64,000 nt of DNA from Neofusicoccum parvum (lineage: Eukaryota; Ascomycota; Dothideomycetes; Botryosphaeriales; Botryosphaeriaceae): positions 558,001 to 622,000 of the forward strand of contig CP087219.1 of the NCBI GenBank assembly GCA_020912385.1, in the 5' to 3' direction. The position numbers were made by a program, and so were the translations under genes. Positions 1-64,000 of this stretch are shown one piece after another. Positions within the stretch are counted from its first letter, which is position 1. The number at the start of each line of letters is the position of its first letter. The notes beneath the pieces are model-generated. The model saw only the letters and a list, made by a program, of their open reading frames with translations, had not been told where the DNA came from and made no database searches.

Positions 1-1
1 C

Positions 2-1585
2 CAGGCTTTTGGCGACCTTCCTGCGCGCTGCGTGCCGACATCGACCGGGTCATTCACGCAGTGTCCGGGACAATCCCCAGCGCAGTGTCGACGCTTCGCG
101 GGCGCGAGAATCGACGACCAGTCAGCCCACGCCGGAAGCTGTGCCGGGGACTGTCCCCGCCTGTTTTGGGACGAGGAGTGCTACCGCAGCGTGACCGGGG
201 CGCGAGCAGTGTCCCTGGATGCAGCCCAGGACGGCTCGCTGAGATACTGCAGCGCATCTGGTGACACGATGGCCGTATCCCACGTCTGGAGCCACGGACA
301 AGGCGGACGGCCCGAGAAAGCGGAGGGCTCGACGGGATTCAACGCGTGCCTGCACCGGAGGTATTCCGACATAGCGCAGCGGTTCGGGTGCCACTCGTAC
401 TGGATGGACACGCCGTGCATCCCGGAAGACCACAACCTCCGGCGAGAGGCGATCGAGAGCATCAACCGGGTGTTTGCAAGCAGCCGGCTCACGCTCGTCT
501 GCGACCGAGACATCATGAGCATCGACGTGCGCGAGCGGGACATCGGCACCTACGAGGCGCTCCTGGCAGCGCTGCTCGTGTCGGACTGGAACGTGCGAGC
601 CTGGACGCTGCTCGAGGGCTACCAGGGCGCCGCAAACATCCACCTCCTCTGCAAGCACGACGAGACGCTCCGGCTCGCCGACGTCATCGCCGCCGTCCAC
701 ACGGCCGGCGACATGGTCCTAGCCAACATGTCCATGGCCACGGAACACCTCTTCCCGCCGCGCGAGAGCGCCCACACCACCACCACCACCACCACCACCA
801 CCAAGCCAGCGGACCCGCAGGACAAGCGCTTCAAGCCCAGCCTCGTGCAGTCCGGCCGCCTCCTCAGCCACCGCCACGCCAGCCGCGCCGGCGACGAGAT
901 CGTCATCTGGAGCCTGCTGCGCGGCCACCTATCCCACACCGCCGCCGCCTTCTGGCGCTCCCAGCAGACCGTCGACACCGGCTTCCTGGTCTCCGACGTG
1001 CCGCGCATCCCCGGCTCGCCCGGCCTCAGCTGGGCCCCCGCCCGCCCGGACCTGCCGCCCGCCGCGGACACGAGCACGCGGCGACGGCGCTTCGCGTCCG
1101 AGGGCGCCAACACCGAGGTTGGAGGTATCACGGAGGATGGGTTGAGGGCGTTCTGGCTGGTGTGTGCGTTTGGGGACGCGGGATTCAGGCGCGGCGCCGG
1201 CGGCTGGCTCGCCACGCGCGTCGCGCAGGTCAGGGAGATCGTGGCGGGGCGGGTGCCGTTGATTGACTCGTGGATCAGGAACTGCGACGCGCGCGCGGAC
1301 TACTACCGCGGGATGTGGCTGTTGCCGGCGGCGGCGAGGCGCAGGCTTGAAGGCATTGCCGCTGAGGTGGGGGTGAGCGCTGGTAGGCTGGCTCTGCTGC
1401 AGGCGGTGGAGTCGGGGCCGTACTACACGGACCTGCCGTACGCGTACCAAGGGGACGGGGAGGATGCGTTGCTGGTTGTTGTGGAGAAGAATGAGGGCGG
1501 GAACTGGGTCTGGAGGAAGGTGGTTGTGTGGGATGCTGACGTGCCGCTCCCGCCTTTCACGCGGCAGCGGATCCTGATACAGTGA
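2..1585 (+). CDS. HET-domain (heterokaryon incompatibility-like) protein, 5' partial
   Basis: Reading frame is open from the left edge to a TGA at 1583-1585, so the N-terminus lies outside the window. Residues encoded around 272-500 match the HET domain: AVSHVWSHGQGG, then YWMDTPCIP, then EAIESINRVFASS and a following LTLVCDRD. HET proteins are fungal allorecognition/cell-death effectors; the family assignment is solid, the specific role unknown. A run of nine Thr codons (ACC)9 at 776-802 sits in the linker after the HET domain. The C-terminal half shows no domain I recognise. No internal intron is needed. GC-rich, with codon use like the neighbouring housekeeping genes. The true start and any upstream exon cannot be seen. 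Confidence 0.8.
   Translation, partial: QAFGDLPARCVPTSTGSFTQCPGQSPAQCRRFAGARIDDQSAHAGSCAGDCPRLFWDEECYRSVTGARAVSLDAAQDGSLRYCSASGDTMAVSHVWSHGQGGRPEKAEGSTGFNACLHRRYSDIAQRFGCHSYWMDTPCIPEDHNLRREAIESINRVFASSRLTLVCDRDIMSIDVRERDIGTYEALLAALLVSDWNVRAWTLLEGYQGAANIHLLCKHDETLRLADVIAAVHTAGDMVLANMSMATEHLFPPRESAHTTTTTTTTTKPADPQDKRFKPSLVQSGRLLSHRHASRAGDEIVIWSLLRGHLSHTAAAFWRSQQTVDTGFLVSDVPRIPGSPGLSWAPARPDLPPAADTSTRRRRFASEGANTEVGGITEDGLRAFWLVCAFGDAGFRRGAGGWLATRVAQVREIVAGRVPLIDSWIRNCDARADYYRGMWLLPAAARRRLEGIAAEVGVSAGRLALLQAVESGPYYTDLPYAYQGDGEDALLVVVEKNEGGNWVWRKVVVWDADVPLPPFTRQRILIQ
776..802 (+). repeat. (ACC)9 trinucleotide repeat inside HET gene
   Basis: Nine perfect ACC codons encode a Thr9 run in the HET-domain protein. 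The tract is in frame, so repeat-number change alters length without frameshift. Confidence 0.9.
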
Positions 1586-1721
1586 GGGCACAGGGGCCTG
1601 AACAGCCCGATTGGTAAGTACAATTGGCATGATTGAGGAGGCGACCTAATTGATTGAGTGCAGGAGTCCTATTGGTCCGCATTTTGTCCATCCAATCCTC
1701 CACAGGACGATAATATACTGC

Positions 1722-2796
1722 TTAATGCCAGAACTTGAGAGGCAGGGCCCGCGTCTTCTCCCATCCAGCATCCAGCGCCTGCACAATATCCTCTGGCAGC
1801 GGACCCTGCTCCAACGCTCCCAGATTCTCATCCATATGCTTCGTGCCACTCGCGCCCACGATGACGGCATCGCCGAGCTCGTTCTTCAGGGCCGAGTGGT
1901 GCGCCAGCCACCTGATGGCGCACTCAGCCTCGGAGATGCCGTGCTTCTTCGCGACGGGCCTGAGCCCCTCCAGGGCCTGCCACATGGGCTCGTTCCAGTA
2001 GCGGCTGTGGAACAGCTTGCCCTGCCACCTCTTCGGATCGAACCGCTCGCCGTCCTCGAAGGTCTCCTGGTCGCGGCGGTAGCGCGACGACAGGAAGCCG
2101 CCGGCCAGCGGGTTGAAGACGTACAGCGCGATGCCGTAGTGGCGCAGGCACGGCACCAGCTCGGCCTCGACGACGCGGTGGAAGGCGTTGTACAGGCCCT
2201 GGTAGACGGACGGCATGACCCAGCCGTTGCGGCTGCAGATCTCGCAGATCTGCGCGACCTCCCAGGCCTGGTAGTTGCTGATGCCGAGGCGGCGGAAGTA
2301 GCCCTCCTTGTGCAGCGCGTCGACCTCGCGCAGCGTCTCCTCGAACGGCCGGCTGCGGTCCGGCCCGTGCAGGTACCACATGTCGATCTTGTCGGCGCGC
2401 AGCGCCTTCAGGCTGTCCAGCAGCCCGCGCCGCAGGTCCGCGGGCGAGTGGTCGTACTCCTCGTTCGACATGCCCTTGCCCCGGTTCGGGTACAGCTTCG
2501 TCTCCATGACGATGCCGCGCGCCTGCCACGACGGGTCCAGCGTCCCCAGGTACCCCTCCGACGTGCCCTGCCCGTACACCCGCGCCGTGTCGACCTCCGA
2601 GTGGCCGTGCTGCTGGTGGATGTCGAGGAGCGCCGACGTCTCCTCGAGCGTGTGGACGCGCGTCATCTCGATGCCTGGCCGGGGGCGCGTGTTAGGGGTT
2701 TGAAGCGAGGGTCGGGGAGATGGTGGGCGGCGTACCGGGGATGCCGATGGTCATGGCGCCGAAGACGGCTTTCATGGCGGGCTTTCCGGCGCTCAT
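1722..2796 (-). CDS. Aldo-keto reductase, AKR7 / aflatoxin aldehyde reductase type
   Basis: Two exons, 2796-2736 and 2674-1722, joined across a 61-nt GT-AG intron (2675-2735); 337 aa. The joined N-terminus reads KAVFGAMTIGIPGIEMTRVH, the usual AKR7 start strand plus loop. Family marks: DTARVYGQGTSE carries the catalytic Asp/Tyr, KIDMWYLHGPDR the catalytic His, and GISNYQAWEV the usual AKR loop. AKR7 enzymes are cytosolic NADPH-dependent reductases of aldehydes; the substrate here is unknown. The start ATG (2794-2796) is the one that places the first beta strand at the N-terminus. Divergent from the Pmp3 gene across about 1.3 kb. Confidence 0.88.
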
Positions 2797-4099
2797 CGTG
2801 GCGGTTGGCGGGGGTTGCGTGGTGTCGGCGAGCGGGAGAGCTGTGGGTGCAGAGCAGCTGCGCGGGATTGGGGTTTCTGCTCTCGGCACGCAGGGACGAG
2901 AGAGGCCTTAAGTACGGCGGTTGGAGGCAGAGGTTCGCCCACCACGGCGTCCCAATTTATCTCCTAAAGCCTGTTAACGCCGCCAGGCACTCGCAGCGGA
3001 CTCCACCCCGCGTCGTCATGGCCTGCCGGAGTTAACGGGCACGCCAGCCTCCCCGCGAGTCGAACACGGTGGTCGTGGTGAAGGTCGTCGGCGAGAGAGG
3101 ACTGCTCCACCACCAGCCACGGTTTTCCCGAAGATCTCCCTCGGCCGATGGTGCTAATTTGGGAGTGGATGGACGGGGCGCTTTGCCCTCCTGGACACTC
3201 GTTCGGGGCTTGTGGCCCGAAGGAACCGTTGATCGGAGCTTGTGTGCCTTCCAAAGGCTTGTTGCGTGCTCAAGCTTCGAGGTTAACGTGGTGGGGTGGT
3301 GGCCTCGTCGTTAACGCCGGCACATGGCAATGAGTGTAACGGAAACGGGTGTAGCGTTGCATGGCGTCTTGCGGTGGTGGGCCGGACCTTCGTGGGCAGA
3401 GGCGTGCAAGTGTCCGTCCGAAGTGTAGGTGATGTTCGGAATAAAGTTAGCTGGTGGACTAATCTGTCGCCACAGAACCTGGTCAGGGCCCGATTGGTGC
3501 ACCACAGCGAAAGGCCAAAGCGAAAAGCGGAGCCGACTATAGTGGATGATTGCTGGGGTCGACAGCTGCAGCGACACTGTACAGCTTCGAGGATTGGCAT
3601 GCTGCTTGTAGGCTAGAATGCATGGGTAGCGCTCGGTTGCCGCGGTAAAGGTGCTGGAGGTGCGCCACGATGGGCTAATATAGGCAGTCGAGGCCATGTA
3701 ATAAAGCATAATAGAGTAGACAGGCGACGCGACCCACCGCCGCCAGTGCCTGCCACCGGCCATCGATATGCGGCTCCCCTCCCTATAGCACGCCCCCACG
3801 GCATCGATCTGCAGAACCAGGAGACTCTTATCGATAGCGTAGGGCTGGGCGGGGTGACGTCACCACGGCGGCGCAAATCAAGCTTGAGGCCGCCGCAAGC
3901 CTGCCAACTGGCCCGCCAATCCTGGCACCGACGCGACGATCCAGGGTCTGCCGGCCAGGCCCAGATCGCCTTAATTGCCAGGCCGCTTCCCACTTTTTTT
4001 GTTGTTGTTGTCGTCTCTCCAGACTCGCGCGCGGTCGAGAACACCGCCATCGCCTCCTCTCCACACCAGCCCGGCCAATCAGGAAACCAGCCGCCCACC
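2797..4099. other. Intergenic, shared 5' region of two divergent genes
   Basis: 1.3 kb between the AKR start and the Pmp3 start. No coding signal stands out. A T/GTT-rich pyrimidine tract (about 3992-4020) lies 80-110 nt before the Pmp3 ATG, a common fungal core-promoter feature. Confidence 0.5.
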
Positions 4100-4760
4100 A
4101 TGGCCATCTGCTACCGCATCTTCATCACCCTCACCAACATCTTCTTCCCGCCGCTCGCCGTCATCTTCCTGACCGGCTTCGGCATGGACACCATGATAAA
4201 CGCGTGAGCCTCCCCTCCACCCTTCCCCACGTCCCCCCACCCCGACTAACCGCTCCGTGCCCCCCCGGCCAACCAGCCTCCTCTTCCTCGCCGCCATCAT
4301 CCCCTCCCACATCCACGGCTTCTACCTCAGCTGCACGTACTTCCACCGGCGGCGCAAGGTGCGCAAGGGCCGCTGGCCGGGCGGCCCCAAGCCGCTCATC
4401 TACTCCGACAACGTGCTGTGCGGCGGCGCCCGCTGGGACGAGGTGCAGCGCCTGCGGCGCCTCGAGCAGGGCTGCCCCGACAACGAGAAGCTCGAGCTCC
4501 GCAAGCAGCGTCGCGCCAGCCGCAGGGAGAGCAGGCGCGTCTCCAGGCGGCCCGGCGGCTACGGCGAGAGCAGGCAGGCTAGCTACGCGAGCGTGGCTGG
4601 AGGGGGCGGGTACGGCGGGCTGAGGTACGGCCTGGGGGATGGGGATGCCGCCGGGTGGAATGCGAGCAATGGGGTTGTGGGGCCGGGGTATGGGCCGGGG
4701 TTTGGGCCGGATGGGAGGGCGTATAGGGGGGTGATGAGGAGGGCGAGGACGGCGTGTTGA
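4100..4760 (+). CDS. Pmp3-family membrane proteolipid with long basic/glycine-rich tail
   Basis: Exons 4100-4203 and 4277-4760, intron 73 nt (4204-4276); 195 aa. The first 60 residues form the two-TM Pmp3/UPF0057 domain: a hydrophobic helix with FFPPLAVIFLTGFG, then MINALLFLAAIIPSHIHGFY. Pmp3 proteins sit in the plasma membrane and affect membrane potential and salt tolerance. Yeast Pmp3 is only about 55 aa. Here about 130 residues follow: an Arg-rich stretch (HRRRKVRKGRW), a second Arg-rich stretch (RKQRRASRRESRR), then Gly/Tyr-rich sequence to the end. The ATG is in good context (CCACCATGG). Long-tailed Pmp3 proteins do occur in filamentous fungi; the tail's function is unknown. Confidence 0.85.
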
Positions 4761-7133
4761 GGGGCCGGGAGGACGTGCGTGCTTCGGGGTGTTTTTGGGC
4801 AGCGTGAAGGCGTTGGGGTTTTTGATGCGCGGAAAAGTTTTGAGTTGGGGGAGAGGTGGCAGGCGACGTGTGCAGAGGAGGGCTTGGTTGGATTCGATGA
4901 TGGGGTGGAAAAGACGGGCGATGAAAGCGCAAAAGAGTGTGACAACTAGGTGTATGAAGTTACGAAAGCAAAGATCTCAGATTGCAGCACCTAGAACGAC
5001 TCTGGGCGGTCGACATATTTAGAAGCATGACGTGCACTGGTGTCAACCCCACGGGGCTCACCCACGTGCCAACCCAGCGTCCATCACGTTAGTGCGCAAT
5101 GCCATGTCCGCATGCATATCATTTTATGCACCTGAGCGGAAGTAAGACTGCACACCATATGAGGGCGTGCTTCTGGTACTGTTCTAGCCGCGTCAATGTG
5201 TAGAGCTCCACTGTTCTTTAGACAAGCGCAGCTAAGGGATGTCCTGTACTGGTGTCGTATTGGGAACAACTGTTTGTTAAGTAGAAGCCTTACCGGCATT
5301 GTGGAAAGTGTGGCATCGATGAAGACCAGCAACAAGCACAGGCGTAGGCTGCCAACTAGCATTCCGTGTCTGGATGACGAGGAAATGGCTGGCATGATCA
5401 TGGGAGCAGTCAAGGCGATGAAGCTGTTGCGAATCAGCCGTCAGTCCTGGTGAAGGGGCACCCACCGAGCCGCATCACCCAGAAAGCATCAACACCATCT
5501 TCCGCAGCCATCGCGCCCACAACCCGGGACCGCCCACAGAAACACCCCTTCCCCCACACACCCGGCGCCCGCAACCGGGCTCAACCGACGAGCACACGAC
5601 GTGGAGAGAGCGGGAGGAAGCTCGGTCGAGGAACGGAGCCGCAGCGCTCTACCGCGGACCACGCCCGGCTCCGCCTCCATCCAAACCTCAACACCACCAC
5701 CCCGCCTCGCCCGAGCCTGCACGGGCCCCAAAACAGCAAGCCGTCGCGATTCCGCGGGCCACACCCACAACTTCGAACGTAGTCGGCAATCCGCGGGATT
5801 CGGCCGCGGCAAAGTGCCGGAAACCACATCTCCCCCCTCCTGCCTGCCCGAGTTCTTCCCCCCTCCATAAACCGGCCGCGGCCGCCCACCCCTCGCATCG
5901 CTCCCCGTACCACAATCCCGAGATCACCTCACCGTCGCCCCATCACGAGAGCGAGGCTCGCAACTTCGAACGTAGCATCGCAAACATTTCCCGAGAACGA
6001 GGAAAAAAGACACGCTTCCCGAGCGGGGGGGAAAAAAGAAAAAAAAAAAAAGAGCGGCCGCGTCGGACAATCCGAGACCGCCAACACCCGCCTATCGCAT
6101 TCGCGGAAAAATGTTCCGCGTACGGAAGCGCGCTGCGGGCCAAGTGCCGGGCTTCGCGTCCTTCGGAAACCCGTTTTCTCGGAGAGCGAGGGGCGGTCGA
6201 ACGCGAACGCGAAATGGTCGGCCGCGTCCGCTCGTCGGTTCCGCCCGCCGGGGCGGCCGCCGCGAGGCAATCTCGCTCGCGCGGACACTTGCCCGCTGAG
6301 CGAGGAAAAGGGGGGGTTCGTTTCTCGGGAAGTGAGCGCGGCATTAGGATCGCGGAAACGCGGCTGGCGGCGGGCAGAGACGGGGGAGGAAAAAGTTAGT
6401 ATCCTCTCTCGAAAGCGTTTTCGCGAGATCAGGCGAGCCCGCCCGGCTGCGATCGGAGGCGCTCGAGAAAAAAACGACCGACGAGGGTCGGAACGAGGGA
6501 AAGATGCGGCTCTGCGCGGCGGATCGCGGCGATGGGATGGGCGGCGGGTCGGGCCGCCGAGGAGCGTCAGCGTCGGCCGTCGCGTGAGCTCATGAGATGT
6601 GGTGTGAGATCGGGAACCGGTTTCTTGGAGGTGGAGGGGTGGGGAAGCTGCCTGGTTGGCTGGTTGGGCTGGCTGGCCGGGCGGGAAGCGGTCCTCCCCG
6701 CGCGGCCGGCGTGCGGGCTGCAGGTGGTGGTGCGGTGGGCTGAGAGGGCGGGACTGCCGAGCGAAGGGAGGCAGCGAGGGAAGCGGAATCCGAGCCGCGG
6801 GTGGCCGAGCAGATCAGGCGAGCGCGGCGGAAAGCGGCTGCGGAAGGGCTGCGGCTGCGGAAAGGCACATGCGAGTGCGCAGCCGGCAGCGCGACGACGG
6901 GCGGAAGCGCAGCGCAGCAGCCTCGGAGCCGGGCTGCGGCGGCCAGAAGCGGCGGCCAGAGGCACCGGCGAGCGGCACCGGCCTGCGCCTGCGATCCCGC
7001 ACCCGCCATCGCGAGACCACGGCGTGATCTTTTCGGCACCCAGCTCGCGCCCTCGGGAACTGTGTTTTCGCGGCGGAAAGCTGTCGCCGGCTGAGTCTTT
7101 CTCCCTCTGCGTCACGCCCGCTCTCACACCACC

Positions 7134-7176
7134 TGCGGCTCCTCTCCGCGGCTCCTCTCTGCGGCTCCTCTCCTCT
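7134..7176. repeat. Short imperfect tandem repeat (TGCGGCTCCTCTC, about 3 copies)
   Basis: Three imperfect copies of a 13-15 bp unit built on CGGCTCCTCT follow each other directly. Confidence 0.75.
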
Positions 7177-7370
7177 GCTCGCATGCCGAGGTCCTCTGTG
7201 AGCTTCTGCCTTGGTTCGAAAGGAGCCGAAGCTCGGCCATGTTCTCTTGCCATCTTGCGGATCCGAGCCATGTGTCCGGCACCGCTCCAGCGCAGCCAGG
7301 GCTCTTGCAGCCGTCTGAGCCTAATCGACGCCCGCTCACAGGTGCTTGCCCCGGGACTCTGGCAGCATGA

Positions 7371-7440
7371 AGGCCATCGCAGGCCACCGCAGGCCACCGC
7401 AGGCCACCGCAGGCCACCGCAGGCCATCACAGGCCACTGC
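7371..7440. repeat. 10-bp tandem repeat, 7 copies (AGGCCACCGC)
   Basis: Seven head-to-tail 10-bp units: four perfect AGGCCACCGC copies at 7381-7420, with slightly diverged units on both sides. The period is close to one helical turn. Confidence 0.92.
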
Positions 7441-9538
7441 CCTTATCAGGACCCATGAAGACCACGGAGACATGCGGAAGCGCGCTGATATCGAAGATAC
7501 GGCATCCGTAGACCAAGGAGATGCCCCGGAAAGGATGTTGTTTCCCGCCGATGCACACTGCGGAGCCTGTTCCATCTGTCCGGCAAACAGCGACTCGATC
7601 GCCAATCGCCGACACGCGATGATACGGGGTTCCTACATTGCCGTAGGATTGCACTTCCACGTCAAACCCACTGCCAAAGTTTGAGCGATTGACAACTGTC
7701 CAGGCTGGAAGGCCGATCAGAAGGTTCTCTTGGGCATCTTTGAAACTGGCTGATAAGAAAGATGATGGGTGTGACCTTTCACACTTTTCAATATGCGCAA
7801 TCAGACGGCAACCTCACTCATCAAGCACCACTACTAGGAAGAACACCGGAAGAAGAACGGCGAAAGGACTAGAAACTGCGGTCTTTTGGATCCCTAAATG
7901 GAATATCTAGCACCAGTCAAGTCCTAGTCAACGGGCGCAAAACGCAATATCGGAGGTCCAGAACTTAAGGGAAACTGCCTCGGGCATTTTCTTCTTTCTC
8001 TGGAACTACCATGGGTGCAGGGACGGGCTGAAGGGATCGCCAACGGCCTTCTCATGGAGAGCATCGAGGATGAAGGGCCATGGCTAAGATGAGGTACCCA
8101 AGGGAACGAAGCCGTGAGGTAGCTGGAGGTATTTGCCAAAGGTAAGTCCCAAGGCCCAGATGATGCATAAGAACAGCTACATAGACTCAGATAGCAAATT
8201 TCTGTCAATATATGGAGCTGGAAGAAATATGTCTCCGGTCGAGCTGATCACCGCCGTTTGAGGCAATCAACGAGAATAGTATGAGCCTCCAGGAAAACAA
8301 CGCTGTTGAGGCACTCTTACCAGCCCCGTTTTCGAACTTGGCCAATTCTCACCCGAGATAGACCAGACTTTCTCTTACGCTCTCGCTGGGCGCCTAGAGA
8401 AAGCAAGGCTGACGGGGAACATCTGATGAACATCGGGCTAAGATGACCGGAGTGGTAGTGGCGCTGATATTTGCGGCAGCTCCACGGCACTGACGTCAAC
8501 TTCAACGCCATGCTGCACCGTCACAACAGCACTCATCCGAACCACGAAGAAACTCGACGTCCACGCCTGAGAAAGTAGCTTACAGCACAGGGACAACAGT
8601 GGTCAGCCATGCTTTCTACACTCGCGCTCTGTCACCAAGTATGCATGTTCGACCAGAAGCTCCTGTCCGGCTTACCGGCCGGCGTATACAGCGGAGGCAA
8701 CGATCAAATAGAGCAGAGGCTCAACATCAGCTAAGACTCGTTTCCGACCCTCTTCTAGGTCACGACCTTGTGGAACGTGGGTGCTGCGGTGATGCCGCTT
8801 CTGCTTGTCCCTACTCCATCCAGCTCGCCTTCGACGGCAGCTGCCTCCGCCTCTTCCACCTCACTCTCAGGGAACCCCGCGGCGCCGTCCTCCTCGCCCG
8901 AGCGAGCGCAGCAGCTTCCGCAAGCCCGGCCAGCGCCCCAGCGCTTATGCCACACCCGAGCTCCAACCCCTAACATGCGGCAGTCAATCAAGATCCCCTG
9001 CACGCGCCCCGTCAAGACGCTCTTCACCGTCTACGTCTCGTTCACCTAGGGCCCGCTCTTCCCCCTTCCCAACTCAGCATCGTCCAGCCCCGCCCTCCCT
9101 CCTCCAACCACGGCTTTGGCGACCCCGAACGGGCCTCACCCACCCGTCCTCTCCGCTGGCGTCGTTGTCGGCACCGCTGTCAATTCACTCCGCCAGCACT
9201 CGATGTGCTCGAAGCTGGGGTTTCGATGGGTGGGTGGTTCGCTGGGGTGAGTGGCGCTGGTGTTGAGTGGCGCGCCCGTGGTGGTTTTGTGACGGAGGAA
9301 GGAGATTAGGTGGAGGATTCTGTTTGTGCGGGAGGCGATGTTTGATACTGAGGAAGAGGAGGAGAGGGGTGCTGTGGGTGGGGTGTAGCGGTGGAAGTGG
9401 CTGGCCGTGTGTGGGAGGGAGGGGGGTTGTGGAGGTATTTTTCTCGTCATTTGCTACCATCAAGTAGCGAGTCACCAAAACAAAAGCAGTTTGTGTTGAG
9501 CGTCCACTCCCCGTTCCACATACACACACTACGACATC

Positions 9539-9543
9539 AAAAA
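9539..9543 (-). terminator. Candidate Pol III T-run terminator for tRNA-Ile
   Basis: Five T on the minus strand, 18 nt past the tRNA discriminator base. Confidence 0.5.
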
Positions 9544-9561
9544 GTATCCCCCTCTAGTCTT

Positions 9562-9751
9562 TAGTCCTGGTGGGCTGCCGTCTGGAATCAGTATACTTTG
9601 TTTTCTCTCCCGTTCTCGCTGATAGGACTACTTACACTCGAACCCACGACTTTCGATGCCCTCAATATGACGGATTCAGCGCCACATCTATTCCACGACC
9701 CGATGGAGATAGATATAAGAACGACACGCTAACCAACTGCGTCACAGGACC
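9562..9751 (-). tRNA. tRNA-Ile(UAU) with normal 37/38 intron plus a GT-AG intron in the T arm
   Basis: Exons on the minus strand: 9751-9714, 9658-9636, 9574-9562; mature length 74 nt. Acceptor GGTCCTG pairs with CAGGACT (7/7, one G-U), D stem ACGC/GCGT, anticodon stem TCGTT/ATCGA (one T-T mismatch), anticodon loop CTTATAC giving UAU, T stem GTGGG/CCCAC (5/5), discriminator A. A box and GGTTCGA B box are present. The 55-nt insert 9713-9659 is at 37/38, where tRNA-Ile(UAU) normally carries its intron. The second insert, 9635-9575 (61 nt), lies at 60/61 and has GTAAGT, CTGAT and a terminal AG. Without removing it neither the T stem nor the acceptor can form. Alternative: a tRNA copy disabled by intron insertion. 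Confidence 0.78.
9575..9635 (-). other. Spliceosomal-type intron inside tRNA-Ile T arm (60/61)
   Basis: 61 nt: donor GTAAGT, branch-like CTGAT 14 nt before the end, final CAG. It interrupts the tRNA between T-loop base 60 and T-stem base 61. Confidence 0.7.
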
Positions 9752-11104
9752 TACTGGCTTGGTTGATGGATGGAGGAAGGATGGAGCGAGCCAGTCATAT
9801 GGATGAAAGGTCCGGAATGAGGACTGTTTGCAGCGATTGTGGGCCTAAATTGCAAGGTCAATCAAGAGACGCAGGTCAATAGTTTGCATATGTCGATTGG
9901 AATTCTTCTGTATTGAAAAGGAAGACCCGTCCATTGATGTTGCGCAATGACGAGGAGATTCCTGAACTGGCAAAACTCGGGTGACCTTCTTAGTGATACT
10001 AGTCGTCCGAACTAAGCTTCAATCTGTCCGCCAGCTATCTACATAAAGAAGACGCACGCCCTCAAGCCACGGGAAATCATGTCTGGCACTGGAACGAGAT
10101 CTCCGAAAAGCTCGGTACTATTATGCCGCGCTGTCATCTGCGCGGACTCATCAACCTACTGGATTACAGGGGTACTCTAGAAACATCTAGCCAGTTGAAT
10201 AAATAATCATTGGAGAAGCACGAGCAGAGTCCCGTGATGCATCATCTAGTAACGTGGATGAGGGACAGCGAGACTTCAGAAAAGATCCGTGATGAGCCAA
10301 CGGCATGATATATTTCCGATTTTCTTTATTTCTAAATCTCGGCCATTATTATTACAAAGTTCAGACTGCCCACCTCGAAAGGCCAGAGACGCAACTATAG
10401 AGGGTGAATTGAATAAAATGCGGGGTATAGTTAAGGTCACAGCTCACTGGACCCTCCCGAATGAATGGAGACATTCCCTGGAAGCTCACTTGGCTTGGTT
10501 GTCGAGAAACGAGAACAAAAATGTGCCCTTCATGGGCGAGATACGAGGCCAGTTGTTACCACGCACATTGGAGCTGGTAGGCGTGGGTCTCGTACGCGGA
10601 CGGCAAAGCACGTATGGACAGATCACTTGGGTATGAGGATAAGTTAAGCACAAGATTAAGTAGCTCTTTTCCCGGGTCAAATTGTACAGAAGCACCAAGC
10701 ACGTCTACCACGAGCCAGGGCCCTGGTACCGAAGTATTAAATAGCTGCGTGCAGTCTGACATCGTACACTCCAAACAAACAAGCATCTGTGGCTGTCATA
10801 GTGTGGCAATGCAACTGCCATCGGTAGGCAGTATTTCACACTGTTGAGTTCGATACCCGATGACACTGCACTTGTACTGTGTTGCTCGAGTTGGTTGTTC
10901 AATGCTCACTGCATGTATTGTCGGGATAGTCCCACACTCCTTCCGCTGCATTTCCGAGGCACTCACATAACTCATCACGACTTGACCAGCGAATTTCAAG
11001 AATGTTGAAACGCATCAACTCTCATAGTCACCGACTGACATCTATTCTTCTACCTCTTGCCTCCCCTCATCGTCCCTCTCACACAATCCAAAGCAGCCTG
11101 TCTC
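9752..11104. other. Intergenic, no gene seen
   Basis: 1.35 kb between the tRNA-Ile and the 3' end of the Trm732-like gene. Only short ORFs without family features. Confidence 0.5.
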
Positions 11105-14100
11105 TCAAACAACGCACCCTTCCCCCACCACCTCCCCCACAACCCTCCTCACATCCACCAGCTTCCCCACCACGCTCTCCGCCAACACCTCCTCCGCCTC
11201 CCTCACCCACAACCCATGCACATCCGCCTCCACCCACGCATCCACCGTCTCACGCAACAACCTCCTAACCTCCGAGCTCCTCATCCTCCCGACCCTCCTC
11301 CCCCGCACGCCCCCCCTCCTCTTCCACCCCAGCACCACCCTCGCCGCCCCCACAACCCTGCACCCCAGCAAGAACACCTCCCCCCTGCTCCCCCACCCCA
11401 TCGCCCCATCCCTCTCCTCCCTCGCCAGCTCCCCCAGCGCCCTCAGCCCATCAACGACCCACCCCTCCAGCTCCACCACCGTCCCATTCCGCACATCCAC
11501 CCCCTCCAGCACCGCCCCCCAGACCCCGACCTCCCGCGCCGGGTCGAGGAACAAGTTCTGCTTCTCGCGGGCGAACAGCGCGGCATTGACCGCGCGCGCG
11601 TCGCGCAGCGCGCCCGCGAACCCGTCGGGCCGGCCCAGGGCGTCGGGCGCGCCGGGCTCGCGCCCGCTCTCGCGCGACAGCAGGCGGAGCAGCGCGGCGT
11701 CGGCCAGGGCCGGGTCGGCGGCGAAGCGCGTGCGCAGGTGCGCGGCCAGCTTGGCGGACGCGGCGAGGGGCACGAGTGCTCGGATCTCGGCGCCGCGGGC
11801 GGGCGGCGGGAGGCGGGGGCCGGCGACGATGCGGGAGGTGATGGTGGCGGCGTGGTCGCGGAGCTCGTCGTCGTCGTCGTTGAGGGCGTCGTGGGTGGTG
11901 AGGGCGAGGGAGAGGTGGAATGGCGAGAGGGTGTCCAGACGCCAGAAGTGGTGGAGGGTGGAGAGGGCGGAGATGGCGGCGTGGCGCGTGGGGAAGGGGT
12001 TGTTTTCTTCGAGATCGCAGCGGAGGGTGTGCAAGAAGAGTGTGAGCTCTTTGGATAAGTCGTTCGTCGCTGAGCCGGTGGCGATGCGGGAGTCGATGTA
12101 GCGGCCGAGGAGCGGGAGAGCGCCTTCGTGGAGGGATGGAGAGCCGAGACCGACGATTTCACGTTGTTCGCTGCCCAGCATAATTGAAATGATGCTGGAA
12201 GGAGGGAGCTGTAGGCCCTGGTCGAGGAGCGAGACGACTGTGTGGCGGACGGTGGAAGAGATCTCGAGATCCGTCGATGAGGCGGCGGTCTCCAGCAGTA
12301 TGTCTACGCACTCGTGTACTGGATCCCCGGCTTTCAGGACGAGCGGGGAGATGGTCGATGCGAGAGACTCCAAAATGATACGGCAGGTGTCGGGATCTTG
12401 ATCAGTCAAGTCCCGGAAGTGTTCCCCGACGGCGATCTGAAGTTGTGGTTGCGTGCCGAAGGAGCACGTCCGGAGGGTCAGATGCTGGACAGTGAAAAGC
12501 GAAAGTGCCCTGCGCAAGAGGGCATCTCCAGCAGATCGACCGCTATTGGCTTGTTGTTGATCTGCGTGGAAGCGCTTCAGGACACGGGAAGCCTCTTTTA
12601 TCAGGTGCGCGAAAACTTCGCCGTCCAATGCTTCACAAATGAGAGGGGAGTACGCTAATGCTTGTCAGAGATTGACCGTGTAAAAAGGGTAGTGTGTAAC
12701 ATACACTGCCAGTCTCCGCTGGTAATATGATGTCTCTGGATCATGTTGATGATGTCGAGGTAAGCTGACTTGGTAAGCGGACAAATATTCTGTTTGTACA
12801 GGCGATCAAACTGTTCGGACAGTGCAAAAGCCACCAATTCGAGGTCGTCTATATTCGGTCAGCTTGTAAACCCAACAGCATACGCAAGACTCGCCCCCTT
12901 ACCTTGCAGCCCACTCTTACTCGCCTCACATATCTCCTTGACGAGATACTTTACTGTCGAGAGCGTACCGTGCAGCGTATTCTGTCTCACAAACGGCATT
13001 TCTACCAGCGCAAGAATCCATTCGACACGTTCCTCCGACCCCAACAGAGCCGCCAGCGTCCGCGCAGCCATATCTCTAACATGCCAGTGCGAGCTAGCCG
13101 TCAGATTGAACACCAGCTGTTGGATTTCCGGTCTCCTCTCCGCCGGCGGACGCGCTCTCTGAAGGATCTGGAAAGCTGGGAAGACCCCCTCGAGAGCTGT
13201 GTTGGTCAATTCCTGCTGCGCTCCTTGTCGTCTCGGCGTCAAGAGTTGGACGATGATATCGAGCAGATTCGGGTATTTCTCGTACGACAGGCGCGTAATC
13301 TTGAGGCGGTCGGTCTCCTTCCAGTTTTGCGTTGTGCTGCTGCCAAGGAGGCGGTCGATGAGGGCGCGGAAGAGCATCAGACCACAGTTGCGAATAGCCC
13401 AGCTGGTCAGATGTGTGTCAGTGTCATTCGATAATCAGAAACCCATTCATACTCACACTTTGGATTCCAGCCTGCTCGCGGCCAAAGACAGGCCTTCTGC
13501 CAAGTGGGGCTCAGAGACCAACGCAAGCTTCGTGTTCGTGAAGACATCCTTCAAACAATTCAAGGCGTGAACTTGAGGGAGATGGCTTCCCTCAATGTTA
13601 CTGTCCTGTCCCTCTTGCACGGCTTCAATTTTCAGATCACTAATGACCCTCTCGAATAGTGCGCTCTCAGGTGCTGCGGTCAGAATACCCGTGATCAAGG
13701 AAGGCAAGCCGGCGGATCGACGGGTGATCATGGAACCCTTGTCCCGAATACAACGAAGGGTTTCCTGCCACACGGTTAACTCCAATCATTACAAAAGTCG
13801 TGCCACTGGTTATTACTAACCTCGTACCAGCGGTCAAGAAGCCCCTTGACCCCGGGATTTGGTGACCGACTGCATCGGAGACAGAAGGCCGCGAAAGTCT
13901 GAGCGACAGTTGAGAAGGCACCACGGTGACGCAGCTCAGCCAATTGAAGGAAGCAGAGCTTGCCCAAGCTCTCAAACTCGGTGGTCTCCAGAACAGAAAT
14001 TCCGTTGGACATCTCGAAAGGAGCCTTGGAAACGATTACGCGCAGCAGAGTGCTTTGAGAAAAGTCAGCGCTATGCCTTCGAGTTCGAAACTGAGAAAAA

Positions 14101-16581
14101 GCTCACCTTGCCTCCTTAAGACCTCTCCAAGAGTAACTTAGAATATCCTTAGTTGTCAGGTCTGGCTCTTCTTCCATATCCTCTGGTACATGGCCCTCTG
14201 GAGCATCCACGCAAAGGATATTCCTTACGCAGTCCCAAATTGAACGCAGGCTGGTGAGGATGCGGTTGTGTAGCTCCTTCCAATGCTCCAGCTCGTTGGG
14301 TTCCATGCCAACCATGGAAGCATAAAATGCAGGCTGATCGACAATGTATCTGTCCTTCCATAAGCTTCAATTACCAACTAAGAAGATCGGTTCGCACATA
14401 CCTCAGAGCCGACAACGTGCCATGCATGGGGTAAGCATTAACCGCAACGGAAAGATTATTGCTTGCAGCAGCAATTGTCTCATCCAGCAGAAAAATTAGA
14501 TGCTCGACAATGCCACGACGACTCGTCATCCATCCTGCTAGCACATTGTTCACTGGAGAATCAGAGCTCAGAGGCTCCGTCCTCCTTTCAAAAAGCAGGT
14601 CGTAAGCGCGAGCAACTCCATCCGCATGATCAGCCCGGCCACTGCGCAGCATTGTCCTCTCTGACCTATCCAGAAAAGCAGCGAAGGCATGCTCGACAAG
14701 CGTAGTGGGATCTTCCGGCTTTCCCAAGAACACTGGTGCCACCTTTGGTCCTTTTGGTGCCTTCGTAGGGGCATCGGAAGTCTTGTTCGTCCCAAGTTTG
14801 AGCAAGAATGCAGCCGCGTGGCGGACGTCATCAAAGGGATCCATGATGAGATCAAAAAGCTCACGAACTAGGAGAGGCGTGAGGATGTTCATTTGGAAAG
14901 GGAATTTGATTTCTCCTTGGCCCGTCCGCGATAGTGAGTGGTGCGGTACTGAAGGATCCAAGCCGGACTTCATGATGATAGTCAAGGATTTCAGCGCAGA
15001 AATGTGTCTCTGGTATGCTGCTGTCGGATGAAGCTCTGAAGAGATAAAGCGCAGATACCATTGAATGAATTCGACATGAGCATGATACAGTTCGAATAGG
15101 CTGGTTTCAGAGGCGGCCTGTTCTTTTGCCAAGTTCCTGCTCATCACACTAGTAGACCCCCTCAGACGGTCGAACAGTGAAAGAGTCAGGCTCATAACTT
15201 CACCGCGGAAGTTGGCATCCGTATCCGCATGAAGATATGGCAGATTGCGCTTCAGAGCAACGAAAGTGCCGAGCGTCAAAGGTCTGGTGACTGCAGCTGA
15301 GGTTGTAAGTAAGGATAGAGCTGCGAGTCTAGTCTCTGCCCGTTCGTGTGCCAAAAGCCTTCCGAGGAGTCTATCCGGTATCAACATGGCTCCATCGCGG
15401 ATCTCGATCTTTTTGGAAAAGCGATGATCTTCCAGGGTTAGCGACTGCTGTCCAGTTCAAGGGATGGCGGGCACTTACCGACTTCTTGGACAAAGCCCAT
15501 GTCCTTTCCGACCTGTAGAGATGTGAAGAGCAAAGATGCCTCCAAATCGTCCGATGGCCTAGACGTACCCTTCGTACTAGGTTTTAACCGGATGTGGTCA
15601 TCAAGGTTCAGATGTTCTAAAAATCTGAGGTAGTCTGCAAGGACCGGCTTGAACATGTCAGGAAATACGTGGCTCTTGAAGTTCGGCATGGCGTCAGGAT
15701 TCCTTCGGACAATGCTCTCCAGCGGTTCCACCCATATGGGCAGTGAGTCTGCATTGTCACTGGCCAGCTGCTTCGCCTGTTGTCGACGAGCGCGTTCCAG
15801 AATGACGCAAACGGCATTTCCAGCGCCGAAAGTAGTGTCCTGGTGGTTGGCCCATTTCATAATGCCGTAGAGGAAAGTCTTGCCCACGTTTCGTGGTGCA
15901 GGGAACAGGAGCAGCGACCTTCGCTTGCTGGTACTCCACTGCTCAAACATGGCGATCACATCGTCAACAGAGATGACGTCTTTTTGGATGAAGTAGGAGA
16001 GAGCGCTGAGAGCAGGCTTGACCCTGGACGTATCGTCCTCTTGGAACAGAACGTCAAACAGCCGGATGACAGACTCATCCTTGACAGCCTGAGCGGCGGG
16101 ACTCTTGTTCTTCTGGAGAATGGAGCACAGCATCAGAAGAACCTGTCTCATGGACTTCGGCTTCGCACTGTCGTACCTCTCCAGGAAGGTGTCAAAGAGA
16201 TCCTTCCAGATGTTCTTGGAGAAGATCAGTGAGCGGATCCTCTCGTCCGGCGAGGCCTGACATTTCTCCAGAACAGAACATAGCGGATTGCAAGCCCCAG
16301 CCTTGTGAGAAGCCGGCAGGTACGGAATGGATGCTGTCCCAAGAAGCGCGTCCAGCAGGTTAGAGAGCTTGCTGTTGGCAAGTCAGCATGGCTGGGCGCA
16401 GTGGTAGGCTGGCATGCAGTGGATGCGAACCGCGAGGGAGTTGCGCAGGGCAATCACTGTCTTACTTTATGCTCTCGTCTGAGATAGCACCGTCAACGGG
16501 AACGTAGCTGGCCAGGTCCTTGCTCAACCGGCGCAGGAAGTCGATGGAGACCGGGGCCTGGAGAGGCGCACTTTCCGCCAT
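11105..16581 (-). CDS. trm732: Trm732/THADA family protein (tRNA 2'-O-methylation partner), HEAT/armadillo-like
   Basis: Nine exons: 16581-16466, 16371-15479, 15428-14402, 14349-14107, 14052-13821, 13764-13457, 13402-12903, 12848-12705, 12654-11105. They sum to 5013 nt, giving 1670 aa. All eight introns are GT-AG, 50-94 nt, most with a CTAAC/CTGAC branch point. The DUF2428 core reads TRRSAGLPSLITGIL at about residue 853, followed by AIRNCGLMLFRALIDRLLG; a late signature LNDDDDELRD lies near residue 1415. In yeast Trm732 pairs with Trm7 to methylate the ribose at tRNA position 32; THADA is the animal relative. The rest is alpha-helical repeat. The start ATG (16579-16581) follows in-frame upstream codons but is the best-placed Met. 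Divergent promoter shared with Tim23. Confidence 0.9.
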
Positions 16582-17043
16582 ATCGGGCAATCTCGGGGAA
16601 GACGGTTTTTCTCGTCTGCCTCGAGTGCTCCCGGCTGCGCGGTCGATGTGAGTTCTGAGGCAGGCCGTGCCCTTGGACGGACTCAGCGCGGCGGATCTGC
16701 CAGGCGAGAGGGCTGGGCAGAAGAGGCACCACGAACAGAGTGCAGGCGCAGGGACGGAAATTTTGAAGTCACGGGATTGGCGCAGCGCTGGGGCTGCGAT
16801 CCCTGCCGTCCAAGCTGGAGGCGCGGGCTTGGCGCGCGATGAAATAATTTTGGGGCGCCGATGCCGACGACGACATTCTCGCAGCTCGCGCCGGCGACCC
16901 TGCTCCATCTCTCTCTCCAGACGCCCGTCCACGCCCGCCCACCGCCTCGCCGCATCCCGCCCGCCATCGCGACGTCCGCGCTCCCGCCGTGACCCCGTCA
17001 ATCCGCCGCGCCATCCATCACCACCAGCTCCTCCGCCGCCGCC
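16582..17043. promoter_or_regulatory. Divergent promoter region Trm732 / Tim23
   Basis: 462 bp separate the two start codons, which point away from each other. A GC-rich stretch with no TATA box that I can identify; probably houses both 5' UTRs. Confidence 0.55.
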
Positions 17044-17771
17044 ATGACCATCTGGGACACGCTGACCGGCCGCAAGTCGGCATCGACCCCATCCGGCTCG
17101 ACCGCACCACCGGCATCAGACACCCAGACCGACTCGTTCCAGCCCGCCGCCTTCGACCCCTCGACGGCCACCGATGTCTCGTCGTTCCTCAACTCGTCGA
17201 CCGCCTTCGACGCCACCCAGCTGCACCCGCTGGCCGGCTTGGACAAGGACACGCTGGACTACCTGACGCTTGAGGAGGGCGCTCTGTCAGATCTGCCCGG
17301 CGCGCGCTCGGCGCTGCCGTCGCGCGGCTGGTCCGACGACCTGTGCTACGGCACCGGCACCACCTACCTGACCGCTCTGTCGCTCGGCGGTGCTTGGGGG
17401 CTTGCTGAGGGCCTCAACAAGACCACGCCGCAGATGCAGCCGCGTCTGCGCCTCAATGCCGTCCTCAACGCTGTCACGCGCCGCGGTCCCTTCCTGGGCA
17501 ACTCCGCCGGTATCGTCGCCATGGTTTACAATATTTTTAACTCCACCATCGGCTACTACCGCGGCAAGCACGACTCAACCAACAGCATTGTTGCTGGTGC
17601 GCTGAGCGGCGCGCTCTTCAAAAGCACGAGAGGCCTGAGGCCCATGGCTATTTCCAGCGCATTGGTCGCTGGCGCAGCCGGAACCTGGGCGGTATGTACC
17701 AACCAATCCATTCTGCCTACCACCGCTAACACGACTGCTTCCAGATGGTGAGAAAGGTCGTTTTCGAATAA
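17044..17771 (+). CDS. tim23: Mitochondrial import inner membrane translocase subunit Tim23
   Basis: Exons 17044-17691 and 17745-17771 (intron 53 nt, GCTAAC branch); 224 aa. The N-terminal half is hydrophilic and faces the intermembrane space, with the conserved segment HPLAGLDKDTLDYLTLEE. The C-terminal half is the four-TM Tim17/22/23 domain: GTTYLTALSLGGAWGLAEG, GNSAGIVAMVYNIFNSTIGY, and NSIVAGALSGALFKSTRG with the usual G-rich helices. Tim23 forms the channel that moves presequence proteins across the inner membrane. The last exon encodes only eight residues (MVRKVVFE) before TAA; it replaces an intron-read tail and gives a normal C-terminus. Confidence 0.93.
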
Positions 17772-18914
17772 AAGTCATTCTACAAAGTTGCGCCGATTGG
17801 CCACCACCCACTCTCCAATAATACCTCCCTCCCTCTCTCCCTCTAAGCCCATCCATCCGAGGACGAAAGCACACGAACCGTGGCCAGACCGAAACAATGT
17901 CTGTGTATGCTATGTTGTATGGAAGCAGGCGCGTCGGCGTGCGCGCGCAAGCAAGAAAGTTTTTGTCGTTTCCGATGGTCATAAGCGGGTTTCCCACACT
18001 ATTCTTCATAACGTCGTCTTTAGGGTCCTGGATGCATTCCGATGGAGTCTCACACCGGCGATAAACTCCCCTCTCGAAAGCGTTTCTATTTCTATCCTGG
18101 TGGGCGGGTGCGCCAGAATACGAGGATGGATTTGGCTCGCTGTTCTGTACAAATATTTCGTTCTTGGGATGGGTTGGTTCTCATGATTACCAAAGCGGCG
18201 CCATTCGAGTAGATATATAGAGGTCTTCGAAAAGATTTCATTTGAGCTCTTCTGGATTTCCTGCCTTGCGACGCACCCGATTTCTACGGCTGCCTGCCAT
18301 CTCTCCCGCAAAGAGCGCGCTGCGCCTTCCTCCAGCTCCAACATCATAGCCAAGTGGACATGCGGACTGGATAGATGCCAGAACTCGGAGGACGAGCCTT
18401 CAATCTACTTGGCGCAGAAGATGAGACGCTGTTTGGAAAGTTCGGTCTCATTCAAGCTCTCGCCAGCAGCCTGGCCCGCCCAATCACTCGCCATTTCCCG
18501 CCTGCTGCGTTTGGAAAAGGTGAAAGAGACGGGTGTACATTGGAAGGCGCTGCTTCGCTCTTCTCAAGTACCAGACTTCACCCAGACTTCGCCTCTCTCT
18601 CTCGGCTCCATGCAAGCAACATTTCCAGTACTATCATCGTCAACACAGCATCGCCCGCAGAAACGACATCACCACGGCCACATGCCGAGACTTCCATCGG
18701 CAGCACTACTACCGCCAACGTTATCATCGATAGCACATCTGCCACAGAGAAATCTGCCGCAAGAAGCTACATGCACGACTACCACTACCACTACCACTAC
18801 GACTAAGACTAAGACCAGGACCGCGATCGCAGCCCACAATCACTCCATTGCCACTACAACTACCACTACCACTACCACGTCCAGTACCACCACAACCACA
18901 GCCAACCACTCAAG
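17772..18914. other. Intergenic with CAY microsatellite
   Basis: 1.1 kb without a convincing gene. Imperfect (CAC/TAC)n runs at about 18775-18805 and 18850-18900 lie directly in front of the next start codon, probably in its 5' UTR. Confidence 0.5.
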
Positions 18915-19259
18915 ATGCCGCGCATGATCATCACCGCCGTCGACTCCATCAACCTCTCCGTCAGCGTCGTCGGCCTCGCCGCCACCATCGGCTACTTCGC
19001 CTACCAACTCCACCAAACAAACCGCACCCTCGCCATCGTGGACAAGAGGTTGCGGGAGCACACTATTATCATGCATATGGAACAGGAGAAGCTGAGCACC
19101 GTGCGGGGGGACCTGAATGCCCGGAGCTGCGTGCTCAACCACCTCGGCGTTCGGGTCACGCTGTTGAGCGTCGAGGTGAAAGGCTTGGGGAAGGAAATAA
19201 AGATGATTAAGCAGGAACTTGAGATGATTGAGGAAGCTAAGTCGAGTGATGAGGATTGA
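18915..19259 (+). CDS. Small membrane-anchored coiled-coil protein, unknown function
   Basis: Single exon of 114 aa. One hydrophobic segment near residues 10-32 (INLSVSVVGLAATIGYFAYQ) is followed by a long amphipathic, charged helix (LREHTIIMHMEQEKLS, then VEVKGLGKEIKMIKQELEMI), which reads as a coiled coil, and an acidic end. Such single-TM coiled-coil proteins are common orphans in filamentous fungi. The ATG is the first in frame after a repeat-rich leader. I do not recognise a family. Confidence 0.5.
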   Translation: MPRMIITAVDSINLSVSVVGLAATIGYFAYQLHQTNRTLAIVDKRLREHTIIMHMEQEKLSTVRGDLNARSCVLNHLGVRVTLLSVEVKGLGKEIKMIKQELEMIEEAKSSDED

Positions 19260-19805
19260 GGTGGGTACGGTGGGAGGAGTTGGGGGAGATGGAACGCAAA
19301 AATAGGGTCGGGGTTGTATGTTCGTTGGGATCTTGGAAGAGGTTGTGGCGGGGTAGGGGACATTCAAGGGTTCTGGTTTTGTGCGGATATGAGGAGGGAG
19401 TGGGGATTCCGGTATTGTTTACTACTCTACAGTGTAGAACTGCATGATTTCACTCCTTGCCTTTTGATCTTGGCTGTGTTGCCGTGTCATGTGCTGCTCC
19501 GCTCAGTACTTTTGCTCGGTTTGAATTGATCCTCTACCTTAAGAATAGTCTCAATATCTCTTCGGTTCTCGCCCATGCTCTGCAGGCCACTTTTGAAAAC
19601 GAGAGCCACCACAACATACACAAACAATGTACTTCCGTTCTCCCGTTTTCCTTGTGAAGTTTACACTCTGCGAATATTTGAAAGCGTGACGCCCGCAATC
19701 CTTCAGATCCGTCATGGTGAACTGCAGCATCAGGGGCTCTTGTCGAATGTCGATACTAGGCGTGTAGGGTGTTTGGCGGCACAGATATCTGGACCACCAT
19801 CGAAA
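19260..19805. other. Intergenic, nothing recognised
   Basis: About 550 bp with only short ORFs. Confidence 0.5.
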
Positions 19806-20311
19806 ATGAACGAATCTAGGCATGCCGACCCAGTGTTACTCTCGCAATTGAGGATATGGCTAGATGGGTGGAGGCTTTTTATGGAAGACATCGAAGTAAG
19901 CCTTGCTGAGTATTTGGAAACTAGAAACGGATACGGGACGAGCTGCTGTTATGAAGCTCCTGCTATCGTTTATATGTCATCAGTAGATACTCACAGGATC
20001 GATTCCGCAAAAGGGACCATTCGCAATAGACCTTTTCGTGGTTCTGATTCTGGGACAACATGCGCCTCTGGAGGAACTGGAATGCCCATGATTTCCAGCA
20101 AGTCTTAAATGCGAGCAGCAGTATATCTCAACGCTACGGAGATAGGTTCAAAAGTGAGGGTCTTGTAGTGAAGGACTTAGTAGAAGGATCGCAAGACCAA
20201 AGACGCCAGTGGCTCTTTCTATCAGTGGAAGGAACTGCATCAGGTGTTCTTTTGAATTGTCCTGTTGATCTGGGTAATACCAGTAAAGCTAATCAAATGA
20301 AGAAGATCTGA
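19806..20311 (+). CDS. Possible two-exon hypothetical protein or gene fragment
   Basis: Exon 19806-19895 and exon 20099-20311 would be joined in phase 0 across a 203-nt GTAAGC...CAG intron, giving 100 aa. The junction reads smoothly through an apparent helix (RIWLDGWRLFMEDIE, then QVLNASSSISQRYGDRF). This resembles N-terminal helical regions of fungal multi-domain proteins, but I cannot name a family, and there is no continuation downstream. It may be a remnant of a larger gene. Confidence 0.3.
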
Positions 20312-21681
20312 ATCATCTGGAGGTGAGCCTCTGTTTCCACCATTTGATCACCATGCAATATTCACGAGGGCACGGCTTCCAGCATTGTCCTTGCTTGCCG
20401 ACCGCTTAAAACACCACCCTTTGAGCTATTTCCGTTCCAGCTTCGCAGATTCCACGGGCGTACTATGAAGTAGAACACAAGTACGAAAGGATCACTGTCT
20501 TGCCCGTTGGATGGTTGCTTCGGATAGCACTCGCAGTGCTCTTGCTCTGAGACACTCTCACTCAGATCTCAGAAGCCAATTCACTCCACGGAAACAGTGC
20601 TGCTCGACATTTAGTATCTTATGGTTGGCCGCAACATCTCCGATTCTCCATAGCCGGTTATATCAGCTACGTAATGTTGGCCGGTATCATTTCACTTCGA
20701 TAAACGAACAGTTCGAGGGGCAGTTCAAGAAAAAGCGTCCTACGTCTCTCCATCAATCACCGCCGAACCGGGCAGCAGTAAGGGCTGATTGCGGCTCTCC
20801 ATTCTCGGGAAACAATGAAAGTTGAAGAAACAATCCAGGCTTCTGAACCTCAAGGTGGACTTCTTATGCCGTCTCAAATTTCTCCCGCCTTAAACTTACG
20901 TGCATTCTTGCCAACATTCTACTAACATGGACGTGAAAGAAGGAAGATACTGTACTTATCATCCGTTACTCGTTAAATTCTGAATATTCTCGTGAACCTT
21001 ACCACAGGGTAGTAATTTTAATGAGTGGTTGAAGCATCGAGGTAAACGCCGGGAAGTGGGAGGGGAAATGACAAACCGATCAGGACAAGAGTCTCAGGTG
21101 CTCAGAAAGATATACAGGGCAATGCAGATCAATCGTTCTATCACCGAGTAAGCAGTAATGACAGAAATAAGGCTGTACTATTAGTAACACCCTTATGTAC
21201 CTGCCATTTCCCGGGCTTCACGCCCTCAATCCATTCCTCCGCAACCGCACCCATAACGCAAGAAAAAGCATCAAACACCTTGACATGCAAATACATCTTT
21301 TTCTTTCATCTTTCTTCTGTCTTGGCCGTGCGCCTCGTAATGCCATCGATCCATGCAATCAGCCAGCCGACTCTCCATCCCTTTCCATATCTCCCGAGCC
21401 ACGCTGCGCAAGAGCAACGCCCGTCCACTCTTCCCCCATATCCATCCAAGCCATTGTAAAAGCAGAAATGAGAACGCCCATCGATGCATTTCAGAAAACG
21501 GAAAGAAAGCCCCAATGAAAAAAAAACCTACCCAGCTACCTAGCGAAAACCCTCCTTAGTCCTCCCTCCGCATGAAGTCCCCCCCATCCGTCGATCGCTC
21601 GTCCCGGTTCTGTGGATGATATCGCTCGGTCGGTCGGTCGTAAACGTATATGCGCGCACGCAGAGAATGCATGAAGCATCA
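20312..21681. other. Intergenic, no gene seen
   Basis: 1.4 kb of moderate AT content with no supported ORF; includes the 3' flank of the Sds22 gene. Confidence 0.5.
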
Positions 21682-23336
21682 TCACACCTTCACGAAAGCT
21701 GTTTCCGCGCAGGAAAGCGCGCACCCCGTTAGAAGATCGTGCTTATCACAGAAACGCCAAACTCCTCACACCACCCCTCTCCTTCTTCGAGTTGACAGCC
21801 GAGAACTTACTCGCATCGATCTGCTTGACCTGCGGCAGCGCCAGCCGCACCTTGTTCCTGTACAGCGCCGGCTGCCGCGTCTGCAGCGGGTTGCCCTCAA
21901 AGTACACCGTCTCCAGTTGCTCCTTGTCGCGCAGCTCGCGCTCCACCTCCGTAAAGTCCGCCAGCTTGCAGTAGCTGGCCCAGAACTCTTCCAAGTTGAC
22001 GAGCGCACTAAGGTTCGTCAGATTCTCGATCGGGTTGCCGGTTATGTCAATGACGCGGAGGTTGGCGTTGTTCTCGAGGCCGTCGGTGGACGTGAGGGCG
22101 TTGTGGGAGATGTGGAGTTCTTCGAGATTGACGAGTTTGGAGAGGCCGGTGATGGAGGTGAGGCGGTTGGATTGGATGGAGAGAATCTTGAGGTTCGAAA
22201 GAGTGTCGAGGCCCTGTGGCGCCGGGTATCAGTCACGTCTGAGTGAGGAGGGATTGGAATTATGGCAAACCTTGATCTCGGTGATCTTGTTCTTTCCCAG
22301 CCACAACTCTTCGAGCCCCGTAAGCGTCTCGAGGTTCTCAATGCTCTACCAACAGTATCAGTCTCCCGTCCGCCCCAACGCAAGACACCACATACCCTTA
22401 TCCTGTTCGCGCCGAGCTCCAGATTTCTCAGCTCCGTCAAACCCTCCAGATTTTCAATCGCCGAAATCTTATTCTGCACAAAGTATAGATCCTTCAGCTT
22501 CTTCATGTGATTCAAGCGCTTGATGTGCTTGATCTTGTTAAAGCTCAAGTCCAGATTATCCAATCCCGTGAACTGGTCGAGGCCCTTGATATGCGCAATC
22601 ATGTTATCGTAGAGGTCCAGCTCCGTCAGGGTCGCGCCCAAGGATTCGGGGAACTCGATGGTAGCGATGGCGTTCTGGCGTAGAGAGAGGCGCTGAAACA
22701 ACCCAGATCAGCATCCCACCCAAGACAGGGCCCCGCGGACCGCAATGCCTCCCCAAAACGTACCTCGAGCTGCTTGAAGCGCTCCAGCCTCAGCGCCGGG
22801 ATCGACGTTACGCGACAGTGGATGAGGTCGATTTGCTGCGTGGTGGCACAACCCGTCAGCCCTCCGCCCTCCACGAAACCTCCCTTCCCCCAGCATCGGA
22901 CGGAGAACTCACATCGACATCCTCCTCGTAATCCTCCAACAAATCTACGCCGTCACACCCCACGCGTCAGCCCCACCCATCCCTCAAGCAACTCTCCCCC
23001 AGAATGTGAAAAAAACCCACCTTCGTCCGCCTCGATCTGCTCCACCGGCGGCGCGTCCTCGTCCGAGTACTCCGGGTCCGACAGCGCCTCCGGGTTGACG
23101 ATGACGGGCTTGCGGTCGACGCGCAGCTTGCCGTCCCAGCCGCTCTTGCTGCGGGGCGAGCTGTGGCTGTGGTGGTGCGCCGCCGTCTCCTCCTCGTGGT
23201 TGTCCACGACCGTCGCGTGCGGGTGCTGCGCTCCTCCGTCGGCGGCGTTGTGGTTGTGGGCGTCGGCGGTGGCGGGGTCGGGGCTGGTGGTGACGGCGTC
23301 GGCGGCGGGCGCGGACGGCGGGGTGTCGTCGGTCAT
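21682..23336 (-). CDS. sds22: Sds22, leucine-rich-repeat regulator of protein phosphatase 1
   Basis: Seven exons: 23336-23021, 22944-22913, 22835-22764, 22692-22396, 22345-22271, 22213-21811, 21698-21682; 1212 nt, 403 aa. The first 120 residues are acidic, His-rich and low-complexity. Then come SDS22-type LRRs of about 22 residues (LTELDLYDNMIAHIKGLDQF, LDNLDLSFNKIKHIKRL, LEELWLGKNKITEIK and so on), ending with the family cap around LETVYFEGNPLQ and LPQVKQIDA. Sds22 binds the PP1 catalytic subunit in nucleus and cytoplasm and is needed for mitosis. The last exon is only 17 nt and supplies TFVKV-stop. Reading through the 112-nt intron instead gives an atypical tail, so I prefer the spliced form. 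Confidence 0.9.
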
Positions 23337-25123
23337 GGCGGGCGAGGGTGCGGCGGCGGACGGGAAGGCAGCTATGCGGGCGTTGTGCTGGAGCTGGGCG
23401 CCGGTGCAGTTGTTGTAGGCAGGAGGGAGAGGAGAAGCGACGAGGCCATGTGCGGGAGGAGGAGGGCGATCGGTGGTTGGATGTTGCGGGCAAGCAAGGC
23501 AGCTCCCAAGAATCGCGCACGCGCACGCGTTGGTAGGGCTGGCGGCAGAAAAGCGATCAGTAGCTTTTTATGCTCGTGTCCGCCGCCCCAGGACGGGAAT
23601 TATGACGTTGGCCGCGACAAGTGCCGTGCCAGGGTGAGTTTCCACCAGCTCCATGCAACCAACCACCACCCGTGAGGTACACCGCTGCCACATCACGAGA
23701 GCTTCTTTTCCCCCTCCCGCCCCCGCCGCCTCCCCCCATCCGAATGTCTCGCCTCCGCGGCCCGCTCCCTGCTCGCTAGTCCCCATGCAAGCTCGCCGTT
23801 TCACAGCATGTATATTTTGGACTGTTTCAGTTTCACCACCTGTGCAGATCTCGCAGCGAACCCTAAAAGCATAACAACTGCAGATCGAACTCGTGGTAGC
23901 GAGATGTTTCTTTGTTCTTCGCATCAAGCGGGAATAATAGTAGCTGCTACTTGAACCTCCCTTCCGCTCCTACAATGCGGACTCCGTCGTGTGTATATGT
24001 AATTGTTCCGCTCGTCCCAGCAGCTACTACATCGCACCTCCACCTGTCTTGCTGTCATCATGGTCGCTTGTTCTCAGCTCTTGTACGTGCGCCAGTTCGA
24101 CATGCTGCATTACTACAACTCTCTTCTTTTTCTCCGTTCGCACGTCTTCTGCCGCAAAACAAAACAGGAAAGAAGCTTTTTTATGATTTCGGATGGTGTG
24201 GTGGTTTCGCAGCGCTCAAGTAAGCCAACACAGCCTGTGGTATCAAAGGTGGAAGAAAACAAAAAAGAAGGGAAAACGCGAGGGCAGGGCCGAGAAACGC
24301 AAAAGAAAAGCAGTGTGGGTGGAAGGTGTTGCAAGAGGAAGGAAAGAGAGCAACAAAGGAAAGTGGTGACAGTTGGGTGAGGAGCTATCTCTCTCTCTCG
24401 CTTGGAGGAAGTTGAAAATGTGTGGTGAAGACCAAACGCCCGTGCTTCCGTAGAAGACTCCGGGGGAAGAAGAGGGGAGAAGAAAAGAAGAAAGGGTGCG
24501 CGTCTGCCAATGTCAATGCTCCGCAATGCTAGCCAAAGGAAAAGAAAAAACAGTTTATGCAACGTCCGTCCGAGGACAGCAACAACGCGAAGGCGGAAGG
24601 AAGATGAAGCAGAAAAGAAATCAAAAACGCCCATTTTGCTCTGTGCCGTCCCTCCAAACTTTTATGCCCGTGGTCAGATGGCCGTTCTGTATCGACAGGT
24701 GTCCGCGGAGCTGGTTGCTGGGCAGGCCGCTATGAAGTCGGGCCGGGATGTGGAAGGTGTAAAACTCGTTCTCCAGGAACCAATGCCGTTCTCCTGTCAT
24801 GCAGATTACAGGGATTAAACAGTACAAGTCTAAGCGCCGGTGCGTCCATATAAGGTGCACCAGAAGGTGTATCGGTGGGGTGATGGGGAGGGTGGACGCC
24901 ACGGCGGCGCTGAGGTCACTGCCGAGGACACGGAAAGCGACATTGGATGCAGGGCCTAAGGAAGCTCCTCCAAGGTGGGCAGGTCCTCCAGAATCAGGTC
25001 CTTCACCCAGCGTGTCGTGTTCCTTGCGCGCCGGGACTTCGCCCAGGATTCGTACCATTTGCCTGCTTGGGGGTTCCTATGCCACTTTTAAGTAGCATCT
25101 GATGCTGAACAGATCTATATAAC
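23337..25123. other. Intergenic, 5' region of Sds22 and 3' flank of Psr-like gene
   Basis: 1.8 kb with no convincing ORF. A G/A-rich purine stretch lies at about 24240-24400 and 24470-24620 on the + strand. Confidence 0.5.
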
Positions 25124-27119
25124 TCACAAGGCCACATCCAGCACTAAGCTGACATCGCTGACTTGTTGGCCAGCGAGGTCCTCGAGCACTGGGATGAGAT
25201 CCAGGAGTTCATTATCGTGCGCATCCGAAAACCAACTGCTGATGGGGACGGCGTGTTGCGGATGGAAAATGTATGAGGTCGGCGAGTTGTCAATGATGAT
25301 CGTCTCCTTGAGGTCGCGTCCGACTTGAGAAAGGTCCTAGAATAAGTCAATATGCGATTCCCGGCGGGCTGTAGCAAGATACTCGCCTTCACATAGTTGC
25401 CTTGGTGGTTGTAGCAGCTCTCTCTGAATAGACGGTGGTGGACAACGCCGTGGATATCAAGCTGGTCGAGGAGCGGGTCGCCATACTACAATGCGTCAGG
25501 AGGGTGGGGCTCGGGGGAAAGTGCACAGACTCACCTTTGAGACCGAAGCCGTGAAGACAACAACCTCGTACAGCTCGCCCACACGCTTCATGAAGGCATC
25601 GACACCGGGCCGCTTAATGACATAAACGTTGTGATATTGCCCCTCGATTTCGACGGGGATCGTGAAGTCGGCTTGATGCAAGATCTACCTCAAATTAGTG
25701 GTTGCGGCGCAGCAAAAAAGGAGTAGCCAGCTTACCTTAAAGCTGCTGTGGACCAGGGTCTCGTCCAAGTCCAGAACTAAGCACTTCTTCCCCTTGAACT
25801 CGGGCTTGATAGGTGGCAGAAGCCACTTCTGCGGCGGCTCTGCAGGAGTAACGGCCAGAGAGCTGTCCTGGCTCTGGGGGGTGGATCCAGAAGGAGGCGA
25901 AGTCTGAGCCTGACGATCAACAAGCGGCGGAGGGGGCGGCAGGTCAATCTTTGTCGGGCCTTGCTCCCTCTGCTGCACAGCCTGTCCGCTTGCGTCTTCC
26001 GACATCGAAACCTCGTTCGCGGCAATCGGTATCGATGGGCCTGCGTCGGTCATCTCGATATCTGCATCCCTCGCCTGCTGCTCGGGGGTTCTGTCGGCAA
26101 TCGCTTGTTCTTCCGAGGGAACGACCGGAGTAGGGGCTTGCACATTGACTTGGGGGCCGTCTTCGGCAGCAGCGGAGGTATCCAGGCGGTCAGGCTGAGG
26201 GATAGGAGGAAGCGGTTGATCCAAAGACCTCTTCTCTTGAGCTGAAGCTGATGGGGGTTCCGGGATGGGCTTGTCGGCCTGCGCATCCCCTGACAATGGC
26301 TGCTGCTTCTCAAAGTCCTTCGCAAGCCTATCTCCTGCCTCCGTGGACTTGCCAGCCTTCTCTTCGATCGGTTCCTTCGAGTCGGCAGTGCTAGACTCCG
26401 CCGCGCTCACGTCCTTGTGCTTCGCTGGGGTAGCCGGCGCGGATTGCTTGCGGACCGAGCGTAGTTTCGTAGCCTTCTTGGGCGCCTCGGGCGACTCCTC
26501 TTGTCCAACCACATTACCCTTCTCCGGCACACCACAGCAGTTGAGAATGAGCAAAATCCTCGAAACACCGCTCTTCTTCTTGGGCTGGACCTGAGTGGCA
26601 GGACCGGCCGCGCCAACTGCTTGCGCATTCTCAGGAGCCTTCTCGCTTGTCGCGGCACGCGCCTTTTGGGAGCGCTTGCTGCTCGCAGTGCTCCCAGCAC
26701 GCCGCTTGCCCAAGAAGCTGCGCTTCGAGCCCCGTCCCACGCTCTCAGCTCCATCGCTTACGGTGGCTCCACTCAGCCCAGAACCGCTCGCCGTCGCCTC
26801 CTCGCCAGTTTGCGAACCATGGTGTGGCACGTTGAGGAAAGAGGGTTTCCTCGCGGGCTTGGCTTCCGCACCGGTGGCTTGTTCCGACGTTGATCCAGCA
26901 GCGTTGTCTGACGAAGAGGTAGGGGCGGCGCCTGAGGTGGCTGCGGCGGGGGTTAGCATGTCGTCGCGAGGCAAGGCAGAGGGCGTCGGGATGGAGAGGG
27001 CGAAGGGGCTTACTGTTGCCGTTGGACTGCGGCGCTACCGCCTCGCCATTGTCGTTCGCCGCCGGCTTCTGCACAGCAGTCGACGGATCTGCGGACGACC
27101 GCACAGCCTCTTGGCTCAT
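25124..27119 (-). CDS. psr1: Psr1-type plasma-membrane phosphatase (FCP1/SCP-like HAD family)
   Basis: Five exons: 27119-27014, 26940-25736, 25684-25535, 25485-25387, 25336-25124; 1773 nt, 590 aa. Residues 1-400 are low-complexity and Ser/Ala/Pro-rich, with the Psr landmark [11 protein letters not shown] near residue 180. The catalytic HAD domain begins at about residue 420: [12 protein letters not shown] (nucleophile and acid/base Asp), [31 protein letters not shown] (last catalytic Asp), and ends at [10 protein letters not shown]. Yeast Psr1/Psr2 act in sodium and general stress signalling at the plasma membrane. Intron 4 (25337-25386) begins with GC, not GT. The start is the first ATG; a TTG nine bases upstream is ignored. 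Confidence 0.9.
25337..25386 (-). other. GC-AG intron of the Psr-like gene
   Basis: Exon end AAG is followed by GCGAGT and the intron ends TTCTAG; length 50 nt. Joining AAG to GAC restores the conserved [12 protein letters not shown] sequence, so the GC donor is needed. Confidence 0.8.
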
Positions 27120-28626
27120 GTGGGGCAACGAATGCCTCGAGAGGCTCTCGAGGATCTCAAACTCGGCGGCGGAGCAGGGAATGCAGATGGCGCTCTCCTT
27201 GCTTTGGCGCGTTCGGGCGTGGTTGTGGAGTTATGAGGCTTCCAAAAGCAGCAACCCGGGCGGAGCGGTGGGCGTTTCGGTCGAGAGGGTGGACGGGGGC
27301 AGCTTGTCTGCGCGCGCGCTGCGGGTGCTGTCCAGCGCTGCAGCTTCGGGCGGGCGGTTGAGCAGGATCGCGTTCTTGAGCGTCGAGGGGAGCCGGAGGG
27401 AGAGTGATGGCAGTCGCTGCGCGGGCGACGATGGGTTGGGAGGCTGGGATACTCCGTGAATCGCTCGCTAACCGAAATGAGAGTCGCAGCCAGTCACGGG
27501 CGGCTGGGTCTTCCAGCGGGCCTGGGCGGGCAGCGTGCGATGACGAAACGCGTTGGAGCACTCTGCGGAAGGTGAGGAGCGAGGGCAGCACGGTGGTGGC
27601 AGCTAGGTGCGGTAAGGTAGGGGAGTGTGCAGCAGCCGGAGTGCAGGGCAGGGCGAGAGGCTGACTGACGAGCGTGGGCGACGGGCGGCCGGTCGGGGCG
27701 ACTGCCGCTTCGAGGTTCTAGGCTCTGGGAGCGGCCGCTCTGCGGAAGTGAGGTGCGCAGCAATCAGGGCGGGCACAAGCAGCGGGCGCTGGCATCTGGT
27801 AAGTTGCGGGCCCGGGGAGCTTGTGAATTGAGCGACGAGGAACGGCCATGCACTCCGGCCAACTATTGGATCGCCCCAAGCCAATGAGCGCGCCCCGGCC
27901 GCCAAACAGGCCGCTGCCGGCACACGAGTCGGCCAGCACGCAGCCGACGCAGCGCGCGCGCTCTCCAACACCACGCCCAGCGCCGTTTCCGCGGGCCTCC
28001 GCCTCACCGCAGCGCGCGCGCCGTTGCGCCTGCGCTGCCAGACCTGCGCGCTCCACGCAGAGTCAGGACGCGCTGTGATCGTCGCGGCGTCGTGCAGCAC
28101 GGCCAGAGGCTGATCAGCGTTGGCGGCGGCGGTTATTTTAGGCCTGGGCGGCACGAAGCCAATGGCCGGCCGCGCGCCCGAAAGCGTCACACTGCGAGCC
28201 GGCGCCATGCGCCTGCATCTGGGCAATCTGCCGACTCGCAGCAGGGGTCGTGCAGCCCGTCATCAAAACTCCTGAATGCGCGCGCCAGTCGGCCAGCTCC
28301 CAGCGGCGACGGGCGCGACGGTGCGACCACGCGAGGGCGATAAGCTACGCTTGCGGGCCACACTGCGCGCGACGCACACGCTGCCAGGCTGCCCAGATAG
28401 ACTCGCGAGCCTTCGGCTATTGCCACGCCGAGAGATCGAACTGTGGACCAATCGTTCATTTCCAGGTACCCGGGCTGCCTTTCAGCCAGGTACGCGCCGG
28501 CGTACGAGTGCATCGTGTCCCAAAGCTGCAAAAAAGACCCGCCGCTTAATATTCCCGCCCGAACGCCTACGTAGTGCAGAATCCCCAGACCACCAGCCTT
28601 TGCTTACGCAGGATCGCTTTTTTTCC
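27120..28626. other. Intergenic, GC-rich
   Basis: 1.5 kb between the Psr-like start and the Ilv3 stop. Long open frames exist in several phases but have Arg/Ala/Pro-rich compositional sequence only. Confidence 0.5.
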
Positions 28627-30499
28627 TTAGACAATAACGGGCACGTCCTCCGCGTCCGTGATGCACCCCTGGCTGGCGTCCTTCACCAGCTTCGAGTACT
28701 TGGACAGCACGCCCTTGTTGTACTTGAGCGGCGGCGCCACCCAGGCCGCCTTCCGCTTCGCCAGCTCCTCCTCGCTGACGTGCAGGTTCATCTCGTTCGT
28801 CTCGGCGTCGATGGAAATCTCGTCGCCGTTCTGCACCAGGCCAATGGGGCCACCCACCTGCGCCTCTGGCACAATGTGGCCGATCAGGAATCCGTGGGAG
28901 CCACCGCTGAAGCGGCCGTCCGTGATGAGGGCGACGTCCTGGCCCAAGCCCGCCCCCATAATGGCAGAGCTAGGCTTCAGCATTTCCGGCATGCCCGGAC
29001 CGCCCTTAGGACCCTCGTATCGGATAACCACCACCGTCTTCTCGCCCTTCTTGATCTCGCCCTTCTCGAGCGCAGTGATGAAGTCGTCCTCGGCGTCGTA
29101 GCACTTGGCCTTGCCGACGAACCGCAGACCCTCCTTGCCAGTAATCTTACCAACGCAACCGCCGGGAGCGAGACTGCCACGCAGAATCTGCAGGTGACCA
29201 GTCGGTTTGATGGGGTTGCTCAGGGGACGGATGATCTGCTGATCCTTGGGGAAGGACGGTGCGTTCTCCACGTTCTGCTTCAGCGTCTTGCCCGTAACCG
29301 TCATTTGGGAACCGTCGACGAGACCCTCGCCGATCAGGAACTTGATCAGAGAAGGAGTGCCACCAATGTCGAACAGGTCGGCCATTACGTACTTGCCGGA
29401 AGGCTTGAGGTCCGCGAGGAAAGGAGTGCGGTCGCTCACAGCCTGGAAGTCGTCGATGGTGAGCTTCATGCCCAAGGAGTCGGCAATGGCGATCAAGTGA
29501 AGGACAGCGTTGGTAGAGCCACCGGTGATGGTGATGAGAACCATGGCGTTCTCGAAAGCTTGCCGAGTCATGATATCACGAGGGCGGAGGTCCAGCTTGA
29601 GAAGGTTCTTAATGGCGCCACCAGCAGCCAGGCACTCCAGACGCTTGGCCTGGGACTCGGCAGGGTTGGTGGAGGATCCAGGCAGAGTCATGCCCATGAT
29701 TTCAATAGCGCTGGCCATGGTGTTTGCGGTATACATGCCACCGCAGGCACCACCGCCGGGGCAAGCGTGCCTGATGATGTCGAAGCGCTCCTCCTCCTTA
29801 ATCTCGCCGGTGATGAATTGACCATAAGCCTGGAAAGCAGAGACAATGTCCAGCTTGGGGTTCGAGGGCATCTTGCCGCAGCCAGGCTCGATGGTGCCGC
29901 CGTAGACCATGAGGGAAGGGCGGTTGACACGGCCCATGGCCATCATGACACCAGGCATGTTCTTGTCGCAGCCAGGAATGGAGATGTTCGCGTCGTACCA
30001 CTGGCCGTTCATAACGGTCTCAATGGAGTCGGCGATCAGGTCTCTCGACTGGAGCGAATACCTCATGCCCTTTGTGCCCATGGAAATTCCGTCACTGACA
30101 CCAATTGTATTGAACTGCATGCCAACAAGGCCGGCACGCTGGACGCCCTCCTTGATCTTGTTGTTGAGCTCGAGCAGGTGCATGTTGCACGGGTTGCCGG
30201 AGTACCAGACGGACGAGATGCCGACCTGGGCCTTGTTCATGTCCTCCTCCTTCAGGCCGGTGGCGTAGAGCATGGCTTGCGAGGCGCCCTGCGACTTGGG
30301 CTGGGTGATGGCACGGCTGACCTTGTTGAGGCCTTCATCGCTGCGGCGGGCGGCGGTCGAGGAGAGCGCCCTCCTGTCATATGATGGTCAATGGCTGGCA
30401 ATTGAAGCTGTGGCTCATGGGCACTCACACCGTGCGCCACTGCGTCCTGGCGCGCATTGCCGGCCGCATGGGCACCTGGGCTATCCTAGGAAGAAGCAT
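28627..30499 (-). CDS. ilv3: Dihydroxy-acid dehydratase, mitochondrial (branched-chain amino acid synthesis)
   Basis: Exons 30499-30429 and 30373-28627 (intron 55 nt); 605 aa. The first 40 residues are Arg/Ala/Ser-rich without acids ([20 protein letters not shown]), a mitochondrial presequence split by the intron. The body is a full-length IlvD/Edd protein. Fe-S cluster cysteines are visible in GNPCNMH (Cys86), [10 protein letters not shown] (Cys159) and [16 protein letters not shown]. The enzyme converts dihydroxy acids to 2-oxo acids, the third step to Val, Ile and Leu. The C-terminus ends DAEDVPVIV, typical of the family. Confidence 0.96.
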
Positions 30500-31794
30500 G
30501 GCGATGGTGCTGTGAGGAGCTCCTCCAGCAAAACCTCGAGATGAGTCGATTGAGCCTCCAAGAAATTTCGCGGGTCGGGATGTGACTCAGCGAATGAAGC
30601 TGGAGATAATTATTCTGCGTGCCCTGGCTGGCTTAGCGCTGGAGCTTGCGAGCCGCCGACTCCGACCTCGGAGCCGCGGGGCTCGTTCCACGCTCGCCTC
30701 CCCGGCAACTCAGCTCGCCTCTCCATCAACACGCAGCATTCCGCCATTGCGATGAGTGCAGGCGGGCTTGCGGCTGAACATCGCGGCGCTTCCTTCTCGC
30801 GTCTCTTTCTCCTCCGTCGTCGAGGGAAACTGCCGCAACCTCTCGCCCGCCGACGCGCACTTCTCATCCAAGGCACGGCTGCTTCAAAGAACTGAGGACA
30901 CGCGCAAGCGGTAGCGAAGAGACTCCTCGGATAGCTCTGCCAGTGAACCCGAGTTTCCGTCGTTCTCTGCGGCTCTCACTCCATGCCATGGGTAGTGCGA
31001 AACCCGTCCACCAATCTGAACCGAGGGCGCCGTCGTGCAAGCCAAGCCCGTTGCGACAGCACCTGGCTCCTCGTGTCGTCACTCGCACGACTGCATTTCA
31101 ACTCCTGTCGCATGGCCGGTTTCTTGTCTTCCCCACCCATCGCGCGCTCGTGAACTTGTCGGTACCACAGTCGCGTTCGCAGTCGCCTGTTTCACCATCA
31201 TACCCGAGCCCGTTAACGCTCCCCCGTTATTGCAAATCCGCGTGAGCCAGCTGCCTCAGCACACCGACCAGATGTCAGCACGCCCCTCTCTCCCTATGCA
31301 AATTGCAAACCGGTGAGACGCTGCAGTGGCCGCGGCATGGGAAATCCGCCTGTCCTGTTTGCGCAAGGCGGGAGCGGAGCTTGGACTTCACAATTTACTG
31401 GAAATTTGCTTGCAATAATCAACCATCCCGCCGGATCAGTCTCAAACAAGCCAATCACTAAGCAATATGAGGACATGCTAGATGACACCGGTGGCTACAA
31501 CCGCTGCTTTGGCCTAGATTCCCGCCATTTAACCATTCAATGCCCTACTTGCGGCCGGCAGCCACCTCCAGCTGCAAGCCCATCCGTGCCGGAAGGTTGA
31601 TACGGCCTCTTGTCAATCTGCCACAGACACTCTTGTCGACAGGGGGCCCACCCGCCAAATCGATGCTCCACTGCGTTTCCACACTGCATGCTCATTAATG
31701 CACCGCTCGAATTTCTGCGCCTCGTCTTGGTCCTCATCTTGCCGTGCAGATCCAGAATCATATCGGCTTCCACCCGCTGCTTACCTCATCAGCC
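30500..31794. other. Intergenic, Ilv3 upstream region
   Basis: 1.3 kb with no gene I can support. Confidence 0.5.
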
Positions 31795-31817
31795 AGTCCT
31801 ATGGTCTAGTGGTATGA

Positions 31818-31870
31818 GTAAGTCATCTCGCTGCTCGCCGGTGCCCGTACCGCATTCTAATCCCGCCCAG
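31818..31870 (+). other. Spliceosomal-type intron in tRNA-Val D arm (24/25)
   Basis: 53 nt, GTAAGT donor, CTAAT branch, CCCAG end. It splits the third D-stem base pair, so the D stem needs its removal. Confidence 0.75.
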
Positions 31871-31937
31871 CGTTCGCTTCACAGCAATCTCTCCGCCTGC
31901 GAGACTTCTTGGAGCGCGAAAGGTCCTGGGTTCGATC

Positions 31938-31992
31938 GTAAGTCTTCTGCCGCCGGCCGTGAGGAAGAGAGTCGTGTCTAACAGTGACTTAG
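31938..31992 (+). other. Spliceosomal-type intron in tRNA-Val T arm (60/61)
   Basis: 55 nt, GTAAGT donor, CTAAC branch, TTAG end. It separates the T loop from the 3' half of the T stem and the 3' acceptor strand. Confidence 0.78.
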
Positions 31993-32019
31993 CCCAGTGG
32001 GACTACAAGCACAACTTGA

Positions 32020-32025
32020 TTTTTT
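32020..32025 (+). terminator. Candidate Pol III T6 terminator for tRNA-Val
   Basis: Six consecutive T, 15 nt past the discriminator base, as expected for a Pol III unit covering the whole interrupted gene. Confidence 0.65.
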
Positions 32026-35000
32026 GGCCAATGGAGCTTTCGTGGGCCTGTCTTTCTCTTGACTGTTCTCTCACGGCTCCGCAGGATCCTCTCTTTTCTT
32101 TTCTTTTTCCTTCCGCAAGCCCTCACCCGCAGGGCTGCGGTTTTGTGGGTACAACGCAGACTTCTTGACTCGCTTGCCATTCCCCGCTCGCGGCGCATCG
32201 CCAACTCAACACCACACCAGCGCAACACATCATGCATGCAGCAGCCTCGGCATTGTCCCCCATTGGCTCGGCGGGCTGCGCAGAACAATGGACATCGCAG
32301 ACGATCCTCGACGCAGCAACAGTTGTCAAGAGGCGTTCTCCACGTCTTCCAGCTCCGGCGACCTGCACTGTGGAACCGAACACGTCCGTCCGTGGAAATT
32401 GCTCCGAGGTGCCAGCAAACAGGTTACGGAATGGTGGGGTGATGGCTTTGCTAACGAAAACCGGAATTCTTGCTGGCATTGAACATCTTGCATGTGCTAC
32501 AGAGGGCCGCTGGATCCGATGGCTCACGCCGGTTGCTCTCCACAAGCACAACTGCATGAGGAATTGGAGCATTCGTCCGGATAGAGTTTGCTTTATCATG
32601 TGTGTCAAAATATTCTGGATAAGCGTTTCAACTCACGACGAGCTATGACTCGATATCGGATGAGGGCACACATGTTTTCCGCGCTAGCCGTCACCTAGAT
32701 GATCTACCTGTAGTTGAAGGACAGAAGTTTGGCTAACCCTAACTGCACTCCCTTCCCGGCCAGAAGAGGTATCCTGGAGCCAAGCATTGACTGGCTTACA
32801 GCAGCACGGCACACACCACCGGAAGCTGGCGTTCATCGCAACCGTAAAGGCATGCTGAAGAAGCTGCAGAGCCTATTCAAACGAGTGCCCATCTCAGTGA
32901 TTGGCTCTGTCCGATGAGCATCACTGTGCAAGAATGATTAGTGTCTTTGAGGAGCAATCCGGCGGCAGCGCAGGAAAATTGCCACTGAAGTTTTTCTTAT
33001 CAACCAGAGAAAGTGATAAGTACCATTGCTCTGTCAGAGAGATTACTGTAGAGACTGAGGTGAGTACAACTACTACTACGGAAATTCATAGGATGATGAG
33101 GAGATCCTATAATCTACACAAAATACTACACTATAATTCCACCCGTGCCACCTTTCAACTCTTGATCAAGAGATACACCATGCATGTTGCCATTCACGTT
33201 CAATCTAATGCTTTCGAAAAGTTCCACATGCACCTTCATTCCGGGTGCACTCCCGTTGACCTCGTATGCACCCCCAAATCACCCGCCTACCTCCCTACAA
33301 AAGTCTCCAATACTCACCTGCGGTGTTACTTTCCATGAGCCAGCCATTAACGGCATAGCAAGTTTGAAAATTCATACCCTTCTCATCAATTAGTGGAGCT
33401 GAAACGTACGCTTTACAAGATAGCTCTCCTGAGTGATGGAAATCTCTGCGAGTACTGCTTTCGGCTGTGGTCCGGCTTCGGTTCGATGACAACGAACTGT
33501 GTGGTTTGATCTCTTCTGGATCGGAGCTCTGTCACACTTCCGATACCGATATATGGTGCGATAGTCGCAGTGAGAGGGGTGAAGGATGCTTAGTGCCATC
33601 TACGGGTGCTAATGATGGAAAGTATCGGGGCCTTGACGGAGAGGAAGAGATGTCTTGTGAATTGCTAAGAGGTATTTTGTCCTTTCATGTTGGGTTGTGA
33701 TAAGAGAGATGTCTACTCCACGCTTCGGAAGAGGACAGTCAGCTTCTTCCCAGATTATGCACTTTGGTCTGGTGGCTCACTGTCTTTCGAGCTGCAGAAT
33801 TGGTTTGAGATAAAGGAGGATAACCCTTTGAAGCTGGTCCTTGCTTCGGAGCTCGCGTGCTCCCGCATGTTTCTCCACCAAGTGACTGTGTTCCTGATAC
33901 CCCTGAAATTCAAGGTTGAGGCCCTCACACCATCAACACTCCCTTCATCACATTCTGACCTCTGACAACTGCCCCCCTTCCTTTTTTTTTTATAGGCCCG
34001 AGTAGAAACCCTCCAGAATTCCATCCATCCCTGCTCCAAGGGGAGGTCAGTACGTTGCCGTATTTCTCGTGAGGCATGTGTCCAGTGTTTTGGACGCGTG
34101 TATGGCACGCTGGGCCATACACTTGAACACACTAGTAGAAATGCAGCGGGGCTGCGCCTTCAAGGTCTTAAGTCAGACTCTTTGCAGGGCTGTCATATCA
34201 CCACGAGCATCAAAATTCAATTCAGACATCAAGCACGCACCACTCTCTCCAATATGCACTCTCATGATATTGATGACCAGCCCTCTATCCTCGAGCTCTC
34301 AGAATTCTACAACATTTGGGCGTCCTTCTCCCGACGTCTCAATGCCACACCGAGATATGACTTTTAGTGCTGAGACAAAGTTAAAGGAACGGTATTTATT
34401 GGATGCGCCATCCCCCTTGAAGCCTGAATATGAAAATATAGAAACGCTCACTTCCCAATTATGACGGGGTTGTTGAACCTCAAAGATATGAGGCAAAAAT
34501 GCCGCCCAGCAGTAATGCCTGAAGTCGATGATGGGCAAAATCAAGGCTTGAAAGTGAAGCTGGCATCAGTCAGTGCATGTTGCGAGTATCTGTCCGGAGC
34601 AGATTCGGGGAAAGTGTCACCCTCAATTGCAAAAGACACAGGTCTGGATGGTCTGTATGTCGGAACATCCAGTCTGAGCGTCTCGAAGCGCTGTTGAAGA
34701 CATGAACGATAGCTTGCAACTTAGCTTCGATAACGAACTCCCTCCACAGCCCTTCCCGATCACCGCTGCCAGTCAGGTCATCGGCCCATGCGCACCATCC
34801 TGGCAACCGGCCCACAGTCTATCAACCATCGAACCAACCCATCATCACACTGCTCTCGGTTATCCCCCGTTCCCGTGCCCGACCAAACTACCCGCAAACC
34901 CAACCGCACCTTTTCAAGCACAAAAGACACTGTCACCTCCTCCAAATAACCTGAGCCATCTGCCAGTGCCGTCAAAGTAAACCGAAGGCGGGAAGAGGAG

Positions 35001-35602
35001 GAGGAGGAGGAGGAGGAGGAGGAGGAGGAGGGGGGGGGAGGAGAAATACCTCGTAAGTATAGCATCGAAAACCTGATGGGTATTTGATTACTGTGAAACA
35101 TCATGGACAAAGAACCAATCATAGAGGGGCATATGATCTCTTGATATTCATGCCCAGGGTGAAGGGACCGTACGAGCGTGGTATATATTTTGGACGGCAC
35201 AAGGCTCGCGCTGGGTGGTCATCGAGCCGTCGAGAAAGGTCAGGGCGGTCTACTTACATGCTTTAGCAATTAATCCAGGAATACCAAAGTATTAGCTCAG
35301 CAATCTTTGTGTGAAAAAGGGTGAAGAGGCCAGGGGGACTATGGGTGGACGTGATGCTGATGATGGAATGTATCATTCCTGGGGTACGGCGAGTATGGCA
35401 TAACATCAGACAGTAGGCACATCTTGGAACGATATCAAAAGAAAAGATATGCAAAAGGCCAATAATTCAGTACTGCCTACGCAGCGATGCCAGTTATGAT
35501 TTGCAAAATCTACCGAGCTCAAATTCTGCCAACCGAGATGAAGCCAAATCACCAACCTACGTGTACGCCAGGTCCGCAATCAAATGTCGTAAAAGCCGCA
35601 AC
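32026..35602. other. Gene-poor region between tRNA-Val and the zinc transporter
   Basis: 3.6 kb with many short ORFs and no family signal. Contains the GGA repeat listed below. Confidence 0.5.
34996..35040. repeat. (GGA)n microsatellite followed by poly-G
   Basis: About eleven GGA/GAG triplets run into a stretch of nine or more G. Confidence 0.85.
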
Positions 35603-37406
35603 TTATGCCGTCAAAGCAGAACTGATTCCCAAAATTCCCATACCAACAAATGCAAAGGTCATGCAGAGACTCCGACTATGCGTCAGGCCCATACTCTCTT
35701 GGAAAAGTTGTAATGCTACAGAGGTCATCACGCCAGCTTGAAAACGTTAGCCATAAACAAAAGACACGAGTTGAGGTGTAGGCACTTACCAGTAACGGCA
35801 AACATTCCTCCATACACGGACTCACCAGGCTCACCGATGCCTGTCCGTCCAGCGATCCTGAACCACAGTGCTGCTACACCAGCACCCAAAGGCTGACTCG
35901 CTCCACCCAGAATGCTGCTGATTACCATGGCCTTCCATCTGCTGTTGATTGCGAGATACAAGGGAAGAGCCATGGCGAAACCCTCAGTGATGTTGTGGAT
36001 GAAGAGAGCTAGAAAAACGGCGAACCCAAGTTGAGGGTTTGCGTGGTTAGTAGCGTAGGTGATGAACCCCTCAGGAAGTTTATGCAGGGCAATAGCAAGG
36101 GATGTTTGGAGGCCGATGGACATGAAAGCGTTGGTGGGGACATGGTGGTGGTGATGGCTTTGCTCCGCATGATTGTGGTGAGAATGGTCATGATCTTCAT
36201 GGCCATGGTGGTCATGATGGTCGTGATGGTCGTGGTGGTCGTCGTGATGATCATGGGCCGAGTATGTTGAGTACGTCGAGCGGGTGCTCCGAGGCTTTGA
36301 GGAGCCATTGGCGTTTCCTTGAGCAGCAGCCGGCGAAAGGGTTCGGTAGTCTCCATCAGCGTGCTCCGATCTGTGAGATAGTAGAGGCTGGCGCTCGGAT
36401 AGCACCGCGTTCGAGGTCGGCGCTGTCGAGTTATGGGGCGTGGTTACACTTCTGGACATGCCAGGTTGGCGAGGCCATGTGTGGACGGGGGCTCTGGTGC
36501 CACCTCTGGCCTGGATGATCTTGAAACACTCTGAGCCACACGGATCAGTATAGCCGTGGCAAGGACCAATCTCGTCGCATTGAGCCTTCGTTTTCGTCAT
36601 AATCTGAGAAGCCTTGTGCACCAACTGCGCTGGGAAAGACGGCCTCCGCGCCGGGGGATAATTCTTTGGCGGATGGAAGGATTCGGTGCTGTTGAACATG
36701 TCGCTGTGCGCGGAGGCGTCAAGGCTGCCAGCGCCGCTGTTGGGTACGCCAAGGTGCTGTTGGCCTTGGTACTTTGGAAGGCCGTTCTCGTGCTCATGGC
36801 TACCAGAGCCAGTGGTCTTGTCGAAATCGTGGTCTTGCTTAGCCGACTCCTCGTCGCCATGCGTGTGGTCACAGTCGACGATGTGAGAAGGCATGAACTG
36901 GTGGATGACCCGCGAGACCAGCTGGATGCCAATCACGCCTCCAAGGAAGCAGGCAATCAAAATCCACGCGGCGGCCTTTGGTGAGTGGCCGCCTTTCTGG
37001 AGCGAGTTCTTGGCGGACGGGAGCATGCTGTACAGCGACGAAAACAGCTTCGGGCCGGTTCAGCACGATGTCACGCACGCGGTGGAAAAAATCACTCACC
37101 ATGACGCCGAAGCTCAGGCTCAGCGAAGCCGACAGGAAGACGTTGCTGTCCTGGATCCTGAAGGTCTTCTTGCCGGGGAACAATCTGACGATGATGTCGA
37201 TGCAGATGACGGAGGCTGCGTGTATGAATCAGCACTGGGCGGGCCGGGCAGCTGCAGCGATTCGGGACTTACCTCCGAGCACACATGCTGTTATCCACAG
37301 AAAGGCCTAGTTAGTCGCGGGCTCGGACGGGCAGACGCGCATGGAGCTCACCTATGCCGCTCATGGCGGTCATGATCCAGCCGCGGGTGTCGTTGTCGAG
37401 CGCCAT
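35603..37406 (-). CDS. zrt3: ZIP-family zinc transporter, Zrt3-like (vacuolar release type)
   Basis: Five exons: 37406-37352, 37287-37273, 37215-37100, 37047-35790, 35736-35603; 1578 nt, 525 aa. N-terminal TM helices (GWIMTAMSGIACVLGASVI; LSASLSLSFGVM) lead to a long cytosolic loop with a dense His/Asp tract (HDHHDDHHDHHDHHDHHGH). The ZIP core follows: LHKLPEGFITYATNHANP and FIHNITEGFAMALPL carry the metal-binding His/Asn/Glu, then GGASQPLGAGVAAL. The family moves Zn(II) toward the cytosol; Zrt3 acts at the vacuole. Exon 2 is a 15-nt micro-exon encoding CVLG plus split codons. The last exon gives the final TM helix (MTFAFVGMGILGISSAL). Confidence 0.9.
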
Positions 37407-40107
37407 GGTTGCCCCTCGAGCCTTGGCGCGTGCGGCTCTCTTTTTTCCTGCGATGCGATGGGGATTGCGCAGCAGCGAGGGCGGGTCGCAGGGCCTGGAG
37501 GCGAAGACGCAGATGACGGAGGGGAGCGGGCAGGGCGAGCGCTAGAGGAGAACGGGGCTGGCAGCTCGGGGATTTGAGCACCTTGGTGGCCGCCGCTGCT
37601 TTGTGTCTCGTGAATCCCCGTCGCCTCGATGAGGCCAAGCCCAATCGCCCCACGAATCGCCCGCCTGACTAAGCGATAACATCGCCACGTCATTGGCCAT
37701 CCTCATCCTGCTTATTCCACGCTACCTGAGCGGCTCCCGCCTTCGCCGGCTCTCCAGGCTCTGTTGTCGCAACAACTGCCGCACGACACCCCATGCGCCT
37801 ATTGACATGACCAGTTCTCCATCGGCCACAGCGTTCTCTTCCTGCTGCCACCGAGTCTGCAAACCCACACGCCCCCAGTCCGCCCTCTTCAGCGTCCTCG
37901 AGACCACACGGTGCTTCGACAGCTTTTCACGATCGGATACGCGGGTGTTGCGCGGCGACGGTGGTTCGAACTTGGCTTCCCAAGGCTGCAGGATGCTGCA
38001 GCCCCTGCCTGTATGATGACACTCCGCGTCGAGCGAAGAAGCCATGGCAAGGCTGGCGAGTGTGACACGCTTGGGGAACGCTGGATTCCATGCTCTTGTT
38101 GTAGCTTCCAATCGAAGGCTGTTATAACGGTTGGTCCTGGACATCCAAGCAAAGCAGGGGAGCTGAATCGAAAAGATGCGACACATGCCCAGGGGGGATC
38201 TGACACAGCTGCTTGGGCAGAATTGATTGCTGGTGAAGGGGCCTTAGTGGGTTACGTTATTATGAGGAGTGAGTTCTGTGCAGCCGCAGGCCGGTACGGA
38301 TCCTTTCCGAAGACTACTTACTAGTGTCTGCCACGCACTGAGACAAAGCAAGCTCGAATGTTCGAATGCGCGCTTTGGCCTGAGCTTTGTGCACTAGGCT
38401 TCTGCCTTATAGATGATTGCGTTCCGGCACACCGTGGTGAGCTTCAACTAAGACGACTAGCGGCATCGCATCGATGGAGAGGTCTGGTTAATCATGCGTG
38501 ATACTTGAACAGCATGCTTCGGGGGCTTGATTTATGCAAAGGGTAATGGTATCGGCAATCTGCAGCTGATCTTATGGGGAACACAAGCATACTTCACTTA
38601 TAAAATACCCAATAGCTGATACTCTGCCTCAGGTTCGAGGCTGTTCGAGGCTAGATGTTTGTCTTGTCTAAGGCAGGAGGTAGGCTGCTTCCGGCCATGA
38701 CTACCGTAAGTACTCGCACGACTCATCATCGCGTAGCATAATGCAGGAGTATAATGCTTCAGATACGTAAATACCAGGTCATACATATATCTCCACCTGG
38801 TTACTTGGGCCAGGCCTGGCGCTGATGGGTACAGTGTACTCACAGCTACGCCCACTACTCTAGGGAATTTCCGTTCCGCTCTTCAATGCATGAGCGCCTC
38901 TTGAACCCTTGGTACCCACACTAGTGGATGGTTATGGAGACGGTGAGCACTTTGGACTTGATGCGAAGGTGTACATGTACCTTTAAGATTAGCTCGAGGC
39001 AGTCCTACGGTGCCACTGGCCAACAACACGGGTTACAGGTCTGGCGGTGAGAACATTGATTTAGATCATGTGTGCTGTGACCATACCAACAATAATCTGT
39101 GTAACTTTTAATGCTGTCTCATGTGAAGGACAAAGGATGCGGCTAAGCTAGGCTGCTAGTAGGTAGTGGGGTGTCCCTCTTTTCTGCCGCTTTCACAAAA
39201 TCACCGTTAGCGAGACCTGGTAGGAAATCAGGAGAATTATTGCGTATCACTCCGACGTTGACCTTGTTTCTAACCGTGGCTTTTACGATAGCGATGGCAT
39301 CCAGACCCTCTTTTCCTCCCTTCGTCGTCATCTTCTCCACGCAATTTCGGTCTGGTTGAGGCTATGCAAAAATTTCTTTTTTTCGGGGCGCTTTCCCCGG
39401 TTTGAAAAATCGACCCCCGTACCATGCAGTTGCCTGCTGCTCACGATGATGCATCAAATAGAATCTGCCGCTGAGTGGGAATAAAAGGATGGAGATCTCT
39501 CACTGGTACGACGTATCACAACAACATATTGGGGTCCCATTGGCTGTTTCCCTGCGCGGCAACGCGGATAGCCGTATCACAACGTCAGCTGGGTACCTGA
39601 AAGCCGATTTGATTACATTCAGACAGCTGAATTCTCTTGGTTCGGAGGTCCTTGCCTTTCAAATCTAGCACCCAAACGGCCAACTGCATGTTCTTGAACT
39701 CATACCCAGTATTCTTCTATCTTCTAGAGATGCAATGACAGAATTCGATACTACCCGATGAGAGCTTACGATGAGACAAAGGGAAACCCAAGAAAGAAAG
39801 AAGAAGGTAGAATGAAAGGGCGACAATTAAAATACATTTAGCGAGTGATTCTTAGATATCCATGGATGCTACTTGTGGTAAGGAAAACTTTTCTCGTGGT
39901 TAAATAGTATTACAGGATGACAGCTGGCTATCGATGTATAGGAGAAACCTTTGTGGCTCGCCGTTCAGACGAGTGCTTCTGGAATCGACCTCTTTTAGTG
40001 TGGAATTTAGTGTTGAGGCGTAGTCTTCTTGAAAAGTCTGAGACGTCGTTAGTCTTCCGCCATATGAACTCAGGGCAACTTGAATTACGTTGATCGGAGT
40101 CTTCCTA
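37407..40107. other. Gene-poor region, start of accessory stretch
   Basis: 2.7 kb. Only short ORFs; base composition shifts from GC-rich to AT-richer at about 38.2 kb. Confidence 0.5.
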
Positions 40108-40581
40108 TCAGACAATGCTACGGTCACTAGCATCTTTCCTTCCCAAGATCATATCAAATGGTGGATCAGGATGCTTGGTAACCATAAACCGCGTCCAGTT
40201 GAAATTGTTTGACCGTTCCGGGCCCCAATACAAGTCCACATAGCCCTGGACCGTCTCGGTCCCACCATTGATGTAGCTGGTGCTGATTGTTGCCTCCCAT
40301 GGTTGAATTGGAACACCCAACACTTCTGTGACTAGTTTCGGCGAGATGAGGTTTACGTCGTTATCGTTGTCGAAGACTGTCATGACAGCCAGCTTGAGTA
40401 CCTGGTATCCTGCTGGCGATGTAGTCTGGACCTGAGCTGAAAGAACTATGTCGGATTCAGATATCCGCTGAGATTGACAGAGATTTAATCTAATTAGTCT
40501 ATGTTCGTTGAGTTTGACCTTTCCCGGCAGATACTAAATAGAACGAACCTTATGAGAGCGTCGTGGCGTGAAACAGAACAT
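40108..40581 (-). CDS. Retropepsin-like fold protein, altered active-site motif (copy a)
   Basis: Exon 40581-40549 (MFCFTPRRSHK) and exon 40467-40108, 81-nt intron in phase 0; 130 aa. Core motifs: KLAVMTVFDNDNDVNLISPK, VTEVLGVPI, GYVDLYW, then DPPFDMILGRKDA. The order follows a retropepsin domain: an NLISPKL helix after the active-site loop and a ...ILGR strand near the end. But the usual DTG/DSG triad is replaced by an acidic, Asn-rich segment, so catalysis is doubtful. Shares exon layout and motifs with copies d and e. Divergent from the DUF6594 gene. Function unknown. Confidence 0.65.
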
Positions 40582-41619
40582 GATACCACGAAGTTGACGG
40601 CGTGACTGGTAGGAAGGAAAGAGACTTTTGAGTGGGAGAAAAGATCGTCCGCGGATTTGCCTGAGGATGGCTATGCAGGCAGGGGTCAAGTTAAAAGTCC
40701 GAACTGAAATTGTTCCACAAAGATGCAAGGGACGGAGATCGATCGTCTGGGTAACCGCTGCGCGCTCATATCAAGCCTGGTAAAGCTGCAACGCTCTGGA
40801 TACCGGAAAATTGGGGACATTCCCGGTCTCATCATCCCTCATTCTTTGTAGAAGTGCATGAGAGCTAACAGCCTCATCGCCATGCCGCTAAACAGAAACA
40901 TAGCGAATTCTATCAACAAGTACTCGTAGCAGTATGAAAGCACGGCTAAAAAAAAAGGGGGCAGACTTGGCCTCAAAGTTGATGCTGCTTGCCGGTGAAA
41001 CATTTACTTTAGCGCGGCTACCCGTAAAATGAGCTTCAGTGGCCGACGGCTTGACGGGAGGATGATGTATCTCGTTTGGACCAAGGTACAGATCTATTGA
41101 AAGTTATCACCATCACGCAGGAGCTCACAAGCCACAGGAGCGAAGCTGAGCTTTTAGCGGATTGTCGCTCAGCGCTCAAGCCATTGGCGTCATCGTGGCG
41201 GCGCCGGACCGTACGCCCCCTGATACATTCGGTCAGCGACCCGGCTTCTGAAGCCCGATCTATCGCATCCTGATAAGCACCAATACCCAGCAACTTCGGA
41301 CGTTGATAAATCACGGCAGAAAACGTGTCCTTAGCCTTACAGCAATGCTGCGCTGGCGACGTGGCAATGACGCTGACAACGCACACAATCCTTGAAAGGT
41401 GCAGAACAGCCTGACCGAAGCCTTGGGAATCTGCAGCATTCATCTGCGGACCTTGTGTAAGAGGTTTGAGAGGTTGAATAAATGAGTTAGCCATGAAGAC
41501 TCTCTTGTCTCATCTCCTGTAAACTTTTCTCACTGATTACTTCCCCACCAACTGAAAGACTTTATCGATCACTCGACTACGTTCCCTACGTATCTCCAAC
41601 TCGAGACTTGGTAGTCAGG
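40582..41619. promoter_or_regulatory. Divergent intergenic region between copy a and DUF6594-1
   Basis: 1.04 kb separating two start codons that face away from each other. No gene seen. Confidence 0.4.
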
Positions 41620-42659
41620 ATGTCAAATGATCGGATACGTACTCTTCCACTGCACAATTCACCAGCTCTTCCCCATGCCATGTCGCAGCCTTCATCGTCC
41701 GGAGCATCAGAAACACCCCGGTCTGAGCCCGAGTCGGAAGGATTACCAGCCGGTTATCCAAAGCTTGCGGAGAAGATGAGCCAAATTCCTGAAGCAGCCA
41801 TATTTAGGCGCTTTGGTGCTCTGAATGCACAGAACATACTTTACCTACAGGCCGAGCTCGTGAATATGGAGAAACGACTTCGAAAACTTCAGCGAGCGGA
41901 CGCACAGAGCAGCAGTGAAAGAAAGAGAGCGTACGCCAGGAACTGGTACTATCTTAGCCAGTCGAGAAAAGACGGAGACCAGAGGCAGTGGAAGCTCGTG
42001 AGGCGAATCCGGCAGACGTTGAAGGAGTACAGTGAGTGATGTGCGTGTCAAATTCAATACCGAGCAATGGTTGACGAATATGAGATTCCGCCATTATTGA
42101 ACAGGCGCGCATCCTCCGCATGCGTCCGCCTGGCGCTTACGATCTGGATTACATCCAGAAGTATTTGGAAACAAAAGAGATGGGTCCTTTAGAGCTCAGT
42201 GGTGTAGACTCGGGCGTCTGGGGCTCTACGGAAGACCCGACAGGACATGCATCTGATCTCTTGGCGCTGCTTCCACGGCATAATGAGGACTTCTTCTCGA
42301 AATGGGTAACGGAGAAAGCAGTCAATAAGCTCTTCAATTTTTCATGGTACCGTAAACGTCGAAAATTAGCGGGAGGCTGTGATGTGGAGTGTTTCGGGGA
42401 CGATGTTTTCCTTCGCTGGACTCATCGTTTCACTAGTGTCCTAGCCTCTGCCCTTCCCATCATTTCAATTACTATTCTTTACTCTGTTGAATCTCTTCAG
42501 GTTCGACTTGGTATAATAGCTATCTTCAACCTCATGCTTTCTTTCTGCTTGACGTTGTTCACGACGGCCAAGACCACGGACGTATTTGCAGTTGCTGCGG
42601 CGTTCTCTGCTGTACAGGTTGTTTTCGTCCAAGTAGGAACTCAAGATGACAATCATTGA
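41620..42659 (+). CDS. DUF6594 domain membrane protein (copy 1)
   Basis: Exons 41620-42031 and 42085-42659, 53-nt intron in phase 1; 328 aa. The N-terminal part is Ser/Pro-rich and disordered, followed by the DUF6594 start GYPKLAEKMSQIPEAAIFRR and a helical region LYLQAELVNMEKRLRKLQ. After the intron comes YNSAIIEQARILRMRPPGAYDLD. The C-terminus has three TM helices (SVLASALPIISITILYS; LGIIAIFNLMLSFCLTLF; DVFAVAAAFSAVQVVFVQV). The acceptor at 42084 is chosen because the paralogue and the family keep YNxxxxxQ at this point. DUF6594 proteins are abundant in filamentous fungi; role unknown. A start at 41680 is also possible. Confidence 0.8.
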
Positions 42660-42799
42660 AATTGAAGGAGCATATTACGGTGTCTTCTTCTTCTTATTTT
42701 TCTCCAATAAATGTAGATACAAGCCCCTTTTCCTTTTCAGAAAATAAAATAAAACAGAAACGATCACAGTTACGGAGAAAGAAAGTATAAAGCTTTATA

Positions 42800-44142
42800 C
42801 AATCACTTGACAAAAGTTCTCGCGTGATTAAGCGAGACGCGTCAAAACGCGTCTCGAGCGCCCACACCTCCAATCTTCGCACCACCAAAATGGCACCACA
42901 ACGCACTCCTCTCAAAGAGCTCTTTGGCACACATACTCCCAATCAACACTACTCTCCACATCAGCGAGGAATTTTACTTGCCTGTAAGGCTCTTGGCAAG
43001 AAGCCTGCCTGGTTCCAGAAGCACCTGGGCGTGCCTGAATCTTCGGTACGCTCGACTATGCAGCTCGCGCCATTACACAACGAAGGGCGCTCCCAATTAC
43101 GGACTGGCCGGCCAAAATGTCTTTCAGAAACCGAAAAGCGACATATTCTACGCGTGGTGCGAGCCAACCCAAAATTCACTTACCAAGAGGTCCGGGAAGT
43201 CACAGGTGTGACTTGCCATGACCGGACCATCTCTCGACTCTTGGACACCTACAACATAAAGAAATGACGCGCAGCTGGCCGCCCGGAACTCACGGAAGAA
43301 CATGCTGCTATCAGACTTGCCTGGGCACTCGAGCATGTGCACTGGACCGAGGCGCAATGGAAGAAAGTCATCTGGTCAGATGAGTGCTCTGTGGAGCGAG
43401 GAAAGGGCCAGAAAAGGGAGTGGTGCTTTCGCACTCCTAGCCAAAAATGGGACCTCCAAATGGTCCAACCATATAAAAAAGGAATAAATATATCTGTTAT
43501 GGTATGGGCAGGCTTTTCTGGCTTACGAGGAAGGTCTCCTTTACACGTAATGGTACGTGATCCTTCAGCTAAGAGGGGTGGCTATTTAGCCAACTCTTAT
43601 CTTAAGGTTCTCGAGGAAAACATACCAAAAGTGCATAGAAGAGGTATGACTTTTATGCAGGATAATGCTCCAATTCATACTGCAATAAAAGTTAGGGAAT
43701 GGTTTGAAAGAAGGCGGATAAATCTATTAGATTGGCCACCTTATAGCCCGGATTTGAATCCAATTGAACATATCTGGTTTCATTTAAAGTCTAAGGCATT
43801 AGAGCTACATCCAGAGCTTAAATACTTAACCGGATCAGTAGATTTTGTTAGAAAGAAGCTGGGAGAAGCATTGCGGGAAGCATGGGAGGCTTTGTCACAA
43901 TCTTTATTTGATTCTGTATTAGGTAGTATGAAGCGTAGGTGTGAGGCAGTTATCACAGCAGAGGGCTGGCATACCAAGTATTAGCAAAGAAATAATACTA
44001 GCATCCTTCTTCTTACTCAATTTTAACTTAAAAACAACTTAGTATAAGAGCTAGGAAGCATGCGTTGAGAATCAGTAAGTTGATGGGGTACGAGGGTTAT
44101 CGCTTCGGAAGCGCCCGCGCGAGAACTTTTGTCCTAGTACTG
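42800..44142 (+). mobile_element. Tc1-type DNA transposon, 1343 bp, TA target duplication
   Basis: Flanked by TA (42798-42799 and 44143-44144). Terminal inverted repeats of about 25 bp start CAATCACTTGACAAAAG on the left and CAGTACTAGGACAAAAG on the right (as reverse complement), and continue with TTCTCGCG. The only gene is a transposase with one stop codon. A perfect 10-bp hairpin (CGAGACGCGT, loop CAAA) lies at 42833-42856 inside the left end. Confidence 0.9.
42890..43984 (+). pseudogene. Tc1 (DD34E) transposase with one in-frame TGA
   Basis: The frame runs from ATG 42890 to TAA 43984 and is broken once, by TGA at 43265-43267 after TYNIKK. N-terminal helix-turn-helix part: ETEKRHILRVVRANPKFTYQ. 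Catalytic part: VIWSDECSVE (first D), MQDNAPIHTA (second D), then 34 residues to the E of SPDLNPIEHIW, so DD34E as in Tc1. Except for the stop, the frame is intact, which suggests recent arrival. A CGA-to-TGA change (C-to-T) would explain it. Without readthrough the product lacks the catalytic domain. Confidence 0.88.
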
Positions 44143-44373
44143 TATATGTTATCTCAAGTTGAACCCATCAAGCCCACCCATGAGAGAGGAACATGTATTT
44201 CTCTACTACTATCAGGATTAGGGAGTTCTGTTCTTCAAAGTTTGTCCAACACCCGACAAAATATCCTATGTAAGTTTGTAATGCCACGGCCGCTTTCCTT
44301 CAACTCCTCCCCTTATCTCTCTTTCCTGCTGACTTCTCATCTGCTGACTCCTCTGCTTCCTGTTGAGCTTGCT

Positions 44374-45219
44374 CTAAGGCTTTTCTTCTGGCCTGATTCC
44401 TGCGGGCTGCGTCCAGTTCGGCATCTTCTTTGAGTCAGCAAGGGTAGTCAAATGGACAGTGCTGACTGTACCGGACGGAACACTGGGTTTTGCCTGCCTG
44501 CGACCTCCCTGATTTTGCTCATTGTACCAACATCGCAATACATCGATGTCCAATTTCTCTTTCTGGATAGTAGGTAGACCTATGATAACGTCGGCGTGGG
44601 GTGAATTGATCACGTAAAACGTGCTCCTCATGAATTTTGGAGAGAAGAAGATCTGCTTGTTTTCGTAAGGCTCATCGTGGCCCTTCCAACGGCATTCAAC
44701 CTTTCCTAGGATGTCCATTGAAGATCCATTGGCTACTATTGTGTGGCATTCCGACGGGATGTTTCCGTGATACCAGTGGATGCGGTCAAACGGGGTCTCG
44801 GTTTCGGAGTCCGGACGTACGATATGATGACCAATGAAGTTTTGAGCTTTGCTACCGGTATCGAATACAGCTCGCACTTTCTTCAAGTTCGTTTCACTTC
44901 CATCATCCTTCGGGATTATGAAAGTAATGTCTCTTTCGTAGTTATCGGGCTATCACAAATTAGTCGTGTTCCGTAAAACCATCAAATGATACTCAGTAAA
45001 CTTTGTACTTACTTGGTGATCTTGACGGACCACCAACTTTGATATCAATAGAGACATGGATCTCATAATCAAGAAGAGAAGGACAATGAAGAAGGCGTAA
45101 AGCTCTGGTATACATCTTCTCGATTGTCCCCGGTCCGTGTGATGATCTGTAGCATGATTCTTGCATAGCAAGATGTCCGGATCTTCCTTGCTCCCAATAC
45201 CATACTGTTGCTTTTGCAT
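44374..45219 (-). CDS. Retropepsin-like aspartic protease domain protein with N-terminal TM (copy b)
   Basis: Exons 45219-45013 and 44949-44374, 63-nt intron in phase 0; 260 aa. Residues 39-60 form one hydrophobic helix (YAFFIVLLFLIMRSMSLLI), a signal anchor. The protease-like domain follows: VRAVFDTGSKAQNFIG with the catalytic DTGS at 99-102, a middle strand region, and HADVIIGLP at about 188-195. This is the retropepsin pattern (DTG...IIG) in one chain, so the active form should be a dimer. No integrase or reverse transcriptase neighbours, so not a working retroelement. Paralogue of copy c, which has the same intron phase and length. The start Met is the first ATG in frame; an upstream exon is possible. 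Confidence 0.68.
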
Positions 45220-48200
45220 TATGATGAATTGCACTGTCACCGTGTTTGTGTCACGGTCGGAGGCGCCTGCAAACTCTCCGCGAAGTACAGCAACTGGCGC
45301 CAGGAACCCGGTTAGATTCGCCGTGGACCGTACCACGGCTCTCTAGGTCCAGAAGCGTAAAGAGATATGAGGAAATGTTAATTTTGAGCAATAAAAAGAA
45401 CGAGGACCATGCAAACGCGCCTGACGGCTTTCACGTGCGGCTTCAGTGAGGCGGTGTCTCTGAAAGGAGAAAAAGGAGGGAATGGTGATAGATTGGAGCC
45501 GCGCGGTCGTAGATTTAATGGAGAAGGGCAAGGATCCAGGAAATCACTAGAGCTAAGAGCATAGATTGCTTCCGAGCCCGTGGTACTGGCATTGTCTTAC
45601 AATACTGGCGCGAGACTGACGCACGGCCTCAGTGAACTGAGCGGCCGCCAAAGTAAATCCACCGGTAGGTTTGAGAGACTCCAGAAGCGCTTTGTATCTA
45701 CAAAGGAAATCATTACACAGGAATCTAGAAAACCAATGCTTTGTCTCTATTGTCTTGACACTAACAAAGGTGTAGGCACCAGGGTCTCGGCACGATCGAA
45801 GAAAAGAACGAGCCTTCAGAGTCAGCCAATAGAGTTGATACAAGAAATGATATGTAGTTCGCTTACCGACGTGCATATTAAGGATTGCTAGTAAAACCCA
45901 CCGACTTTTTGTCCGCATAAAGAGCGCTAGAGACAGGCGCAGTAAAGACTACCTGAACCATTTGCATACGGCGCATGAGTTGGCTCACCCTGATATTCTC
46001 TACAGGAACCATGAGCGGCTTTCAAGCTCTGACTCCGGGGAACTTATTCGAACGCTCTTGGGAGTGTTTCTAGGCTGAGCGGTTGATTAGTATCATGACG
46101 GAAGGAAAATGATCGTCCAAATTTGCAGGGATGTTCTTCCGGCGCATACGCCCCATTTGTATGCTTCATTTACCCACCCTCCCCGCCGGTATCTTTGATT
46201 TTTTTCTTTCAAGATGGAAGTGAAAAGCAAATCTCAACTTGCGTAAAATGGACTGGAAGATTTTGCTTTTGAACGCCTCCAGACCAGCACTGAAGATGCG
46301 GACTGTTCGAAGTGGAAAAGAGGCAGCACAATAGATTGTTGTAGTCTTGCTAGAAACCATACATTGAATGCCACGCGCCCGGCGCAGCTAGCAGTGTACT
46401 TCTTGGACAATGTTTCAGTGTAATGTGACAGCCAACATGCGGGAGGACGCACTTCAGCATGTCAGACTGATAGCAAGCCCAGCGCTGCGTGTCTGCCTAT
46501 GATTCGTTCCGAATACGCATGACTTCTTGCCGCCCGGAGAACTATATTATTGAAACGAAACATTTGTTGCTCATGAGTGTGCAGGAGAGGGAGCCTAATA
46601 AGCATTGTGATGGGGTTCCACCCAAGAGTAATATTGTCTTTGCCAGATGTTATCCTTTTCAGGTACAATTCTTGACCAGCCCACAGGAATGGGAGTGCTC
46701 TGACGACAAAAAAACAGGGGACAAGCTCGACGTGGCAGAGATCCTGTCGTGTCACATCTTCGACCAATGGTGTTGACGAATCACAGAAAAAAGGCGACAA
46801 GGCGACACACCACGTGCAGGCGTATGACGCCACTTGGCGACCGAGGAAATTATTCGTCTCACTCAAACGCATATCATTGGATTATAGAGGGCCCTCTCTT
46901 GTCCGCGAGGTTGGCTCGTTGATTACCGTTCACAGGATTTTTGTGAACCCACTGAGGCTCGCTTTGATGGTCGACAAATTTGCCTCGTATTTTTTTTAAT
47001 TCTACTGGGGCTATGAATTTCGAGTTTTTTTTTTTTTTTTGAATTAACGTGGAAAAAGTCGACTTTTAGTACAGAAGGAAGCTTCTAAGAGGCAGCATAT
47101 CGAGAGTTTGAATACGTTCATCCCTCTGTTTTAGTCGCGAAGTATCAGGGGGACTGTGGTTCAGTGAGATTCAATCATGTCCATCCGCTCACTTTCCCTG
47201 AAAATACAGCGCTGGGCGTATAGCTGCTGCGAAGAAGTATCCCCGGCGTCATTGTTGAATTGATTTGTTGAGTGGGACAGTTGACGTAGCTTGTAGATGG
47301 TGACCAGATCCTATTTGTGAAATGATAGTTTGTCACAGCTTCTCGGCTACTGCTGATTTCGCCATATTATAATCACTGAGGATATGGCCAGGCTTCTATT
47401 CAATCTGGCAAGGCATAAAGCCACATCGATTGATATTTTGCTTGGTGACTATTTTTATTCCCCGCACAACTTAGTATACGACACTTTCAGACCTGATAGC
47501 GACTTCTAGAAAGCTCATGTACTAATCGGGTGGTTAGGTGCCTTCTTTCTTATGAACTCTGTATTAAGTTTCTCTGGGAGATACAAAAAGGTTCTAAAAG
47601 AAACGCGTGTTTGTAGTAAAAACATGTTCCCTTCTCTTTACTATTAGTTATTCCGCATTTTCAAAAGCTTATATTTGACCTATCCCAGTGGCACATCCAT
47701 CACCTCTCACAGGAATTTCCGCATTTCTCAAATTGCAGTTTTAGGGCATTTGAATTGCTATGAACTATATATAATATAATTCCCCCTAAAGCTCTGGACC
47801 TGTGTGGGTCATGGGCAAAATACGCGTTCGTTGGCGTGGCTTCCACAAGAAAGTAAAAGGCCGAAGCACCCTCCCCCGGCCGAAATACTACCGCAGCCGT
47901 ATTTGAGTGATCAATGTGGACGATAGGCTACTTCGTGATTTTACTTCCAGCTACTATGATGCCAAAAAATTGAAATAATTCGACCGGCCCTCTTTCTCGT
48001 TCTTTGTTAAAGATTGATATATGCCAACAACAACAATGCCTTGAGGCAAACCGAACGCACACTTTGCTTTCAAGACATCAATGTATTCAATTAGGCAGGC
48101 CTATCAAAGGCTTGCTGTATTTGTGCAGTATTTGGCTAAAAAAGAGACTTCAGAGGTTGATTGTAAGGGATACTGGTCACTCCGTAGAGTAGTAGGGATG

Positions 48201-49483
48201 CGTACGGATAGAGCAAATTATCTGTTCACTTTTCTTCATCTTTAGAGAGAGAAAGAAAAAAATCGTGGTGAGGACCAGACACGGGCCAATTATTTACTTC
48301 ATTGCATAGTGGTGAACCAGTTCTGCACTGGTCTTGCTCCACTTTCGCTGCCGATCGCATGGGGCGGCCTGGTGTCGTACCGAAGACGCAAGCTAGGGAT
48401 TGAATGGGGAGGCAGTCTGCAAACCCTGGTAGGGCGTATAAGGCGGCACGTCGCATCGGGGTGTACAGAGAATGACTTGGGCCACGTGCTGTGGCTTTGT
48501 GCTTCAAACGCCGCGACTCGTTGATCGCGAGAAAAGCGTGGCCGCACTTGACAGAGGAGATTAGAACATATCATCCCGTCTTTCTGACGTTTTCAGCATA
48601 CATGAAACAACACCCGCGTATGCTATACAACTGAACAGGCTCAAATACGTCGGCCTGTGAATGAGAGTACCGCCCGTGCAGGGCTTTCGGACGCAATTTA
48701 GTGCAGCAGGGATTCCGCGGCCATCAGGACCCGAGATCACGGCACGGCTTGCTGGTGCAGCAATCAAGACACGCTGGTTGGGCAGGCCTCGCTCGTGACT
48801 AAAGCAGAGCACCGTTCCACGCGCTGGCAGGAATGCCGACGGGGGATCGGGAAGCCTGGTGGCGGTGTACAATGGATGTGTAGTGCGGAACAGAGCCGGT
48901 GGAGGATAAAACGCTGGCTGACGCCGGAAACCGTCCTCGACACCTCTCACAATCGGTTGCGGCAGAAGAGAAAGCGTGTCAACCTCCTAGCCCGTCTCAT
49001 TCCGCAATTGGTACCGGCATACAATAGGACGCCATCCTCGAGCCGAATTGCTCTCAGCGGAAGACCAAGGGCCGGACCCAGGGCCCTGTGACCCGCCTGT
49101 GCGGCTCGTGGGCGCGGCCGATCCCGCGTCATAAGCTCGCGCCCAACGGCCCCAGAGCTGTCGGAGCTCGACCCCACTGCGACTGCTGCGAGCCACGCAG
49201 CCCACGGCGGGTCTCCGTGCGTCCTGCGCTCCTCTTTCTAAGCTACTCGCAACGGAGTACCTCGCCTGTGTCGCGATTGGCGCTGGCCCCTTCTTCCGCC
49301 GCCTTTACGCTCGGGTAGCTCGTCGCAGTACTGGGACGCTCAATTCCCTGCCCTTCTGCGGTAGCCCTCACACCGTCGCTCGACCTACAGGCTCGCACAT
49401 GCCGGGCTTCCCATGTTGCATACTTCAACGCAGATCCCTCCCATGTCATCGCACAACGCTGCCCGAAAGCAACATTGCCAGGC
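45220..49483. other. Gene-poor spacer between the two cassettes
   Basis: 4.3 kb. AT-rich from about 46.9 to 48.2 kb, with poly-T runs at 46989-46998 and 47026-47040. 48.3-49.4 kb is GC-richer. A possible small gene on the minus strand near 45918-45780 (MRTKSRWVLLAILN, with an intron-like GTAAGC...CTGAC...AG) is too short to support. Confidence 0.5.
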
Positions 49484-50332
49484 ATGACCAGCAGCGACAT
49501 GCAGCATGGTGGGGACCTCTCTGGCGCTAAATCTTGCCCTGACTGCGGCAGAAAACAGGTAAGAGAGTGCGAACGGGTATCGACTACGGAGATGCGGCGC
49601 TGATCTGTCTGCCATTCTCAGGACGACTTTCAGCGGGACATATACCTTAGAGTTCGAGATGAACTCGGAAACGAAACTACCGAACCTGCGAGAGCTTTGT
49701 TCGATACCGGTACCGAATGCGACAATCTGATTGATTTCGACTTCGCGCTAAACCTCAACCTGGGAGACGTTGAATGGAATGGTGATGTCAAGGAAAAACG
49801 TTCGCTCAAGAACCGCCTTATTTGTCTACTTGCGAGGCTATTTGGAAAGCACAATGCTAGACAGCCGCCTGCATACCGGACCGTGGACGGTTCTCCAATT
49901 GAGATTGCCGGTGTTCTGACCAACACTCGCTGGCGCGGAGAAAATCGGGTGCTATGCACACCCGGAATCAGTTTTCAAAATAAGTTCTACGCCGGTACCA
50001 AATCCTTAATCATCAAAAATTTGGCTTTTCAGGTCATCATCAGTAAGGACACTATGAATGATTTGAAACTGAGGAACGTATCCGATGCTGGGCCGGTATG
50101 CGCCGGCTTCATTGCGAGAAAGTCAACCCCTGAAGGTAAGTTTTCGCAATGGATATGCAATGAGGAACAATCTAAGCCAAGCGAGTCAGGTCTTGACTTT
50201 CGGAGAAAGCAACAGGAAGAAAAGAAAAAGCAGGAACAAAAGAAGAAAGATTTACAGTCAACCAGCACACTATCAACTGGATCAACACCAAGCCGAACAC
50301 AGCCAGCAAATCCACCCCTACGCACCAACTAG
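49484..50332 (+). CDS. Retropepsin-like aspartic protease domain protein (copy c)
   Basis: Exons 49484-49558 and 49622-50332, 63-nt intron in phase 0; 261 aa, nearly equal to copy b (260). Exon 1 carries a CPDCGRK motif in place of the TM helix of copy b. Exon 2 begins DDFQRDIYLRVRDELG, parallel to copy b, then PARALFDTGTECDNLI with DTGT at 53-56. The second half keeps strand order but the terminal ...IIG motif is weak (QVIISKDT). The tail is a charged coiled coil (RRKQQEEKKKQEQKKKDLQ) and Ser/Thr/Pro-rich end. An internal GTAAGT (50135) could be a cryptic donor. Function unknown. Confidence 0.65.
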
Positions 50333-50724
50333 TCTTGATCCCTGCATCATATACACATAACATCCATGATCTGACCGATGTCCCGGATCCTAACAATATG
50401 CGAAACGATTTTAACGCTATACAGAAGACTCATTACTAACGATACCCTGAAGCTACATACGCCAAGTTTGCTGGGATAAGAGCTCTCAGCTTGATTGTTG
50501 GGCAAAGGTGCCTTGCATCTGGTGGAGGTTCAAGAGAACGATGTGACAGAAAGATTTTCATGAATGCAACGCACTAGGGGGATTTCGAGTGCGGCAAATG
50601 AGCTTTTTGCCTTTTTTTTTTTTCTTTCTTCCTCTCAGTCAATAACGGCCAGGCGTTCAAGCAAGCATGTGTATCATTGATGTTATTCTACTTTGACCTT
50701 CTACCAAGGCCTTCTCCTTTCAGG
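50333..50724. other. Spacer after copy c
   Basis: About 390 bp, no ORF of note, with a T-rich run at 50606-50630. Confidence 0.4.
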
Positions 50725-50996
50725 AAATTATCGGCCGCAAAGAGACGGGTTTCGGAATCATGATTAGCGATACCATTTCACATATCATTTCAGACAAGGG
50801 CATAGGGATCTCAATATCGGATGCATTGGATGGGCACGGACATTTCGGATTGGAAATATTGGAGTCAATTACACGGCTATGGCGCTTGCCTGAGGGGCGT
50901 ATTAAAACTTCAGCGATCAATTCAATTGGCAATACTTTCCGAAGAATGCTCAACCGTTTTCGTGTAAAGGATTCCAGTAGGTCTCGTACGTAAGTA
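50725..50996 (+). CDS. Possible isolated exon, unknown
   Basis: A 90-codon open stretch (ISDTISHIISDKGIGISISD, later LESITRLWRLPEGRIK) is bounded by a good acceptor (TCCTTTCAG) and a good donor (GTAAGT). The donor is followed by CTAAC and an AG at 51044-51045, inside the 3' end of the opposite-strand DUF6594 gene. I find no convincing partner exons and no family. It could be a fragment or chance. Confidence 0.22.
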
Positions 50997-51007
50997 TCTA
51001 GACTACT

Positions 51008-52130
51008 TCAAGTTTCGTTTCCACTAACGAATACAACCTGGACAGCCGAAAAGGCAGCGGCTACAGCAAAGACATCCGCTCGCCTCGCTGTCGTGAAGGC
51101 GATCAAGCAAAGAGAGAGCACAATGTTGAATCCAGCAATGATAGCAAGCCGAATTTTCATTGGCTGTACACAGTACAGTATGACAATTGAAGCTATGGGA
51201 AGGAGAGATGCGAGCACACTGGTGATGTTGTAGGTGATACGAAGCAAGCTCGTGTCCTCGTAGCCAACAAATCCATGGTCCGGCGACGGCTTGCGGTTTC
51301 GAGCGCAGCCTAGGTCGAAGAACTTGCTGATACCCTTCCCAGTGACCCACTTGGAGAACCAGTCTTCTTCGTGGCGCGGCCGAAGGGCAACAAGGTCGTT
51401 TGCTCGATCCTTTGGGCATTCGCAAGAACCCCAGACTTCGGAGTCGATCCCTGTCAGTGCATACGGGGCTCCGCTATCGTTCGAAGCGATGAATCTCTGA
51501 ATGAAGTCCATGTCGTATGTGCCGGGTTTTTTCATGGAGAGAATCTTCTCCTGGTGAACCAAGGCTGTGTCTAAAGATCAAATCAGAACCACGGACTTGG
51601 GCGCGAATAGGTAAATACTCACTGTATTTTTCTAGCTTCTCCCGTGCCAATTCGGCAAGAGACAATTGATTCTCATCACCGTCGTGCTTCGAAACACTGA
51701 GGAAGAACCAGTTCTTCGCGTAAAGAGACTTGTTCCCCTGTGGATTGTAATGGTCCGAGATCTGGGCGTCCTTCATGTTCTGTTCTATCTCCATCAATTC
51801 CGCTTGGAGGTACAGCAAGTTCAGTGAGTTCAGCACACCAAATCGGCGGAACACCGCGGTTTCGGGTATGTCGTTCATGAGCTTAGCCATCGTGGGATAC
51901 CCTGGTGGAATGTCGCGTGCCGGGGAAGTACCGTGGCTTGATGCAGGTTCGTCTACCCTTTGTTGGGAGTTGGTCGCCATTTCAATATCGGTAGTTTGGG
52001 TTGCTCGAGCTGCCTCTGTTGAACCCTGGTCATGATGAGGTGGGATGATTGATACCTGACTGTCAACCATGGGAAACAACTCGGTATGAAGTTCTTCGGA
52101 GTTATTCTGGAAAAGGTCTTGTCCTCCCAT
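51008..52130 (-). CDS. DUF6594 domain membrane protein (copy 2)
   Basis: Exons 52130-51623 and 51564-51008, 58-nt intron in phase 1, same site as in copy 1; 354 aa. Disordered N-terminus, then GYPTMAKLMNDIPETAVFRR and LLYLQAELMEIEQNMK; after the intron YTLVHQEKILSMKKPGTYDMD. Three C-terminal TM helices (SVLASLLPIASIVILY; RLAIIAGFNIVLSLCLIAF; DVFAVAAAFSAVQVVFV). Clearly paralogous to the gene at 41620-42659: FSKWVT and DVFAVAAAFSAVQVVFV are identical. It points away from copy d and toward copy c, the mirror of copy 1's setting. Confidence 0.85.
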
Positions 52131-53393
52131 GTTGAGAAGTTGACAGGCTGTTTAATATTGCTTGAGGCTCTTTCCAGCCTTGAGAGAGATTGCGAATGTA
52201 CAGTTTGTCCCCAGGTAAAGCGGGCGTAAGGCTGATTTCCAACCATGCGCGATGCCGTGGCTCTTCTTGAGTGGATACACTGCCTGGGAGGGTAGAACGG
52301 AGTCACAGCATACACTGAAGAAACTGACCATTGACTAAAGAAATGCATGTAACTTGAGACTTTAGCGTTAGCAGAGCGCGTTTAGAGTGCGCACATCTTC
52401 TCGTCCATGCGGACCAAGGTCTCCTTTGTGATTCGTAGTTGGGAAGGTGCCTGGCTCCCTTGCCGATGTCATGGATTGGTGTAGAGAAGTCCGTATTTGG
52501 CCAGCGTAATAGACAAAGACTCAAGGGATATTCGAATTGTGAGGCAACTGCATACATTCCAGCGAATAGCCGAGTTGTTGAGTGCCTCTACGTTGAGTTT
52601 ATTACATGCGTTAAGCCCGACACGTGTTCATCACTTCCTAATAGGCATAAGCGAACGCAAGTCCCTGTCTGGTTCCCTCCTGCCTTTCTTCCAGTCGACC
52701 GAAGGAAGCCTGGATTCATGCAGTCGCAGATGCAAGTCTTACAGCCAACGGATTACCGTGGAATGCTGAGACATGTGGTGAAGCGTAGTACCCGGCCAGC
52801 CGAGATGATCGCGAGCTGCAGAAGACCGCGAAATCACGATTCGATGACGGAACTTTGAAAGTTGTTCCTTCTGCGCTCCATGATGACGGGTGAGATGGCT
52901 ATTGGTGGCTGCTGATAAGTCAAACCGGGCTGAAATTCTATGGCGGCTAAGAGTGGTAGAAGCTACGAGCAGATGATGCAGGCGCTGACGAAGATGGTTC
53001 GGATCTATGCAAGTTTTTCCGGATTAGTCCTGGTGCCATACGCGCGTGCCGTGTTACAAAGCCGCGGGGTCTCTCGAGGGTGCTCAAAAGTGGCGCCCGC
53101 CCGCCCGCCAATCTATGTCATGGTCGCCGTCACTTTACTCAGCCTCGAGGACTACCTTCATGGTGCCAAAGTCTCGCATCTCCCTATCTGGACTGGTCCC
53201 ATAGATCGTGGAGATGTGCATTGGCCGAATACTTCGTCCACGTAGACACAGAAAGGCGGTATGTAATGGACCGGCGTTCCTCGGTTAAACCCGGGCAAAG
53301 GGCTCATCTTACATGCGACAATTGATCAATTGCTCAAGATTGCTGCACTCTTAGCTGGGCGTTCCAGGCGCTGATTCTCTGCGGGTAAAACAG
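52131..53393. other. Divergent intergenic region between DUF6594-2 and copy d
   Basis: 1.26 kb; expected to hold the promoter and a short first exon of copy d, which I could not place with confidence. Confidence 0.4.
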
Positions 53394-53765
53394 ATCGAGT
53401 CGAACGAGGAGAAAGCGCTAACGATATGCATATATCTCTGGACTCAAGATGGCAACAAAATCTCCAAACTGGCCATGTGCTGCCCCGGCGGTGACAGCGA
53501 CGTGAACCTCATTTCGCCAAAGCTCGTCTCCGAAGTCCTTTGCCTCGAGATCCGGACTGTGGGGAAACATGGAAGAGGACCGAATGTGCCATATAATGGC
53601 ACAATGCTGAAGACACGGGGGCATATCGAGTTGGAATGGGGATTCCAAAACTCGAGTGAGACACAAAACACTCGCTTCGTGGTTGTTTCCAAGTACGATC
53701 CACCATTCGATGTCTTGCTGGGACGGACGACGGCTGTTGAATGTGGGTTGGAACCCCGATTATGA
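53394..53765 (+). CDS. Retropepsin-like fold protein, altered active-site motif (copy d), first exon not found
   Basis: Exon 53394-53765 of 123 codons after a CTGAT...CAG acceptor. It shares the motif chain of copies a and e: ISKLAMCCPGGDSDVNLISP, VSEVLCLEI, GHIELEWGF, then DPPFDVLLGRTTAVECGL. The other copies have a short first exon encoding a MxCFxxRxSH-type start; none is evident in the 300 bp upstream, so this copy may be truncated at the 5' end or use a distant exon. No DTG triad. Confidence 0.55.
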   Translation: MESNEEKALTICIYLWTQDGNKISKLAMCCPGGDSDVNLISPKLVSEVLCLEIRTVGKHGRGPNVPYNGTMLKTRGHIELEWGFQNSSETQNTRFVVVSKYDPPFDVLLGRTTAVECGLEPRL

Positions 53766-55623
53766 ACAAAACGGACAAACCAAGGACTGGCGATCATGCA
53801 GAAGAAGGCAGGACTTTGCTGGAACGCCCATGATTACGATTGTGGCTTTATCTTGTGGACCCGCCATCTCTCGAAACTCACGATTCGATGACCTCGGGGA
53901 TCTACCGTTCTCTGGAAATGACATAACCTTGAGTGATTTGACTATTCCCCCGGAATACCCTGCACTATTCTCCATTAGCCATGCGGTGGACGAACAGAGA
54001 TACCCTACGCAGCGCATCCGGAAAACCGACAACAAACTCAAGCCACTACCAAGGACCGGGAATCTGTACACATGCGGCATTCCTCTCCAACAACACAGAT
54101 ACCTGCTCATGGTGAATGATGGTGACGGTCTGGCTGAATGTGGAGAATACAAGAAACCGCAACATATAAGTTTGATCTTCATATGAAGATGCATTGTGGT
54201 CATCTGAGCGAAAGCGATATCTCTCGGATGTGCTGCCGCAAGGTGACCTCAAGTTCTGACAGTACCTGAAGCCCCGGCTTTCAGATTTATCGAATATCCT
54301 TCCTGGACACCCCGAATGCGACTCTTGAGTGTCCTATATTTTTTTTTAATGTTCCTAAGGACCCCGTAGCTCTACCTGCTACCTTTTGCTGGAATGACCT
54401 CATCTTAATCACCTGAGCACGACAAGATTCTACGGACGTTGCCTCAAATTTCTTTTTCCTGCTGACACGCAGATATGTTTGCCACCTGGCACTGCAGAGC
54501 TATGCTCTGGGACCATTTTCTGACTTGGATGATGACAGGAAGCATGATATGATAATTCTGTGACCACGAGTCGTGGGATCTGGAGGCATTAATCATTGGT
54601 TGCCTCGCTGCCAATCCTGAGATGCCATTTGGCGAGCATAACCTGGCAGCTTGCCTCACCAGGGCGAGTAAGTGGGATCTCGCTGTGTATACGTGTAGCG
54701 TGGTCTTGGACACGTAAAAGCTCTGGTCTTCCCAAAACCCAAGATAGGGAAAAGCGACATGACGGACTATCGAACTTGGCTTCAAGACAAGGGAACTCAA
54801 GTAATTTTAGTCTCAATGAGCTGTTTGGGGCGAAATGGGCGAGTGGGATGCAGTGCCGCGACCCGTTGCGTACCCGAGAACGTGGATGTGTCTTGTTGAT
54901 CAGGCACTGTTTCGCATTTTCGGGATCGATACCTTGTTTTCCGACGAACCTTAAGACGAGACTCCCCTGACGCACACTGGACGTCAGTCCGCTTGAGGCC
55001 ATTGAAACCTCGGCCTCGAATGCGCATGTAAAATCGTAAGACGGTAAGCCTTGGTATTTTGAGCCCTGCGCACCTGGCAAGACAACGTGGTTCTAGAAAC
55101 CTTACTGCCGGATCTTCTCCGTTTTGTTTGCTCTTTTATCACTTTTATGAGGGTATGCTGAATAAGCAGGAAAGCTTGAGGCGCTGCGTCCATTGCATTC
55201 CCAGGGCTCCAATGCAGAGTTCCCGGTAACTCCAGGTAGAAAGCTTATTGTTCCAGGAGTACATCAGTCGTGATAAAATTTCTTTTTGCCGTAATCCTTT
55301 TCCTTGGCCTTTACACGTCTCGCCTGACAATCATGCCTTGCCTTTTAAGCCTTATCAATTACAAAAACGCCGAAACCCCCTTATAGAAACAGGTGTACTT
55401 CTATTGCGACTTCCCCCAACCATCGCCGACACGTTGTTCGCGCGTGGTCAATTCGAAGAACAAGTCAGGATTTGAAAGCAACGGCATGCACGATCAAAGA
55501 AACGAGATTCAGCACTCGCATTTTTAATTTAACTTCCTCATATTTCAAGGAATCCAGACCACAACTTCCTTCTTGAGATCACGAATCTCATAACCTGGAT
55601 CCTAAACCTTTTCCGAGCTGGCA
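53766..55623. other. Spacer between copies d and e
   Basis: 1.9 kb. An open frame at 53830-54186 (118 codons from an ATG; sequence such as DDLGDLPFSGNDITLSDL) reads reasonably but matches nothing known to me. The minus strand at 54592-55080 is also open without family marks. Confidence 0.35.
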
Positions 55624-56102
55624 ATGATGTGTTTTGGCAGGAAGCATTCCCACGCTCCGCAGGTAAGCAAACAACATTCACTACGTATTACCTAGATATC
55701 TGGAGAAATTTTGCTAATCCCACCGTTTAACAGCAAGCCCACCAGGAACTTATTGTCACAAACGTAGCCATACACCTTCGTCACAGGCCCGATTCCGTGA
55801 TACAGAAGCTGGCGGTGATGTGGTTCCCCGATAGCAGCAACGAGGATGTCAATCTTGTATCACCGAAGCTCACCACCGAAATACTCGGCCTCGATATACA
55901 GCGGATGCAGGATGCTACGACACTGCAATTGGATGGAAGGGTGTTCCAAGTTCAAGGGTTTGTCGACCTCGAGTGGAGCCTCTTAGAGCCGAAAGGAAAC
56001 CGGACGTCGTTCTCTACCCGGTTCAAGGTCACATCACTATACGACCCACCTTTCGATATTATCATTGGTCGACGGGTCGCTCTTGAGTGTGGACTGGCTT
56101 AG
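55624..56102 (+). CDS. Retropepsin-like fold protein, altered active-site motif (copy e)
   Basis: Exons 55624-55662 (MMCFGRKHSHAPQ) and 55734-56102, 71-nt intron in phase 0; 135 aa. Motifs: QKLAVMWFPDSSNEDVNLVS, TEILGLDI, GFVDLEWSL, FKVTSLYDPPFDIIIGRRVA, ECGLA end. Same exon structure as copy a: short Cys/Arg/His first exon, then the fold. As in a and d, the catalytic DTG is absent. Translation could start at either of the two tandem ATGs. Confidence 0.65.
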
Positions 56103-56781
56103 CTTTACACATGGAGGATCTTAGACTCGTTCGCATACGTAACATTGCAACAAATTGTGCCTTGTTCTCATGAAATATACAAGACGCTGTATATCTGAGG
56201 AGAGACCAATGTATGCCACCCTCGAAATAGATTGTGCTCGAACCAGAGTAATTAACTAGCTCTTGGTACCGGCAAGGGCAGCCTCGAAGACTCCCCCGAT
56301 CACTAAAGGAGAACTGCGGAATTTGACTGTGTAAAACTGTAGCAATATGACTCGGCCCCGGGTATCTCTGAAAAGGCGAGTATCGCAGCGCAATGCAGAA
56401 GTAGTTGTGAGCAACACCGCTGTCGAGTTCGTGGTTCCACGAAACTTGAAGAAGAGAGCTGGGATAATGATGTGGAGAGGGGGGACACTTAGGACTCGCG
56501 TCTCCTATAGCTGACAGCAAATTGGGAGATCCATGTTTCAGTGCTTCAAATACTCTCAGAAGCTGCTCTGGTAGTGTTGAGATTGGTAATAGTGCGGCCA
56601 CAACTTTCTCCATCACGTGAAATGTCGCCATCTGGTGGCCCGCCACAGCGTGAGCGAAGATTACAAAGGCGGCCGATTGCCGGAGGATGGCGTCAGTCCC
56701 GCAGCGGGCGGACATTTTGCTCGCGCATCACGATGTCGACAAAGCTGTAGACATCTCTGCGCCCTTTGCACGCCCAGAAAG
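56103..56781. other. Intergenic, upstream of serine O-acetyltransferase
   Basis: 680 bp at the border between the accessory stretch and housekeeping genes; no gene seen. Composition becomes GC-rich toward the right. Confidence 0.5.
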
Positions 56782-58447
56782 ATGTCAGTCGCGCGGAGAG
56801 TCGCCTCGGCGTCTGGACGGACAGGCCTCAGCCAGCAGATCCTGCGATTCGCCCAATCGCGGCCCGCGCAGCCCGGCGCGTCGCGTCACGCCGCCGCCCC
56901 GCCCTCATGGCAAGCTTCGCGCCGCCTTCACACTCAACCACGCCGCAATGTCCAGCCCGCCTTCGCCGTGAAGCCTGATCCGGAGACCAGCGACTCCACG
57001 AATCCTGCGCTCGCCTTCCCGTGTCTCGACGCCTTGGAGAACAGATCCGCAACCCTGCAGAAGCGCTCGCTGCTTGGTCCGGAGCCGTCATACACCACTG
57101 GCAACCATGAGAACTTCCTATGCAAGCAGCCCATGCTGCTGGACTGGGGCGGAATTTTGCCGGAGTTCAACATAGCCTATGAGACCTGGGGGAAGCTCAA
57201 TGCCGACAAGAGCAACGCCGTGCTGCTGCACACCGGCCTGTCTGCGTCCAGCCATGCCCACAGCACCGAGGCCAATCCCAAGCCGGGCTGGTGGGAGAAG
57301 TTTATTGGGCCCGGAAAGCCTGTCGATACGGACAAGTACTTTGTTATCTGCACAAACGTCATCGGCGGCTGCTATGGTTCGACCGGTCCCTCCTCGATAG
57401 ACCCGGCCAACGGCGAGCGGTACGCCACAAGGTTTCCCATCCTCACCATGGAGGATATGGAGCGCGCTCAGTTCAGGCTGCTCGACCGCCTTGAAATCGA
57501 GAAGCTCTACGCAAGCGTTGGCTCGAGCATGGGTGGCATGCTGAGTCTGGCAGCTGGCGTGCTGTTCCCCGAGCGCGTTGGCCGCATTGTCTCAATCAGC
57601 GGCTGTGCCCGCAGCCACCCTTACAGCATTGCCATGCGACACACCCAGAGACAAGGTAAGTTGGCTGTTCGCTTCTCTCGCCGGTCCATGCTAACCCGCT
57701 TCAGTGCTCATGATGGACCCGAACTGGTCCCGCGGATTCTACTATGACCGTATCCCTCCTCACTCCGGCATGAAGCTGGCCCGCGAAATCGCCACAGTGA
57801 CATATCGGAGTGGGCCGGAGTGGGAGCAGCGCTTCGGCAGGAGGAGGGCTGACTCGTCTAAGCCGCCTGCGCTCTGCCCTGACTTCCTGATCGAGACGTA
57901 CCTGGATCACGCTGGAGAAAAATGGTGCCTGGAATACGACGCAAACAGCATGCTCTACGTGTCCAAGGCAATGGATCTCTTCGATCTTGGCTTGGAACAC
58001 CGTGTCCGCATCAACGCGTTGAGGGCTCAGAATGAAGGCAAACTGGCAGCATTTGCTGCGGGGAGCAAGGCTGAAGCCGCGGCGACTGCCGACACATGCA
58101 ATTTAACGCTCCCAGAAAAGCCCTACGAGGAGCAGGAGCAGTCCAATGGTTCTTCGCCATCTCAAGCTACCAACGGCCCTCCACCGACTGGCTCGCAGGA
58201 ACCTCCCGCGGACCTGGTCGCCGGCCTGAAGCCCTTGGCAAATATACCTACCCTGGTCCTAGGTGTGGCGAGTGATATTCTCTTCCCTGCGTGGCAACAA
58301 AGAGAAATTGCAGAAACTTTGCGCCGCACTGGAAATAGAAATGTTACACACGTTGAGCTGGGGGAAGAAAAGAGTATGTTCGGTCATGACACATTCCTAC
58401 TGGATCTGGAGCATGTTGGAGGGGCGGTGAAAGACTTCTTGGGCTGA
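56782..58447 (+). CDS. Serine O-acetyltransferase, CysA/Cys2 type (homoserine O-acetyltransferase-like alpha/beta hydrolase)
   Basis: Exons 56782-57655 and 57705-58447 (intron 49 nt, GCTAAC branch); 538 aa. The first 60 residues are Arg/Ala/Ser/Gln-rich without acids (RRLHTQPRR), a mitochondrial presequence. The fold is the MetX/Met2 alpha/beta hydrolase: [32 protein letters not shown], nucleophile Ser in [10 protein letters not shown], Asp in VASDILFP, His in FGHDTFLLD. The GGCYGSTGP version, plus the presequence, points to the mitochondrial serine acetyltransferases (A. nidulans CysA, S. pombe Cys2) rather than cytosolic Met2; both make sulphur amino acid precursors. An insert of about 60 residues near 450 is low-complexity. 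Confidence 0.85.
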
Positions 58448-60471
58448 GCGGGTTGCCTTATTTATTACCTCGACGGATTCGAATGAGCATGCATGGGTTG
58501 GAGTTTCTAGCAGGGTTTCTCGATACTTGGAATGACCAGGGAGCGGGTCGGTTTGCGCGTGCCAGCCAGCCAGCCATGAATTCAAAATCAAAAAGGACTC
58601 AAGCCTCCCTCCTCAAGCCCGGCTCACTCTTCAACAGCATCCTTTTGCTTACGCTCGTTGATCTTGCATAGGTCCACCATTTTGTTTTGTTGCTGGCTCC
58701 CCCTCGGCTCCTTTCCATAACTGTCAAGCAGATCCAACTTCGGCTTTGTTAGTCGGGTCGACCTGATGACGCAAAAAAGTCCTCATCACCACAGAGGTAT
58801 CGAGTAAGTAGGACAGGTCACGAATCGGGGCGAAGTCGGATGGATGACCCGCCGCCGACTCTCTACCACCTCCTGATCCCGGATCGACCGTCGGCTCTAC
58901 GTCGCCCAAGACTTGCCACAGAAAAATTTTCCGTCGACATGCGAACGCGACGCGAGCAAATCCTCTAGCAGGTTGCACACAAAATTTTCTCTGGAATGTA
59001 CCACCCGGCCTTTTGACTCCGGATCATTGGCCCGCGGTGCCGGACCCCTTTGCATTCCTCTCATGCCTACGCCACACTTGGTGTCCTTGACGGCTCACGG
59101 ATCTGTTTTCTAACCGCGCTGATAGTCTTCAGCGTCCCGGCCCGCGCCCCGCTTTGACCAAGCAAAGGATAATTCGACGTCGACTTGATGTGAACTGCTA
59201 TTTCCCCACTCCCGCATCAGTCAGTATGACCTGGTCCCGAATGCTAGATGGAGTGACGCCAGGGAAAAGCACCCTTCAATCCTGCGTAGGGCATGGTCGT
59301 ACCACAAAAGGTCGACTCCCTGGGTGTCAAATCTCAAACACCGCATATCCTTCGTAACCCTTCACCAGATAACATCTGCCGTACCTCGTCAGCCTGCTCG
59401 GCTTCGTCACAATCGATCGATCTCGACCATTGCCTTGAGTTACAAGCTATGACACTGGGTCTTCAACTTGGCTCCCGCTTCTAACCTTATCAACTAGCGC
59501 TCATTCTCGTGGACATCGGGACTCCCACCGCCAAGACACGGGAATGCTCCTACGAGAAAAATGGTGTGGAGATGACGAATCATAGTCGAGTGGAAAATCC
59601 AGCAAGACTCTGGGCCGATGGTTGCCCGTCAAGACGCCTCCTTCGCCCCGTAGACCCAGTACCGTCGGTACGTTATCACCGGCCGATACGCGTCTCAGAT
59701 TCACAGGAGCCGCAGCACAATCAGCTCCTGCGTTGATGGTGGTTTCAAGCAGTGTGACCAGCTCCTTTTGACCCTCCGTAACCAATTGACACTCCCCCGC
59801 GGATGGCTCATCACATGGGCAGAGCAGGACCTCTTGAACAAGATCTTGGCCCGGCTTCTCCAGAACCCGGGTTTCCGACCCAAGAAAGGGATGAAGATAT
59901 TCTCTCTAGCCAAGCATAGCTTCGCATTGAGCTTTAATTCGGCATATAGAACCAAGACGACGCTTGGCCGGCACGGATGCAACCTTCAGTCGCCGACGAT
60001 TAGTCTGGGAATGACCCCTTGGGACCCATGACGACGATCCTGCCCTACGGTCGCAACCCTACGCTTAGATCGGAGCTTTCAATCGCGCTTACGGACCAAT
60101 AGAGAGCTTGGCCTCTACCTCGCTGCGTCTGCTGCGGTTGACAGGAGAATGGATCAGAGCTATTCAAAGCGAGGTCGGAATTTATTGGGAGATTTGATAG
60201 GACCGGTTTCAAAGGGCAACCAGATTGTGGATCACGATGGCTGTAATCGAGGGCCAATTCGTCACGGGCTGTTTTCAGCTGGCTGAACGCATAACTTGTA
60301 AAAAGGTAAAAACGGTTGCCATTCAAAGCACGGTGTCTGAGAGGTTTAAGACTCCACGAGCGCACGTCCTCACTTTCCTTTCCACATAGCCAAAGACCCA
60401 GAAACCTAACCATCGTGGCGCCAACAACAGAAGGCCCGCATCACCATCAGCGCAGTAGTGGCCCGGTCGAG
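58448..60471. other. Gene-poor region
   Basis: 2.0 kb, only short ORFs in all frames. Nothing recognised. Confidence 0.5.
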
Positions 60472-61077
60472 ATGGGTTTAATCATCCAGGACTACAACCT
60501 GCAGGAGTACATGAGCATGGTGTTCTACTGCATTGTCGGGTGCGGCGTCATTTTCCACTGGATACACGTCTGGATGGGGAAACCCGACTCACGGATCAAA
60601 GCGCTGGAGTCACGGATGCGAAGGGTCGAAGAAGGCTGCGGCGGCTCTAGAGAAGTACATCTACACTTTCTGCGACAGCTGTACAATGCCGTCTGCCGCG
60701 CCTTGTTGCAGTACGGTATTGCTCATTCCGCACCACAGCAAAAAGCGCTAGCTGGTCTCGGCTACCACCCCAATGAGCAGCCGGGAAGACGAGATTCGGG
60801 TTGCTGCACTTCAGCATCAATGCCTCCGCACGTTACGGCTCCTGGGAGCATCTTCTCCAACATCAACGACGGACCCAACTCATTGTTCCACGCGCCACCG
60901 CCATCGCAACGCCACCGAGTCGATTCATACTTCAATGCTCCATGCTACGATAGCATTGCCCCGCACGAGATTCCCATTGCTCCGTCGGTACGCAACAACT
61001 CTGGTGCTTACAATACTACCTCATGCTCCCCCATGCCACCTCCCACACCTGGCACCCCTTATCGGCGCCGTAGGTGA
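60472..61077 (+). CDS. Small single-TM protein with proline-rich tail, unknown function
   Basis: Single exon, 201 aa. One hydrophobic segment at residues 13-34 (YMSMVFYCIVGCGVIFHWIH), a short charged helix (RIKALESRMRRVEEGCGG), then a Ser/Pro/Asn-rich tail ending PPPTPGTPYRRRR. The ATG context (GTCGAGATGG) is acceptable; the frame is open upstream but without hydrophobic or conserved content. No family recognised. Confidence 0.5.
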   Translation: MGLIIQDYNLQEYMSMVFYCIVGCGVIFHWIHVWMGKPDSRIKALESRMRRVEEGCGGSREVHLHFLRQLYNAVCRALLQYGIAHSAPQQKALAGLGYHPNEQPGRRDSGCCTSASMPPHVTAPGSIFSNINDGPNSLFHAPPPSQRHRVDSYFNAPCYDSIAPHEIPIAPSVRNNSGAYNTTSCSPMPPPTPGTPYRRRR

Positions 61078-62686
61078 CTATATGGCAGTGGTTGCGACCA
61101 GCAGACCGAGAACACCCTGAATGTCCCGAAAAGAGACATACCGGTTTGCATCTCTACCCATAGCCTCACCAGGGCCACGATCTCGCAAAGTCCATCCCCA
61201 CCTCCGAAAAGACACCGCCGTCCACATTTCCCACGGCCGCCCTTGTCTCCGACGTACAATCATCCGGCAGGGCATTGGGGCGCAATCGGAGCCCCTGGTC
61301 CTCATGCAGATTGAAGCACGGACCCAACCACACAAATGTCTACATCACAGTCAGGGATCTCTTGGATGATTCAGATGGGACAGCGACCTGCCAAGGGGAT
61401 GGGTTCGCATATTTTCGACGGCTCTCAGCACATCAGGCCCTTTGGTGACCGTCGAGTTTTTCCGCATGCACTGCAATCCGATTTTGCCCCCTTTCGCACT
61501 GACCCCTCTTTCTGGAAGTCCACGGTCTTTCGATATCCCCGAGGTGCGTTTCACCCATCAGTCCTGCCATTTGCGGCCGACATCCGAGCCTGCCGAAGCT
61601 TGTTTGTGCGCTTCATTTGGACGTCCTTCAACATGGTGGACATGACTCTCGCACGTCACTATTGATCGCCGGTCGACAAATACCGTTCCTTTCAGCAACC
61701 TTCATTTCGCTTCATTGTTGTCCCACGGCGACAATACCTTCTTTCGTCACTGCTTGGACAGTGTCTTCCCCCGGCCAGGCTTGGACGAAATCAGCACCAT
61801 GGTATGACTCGATCCAAAACCGGGGCAAATTACGGCAACTTTCCTTGAATCATTGGCAGTTGACTACTGCAAGACTTCACACATCAAAGGAGTCTACTCG
61901 CATGCAGTTCACATTGCCAACGAAATTTCTGCAATCTACCTCTGCGTTCCTCCTTTGCGTCAGCATGATGCAGCAAGCGCTCTGTTCGTTTCTTCTTCTC
62001 AGACCTTTCTTTCTAGAGCAACACTTGCCATTATACAGCACCACCGTACGCCGTCTCTTCACACAGAGCAATCTGTCTGGTCGGACTATCTCGTCAGCCG
62101 GATGCCTCTCCTTGTCAACATGGCAGGCCTTGGCGCCTGATGTTATTTCCTTTAGCAAGAGAGAGACCGGTTGTCGCTATACAGAATTCTTTCCTATGCC
62201 ACATGTGGCCTGTCTCCAATTTCCTATCTTTCGTCTTAATACCCCACACAAAAGTTTTCCGTTTGGATCCTTTTGACAAGAGCGCTTTCTCGGCTTCACA
62301 AAATTCTCTTCATAGCCTGTTGTATTTGCTTGTAATAGAATTATTATTAGACCGGGCTTTATACTAAGCCCTCCGGGTTCCCTTATTTACTAAGAAGATT
62401 CTACTTTCCATCAATCATTTGTTGTTTCCTTTGACCAATCCCACACCACACCAAGGCCTTTCGGGCCTGACACATTATGGTGTGATGTGCCCCTGACAGA
62501 GCTGTACAGCTGGTTGTTCTTTCGAATTCGTACAAGAGGTCCCCCAAGAGACCAAGGAAATCGTAACCGTCCATCTAAAGACAACAAAAAGCCTCCAGCG
62601 CCAGCCTCCAGCGCCAGCCTCCAGCGCCTCAACCCAGGATGAAACCATAAGTCAAACCATCGTCAGAGAACGAGGAGCAACCCTCC
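61078..62686. other. Intergenic with a short minisatellite
   Basis: 1.6 kb; one long open frame (61617-62276, starting at a real ATG is uncertain) lacks any domain. Contains the 13-bp repeat below. Confidence 0.45.
62591..62629. repeat. 13-bp minisatellite, 3 copies (GCCTCCAGCGCCA)
   Basis: Three consecutive units, the third with one change at its last base, about 60 bp past the stop of the secreted protein gene. Confidence 0.92.
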
Positions 62687-63043
62687 TTAGTACCCGCCGG
62701 AAACGGGCGTCGGGACGGGCGTGGCGCCGCCGGTCGGCACGGCGCCGGCCGGAGGGAACAGGCCGGTGCCGTTGTTGGCCAGCTGCAGGGAGCCGGAGGC
62801 GCACGAGTAGATGCGGGCGTCGTAGCACTGCTGGCCGCAGGCGGACAGGGCGTAGCCGTTCTGGATCGGGCAGAGCACGGCGTTGTCGTGGCAGATGTAG
62901 GCCGACGGCGTGTACTGGTGCTTGCCGCAGAGGGTGGTGTTTCCGCCGGCGCCGGGCGTGGGGATGGGCGTGGCGGCCGGGGTGTAGAGAGGGGAGGCGA
63001 CCGCGGCGGTGGCGAAGGCGGTGAGGAGGGTGAGGAATTGCAT
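62687..63043 (-). CDS. Small secreted protein with a lone CBM52-like carbohydrate-binding domain
   Basis: Single exon, 118 aa. Residues 1-17 are a classic signal peptide (MQFLTLLTAFATAAVAS). A short Pro/Thr linker leads to the Cys-rich domain: CGKHQYTPSAYICHDNAVLC, then CGQQCYDARIYSCASG, with six or more cysteines in the spacing of the Carb_bind/CBM52 module that sits on fungal endo-1,3(4)-beta-glucanases. Here no catalytic domain is attached; the protein ends in a Pro/Thr/Gly-rich tail. Likely binds beta-glucan in the cell wall or matrix (inference). Confidence 0.75.
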   Translation of the reverse strand: MQFLTLLTAFATAAVASPLYTPAATPIPTPGAGGNTTLCGKHQYTPSAYICHDNAVLCPIQNGYALSACGQQCYDARIYSCASGSLQLANNGTGLFPPAGAVPTGGATPVPTPVSGGY

Positions 63044-63194
63044 TTTTATTGGTGTTTGGTTGTGGTTGGAAAGGCTGAGTGGTTGGTTTGTTGGTTTGTT
63101 TGTGGTTGGTTCAGAAGCGACTGTTGTTTGGATGTCGTGCTGAGGAGAGACGGTGACTGTGATGATGAGAGAACGGGTGAATTCTGTAGAAGGC

Positions 63195-63200
63195 TATATA
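63195..63200 (-). promoter_or_regulatory. TATA box candidate for the CBM52-like gene
   Basis: TATATA about 150 bp before the start codon, on the strand of the gene; the 5' leader between is T/G-rich on the + strand. No other core element is clear. Confidence 0.35.
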
Positions 63201-64000
63201 GCATGGAGGTCGAAGCCTGAGGAAACCTGCATAAGCAGCGCTGCGGAGCATTGCCCCAACTTTCGTCGTCATCGCCCACCCACCACCAAGACACGGTCGG
63301 CCGAACTTCCGGGATCTATGCATGTCATAGCCCACCTCTAGGCACCAAACACTGCACTTTCTCGTGTGTCTCTCAACGAGAAACGGCCGAGCGGCGAAGT
63401 TGTAGGGGAAACATCCCCTAGGCGGAGGTTTTCCTTGTCCGAAACCCCAATATTTTTCTCATATAGGCAAGCGTCAGTGACAACTGTTCAAACTGAGTTA
63501 CCTAAAGAGCTATACACCGCCAATCAGCGCTGCGCAGACGCAGGTTTCCCTGCTAGCCAACGCCTTCGCCGCTGAGGCTGTGAGATATAGGCTGGTCGCC
63601 TGGTCTGCAGCCGATGCAGGGAAGCAGGGAAGCAGGTCGAAGGCGAATGGAAGCGCTGGTGGCCGGCGACCGATGACGTCGGATCAGGGTTAGGGAGGCC
63701 TTTCACGTGGCGAGAGCTGCGTGACGCGTACAGCACAGCGGAAGAGGCCCGTGGAGGCAGTGGAGGTGGGTCGGTCGGGGGGGCAGGCTGATCGATTGGC
63801 TATTTTTAGCGTGGCTGTGCTGTGGCGCACGACCGCTCTGGCCGGCGATTCGCCCCCGTGGACGCCCTGCGCTGGCACTGGCGGTGGTCGATGCGGCTGC
63901 CCGGACGCTGCATGCGGCGCGCGCGTGGGGGCGGCTCGGAGCGGCTGAACGGCCTTCAGCCTGCCCGTGCTGTGTTCTGCAGCCGTGACGTCGCAGGAGC
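63201..64000. other. Right-edge intergenic region
   Basis: 800 bp; GC-rich from 63.5 kb on. No supported gene start. Confidence 0.4.

Follow-up and report, generated by a model that had tools for sequence, protein, structure and literature searches.

The window, i.e., the whole 64,000-nucleotide stretch of Neofusicoccum parvum DNA analysed here, harbours on its plus strand a tRNA-Val(CAC) gene that is interrupted by three inserts. Exon 1 (31795..31817) comprises tRNA positions 1-24, from the acceptor 5' strand through the D arm to A24, and includes an uninterrupted element, TGGTCTAGTGG (31802..31812), which was picked out by eye and which we take to be the Pol III A box from the A-box consensus. 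It is followed by a 53-nt GT-AG intron at site 24/25 (31818..31870; 5' splice site GTAAGT, 3' splice site CAG, branch motif CTAAT at 31857-31861), an exon with positions 25-37 and the anticodon CAC (31871..31883), an ordinary 37/38 tRNA intron of 31 nt with boundaries set by hand (31884..31914), and an exon covering positions 38-60 (31915..31937). The latter keeps the Pol III B box GGTTCGATC (31929..31937, by eye) up to position 60, despite a second GT-AG intron of 55 nt at site 60/61 (31938..31992; 5' splice site GTAAGT, 3' splice site TAG, branch motif CTAAC at 31978-31982) that contains no B box of its own. In these two inserts the branch A lies 10 or 11 nt from the intron end. Positions 61-73, comprising the T stem 3' strand, the acceptor 3' strand and the discriminator A, form the terminal exon (31993..32005), and a T6 run at 32020-32025 presumably serves as Pol III terminator.

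A first-pass annotation of this locus had described tRNA-Val(CAC) as interrupted by an intron at 37/38 and by GT-AG inserts at 24/25 and 60/61 bearing GTAAGT, CTAAT/CTAAC and AG, and as followed by a T6 stop. The coordinates are exact, the signature is found in both inserts and the T6 run is present; ARAGORN finds no tRNA in the unspliced gene and a complete tRNA once the inserts are removed. The spliced gene is printed as “Ser cga”, which is caused by a shifted register of the 37/38 intron; a paralogue with identical exons on contig C16 is named Val cac by the same program. The spliced cloverleaf, paired by hand, has seven acceptor pairs (one G-U), five anticodon pairs, five T-stem pairs and three D-stem pairs. 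The assertion that every stem is fully paired therefore holds for the acceptor, anticodon and T stems, but not for position 13-22, which is T-T. The C16 paralogue (C16:1187407) shares exon 1 and carries an insert of diverged body at the equal site 24/25. It is devoid of a 60/61 insert, and its exons match those of the window gene exactly across that junction.

Both strands of the 64-kb window were scanned for introns of the form GT[AT][AG]G[CT]..CTAAY..YAG, a form set after the data had been seen and narrower than some mRNA introns of this genome. The scan yielded 11 candidate introns, which allow two possible neighbouring pairs; of all constructs, only the Val-CAC pair gives a tRNA that spans the junctions, which argues against a chance arrangement. 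Two introns of a nearby ZIP transporter gene (window 35600-37400, minus strand) read GTGAGC..CTAAC..CAG and GTAAGT..CTAAC..TAG, as judged by eye in this one gene. With 98% identity, a Neofusicoccum ribis protein is the nearest named match to the ZIP transporter, followed by proteins of Macrophomina, Lasiodiplodia and Diplodia. At window 2-1585 there is an open reading frame with a weak match to the HET (heterokaryon incompatibility) domain. A tRNA-Pro(cgg) called by ARAGORN at window 10792-10869 has the look of a false positive and was rejected: it is unlike the Pro genes described below, and Rfam is silent there.

The feature is genome-wide and extends beyond the window gene. In the one genome searched (43,992,428 bases, 18 contigs) at least 16 tRNA genes carry a total of 18 GT-AG inserts, namely two Val-CAC, eight Pro, two Arg-CCT, two Ala and two Leu-CAG genes. 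This inventory is a lower bound, since only 63 of 860 candidates were scored in the Rfam search and diverged genes escape the pattern searches. A search with exon 1 (at most three mismatches) retrieved seven genes versus two in the control, all seven with GT-AG inserts: two Val-CAC (24/25), four Pro-AGG and one Pro-TGG (T loop, 57/58). The first-pass annotation had raised the matter of an uninterrupted Val-CAC gene elsewhere, yet both Val-CAC genes found by the exon-1 search carry the 24/25 intron. The Pro 5' half, again with at most three mismatches, retrieved ten genes versus none in the control. Eight of these are Pro genes (four AGG, three CGG, one TGG), each with a T-loop intron, and two are Ala-CGC genes, one of which has a T-loop intron. 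Intron-pattern searches added two Arg-CCT genes and one Ala-AGC gene, the latter with a D-loop intron as well, while a Leu-CAG gene with a D-arm intron emerged from the Rfam tRNA search and its second copy from a D-arm pattern.

According to assignment by hand, the inserts occupy sites 19/20, 24/25, the 3' side of the D arm (Leu), 57/58 and 60/61, and none is located at 37/38. Twelve reside at 57/58, five in the D arm and one at 60/61; an anticodon-loop intron is also present in all 16 interrupted genes. An intact Pro gene was seen neither in the Pro 5'-half search (at most three mismatches) nor among the Rfam tRNA matches, 48 of 49 of which were inspected and comprise no Pro (C7:1470932 is the one left out). 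Since no intact Pro gene was seen and all eight found are split, removal of the inserts must work. Four of the eight Pro genes (two CGG, one AGG, one TGG) are clustered within about 56 kb on C16, at about 115.6-171.6 kb.

The 18 inserts all carry splice-site and branch-point motifs. All are 53-58 nt in length, lie in tRNA sense and have GT..AG ends; their 5' splice sites are GTAAGT (14), GTAAGC (two), GTAGGC (one) and GTTAGT (one). CTAAY is found in each of them, with the branch A 10-14 nt before the intron end. Thirteen inserts stem from genes recovered without motif criteria, a number that drops to 11 once the window gene is left out, which had been chosen by the earlier reader for the motifs of its two inserts. 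The 13 comprise those of the eight Pro genes and Ala-CGC (Pro 5' half), three in Val-CAC (exon 1) and that of Leu-CAG on C5 (Rfam), and GT, CTAAY and AG are present in 13/13. The remaining five (two in Arg-CCT, two in Ala-AGC, one in Leu-CAG on C17) were found only through patterns that require the motifs and thus lend no support to the motif count. When 27 anticodon-loop introns of this genome were screened in every register within 4 nt, none had the combined GT..CTAAY..AG signature. Features of group I or II self-splicing introns, which have a catalytic core and run to hundreds of bases, were not found, the inserts being 53-58 nt long and the window lacking an Rfam match above the gathering score.

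Nuclear tRNA introns are described as located exclusively at 37/38, except in unicellular algae and nucleomorphs, where additional introns are bulge-helix-bulge (BHB)-mediated or, in Guillardia, often lack a defined BHB (PMC3978253). The inserts might be cut by the Sen endonuclease and a ligase at new sites, as in the red alga Cyanidioschyzon, with the GT and AG ends being incidental; the first-pass annotation had also considered that Sen accepts new sites. A precedent is provided by C. merolae, where ectopic BHB introns are removed by the endonuclease, including one in the T loop at 55/56 (PMC3978253). Yet none of the 18 inserts allows a 4-bp BHB central helix at its junctions, as assessed with strict geometry only, and the narrowly spaced GT, CTAAY and AG of 18/18 inserts contrast with 0/27 anticodon-loop introns. 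Cleavage by Sen at new sites is therefore disfavoured and appears improbable.

Removal of the GT-AG inserts yields a tRNA call by ARAGORN in 16/16 genes. In unspliced form, 14 of the 16 escape detection, and ARAGORN takes the two Leu-CAG genes for Gly. Two spliced genes are misnamed, the window Val gene as Ser and Ala-AGC as Thr, due to a register shift of the anticodon intron. Insert-free paralogues equal the predicted exons exactly in the case of Ala-CGC (L079 versus L033) and Ala-AGC (L080 versus L022, across both inserts). Together with the match of the C16 Val-CAC gene across 60/61, the junctions of three genes are thus confirmed to the base. Automatic removal of a single GT..CTAAY..AG stretch produced a tRNA in 14/16 true genes and in 0/44 other pattern matches, and the two true genes not recovered need two removals. 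This test is imprecise on the junction, as shifted cuts also pass in at least five true genes (L010, L015, L018, L086 and L112), and at L086 the test does not call Leu. It is ARAGORN splicing and the comparison of paralogues that fix the exact junctions.

Comparison of gene copies reveals that the GT-AG intron can drift, with its signals retained, between copies with unchanged exons, a drift that is evident in part of the pairs. In three Pro-AGG pairs 88/88 exon and 37/38-intron bases are equal, and the middle of the insert matches at 21/39, 25/34 and 29/31 positions. The corresponding values are 110/110 and 25/38 for the Leu-CAG pair, and 122/122 and 31/34 for two C16 copies of Pro-CGG. The Val-CAC copies share 72/72 exon bases and 18/35 in the middle of the 24/25 intron; their 37/38 introns differ. 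Other pairs differ outside the GT-AG intron too, namely Arg-CCT (81/153 exon and 37/38-intron bases) and Pro-CGG on C5 versus C16 (103/124), and two copy pairs have nearly identical GT-AG introns (51/53 and 53/58). With regard to a possible common origin of the 57/58 introns, 10/56 pairs of such introns from genes with different anticodons reach a z above 3 (maximum 3.9), which the shared B box alone could explain. In the three Pro-AGG pairs and the Leu-CAG pair compared, the 37/38 intron is identical despite drift of the GT-AG intron, as though selection, or homogenisation with the exons, acted on it.

These comparisons also bear on the view that intron insertion turned the interrupted copies into pseudogenes, while intact genes elsewhere supply the tRNAs. 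The first-pass annotation had similarly suggested that the window copy was recently disabled by mobile introns. Intact paralogues of Ala-CGC and Ala-AGC do exist, and an intact Val-TAC gene is present as well (L060, called Lys by ARAGORN, with TAC read by hand). The intact Val-TAC could read GUG by wobble, and hence Val-CAC need not be essential and is possibly dispensable. However, the interrupted Ala and Val genes have the same exons as intact genes or as each other, the eight Pro genes retrieved with the Pro 5' half at up to three mismatches are all interrupted alike, and the Rfam matches inspected contain no Pro. Moreover, the 57/58 introns keep a B box. Disablement of the window copy is thus unsupported, and inactivity of the interrupted genes as a group is highly improbable, even more so than cleavage by Sen at new sites.

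The 12 introns at 57/58 split the Pol III B box of their hosts. An exact GTTCRANYC is found within 10/12 of these introns, 11 or 12 nt past the intron start, and the remaining two contain ATTCGATCC and GTTCCATTC, 13 nt in and with one mismatch each, as counted by hand. None of the six inserts that spare the host B box up to position 60, five in the D arm and one at 60/61, contains a B box, and eight non-tRNA introns of the same pattern search contain no exact one. Fisher's test of 12 versus 14 introns gives a p of 1.2e-5, which is optimistic given the relatedness of copies of one isotype. When the whole genome was searched for GTANGY, a B box and CTAAY irrespective of tRNA context, 12 places were retrieved (six in the reversed control), ten of which are tRNA T loops; the other two are not tRNAs. 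The 57/58 introns appear to carry a promoter function, as judged from these motifs, and, to go by the intronic B box, the survival of an insertion may depend on promoter rescue. In the trailer of the Ala-AGC gene L022 on C4, a second B-box-like sequence, GGTTCAATTCC, lies between the tRNA end and a T8 run.

Spliceosomal introns usually sit in Pol II transcripts. Pol II might thus transcribe the genes, e.g., as part of longer transcripts, which would be spliced like mRNA before the tRNA is cut out, a scheme that shares the spliceosome step with the reading preferred here. Against this view, the A boxes are intact in all 16 genes, the B boxes are intact or replaced inside the intron, and a T run of at least four follows within about 50 nt of each of the 16 genes, as judged by eye. 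Furthermore, fission-yeast U6 is a Pol III transcript with an mRNA-type intron (PMC10484740). Transcription by Pol II consequently seems an unlikely route.

The signal resides in the tRNA context and the B box, and not in the bare T-loop intron pattern. The latter returned 25 rows, equivalent to 20 distinct places with 12 tRNAs among them, versus 26 in the reversed control, and another intron-pattern search 14 rows versus seven in the control. A 60/61 pattern gave four rows (three distinct places) versus nine in the control, the only tRNA being the window gene, and a pattern for 58/59-59/60 gave six places versus ten in the reversed control, none of which (0/6) formed a tRNA on intron removal. 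The D-arm pattern matched 27 places versus 19 in the control; three are tRNAs (Ala-AGC and two Leu-CAG), and the other 24 formed no tRNA, nor did fourteen further non-tRNA pattern matches. A pattern without branch point yielded 13 places versus four in the control, comprising 11 known T loops and two places that are not tRNA.

Among the possibilities named in the first-pass annotation, a Pol III transcript that enters the spliceosome best fits the splice-site and branch motifs found in 18/18 inserts. The window gene very probably encodes a functional nuclear tRNA-Val(CAC) and has, in addition to its 37/38 intron, two spliceosomal introns of U2 type, as one of at least 16 such genes. At a slightly lower but still high level of confidence, the genome would represent a lineage whose nuclear tRNAs need the spliceosome for their maturation. 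It would harbour a new class of tRNA introns, which would have spread through several isotypes, including all Pro genes found, and would be tolerated by means of the intron's own B box where the host's is split. The signals, the junctions, the conservation of exons in most copy pairs, the intronic B boxes and the lack of an intact Pro gene in the searches are read from the sequence.

In the proposed pathway, Pol III would transcribe the genes from the A and B boxes to the T run, and where the B box is split at 57/58, the intronic B box would take over. Within the nucleus, U1 and U2 would read GTAAGT and CTAAY, respectively, and the spliceosome would remove the GT-AG introns. The D and T arms could then fold, and end trimming, export and Sen cleavage at 37/38 would follow, presumably in this order. 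Sen reads the folded tRNA body, and since this body cannot form earlier, the GT-AG introns would have to leave before Sen cleavage.

Several known systems share single traits with these genes. Spliceosomal introns are known in fungal rDNA, and introner elements are introns gained at new places, with many nearly identical copies per genome. Like these, the inserts described here are spliceosomal-type introns at new places and, as in rDNA, outside protein genes; in contrast to introners, BLAST with the whole window gene as query, and for this gene only, matched only the gene itself and its C16 paralogue. The nucleus of C. merolae and the nucleomorph of Guillardia likewise possess extra tRNA introns outside 37/38, including the T loop, but the C. 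merolae introns leave by endonuclease via a BHB, and a GT/CTAAY/AG signature is not described in the accessible part of that account (PMC3978253). Compared to the standard 37/38 intron, which is present in 16/16 genes here, the GT-AG introns are extra, lie elsewhere and are of another type. Eukaryotic tRNA genes are considered “limited to one intron” in the description of tRNAscan-SE 2.0 (PMC8450103), and according to a 2017 paper, frequent interruption is known among small structured RNAs for U3 and U6 only, with tRNAs unnamed in its accessible part (PMC5832005). Searches of an open literature collection, which largely excludes subscription papers and preprints, found no report of spliceosomal introns in tRNA genes, and a prior report is possible.

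In the textbook division of labour, the spliceosome processes mRNA, while Sen and a ligase process tRNA. Here, the two splicing machines appear to meet in one transcript, and no bypass was seen for proline. If true, the whole tRNA supply of one amino acid hangs on spliceosome activity, and each such tRNA is spliced by two unrelated machines. With these genes it becomes possible to test by what route Pol III genes acquire introns, whether Pol II is needed for splicing and whether the supply of tRNA can be tied to spliceosome activity. Programs that allow for one 37/38 intron miss such genes, as seen for ARAGORN (14/16 missed, two misnamed), and “missing” tRNAs of related genomes may therefore be hidden in this way.

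One of the closest parallels is U6. The Schizosaccharomyces U6 snRNA gene reportedly contains an mRNA-type intron (Tani and Ohshima 1989), inside which a B-box match is said to lie (Frendewey et al. 1990), and introns of fungal U3 and U6 genes are reportedly the subject of a further paper (Canzler et al. 2016). Fission-yeast U6 and the 57/58 tRNA introns have in common a Pol III gene, a spliceosomal-type intron and a B box within it, whereas here five amino acids are represented among the host tRNAs, and each transcript has a Sen-type intron in addition. The two introns of the window gene lack the intronic B box that is exact in 10/12 57/58 introns, and their host B box is kept. U6 is itself a component of the spliceosome, and its intron adjoins catalytic nucleotides (PMC10484740). 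U6 sets the precedent for splicing of a Pol III transcript whose intron holds a B box; for tRNA, the inserts would constitute a new intron class.

Like the fungal U3 and U6 introns, which are mRNA-type introns in small structured RNAs, an insert is present in a U6 gene of the same genome. The U6 copy L111 (C2:2956570-2956668, minus strand, and bases just beyond) contains, after CTAAG, a 61-nt insert that runs from GTTCGT through CTGAC to TAG and holds a B-box-like GGCTCAATCC. Its junction is confirmed by the uninterrupted U6 gene L109 (C16:1152130-1152229, minus strand). A short distance past its T run, L109 has a B box, GTTCGATCCCC, and budding yeast U6 likewise has a downstream B box. A third locus, L110 (C5:766338-766444), is a diverged U6-like gene, the 5' part of which is strongly unlike L109 and L111.
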